Shown here: one piece after another, positions 1 to 6,674 of the stretch
How the letters are laid out: each line of letters starts with the position of its first letter
Numbering within the stretch: position 1 is the stretch's first letter
Source of the DNA: an uncultured Sphingomonas sp.
GTDB taxonomy: Bacteria; Pseudomonadota; Alphaproteobacteria; Sphingomonadales; Sphingomonadaceae
Direction of reading: 5' to 3'
NCBI GenBank assembly: GCA_946886645.1
Contig: CAMPIY010000095.1
Location: forward strand, 1 to 6,674
DNA: 6,674 bases
Notes under the pieces: generated by a model
Seen by the model: the letters and a program-made list of their open reading frames with translations, nothing else
What the model was told of the DNA's origin: nothing
Database searches by the model: none
Position numbers and translations under genes: made by a program

Positions 1-619
1 TGCGGATCTCCAGGAACTCCTCGATCTCCGGGTGCGAGACGTCGAGGTAGCAGGCCGCCGAGCCGCGCCGTAGCGAGCCTTGCGAAATGGCGAGCGTGAG
101 GCTGTCCATCACGCGAACGAAGGGGATGATGCCGCTGGTCTTGCCGTTAAGGCCGACCGGTTCGCCGATGCCGCGCACCGCGCCCCAATAGGTGCCGATG
201 CCGCCGCCCTTGGAGGCCAGCCAGACATTCTCGTTCCAAGTGTTGACGATTCCGTCCAGGCTGTCGTCGACGCTGTTCAGATAGCAGCTGATCGGCAGGC
301 CGCGGCCCGTTCCGCCGTTCGACAGCACGGGCGTCGCCGGCATGAACCACAGCTTCGAAATATAGTCATAGACGCGCTGGGCATGGCCGGCATCGTCCGC
401 ATAGGCCGAGGCGACGCGCGCGAAGAGGTCCTGATATTCCTCGCCAGGCAGTAGGTAGCGGTCGCGCAGCGTTTCCTTGCCGAATTCGGTCAGCAACGCG
501 TCGCGGCTCGAGTCGGTTTTGACGTCGAACTTCTTGGCGTCGACGGTCTTGCTGTCACGCTTGGTCTCGGTGACCGAAACGTCGTCGGAGCCTACATCGC
601 TCGAAGTTGCAAAATCCAT
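1..619 (-). CDS. nrdA: Ribonucleoside-diphosphate reductase, alpha (large) subunit, N-terminal part
   Basis: The large subunit of class I ribonucleotide reductase reduces ribonucleoside diphosphates to deoxyribonucleotides in the cytoplasm, together with a radical-generating beta subunit. Only the first 206 residues are in the window; the gene runs off the left edge. Visible family signatures are FGKETLRDRYLLPGE (46-60), MPATPVLSNGGTGRGLPISCYL (93-114), with Cys112 matching the catalytic half-cystine, then NTWNENVWLASKGGGIGTYWG, NGKTSGIIPFVRVMDS and SQGSLRRGSAACYLD. There is no room for an N-terminal ATP-cone before the catalytic fold: about 40 charged, low-complexity residues come first. The ATG at 619 gives MDFATSS; an in-frame ATG two codons upstream (625) is also possible. 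An AGGA-type ribosome site lies around 632-636, which slightly favours 625 by spacing. Upstream are a long leader and paired NrdR boxes, so repression by NrdR when dATP is plentiful is expected from the family. Confidence 0.95.
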   Translation of the reverse strand, partial: MDFATSSDVGSDDVSVTETKRDSKTVDAKKFDVKTDSSRDALLTEFGKETLRDRYLLPGEEYQDLFARVASAYADDAGHAQRVYDYISKLWFMPATPVLSNGGTGRGLPISCYLNSVDDSLDGIVNTWNENVWLASKGGGIGTYWGAVRGIGEPVGLNGKTSGIIPFVRVMDSLTLAISQGSLRRGSAACYLDVSHPEIEEFLEIR

Positions 620-772
620 CGTCATTCCCCGTCCTACTGGCCGTTCTGCGACGGCTTGTTCTGTTTCTGTTCGACTCGGTGCCATGGCGCCGAGACTAGC
701 CTAAAATCCTGTCCGCCGGGGGCTTTTCTTGGCCCATTCCCCGATATCCACAGGGCATGAGTGGGCCTGTGA

Positions 773-792
773 CGGAAGATAAGCATCTTCCG
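773..792 (-). promoter_or_regulatory. Perfect 8-bp hairpin in the nrdA leader
   Basis: CGGAAGAT (773-780), loop AAGC, then ATCTTCCG (785-792) form a perfect stem of eight pairs with a four-base loop. It lies between the NrdR boxes and the nrdA start, about 150 bases upstream of the start codon, so it would be in the transcribed leader. There is no T-run after it in the nrdA direction, so it does not look like an intrinsic terminator. A role in message stability or control is inference only. Confidence 0.4.
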
Positions 793-829
793 CCTCAACC
801 ACAATAGATTGAGCAGGCTCCCCCTTGGA

Positions 830-876
830 ACACGATATATAGTGGCCAAACGCGCGCGGGACGCAAGATATAAAAT
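830..876 (-). promoter_or_regulatory. Paired NrdR boxes controlling nrdA
   Basis: Box 1 is ACACGATATATAGTGG (830-845), matching the known consensus ACACWATATATWGTGT at 14 of 16 positions by eye. Box 2 is ACGCAAGATATAAAAT (861-876), a weaker match at 11 of 16. Their starts are exactly 31 bp apart, the three-helical-turn spacing known for NrdR box pairs. Box 1 contains a TATATA stretch that could serve as the -10 of the nrdA promoter reading leftward, so bound NrdR would block RNA polymerase. NrdR is the ATP/dATP-sensing repressor of ribonucleotide reductase genes in most bacteria. Its own gene is not in this window. Site identity is seen in sequence; repression is known for the family and inferred here. 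Confidence 0.85.
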
Positions 877-1024
877 TGACACCGCGTTAAATTTTTTGGG
901 TTCCCAGAGTATGATGTGTCCGCCCGGCCACGGGCTGGGCCGAGCCGGCGGCGGGCCGGTCTGCACTTGAAACCCCTATCCATGACGCCCATTGTCCCTG
1001 GTGCGGACCGGGCCCCTCTGGCGG

Positions 1025-1141
1025 GCGCTTCTCAAGCGCTCGTGATGTCGGACCGCATCGGAAGATTCCGGTGCGATGCGAGGACGGTTCAAACCTCTCC
1101 AAAGCACAGCACGGAAGCCTCCGATCGAACTTCGGTTTGAA
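1025..1141 (+). promoter_or_regulatory. Structured leader upstream of the DUF465 gene
   Basis: Three inverted repeats follow each other just before the small-gene pair. The first is GCGCTT-CTC-AAGCGC (1025-1039). The second is a stem of CGCATCGGA against TCCGGTGCG with a four-base loop (1054-1075), nine pairs including one G-T wobble; an alternative pairing joins CGCATCG (1054-1060) to CGATGCG (1074-1080). The third is TTCAAACC (1088-1095) with GGTTTGAA (1134-1141), perfect over eight pairs. The third stem ends directly beside the ribosome site AGGAG (1143-1147), and CCTCT (1094-1098) could instead pair with AGAGG (1141-1145) and hide it. This suggests a regulatory leader or a small RNA; neither is proven. 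It matches no riboswitch class I recognise. Confidence 0.35.
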
Positions 1142-1160
1142 GAGGAGAAGTGTAGTGACG

Positions 1161-1328
1161 ATGAGTATGTTCCTGTTGATGGAACGTCATGCCAGGATCG
1201 ACGATGCGCTGCGTACAGAGCAGCGCCGGCGCTTTCCCGATGTGTTCAGGATGCAGCAGCTCAAGAAGCTGAAGCTGGCCGTGAAGGACCGGCTTCATCG
1301 CCTGAGCCGCCGAAAGGTGGGTGGCTGA
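1161..1328 (+). CDS. Small YdcH/DUF465-family protein
   Basis: A 55-residue basic, helical protein with the DUF465 (YdcH) pattern: ERHARIDDALRTEQRRRFPD (8-27) followed by RMQQLKKLKLAVKDRLHRL (30-48), the typical charged helical hairpin ending in LKKxKLxxKDRL. The cellular role of this family is not established. The start is uncertain. The ribosome site AGGAG (1143-1147) is 13 bases from the ATG at 1161 but an ideal 7 bases from an in-frame GTG at 1155, which would add two residues (V-T). The ATG was kept because it begins the conserved part. The stop lies one base before the next gene's ATG, so the two small genes almost surely share a transcript. Confidence 0.8.
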   Translation: MSMFLLMERHARIDDALRTEQRRRFPDVFRMQQLKKLKLAVKDRLHRLSRRKVGG

Positions 1329-1329
1329 C

Positions 1330-1599
1330 ATGCTTTGCCCAACCTGCAAGACGCCGCTGACCATGTCGGAGCGGCAGGGAATCGAGATCGATTATTGCCA
1401 AAGCTGCCGGGGCGTGTGGCTCGACCGCGGAGAGCTCGACAAGATCATCGAGCGAAGCGCAGGCGCAAGCGCGCCGCCGCAGCAACAGATGCCGGCACCG
1501 CAGGGCTACCAACAGCCTTGGGGCGGGTCCGGCCACGGCCACGATCCGCGCTACCATAAGAAGCGCCGGAAAAGCTTCCTCGAAGAGCTGTTCGACTAG
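1330..1599 (+). CDS. zf-TFIIB-family zinc-ribbon protein
   Basis: An 89-residue protein with an N-terminal TFIIB-type zinc ribbon: MLCPTCKTPLT (1-11) and then DYCQSCRGVWLDRGELDKII (21-40). Cys3, Cys6, Cys23 and Cys26 are the likely metal ligands. The GVWLDRGELD block after the second CxxC is the hallmark of this family. The middle (about 47-66) is rich in Gln, Pro and Gly and probably disordered; the tail HKKRRKSFLEELFD is charged, with an amphipathic end. Function is unknown for the family, though nucleic-acid or protein binding is often supposed. The ATG at 1330 has AAGGTGG nine bases upstream; a GTG at 1321 would overlap that site and is less likely. The gene follows the DUF465 gene by one base and ends in a hairpin shared with the facing kinase gene. 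Confidence 0.88.
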   Translation: MLCPTCKTPLTMSERQGIEIDYCQSCRGVWLDRGELDKIIERSAGASAPPQQQMPAPQGYQQPWGGSGHGHDPRYHKKRRKSFLEELFD

Positions 1600-1609
1600 C
1601 TCTTCGAGG
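1578..1609. terminator. Bidirectional terminator hairpin between convergent genes
   Basis: CCTCGAAGAGCT (1578-1589) and AGCTCTTCGAGG (1598-1609) form a perfect 12-bp stem with an 8-base loop. Both convergent coding regions end inside it: the zinc-ribbon gene stops at 1597-1599 and the kinase gene at 1598-1596, sharing the palindrome CTAG. The kinase side is followed by a short T-run (AAGCTTTTCC when read leftward); the plus side has only a loose T/C-rich tract. So it is a plausible two-way terminator, stronger leftward, partly built from coding sequence. Confidence 0.65.
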
Positions 1610-2498
1610 GGCCGCTTCTCTGCGTCCGTTTCGTCTCAGGCGCATGGACGCGGAGCGCGCCGGGGCGGATTCGGTAATCGAGCGGCGGCGCCATCTCCAC
1701 GGTTTCGCCGTCGATCGACACGGTGAGATGGCGGCGGCCAGTCTCGACGCATAAATGCGTCAGGCCGTCCATCGTCACCATGTCGTCACGCCGCGTCCAT
1801 CCAGCCAGCGCGCGGAAGGTCGCGGCGAGGAAGCCGGGCACGCCCTTCTTGCGCATCACGAGGATGCACAGCTTCCCGTCGTCGAGCGCCTCGCGGCGCC
1901 CGGCGGCGGGCAGCGCGAGCTCGTAATCATTGTTGCCGACGAAGAGCAGGGGCGTGTCGACGCTGGACCGGCCTTCGCCCGTGGTCAGGATCAGGCGATG
2001 ATCGTGGAAGCGCGCCAGGGTGCGGAAGGATGCGACCAGCATCGCCAGCCGCTTCGACCGGCCGAGCCGGTGCTGCTGGCTTTCGCGGTCGACGACCATC
2101 AACGGATAGAGACCGATCGCGCTGTTGTTGACGAAGGTCCGGCCGTTGACCTCGGCAACGTCGACCGCGCGGATGTGACCCTCGGCAATCAGCGCCGCCG
2201 CCTGGTCCAGCTCGAACGGGATGCCGAGATCGCGGGCGAAATGGTTGAGCGTTCCCAGCGGCAGGATGCCGAGCGCCACGCTCGACCCCGCCACGGCTTG
2301 CGCGGCGGCGCCGACGCTTCCGTCACCGCCGCCGACGATGATCCGCTTTGCACCCTGCTCGACCAGTTGCTTCGCTCGAGCCGCAATGCGCTTACCCTCG
2401 ACCGCCTCGACCGGCCCTTCGATCCCGGCGGAGCGCAACACTTGCTCGACCGCAGCCCCGTTCGCCTTGCCGCGATTGATGATCGTCGCCGCTTCCAT
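1596..2498 (-). CDS. Diacylglycerol kinase-family lipid kinase
   Basis: A 300-residue cytoplasmic or membrane-associated lipid kinase of the DAGK catalytic family (with YegS/BmrU and sphingosine kinases), which moves the ATP gamma-phosphate to a lipid hydroxyl. Near-diagnostic motifs are IINRGKANG (6-14), the nucleotide-binding GGGDGS at 56-61 in IIVGGGDGSVG, and LPLGTLNHFARDLGIP (79-94). The C-terminal domain has VNNSAIGLYP, PLLFVGNNDYEL and a late VSIDGETVEM typical of this fold. Length is normal for the bacterial family. The lipid substrate cannot be told from sequence; diacylglycerol, sphingoid base and phosphatidylglycerol are all possible, and sphingolipid-bearing organisms make a sphingoid base worth considering. 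The ATG at 2498 has no clear ribosome site. The gene appears to be transcribed alone, with a hairpin upstream and a convergent neighbour downstream. Confidence 0.92.
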   Translation of the reverse strand: MEAATIINRGKANGAAVEQVLRSAGIEGPVEAVEGKRIAARAKQLVEQGAKRIIVGGGDGSVGAAAQAVAGSSVALGILPLGTLNHFARDLGIPFELDQAAALIAEGHIRAVDVAEVNGRTFVNNSAIGLYPLMVVDRESQQHRLGRSKRLAMLVASFRTLARFHDHRLILTTGEGRSSVDTPLLFVGNNDYELALPAAGRREALDDGKLCILVMRKKGVPGFLAATFRALAGWTRRDDMVTMDGLTHLCVETGRRHLTVSIDGETVEMAPPLDYRIRPGALRVHAPETKRTQRSGPSKS

Positions 2499-2529
2499 CG
2501 AAGCGTATCAATGACTGGGAAGCCCTAAC

Positions 2530-2569
2530 GCTCCTCCCCATCCCCGCTTTCGCGAGGACAGGGAGGAGC
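2530..2569. repeat. Palindromic intergenic element after the VOC gene
   Basis: GCTCCTCCC (2530-2538) pairs perfectly with GGGAGGAGC (2561-2569). Inside, TCCCCGC (2541-2547) pairs with GCGAGGA (2552-2558) around a TTTC loop with one mismatch. The whole forms a single long hairpin of about 15 pairs with a 2x2 internal loop. It lies eight bases after the VOC stop and before the kinase start. It lacks a T-run, so it resembles a REP-type stem or message-end stabiliser more than an intrinsic terminator. Confidence 0.55.
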
Positions 2570-2577
2570 TAGTGGGA

Positions 2578-2982
2578 TTAATCCGCCGGTCCGATGCAGA
2601 AGGCGGCGAGCTTGTTGCCGTCCAGATCGCGAAAATAGGCGCCGTAGAAGGCATCCGGCCCTTCCTCGCCGCGAACGCCCGGAGGGCCTTCGCACGTGCC
2701 GCCCAACTCCAGCGCCTTGGCGTGGAGCTTGTCGACATTGGCGCGCGATCCCGCGGCGATGGCGGCCATGTTTCCGTTGCCGGCCACCGCAGGCTGCTGG
2801 TTGTAGGGATTGGTCACCGCCAGGCCCGGCTTGTCGAAGCCGCTGCCCCACATGGTGAAGCCGCCCATGTCGTCGCCGAACTCCATGATCCGCTTCGAGC
2901 CGATCGTGCTACCGAGCAGCTCGTCATAGAATGCACGCGCACGGGGCATATTGTCGCTGCCGAGGGTTACGTAGCCGATCAT
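2578..2982 (-). CDS. VOC-family (glyoxalase/dioxygenase-fold) protein
   Basis: A 134-residue protein of the vicinal oxygen chelate superfamily, with two beta-alpha-beta-beta-beta halves: MIGYVTLGSDNMPRARAFYDELL (1-23) opens the first, and the second ends in AYFRDLDGNKLAAFCIG (115-131). These are the usual landmarks of the small glyoxalase-like group. The usual first-strand metal-ligand His is replaced by Tyr4-Val5-Thr6, so I cannot assert metal binding or lyase activity; no specific substrate can be named. The ATG at 2982 was chosen because AGGAG lies nine bases upstream and the conserved fold begins there; an open frame extends upstream to 3039 but adds unrelated residues. The gene stands alone between two palindromic elements. 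Confidence 0.88.
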   Translation of the reverse strand: MIGYVTLGSDNMPRARAFYDELLGSTIGSKRIMEFGDDMGGFTMWGSGFDKPGLAVTNPYNQQPAVAGNGNMAAIAAGSRANVDKLHAKALELGGTCEGPPGVRGEEGPDAFYGAYFRDLDGNKLAAFCIGPAD

Positions 2983-3049
2983 TTCCCGAGTCTCCTGCTT
3001 ATGTCGAATAGCGAACATAGCAGGAACAAATGGCCGCACAAGCCGTCAT

Positions 3050-3140
3050 CCTCACCCTTCCGGCACTCCGCGCCTCCTTCCCTCTCCCCTGGGAGAGGGA
3101 TGAGCGCCCCGGACTTGATCCGGGGAGCGAGAGGGTGAGG
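3050..3140. repeat. Composite REP-like palindromic element
   Basis: An outer inverted repeat, CCTCACCCT (3050-3058) with AGGGTGAGG (3132-3140), is perfect over nine pairs and encloses two inner hairpins. These are CCCTCTCCC (3080-3088) with GGGAGAGGG (3091-3099), nearly loopless, and CCCCGGA (3107-3113) with TCCGGGG (3119-3125) around CTTGA. The nested layout would fold into a branched structure like the paired REPs of BIMEs. The CCCCGGACTTGATCCGGGG-type core is one I recall as common between genes in sphingomonads, but I cannot count copies from one window. It lies between the lipoprotein stop (3147) and the VOC start (2982), so it may protect or end the lipoprotein transcript. Confidence 0.65.
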
Positions 3141-3146
3141 TCGACC

Positions 3147-3671
3147 TTAGCTAGCCTTCGCCGGCTCCGCGGCCCCACCCGCGGGGCAATCGCCGACGCG
3201 CTTGGCGCTGACCTTGCGGGTCATTCGATAGTCGCCGTCCTCGATGAAATAGGTCAGCGAGGTGATGTCGCCTTCGAAGCTGTCCGCCTTGAAGCTGCCC
3301 ATCATCGCCGGCATCACTTCGCCGCGCTTGCTTTCGCGCTTGCAGCTCATCTGCGCGCTGATGCGGCCGTAATGGATGTAGCTGTTCTTCATCTCGCACT
3401 TGTCGGCCGCATCTTCGGCAAACAGTTCCGGCGCGGGCTTGCCGTCCGCAGCGACGCAGGCCTTGACCACCATCTTGTCGCCTTCCTTGGCCTTGGTGGC
3501 GGGGGTCGTCTTGTCCGTCGAGGACAGGCCGGTCACTTCTGATGTCAGCTCGTAAAGGCCGGGCTTCAGCGCATCGGCGGCCTCTTCCTTGGCCGGGTCA
3601 GGCTTCTCGCCGCCGCACGCCGCCAGCATCATCGCCGCGCCGATCACCGGCGCCCATTTCATGCCACGCAT
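3147..3671 (-). CDS. DUF3617-family lipoprotein (outer-membrane type signal)
   Basis: A 174-residue predicted lipoprotein. Arg2 and Lys5, then a hydrophobic stretch, lead to the lipobox LAAC (16-19); Cys19 would be lipidated and +2 is Gly, compatible with transfer to the outer membrane. The mature part shows the DUF3617 plan: KPGLYELTSEVTG (36-48) near the start, then Cys72, Cys92, Cys110 and Cys162, with RKVSAKRVGDC at the end of the domain. The four cysteines probably make two disulfides in the periplasm. The family has no settled function. The start at 3671 is preceded by GGGAGGGG about five bases away; Met4 is a possible alternative. It is 21 bp downstream of a paralogue with nearly the same cysteine spacing, so the pair is a likely operon from tandem duplication. 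Confidence 0.85.
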   Translation of the reverse strand: MRGMKWAPVIGAAMMLAACGGEKPDPAKEEAADALKPGLYELTSEVTGLSSTDKTTPATKAKEGDKMVVKACVAADGKPAPELFAEDAADKCEMKNSYIHYGRISAQMSCKRESKRGEVMPAMMGSFKADSFEGDITSLTYFIEDGDYRMTRKVSAKRVGDCPAGGAAEPAKAS

Positions 3672-3692
3672 ATCTTCCCCTCCCTGTTCAAA

Positions 3693-4265
3693 TCAGTTGG
3701 TTGCGACCTTCATCTCGCTTCCGTCGCATTCGCCGGTGCGCTTCGATGACACGCGCATCACCATCTTCATCGGCCCGGACGGCGATGCATTTTCCACGGA
3801 AGAGGCCATCCGCATCTCGTAGCTGTCCGGCGAGTAGGTGCCGTTGAAGTCGATCAGCTGCGTCCCGCCCTCCTGCGGGCTGGTGCAGCGCATGGTGCCG
3901 GTCATCTTGCCGCCGTCCATGCTGAACTTGTCGTAGCGGCAATTGCTGCTGGCCCCGGCGAAGAAATCCTCCTTGGGTTTCATCGCCTGTTCCTTGGTCA
4001 GGCAGGTCTTGTGGCCGGTCGCGACCCTGGCCATCGTTTTCTTCATCTGCGCCGCGAATTCGGGCGGCATGCCCGGAACCTCGACCGATTCCAGCTCGAC
4101 CGATGATAACCACTGGCCCGGATTGACGACCATCGCGCTGCCGCCATTGGCCTCCCGAACCTTCCCCGCGACCTCCTCGATGCTGGCATTCTCCGCCTCG
4201 ACCTTCGGCGAATTGTCGCACGCCGCGAGGAAAAGCAGCGGCACGATCGGCAGATATTTATTCAT
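3693..4265 (-). CDS. DUF3617-family lipoprotein (inner-membrane retention type signal)
   Basis: A 190-residue predicted lipoprotein. Asn2-Lys3 precede a hydrophobic segment (4-12) and the lipobox LAAC (13-16). The residues after Cys16 are Asp-Asn, the classical Lol-avoidance signal in E. coli, so it may stay in the inner membrane, unlike its neighbour. The mature region contains NPGQWL (48-53), then Cys88, Cys109, Cys127 and Cys180, ending MRVSSKRTGEC. Cysteine spacings of 21, 18 and 53 compare with 20, 18 and 52 in the downstream gene, strong evidence of paralogy. About 40 extra residues precede the domain. The ATG at 4265 was chosen over upstream starts because it begins the signal peptide and has a G-rich site (AGGGGG) seven bases before it. 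It is first in a two-gene unit. Function is unknown. Confidence 0.86.
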   Translation of the reverse strand: MNKYLPIVPLLFLAACDNSPKVEAENASIEEVAGKVREANGGSAMVVNPGQWLSSVELESVEVPGMPPEFAAQMKKTMARVATGHKTCLTKEQAMKPKEDFFAGASSNCRYDKFSMDGGKMTGTMRCTSPQEGGTQLIDFNGTYSPDSYEMRMASSVENASPSGPMKMVMRVSSKRTGECDGSEMKVATN

Positions 4266-4315
4266 GTGGCAGCCCCCTGTCCGGCCCCTCGCCAGCGGGC
4301 GCAAAGCCTGCCGCC

Positions 4316-4343
4316 ACCATATGGGGATGAGCAGGCGATGCAA
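4316..4343 (-). promoter_or_regulatory. Candidate sigma-70 promoter of the lipoprotein pair
   Basis: Read leftward, TTGCAT (4343-4338) and TATGGT (4321-4316) are separated by 16 bp, each matching the consensus at four or more of six positions. Transcription would begin near 4309, leaving a leader of about 44 bases before the start at 4265. The match is moderate, and promoters in this group are often diverged, so this is a candidate only. Confidence 0.3.
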
Positions 4344-4363
4344 GGCGGAAGCGGGGGCTTGTG

Positions 4364-4489
4364 TCAGCCGAGGATTTGCAGGGCCGCGGCGAACGCCACG
4401 GGGTCGCGGGCCGGCAATGATGCCGGCTTCGGCTCGGCCAGGCGGCGTACCCGCGCGATGACTTGTTTCGATTTCTTGATGATTGTCAT
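4364..4489 (-). CDS. 41-aa basic small protein, coupled to the gene upstream
   Basis: A 41-residue protein with a strongly basic first half, MTIIKKSKQVIARVRRL (1-17), and a Pro/Ala-rich second half ending in VAFAAALQILG. I do not recognise a family. The case for it being real is its position: its ATG overlaps the TGA of the 69-aa gene as ATGA, and AGGA lies four bases before the ATG. It is the third member of a leftward cold-shock unit. A longer open frame in the same phase starting at 4738 runs across the coupled gene and looks artefactual. Possible roles, such as nucleic-acid binding by the basic stretch, are guesses. Confidence 0.55.
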   Translation of the reverse strand: MTIIKKSKQVIARVRRLAEPKPASLPARDPVAFAAALQILG

Positions 4490-4695
4490 TTTCCTGTGGG
4501 CGGCTCGGCCGCCTTCAATGCTTGATGCTGTTGCCGCTTGAGTTCGGTGGCGGCCGCCCGTTCCGCCAATTGGGTCCAGGCGGCCTCCGACCTCAGGCAA
4601 CGGTCCCGGACATGGGACAATGTCGCCACCTCGGCGTCCTCGCGCGCCTGACCGGCGCGGTCGAGATAGAATTGCAGTGTGTTGTAATTCGCCAA
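4486..4695 (-). CDS. 69-aa helical small protein with TTG start, downstream of the cold-shock gene
   Basis: A 69-residue, probably all-helical charged protein: NYNTLQFYLDRAGQAREDAE (3-22), then ATLSHVRDRCLRSEAAW (24-40) and LAERAAATELKRQQ (43-56). It resembles short sphingomonad hypothetical proteins I remember, with regular Ala/Arg/Glu spacing, but has no named function. The start is a TTG at 4695, 11 bases after the cold-shock stop. There is no internal Met and no good ribosome site, so translation probably depends on ribosomes finishing the upstream gene. Its own stop overlaps the next start (ATGA). A 6-bp hairpin spans the end of the cold-shock gene just before it, which could lower its yield. 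Confidence 0.7.
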   Translation of the reverse strand: MANYNTLQFYLDRAGQAREDAEVATLSHVRDRCLRSEAAWTQLAERAAATELKRQQHQALKAAEPPTGK

Positions 4696-4706
4696 GGGAA
4701 GCCGTC

Positions 4707-4937
4707 TTACTGCGCTTCTGGCGCAGCCTGCTCTTCAAGCTTCAGGTTGCCGGCGCTCATCTTGCCCGGGCGATCCTGCTGCAGCTCGTACGATAGCCGC
4801 TGGCCCTGGCCGAGCGTCCGCATGCCCGCGCGTTCGACGGCGCTGATGTGGACGAAGGCGTCGGGTGTGCCGTCTTCGGGCTGGATGAAACCAAAGCCCT
4901 TGGTGTCGTTAAAGAATTTTACGGTGCCGATCGGCAT
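4707..4937 (-). CDS. Cold-shock-domain protein (CspA family)
   Basis: A 76-residue single cold-shock domain, a five-stranded OB fold that binds single-stranded RNA and DNA and melts RNA structure. RNP1 is visible as KGFGFI (13-18) and RNP2 as FVHIS (28-32), after the conserved MPIGTVKFFND. Aromatic residues Phe8, Phe9, Phe15, Phe17, Phe28 and His30 line the usual binding face. About ten extra residues (EEQAAPEAQ region) form a tail. The start at 4937 is preceded by AAGGA with eight-base spacing. Further upstream is a hairpin (4956-4978) and an AT-rich promoter region, giving a leader of around 115 bases, as in many cold-shock messages whose structure controls translation. It heads a leftward unit with two tiny genes. 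Whether it is truly cold-induced cannot be told. Confidence 0.95.
   Translation of the reverse strand: MPIGTVKFFNDTKGFGFIQPEDGTPDAFVHISAVERAGMRTLGQGQRLSYELQQDRPGKMSAGNLKLEEQAAPEAQ
4710..4726 (-). other. Hairpin at the cold-shock gene stop codon
   Basis: CTGCGC (4710-4715) and GCGCAG (4721-4726) pair perfectly around TTCTG, ending right at the TAA of the cold-shock gene (4707-4709). No T-run follows, so it is not a standard terminator. It may pause or attenuate expression of the two small genes beyond it. Confidence 0.3.
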
Positions 4938-5226
4938 TTCACTTTTCCTTCTGATGGGAATCCGGACATCGGGTTCCCGAATGCCAAGAGCAGCTTGTAG
5001 AAGGAGAGAGGAGCCGCAAAGCGCCAAAAACCGTCAAATTGCGACTAGTAGCGTTGAGATATATAGCAGAAAAATTCCAAATTGTAAGTCACGCTCGGAA
5101 CAAATCTTCAATTAGGATAAAATCCCTGGCCGTGTTATAACAAATTATTGCACGATATTTTTCTTAAGCAACCGCGCAACCGAGAGACGTTTTTTGTGCT
5201 CCCGCTTTCCAGCATGGAGCATATTT
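4938..5226. other. AT-rich divergent control region between the cold-shock unit and the small-gene cluster
   Basis: No protein gene is supported here. From 5041 to 5160 only about 36 percent of bases are G or C by hand count, far below the surrounding coding sequence. The left part (4938 to about 5052) is probably the cold-shock leader, with an imperfect hairpin at 4956-4978 whose GGGAA/TTCCC and CCG/CGG arms surround GACAT. The right part contains a perfect 10-bp palindrome TGTTATAACA (5133-5142) and GGATAAAATCC (5115-5125), which could be protein-binding sites. A rightward promoter must exist for the small genes starting at 5227, but I could not single one out. Confidence 0.55.
5060..5088 (-). 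promoter_or_regulatory. Candidate promoter of the cold-shock unit
   Basis: Read leftward, CTTACA (5088-5083) and TATATA (5065-5060) are 17 bp apart, each four of six to the sigma-70 consensus. The start of transcription would fall near 5052, about 115 bases before the cold-shock ATG. The surrounding AT-richness supports a promoter, but another hexamer pair could be the true one. Confidence 0.35.
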
Positions 5227-5388
5227 ATGGATCTCAACTATCTCTTGCAGAGATATTCTGTCTCCCTCCACATGTCCGAGAATGCCGCCTGCGGTTGCTC
5301 GCGTCTGGCGCACCGCGACCTGGCCAAAGGCTATGCGGCGAAAATCGCGCAAGCGAAGCTGCAGAACCGGCGAGAAGCGGTCTTGTGA
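5227..5388 (+). CDS. 53-aa small protein, first of the plus-strand cluster
   Basis: A 53-residue protein, MDLNYLLQRYSVSLHMSENA (1-20), then SRLAHRDLAKGYAAKI (25-40). It resembles short MDLNxL...AH.xLAxGYAxxI hypotheticals that I associate with sphingomonads; function is unknown. There is no signal peptide or membrane segment, and it is probably helical. The ATG at 5227 has GGAG (5216-5219) seven bases before it, better than an upstream in-frame ATG at 5194 with no such site. Its TGA overlaps the next gene's GTG as GTGA (5385-5388). It follows the AT-rich divergent region and heads the cluster. Confidence 0.75.
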   Translation: MDLNYLLQRYSVSLHMSENAACGCSRLAHRDLAKGYAAKIAQAKLQNRREAVL

Positions 5389-5561
5389 TTCCGGAGCTGA
5401 CCGCCAGAGAGACCGCTGATGGCTTGAGGGAGCAGGCGGCTTCGTGCCGTCGGTTGGCCAGGCGGGCCTCGACGTCGCGGGGTTCCTTGGCCTTGGCTGC
5501 CGTCGCCGAGTTTTTCGACACCGACGCACGGCGGATCGACCCGCTGAGTGAACGCAGATGA
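5385..5561 (+). CDS. 58-aa helical small protein, coupled second gene
   Basis: A 58-residue protein with core LREQAASCRRLARRAST (14-30), then LALAAVAEFFDTDARRID (35-52). The LREQAxxCRRLAR...L...A..F...A..I pattern is one I recall in small alphaproteobacterial hypothetical proteins, probably a two-helix hairpin. Function is unknown. The GTG start at 5385 overlaps the stop of the previous gene by 4 bp. The same phase is open back to 5148, but that longer frame overruns the 53-aa gene and has no ribosome site. Its own stop overlaps the next ATG (ATGA, 5558-5561). The coupling on both sides makes this reading more likely than chance. Confidence 0.7.
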   Translation: MIPELTARETADGLREQAASCRRLARRASTSRGSLALAAVAEFFDTDARRIDPLSERR

Positions 5562-5734
5562 TAGGCCGGCATGTAGGCATCATCGAACGCGCCTTCGAGC
5601 TGGCTGGGCATTCGGCAAACGTCGAAGAGATCAGGTCACAGCTGAAAAGGGAGGGATATTTCAACGTCGATGCCCACCTCATAGGCAGGAAAATCCGGTC
5701 CGACCTGGTCAAGATCATCAGGCGCGCGGCCTAG
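5558..5734 (+). CDS. 58-aa small protein, coupled third gene
   Basis: A 58-residue protein that is easily missed for length. It starts MIGRHVGIIERAFELAGHSA (1-20), continues EEIRSQLKREGYFNVDAHL (23-41) and ends IGRKIRSDLVKIIRRAA (42-58). The IERAFELA...EIR..L..EGY..VDAHL.G..IR.DL layout recalls sphingomonad hypotheticals and could be a compact helical or helix-turn-helix-like fold. That is inference; I know no function. The ATG overlaps the preceding stop (ATGA). It ends in TAG, then 54 bases pass before the next gene, with a short hairpin between. Codon use is GC-rich at third positions, like neighbouring genes. Confidence 0.72.
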   Translation: MIGRHVGIIERAFELAGHSANVEEIRSQLKREGYFNVDAHLIGRKIRSDLVKIIRRAA

Positions 5735-5742
5735 GAGACACA

Positions 5743-5755
5743 CCGCAGCATGCGG
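5743..5755 (+). terminator. Short hairpin between small genes, possible weak terminator
   Basis: CCGCA (5743-5747), loop GCA, TGCGG (5751-5755), followed by a loosely T-rich tract CTTCCATTTTGC. Five pairs make a weak stem, so partial termination or a processing site between the first three and last two small genes is the most one can say. Confidence 0.25.
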
Positions 5756-5788
5756 CTTCCATTTTGCTCGTTTCAAGGAAATTTCATC

Positions 5789-5941
5789 ATGGCAGCAGCA
5801 CAGAAGGACTGGGTCTCGAAAACCGAGCTGGAAAAATACGGCATCGTGACCGTTCCATTGCAGGTCTTCCTATGGGGCGGTTATCGCTACACCAATGCGC
5901 GCGACGCTCTTGCCGCCGCCAAGCGGGCAGATCCCCGGTGA
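5789..5941 (+). CDS. 50-aa small protein, fourth of the cluster
   Basis: A 50-residue soluble protein with MAAAQKDWVSKTELEKYGIV (1-20), PLQVFLWGGYRYTNARDALA (23-42) and an AAKRADPR tail. The aromatic VFLWGGYRYTNAxDALAAAKR block looks like a folded motif I recall in alphaproteobacterial small hypotheticals; no function is known. The ATG at 5789 has AAGGAA eight bases upstream, the best ribosome site in the cluster, so it can be started independently of the three genes before it. Its stop overlaps the next start (GTGA, 5938-5941). An in-frame ATG at 5750 lies in the intergenic hairpin and is less likely. Confidence 0.75.
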   Translation: MAAAQKDWVSKTELEKYGIVTVPLQVFLWGGYRYTNARDALAAAKRADPR

Positions 5942-6162
5942 CCCGTGCCATCCACCTTTCCATGCGGGAAGCCGACGTTGTTTCCCGCTGCCTGACCGAG
6001 CGGGTCGGCGTCTCGACGATTGAACAGCTGCCGGCGGGTGGCGTGCGGCTGGTCTGCATGAGCGTCAAGGGAGCCGAGATTATCAGGCACAAGCTCAAGT
6101 CACATGTGATCAAGGGTGAGGTGAAAAGGGAACGCCGCAGGCCCACGCGGCCCCTTTGGTAA
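5938..6162 (+). CDS. 74-aa small protein with basic tail, last of the cluster
   Basis: A 74-residue protein. [20 protein letters not shown] (5-24) is likely a helix, [12 protein letters not shown] (31-42) a strand pair, and [16 protein letters not shown] (45-60) a helix, followed by a very basic tail [14 protein letters not shown]. Similar REA...L..GG.RLV.....A..IR..LK..LIKG.V sequences occur as small sphingomonad hypotheticals as far as I remember. Nucleic-acid binding is suggested only by charge. The GTG at 5938 overlaps the previous stop by 4 bp; an ATG at 5962 is an alternative but would drop conserved-looking residues. uvrB begins 52 bases later on the same strand with its own promoter-like sequence, so it may or may not be in the same transcript. 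Confidence 0.72.
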
Positions 6163-6179
6163 GCCTTGCCACAACCGAA

Positions 6180-6208
6180 TTGCCCGACGCGCTCCGCGTC
6201 CCCATATT
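6180..6208 (+). promoter_or_regulatory. Candidate uvrB promoter
   Basis: TTGCCC (6180-6185) and CATATT (6203-6208) have the ideal 17-bp spacing. Transcription would begin around 6215, the A of the uvrB ATG, implying a leaderless message. No alphaproteobacterial LexA site (GTTC or GAAC repeated with a seven-base gap) is visible between 6163 and 6214. Confidence 0.35.
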
Positions 6209-6214
6209 CCCCGC

Positions 6215-6674
6215 ATGGCCATTCAGATCCGCACCTCGCTCGCCGAGCCCGAGACCGGGGACACCTTCGTTCCGCATCGCCCGGCGCGGCCCGACAAGGC
6301 GGAGGGGGGCAAGCGGTTCGTCCTGAAATCCGACTATAGCCCTGCCGGCGACCAGCCGACCGCGATCAAGGAGCTGGTCGAGGGCATCCGAGAAAATGGC
6401 GAGGTGAACCAGGTGCTGCTGGGCGTCACCGGCTCAGGCAAGACCTATACGATGGCGCAGGTGATCGAGGCGACGCAGCGGCCGGCGCTGGTGCTGGCGC
6501 CGAACAAGATCCTCGCCGCCCAGCTCTATGGCGAGTTCAAGAGTTTCTTCCCCGACAACGCCGTCGAATATTTCGTCAGCTACTACGACTATTACCAGCC
6601 CGAGGCCTACGTGCCCCGGACCGACACCTACATCGAGAAGGAAAGCTCGGTGAACGAGGCGATCGACCGGATGC
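6215..6674 (+). CDS. uvrB: Excinuclease ABC subunit B, N-terminal part
   Basis: UvrB is the damage-verifying helicase-like subunit of nucleotide excision repair. It is loaded by UvrA and directs UvrC to cut both sides of the lesion. The first 153 residues are present; the gene leaves the right edge. Visible are [20 protein letters not shown] (35-54), Walker A GVTGSGKT (70-77), [20 protein letters not shown] (92-111), the beta-hairpin region [12 protein letters not shown] (123-134) and [13 protein letters not shown]. About 30 extra residues precede the usual start of the domain, since the Walker A lies near residue 39 in E. coli. The ATG at 6215 has no ribosome site, fitting the promoter spacing for a leaderless transcript; a start nearer the conserved region cannot be excluded. 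Confidence 0.97.

Follow-up and report, generated by a model that had tools for sequence, protein, structure and literature searches.

A conserved pseudoknotted leader RNA precedes a tiny-gene operon and other mostly small genes in Sphingomonadaceae

What, if anything, unites the tiny genes that surround a cold-shock gene in an uncultured Sphingomonas sp.? The window analysed here is the whole stretch of 6,674 nucleotides of contig CAMPIY010000095.1 (assembly GCA_946886645.1). A preliminary description of it had noted seven tiny open reading frames around the cold-shock gene, tied by four 4-bp stop/start overlaps, and had proposed an undescribed system. Checked on the sequence, every frame is present as described:

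4364–4489, minus strand: m1, 41 aa, 4-bp overlap with m2
4486–4695, minus strand: m2, 69 aa, TTG start, FYxxRxxxAR...VRxRCxRSEAAW family
4707–4937, minus strand: csp, 76 aa, cold-shock domain protein (PF00313, E 2e-20; 72.8 bits, above the cutoff of 27)
5227–5388, plus strand: p1, 53 aa, MDLNYL family, predicted two-helix hairpin
5385–5561, plus strand: p2, 58 aa, GTG start, 4-bp overlap with p1, relatives at L094–L096
5558–5734, plus strand: p3, 58 aa, 4-bp overlap with p2
5789–5941, plus strand: p4, 50 aa, starts 54 nt after p3, relatives found
5938–6162, plus strand: p5, 74 aa, GTG start, 4-bp overlap with p4

The four overlaps read ATGA, GTGA, ATGA and GTGA, and p3 and p4 are separated by a gap rather than an overlap. 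The coupled units stand, but overlaps of the RTGA type are frequent in the operons of bacteria and by themselves show nothing beyond ordinary coupling. Better proof that the genes are real comes from relatives across Sphingomonadaceae: among 249 genomes, 161 carry relatives of m2, 49 of p1 (profile search) and 22 of p3, so the small frames are lineage-typical and the lack of homologues that had been named as fatal to the idea was not what we found. In every frame, substitutions are commonest at codon position 3 in pairwise comparison (one pair for m1, three for p2), the pattern that is expected under purifying selection on the protein. The weakest gene cases are p2 and m1; for m1, only G054 and G130 contain relatives, and these are weak. 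None of the seven has a Pfam or NCBIfam name above cutoff, in agreement with the earlier remark that no function could be named.

We consider it improbable that the seven proteins form a dedicated complex or an undescribed system to which any upstream RNA is incidental. Some genes do keep company: a same-strand csp lies 5′ of m2 at 26 of its 30 best loci, and p1, p2, p4 and p5 stand together again in G146. But this set is broken up in G198, p3 relatives are found in far fewer genomes than m2 relatives, and the families combine differently from locus to locus, which speaks against the single seven-gene system first proposed. Relatives of p1, p4, p5 and m2 are each elsewhere the first gene behind a leader RNA, and 55 of 104 first genes behind this leader match no family of the window at all. 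In the window, the leader lies upstream of p1:

5112–5117, plus strand: −35 element TTAGGA of the p1 operon promoter, assigned by position
5136–5141, plus strand: −10 element TATAAC of the same promoter, a TATAAT-like hexamer
5147–5212, plus strand: structured leader RNA, 66 nt; base 5147 is the predicted +1 of the plus-strand mRNA
5148–5153, plus strand: 5′ strand of helix P1, pairs with 5174–5179 (five of six pairs form in the window)
5166–5169, plus strand: AAGC of the P1 loop, which forms the pseudoknot with 5204–5207 on the evidence of covariation
5174–5179, plus strand: 3′ strand of P1, partner of 5148–5153
5182–5188, plus strand: 5′ strand of hairpin P2, GAGAGAC, near-invariant, with a conserved A.C mismatch in P2
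5196–5203, plus strand: 3′ strand of P2, GTGCTCCC, also the anti-Shine-Dalgarno strand, for which an alternative pairing is predicted
5204–5207, plus strand: 3′ pseudoknot strand GCTT, pairs with 5166–5169
5216–5219, plus strand: p1 Shine-Dalgarno GGAG; GGAGCATA (5216–5223) is complementary to TGTGCTCC (5195–5202)

Judged from the alignments, the leader fold is a helix P1, a hairpin P2 and a pseudoknot between the P1 loop and the bases just 3′ of P2. The window copy scores 58.5 bits (E 1.6e-12) with model R1, of which it is a training copy. In the 105-member leader alignment A5, P1 shows both-sided changes at all six pairs, and in 103 copies a pseudoknot pair is C-G 46 times and U-A 40 times. 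Pseudoknot pairing played no part in model building, and yet the pseudoknot covariation score of A5 is 0.306, compared with 0.172 after shuffling (none of 500 shuffles equals it) and 0.037–0.075 when slid; by a weaker measure, 13 pairs changed on both sides, a number reached in 41 of 500 shuffles. The pseudoknot also covaries in alignment A3 and in 20 additional copies that the class and phylum samples yielded (score 0.277; shuffled 0.157; slid 0.022–0.092), and in 87 non-training copies columns 24–86 are paired in 76, against a shuffled mean of 57.8. P2 pairs are mostly invariant, so that the alignment informs little on P2 itself.

The placement of the element suggests where the message begins. 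Across 104 leaders, the best TATAAT-like hexamer begins at −12, −11 or −10 in 72, a pyrimidine occupies −1 in 93%, and a weak TTG peak lies at −35 to −33 from leader base 1, which appears, from promoter position, to be the +1 of a sigma70-like promoter. A start codon was assigned in 101 of 109 distinct leader copies (the other eight lack an assignable one), and in 92 of these 101 it lies 7–17 nt from the leader end. With its conserved, covarying structure at the predicted mRNA 5′ end, the element bears the mark of a cis-regulatory leader RNA in the general sense. The conserved block adjoins the promoter and might instead act as a DNA-level promoter or operator element, but this is very unlikely given that it lies downstream of the predicted +1 at that short distance from start codons, and that the compensatory changes in P1 and the pseudoknot vanish on sliding by one to three columns (A3, A5 and the 20 further copies). 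Stress sigma factors were also considered. The EcfG promoter of the general stress regulon is GGAAC-N16-17-CGTT; this motif is absent upstream of p1 (0/28), csp (0/44), m2 (0/41), p2 (0/4), p4 (0/3) and p5 (0/9) and occurs once upstream of p3 (1/24; shuffled mean 0.05–0.1), while an RpoH-type motif precedes m2 in 1/41 and csp in 1/44 and none of the other small genes. Control by EcfG or RpoH was rejected for want of a consistent promoter signal.

Of 249 Sphingomonadaceae genomes, 109 carry the leader, in up to seven copies each, and the wider class and phylum samples add 15 genomes. Besides p1, p4, p5 and m2 it precedes DUF6894, Crp-family, DUF1508, ParS/MbcA-C-like and other mostly small genes; the first open reading frame behind it has at most 100 aa in 79 of 101 cases, the longest having 261 residues. 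No metabolic theme that would hint at a ligand is obvious in this gene set. A strict sequence pattern run over 337 class genomes gave ten matches in nine genomes (three for the reversed pattern), of which three (L221, L224 and L229) lack P1 or leader placement by eye; it is narrow, as it misses the G001 leader. Altogether, what the comparison shows at sequence level is a structured leader with a pseudoknot, promoter and start-codon spacing, and recurrence before unrelated genes. We therefore favour a reading, at a probability of roughly 0.7, in which the p1–p5 operon belongs to a regulon controlled post-transcriptionally, whose mostly tiny genes each carry the same pseudoknotted switch leader. 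The common RNA-related programme of the preliminary description survives in the form of this undescribed leader shared by many loci; the AT-rich region to which it had been tied is not, as such, the common feature.

The leader probably controls whether downstream messages get translated. In our model, transcription from a housekeeping-type promoter would begin with leader base 1; the transcript would form P1 and next P2 (GAGAGAC with GYGCUCCC), and AAGC of the P1 loop would pair with GCUU 3′ of P2. This conserved fold would hold GCUCCC in P2 and leave the ribosome site free, the on state; without the pseudoknot, GCUCCC would instead pair with GGAG(C), the Shine-Dalgarno some 12 nt further 3′, which would make off the default state of translation. 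Control by the leader would be handed from p1 on to p2 and p3 through the RTGA overlaps, and p4–p5, behind their 54-nt gap, may be more loosely coupled. As favoured here, the pseudoknot would be stabilised by a small-molecule or protein signal, or by co-transcriptional cold sensing.

On/off switching is inferred from folding and complementarity. GGAG lies 4–14 nt 3′ of the anti-Shine-Dalgarno strand in 85 of 105 copies, the other 20 having none within the 45 nt scanned. In predicted folds that ignore the pseudoknot, the pairing of this strand with the Shine-Dalgarno has a probability of 0.99998 in the window and exceeds 0.5 in 66 of 85 leaders, and the mean cost of forcing P2 is 8.5 kcal/mol; because ViennaRNA was used without pseudoknot scoring, these energies cannot rank the two states. 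A C follows GGAG directly in 52 of 84 leaders compared with 42 of 122 control starts, and complementarity of at least 5 bp to the anti-Shine-Dalgarno strand is found in 63% versus 43% of control Shine-Dalgarno sites, an enrichment that is modest because any GGAG fits CUCC. Covariation of the strand with the base after GGAGC, an idea taken from L231, L237 and L240, was rejected as not significant (58 GGAGC copies; Fisher p 0.43 from 28, C/T versus G/A), and the alternative pairing shows no covariation beyond GGAGC.

What would set the switch? A C, GAGAGAC, a bulged G and GCUCCCGC are near-invariant in both A5 and A10, and the target genes lack an evident common pathway, which makes it tempting to speculate that a trans-acting protein or base-pairing small RNA reads P2 and the bulge while the pseudoknot merely presents them; this is a possible but tentative alternative, as part of the invariance is explicable by the anti-Shine-Dalgarno constraint alone. 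The same near-invariance weighs on a rather doubtful proposal, in which the leader is a cold RNA thermosensor with a co-transcriptional pseudoknot (on) in the cold and a hairpin sequestering the Shine-Dalgarno at growth temperature, since thermosensors usually keep stability and not near-invariant sequence. The logic of cspA is a model for such a cold-trapped alternative leader structure. Consistent with it, the 5′ structures of the leader would fold before the Shine-Dalgarno is transcribed, the conserved A.C mismatch leaves P2 weak, and a csp gene lies within 1.5 kb of 26 of 104 copies (20 of 87 without training copies), where the 117 CSD matches counted over 29 genomes would lead one to expect roughly 0.4%. 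The other 78 copies have no csp in 1.5 kb of fetched flank, and the csp of the window carries a different leader:

4938–5050, minus strand: csp mRNA leader, a second and different conserved leader, from an alignment of 13 csp leaders

These 13 were chosen by motif out of 59, and in the window CTCCTTCT (4999–5006) is, as read from sequence, complementary to the csp Shine-Dalgarno region (4946–4952). Of the stress programme that the preliminary description had suggested from the shared divergent region, there remains the frequent proximity of leaders to csp, a cold link that is positional only.

Returning to the predicted translational switch, known leaders offer partial analogies. No Rfam 15 family was found at any leader at E ≤ 1 in the window and 16 leader loci, and at E ≤ 10 the window and L121 leaders alone gave chance-level matches only (potC 14.1 bits versus 44; mir-936 17.2 versus 110). 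The preQ1-II riboswitch has a hairpin embedded between pseudoknot strands and acts at the ribosome site, as predicted here, but it belongs to a different lineage and has another sequence, it has no Rfam match at our leaders, and in the present leader the Shine-Dalgarno lies outside the pseudoknot. The cspA thermoregulator (RF01766) is a cold-shock-linked leader with alternative structures around the Shine-Dalgarno; its sole match is weak (25.6 bits versus a cutoff of 78) and lies over a csp locus in L158. The alphaproteobacterial SAM-II (metA element, RF00521) is likewise compact, a 5′ leader built of one stem plus a pseudoknot, and its description places a possible promoter start usually a few nucleotides 5′ (PMC1273637). 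The present leader differs from it in the extra P2 hairpin with the GAGAGAC/GYGCUCCC core, in first genes that include no recognised methionine genes, and in lacking a match to the RF00521 covariance model at the leaders scanned. The serC element (RF00517), an alphaproteobacterial leader at a putative start site with the start codon at most 11 nt downstream and proposed Shine-Dalgarno sequestration, is presented in the passages on it as two stems before the serC-serA operon, with no pseudoknot mentioned there (PMC1273637), and it too has no Rfam match here. The odc1 motif is described as an alphaproteobacterial pseudoknot leader that controls translation start, tested from Sphingomonas echinoides, with a long hairpin and a uORF conserved at 11 codons, and it is common upstream of ornithine decarboxylase (PMC8632094). 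The present leader is an alphaproteobacterial pseudoknot leader as well, with translation-start control predicted only, but it has no conserved uORF length (11-codon frames number five over 103 distinct elements, with lengths scattered). Ornithine decarboxylase is excluded behind it by size only, from the general size of that enzyme and first open reading frames of at most 261 residues in 101 cases. In the literature searched we found no account of the leader, for which an unnamed earlier listing is possible, and no paper on DUF6894; a 2017 study reportedly has 224 candidate motifs.

It is about an even bet that the leader represents a new class of pseudoknotted translational switch in Sphingomonadaceae and other large-genome lineages, probably other alphaproteobacteria, with one signal turning on unrelated micro-proteins, DUF6894 proteins and Crp-family regulators as a regulon that is defined by its RNA and responds to an unrecognised stress or metabolite. 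One leader RNA would provide the first common handle on many nameless tiny genes and should tell when they are made; knowing its ligand or trigger would put a name to the programme in which the small proteins work. The Crp-family regulators behind it suggest that the leader may stand high in a response, and as an orphan RNA that is widespread and has a covarying pseudoknot, it lends itself to direct tests.

With regard to the proteins themselves, the earlier characterisation as helical fits p1, which is predicted to be helical (AlphaFold2 mean pLDDT 94.6), but is not true of all, since p5 is predicted alpha/beta (beta-alpha-beta-beta-alpha). A fold search of p5 against the PDB gave nothing below E 0.09 and a general ferredoxin-like look only. 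The similar look of p1 and m2 had raised the idea of homology, which profile comparison did not support (E 0.079, probability 0.7%), and a single hairpin superfamily of p1, p2 and m2 was dropped after that comparison. Finally, we note that the plasmid collection searched contains one distant match to m2 and three to p5.

The first gene of the plus-strand unit, p1, is preceded by a 66-nt leader (window 5147-5212, plus strand) that has the hallmarks of a structured RNA. An alignment of upstream DNA showed a block ahead of seven p1 genes that is as conserved as the genes themselves, and a motif scan placed the same block upstream of non-p1 genes too. In the proposed structure, helix P1 closes the 5' end of the leader, hairpin P2 (GAGAGAC/GYGCUCCC) has a bulged G as well as an A.C mismatch that is conserved, and the P1 loop pairs with bases 3' of P2 to form a pseudoknot. 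Among the 21 copies chosen by the leader motif (set A3), from which the search model R1 was built, 11 of 18 pairs changed on both sides, and none of 500 shuffles equaled the covariation score; further pair types, a weaker measure, were equaled by 8 of 500 shuffles.

Searching with R1 gave 105 leader copies at E <= 5e-6 (alignment A5) and 110 at E <= 0.01 from 91 sources, which are the window and 90 loci fetched for an already listed match, such that the copy count is not a rate; one locus (L115) duplicates part of another (L158). The A5 covariation score was 0.306 versus 0.172 for shuffled and 0.037-0.075 for slid alignments, and the number of pairs changed on both sides was equaled by 41 of 500 shuffles. 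Because its pairs are mostly invariant, P2 is neither supported nor opposed by covariation. The pseudoknot is absent from R1. Its pair 24-86 is C-G in 46 and U-A in 40 of the 103 distinct A5 rows, and in the 87 non-training copies its four variable pairs were formed in 76, 86, 82, and 61, in each case above the maximum reached in 1000 shuffles of these copies (65, 85, 81, and 60), while the two inner pairs are invariant.

The leader is present in at least 109 of 249 Sphingomonadaceae genomes, a lower bound given that 21 candidates were scored per genome. It was also found in 6 of 40 genomes of the order sample, all six within the family sample as well, in 12 of 337 of the class sample (8 outside the family sample) and in 17 of 249 of the phylum sample (9 outside); these samples overlap, and the leader genomes beyond the family sample number 15 altogether. 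Some of the 15 could be Sphingomonadaceae after all, the family sample being partial; several are 7-9 Mb in size, from which we guess that they belong to other lineages such as rhizobia. One wider genome (5.4 Mb) holds seven copies. The structure covaries again among 20 wider copies, and in three wider loci P2 bears an extra stem-loop (L205 1501-1583, L209 1501-1585, L214 1501-1588), variation of the kind to be expected from a real structured RNA.

Upstream of 104 leader copies, there is a weak TTG peak at -35 from leader base 1, the best -10-like hexamer begins at -12 to -10 in 72, and a pyrimidine occupies -1 in 93%. These promoter parts keep a constant spacing to leader base 1, so that the mRNA very probably begins at this base, as judged from promoter shape.

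Predicted promoter features of the leader in the window
5112-5117, plus strand: -35 element, upstream of the leader
5136-5141, plus strand: -10 element, upstream of the leader
5147, plus strand: predicted +1, leader base 1

A first ORF could be assigned for 101 of 109 distinct copies in the set A4. It starts 7-17 nt past the leader end in 92 of the 101, a spread narrowed by the choice of ORF, for which 70 nt downstream were scanned and ATG, a Shine-Dalgarno (SD) sequence, and short distance were favored. The first ORF has at most 100 residues in 79 of the 101 (median 75), and 34 of the 101 proteins have an MDLN-like N-terminus.

The 3' strand of P2 is the predicted anti-SD strand, and GGAG is located 4-14 nt 3' of it in 85 of 105 copies. 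With the pseudoknot ignored, the GCUCC strand is predicted to pair with the SD at a probability above 0.5 in 66 of 85 leader folds, and the mean cost of forcing P2 is 8.5 kcal/mol; the 20 of 105 leaders without a GGAG site or flanking sequence were left unfolded. In the window, the predicted alternative anti-SD:SD helix has eight pairs. A C directly follows GGAG in 52 of 84 leaders versus 42 of 122 control starts. The leader is thus modeled as default-off for translation; this stays a prediction, since the anti-SD strand showed no covariation with bases past GGAGC (p 0.43).

Families of the window account for 49 of 104 first genes (33 p1-like, 9 p5-like, 5 p4-like, and 2 m2-like), at least 4 of these by construction, as four family queries came from leader-headed genes. 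Ten proteins were scanned. Among the remaining 55 first genes are one for a regulator of the Crp family (L159), one for a DUF1508 protein (L186), and those for ParS/MbcA antitoxin C-terminal-like proteins (L153, L130). Two DUF6894 genes are headed by leaders in L216 and L208; a receiver-like match in L142 fell under the Pfam cutoff (18.3 versus 30.2 bits). Several further first genes appear Crp-like by eye, and DUF6894-like and Crp-like genes recur downstream of leaders among the 20 wider copies. In two genomes, leaders (L116 2817-2878, L207 1501-1559) lie upstream of proteins that, by eye, have a zinc-finger-like stretch in common (HCIG...CPYC).

The preliminary description had placed seven tiny frames around a cold-shock gene, csp; its account of all eight genes agrees with ours, and the four frame overlaps are confirmed, each reading RTGA. 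The csp product matches PF00313, and none of m1, m2, and p1-p5 scored above cutoff for any Pfam or NCBIfam family. Relatives of m2, p1 (profile search), and p3 occur in 161, 49, and 22 of 249 Sphingomonadaceae genomes, respectively, and codon position 3 is the most variable among relatives in every family. On this evidence, the tiny frames are real genes; for m1, the evidence is thin (two genomes). Of the 30 best m2 loci, 26 have csp upstream of m2, and p1, p2, p4, and p5 are again together in one genome (G146) and present with their order broken up in another (G198). The frames had been put forward as a candidate system; because families are recombined between loci, they do not form one fixed seven-gene system. 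Protein p1 is predicted to be a two-helix hairpin (mean pLDDT 94.6) and p5 a beta-alpha-beta-beta-alpha fold (mean pLDDT 80) with no significant match in a PDB search. A comparison of p1 and m2 demonstrated no relationship. Two adjacent lipoprotein genes occupy window 3147-4343 (minus strand), and L103 (genome G245) carries a gene related to the second at 35% identity, with a p3 relative about 5 kb away.

A csp gene is present within 1.5 kb of 26 of 104 leaders, or of 20 of 87 with training copies removed (16 of 78 loci, leaders sharing one locus not being independent), against an expectation of about 0.4% (117 CSD matches in 29 genomes, about 94 Mb in total). The csp leader of the window (4938-5050, minus strand) is a different conserved element, found in 13 csp upstream regions that were picked by motif out of 59, with the conserved parts GCTACYAGTCGCAAA...TTTGCGGCTCC...TTCCTTCT and a stretch whose sequence complements the SD of csp; it had no Rfam match up to E 10. 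Many of the remaining csp genes have a leader of another type (GCTNACGTCGCNTGCGACGGA).

Cis-acting leader RNAs are a known kind. The leaders scanned fit no Rfam 15 family, and the literature searched contained no description of this leader class with its small-gene regulon. The layout is similar to that of the SAM-II and serC leaders and the topology to that of preQ1-II, but the leader belongs to none of these classes. Elsewhere in the window, a terC RNA (RF03067; 1000-1060, plus strand) scores 65.3 bits versus a gathering threshold of 39.9 and lies 5' of short ORFs, and a spacer bearing CTCCCC/GGGAG inverted repeats (3048-3142) contains two whalefall-1-like matches on opposite strands, both sub-threshold (27.7 and 22.2 versus 37 bits).
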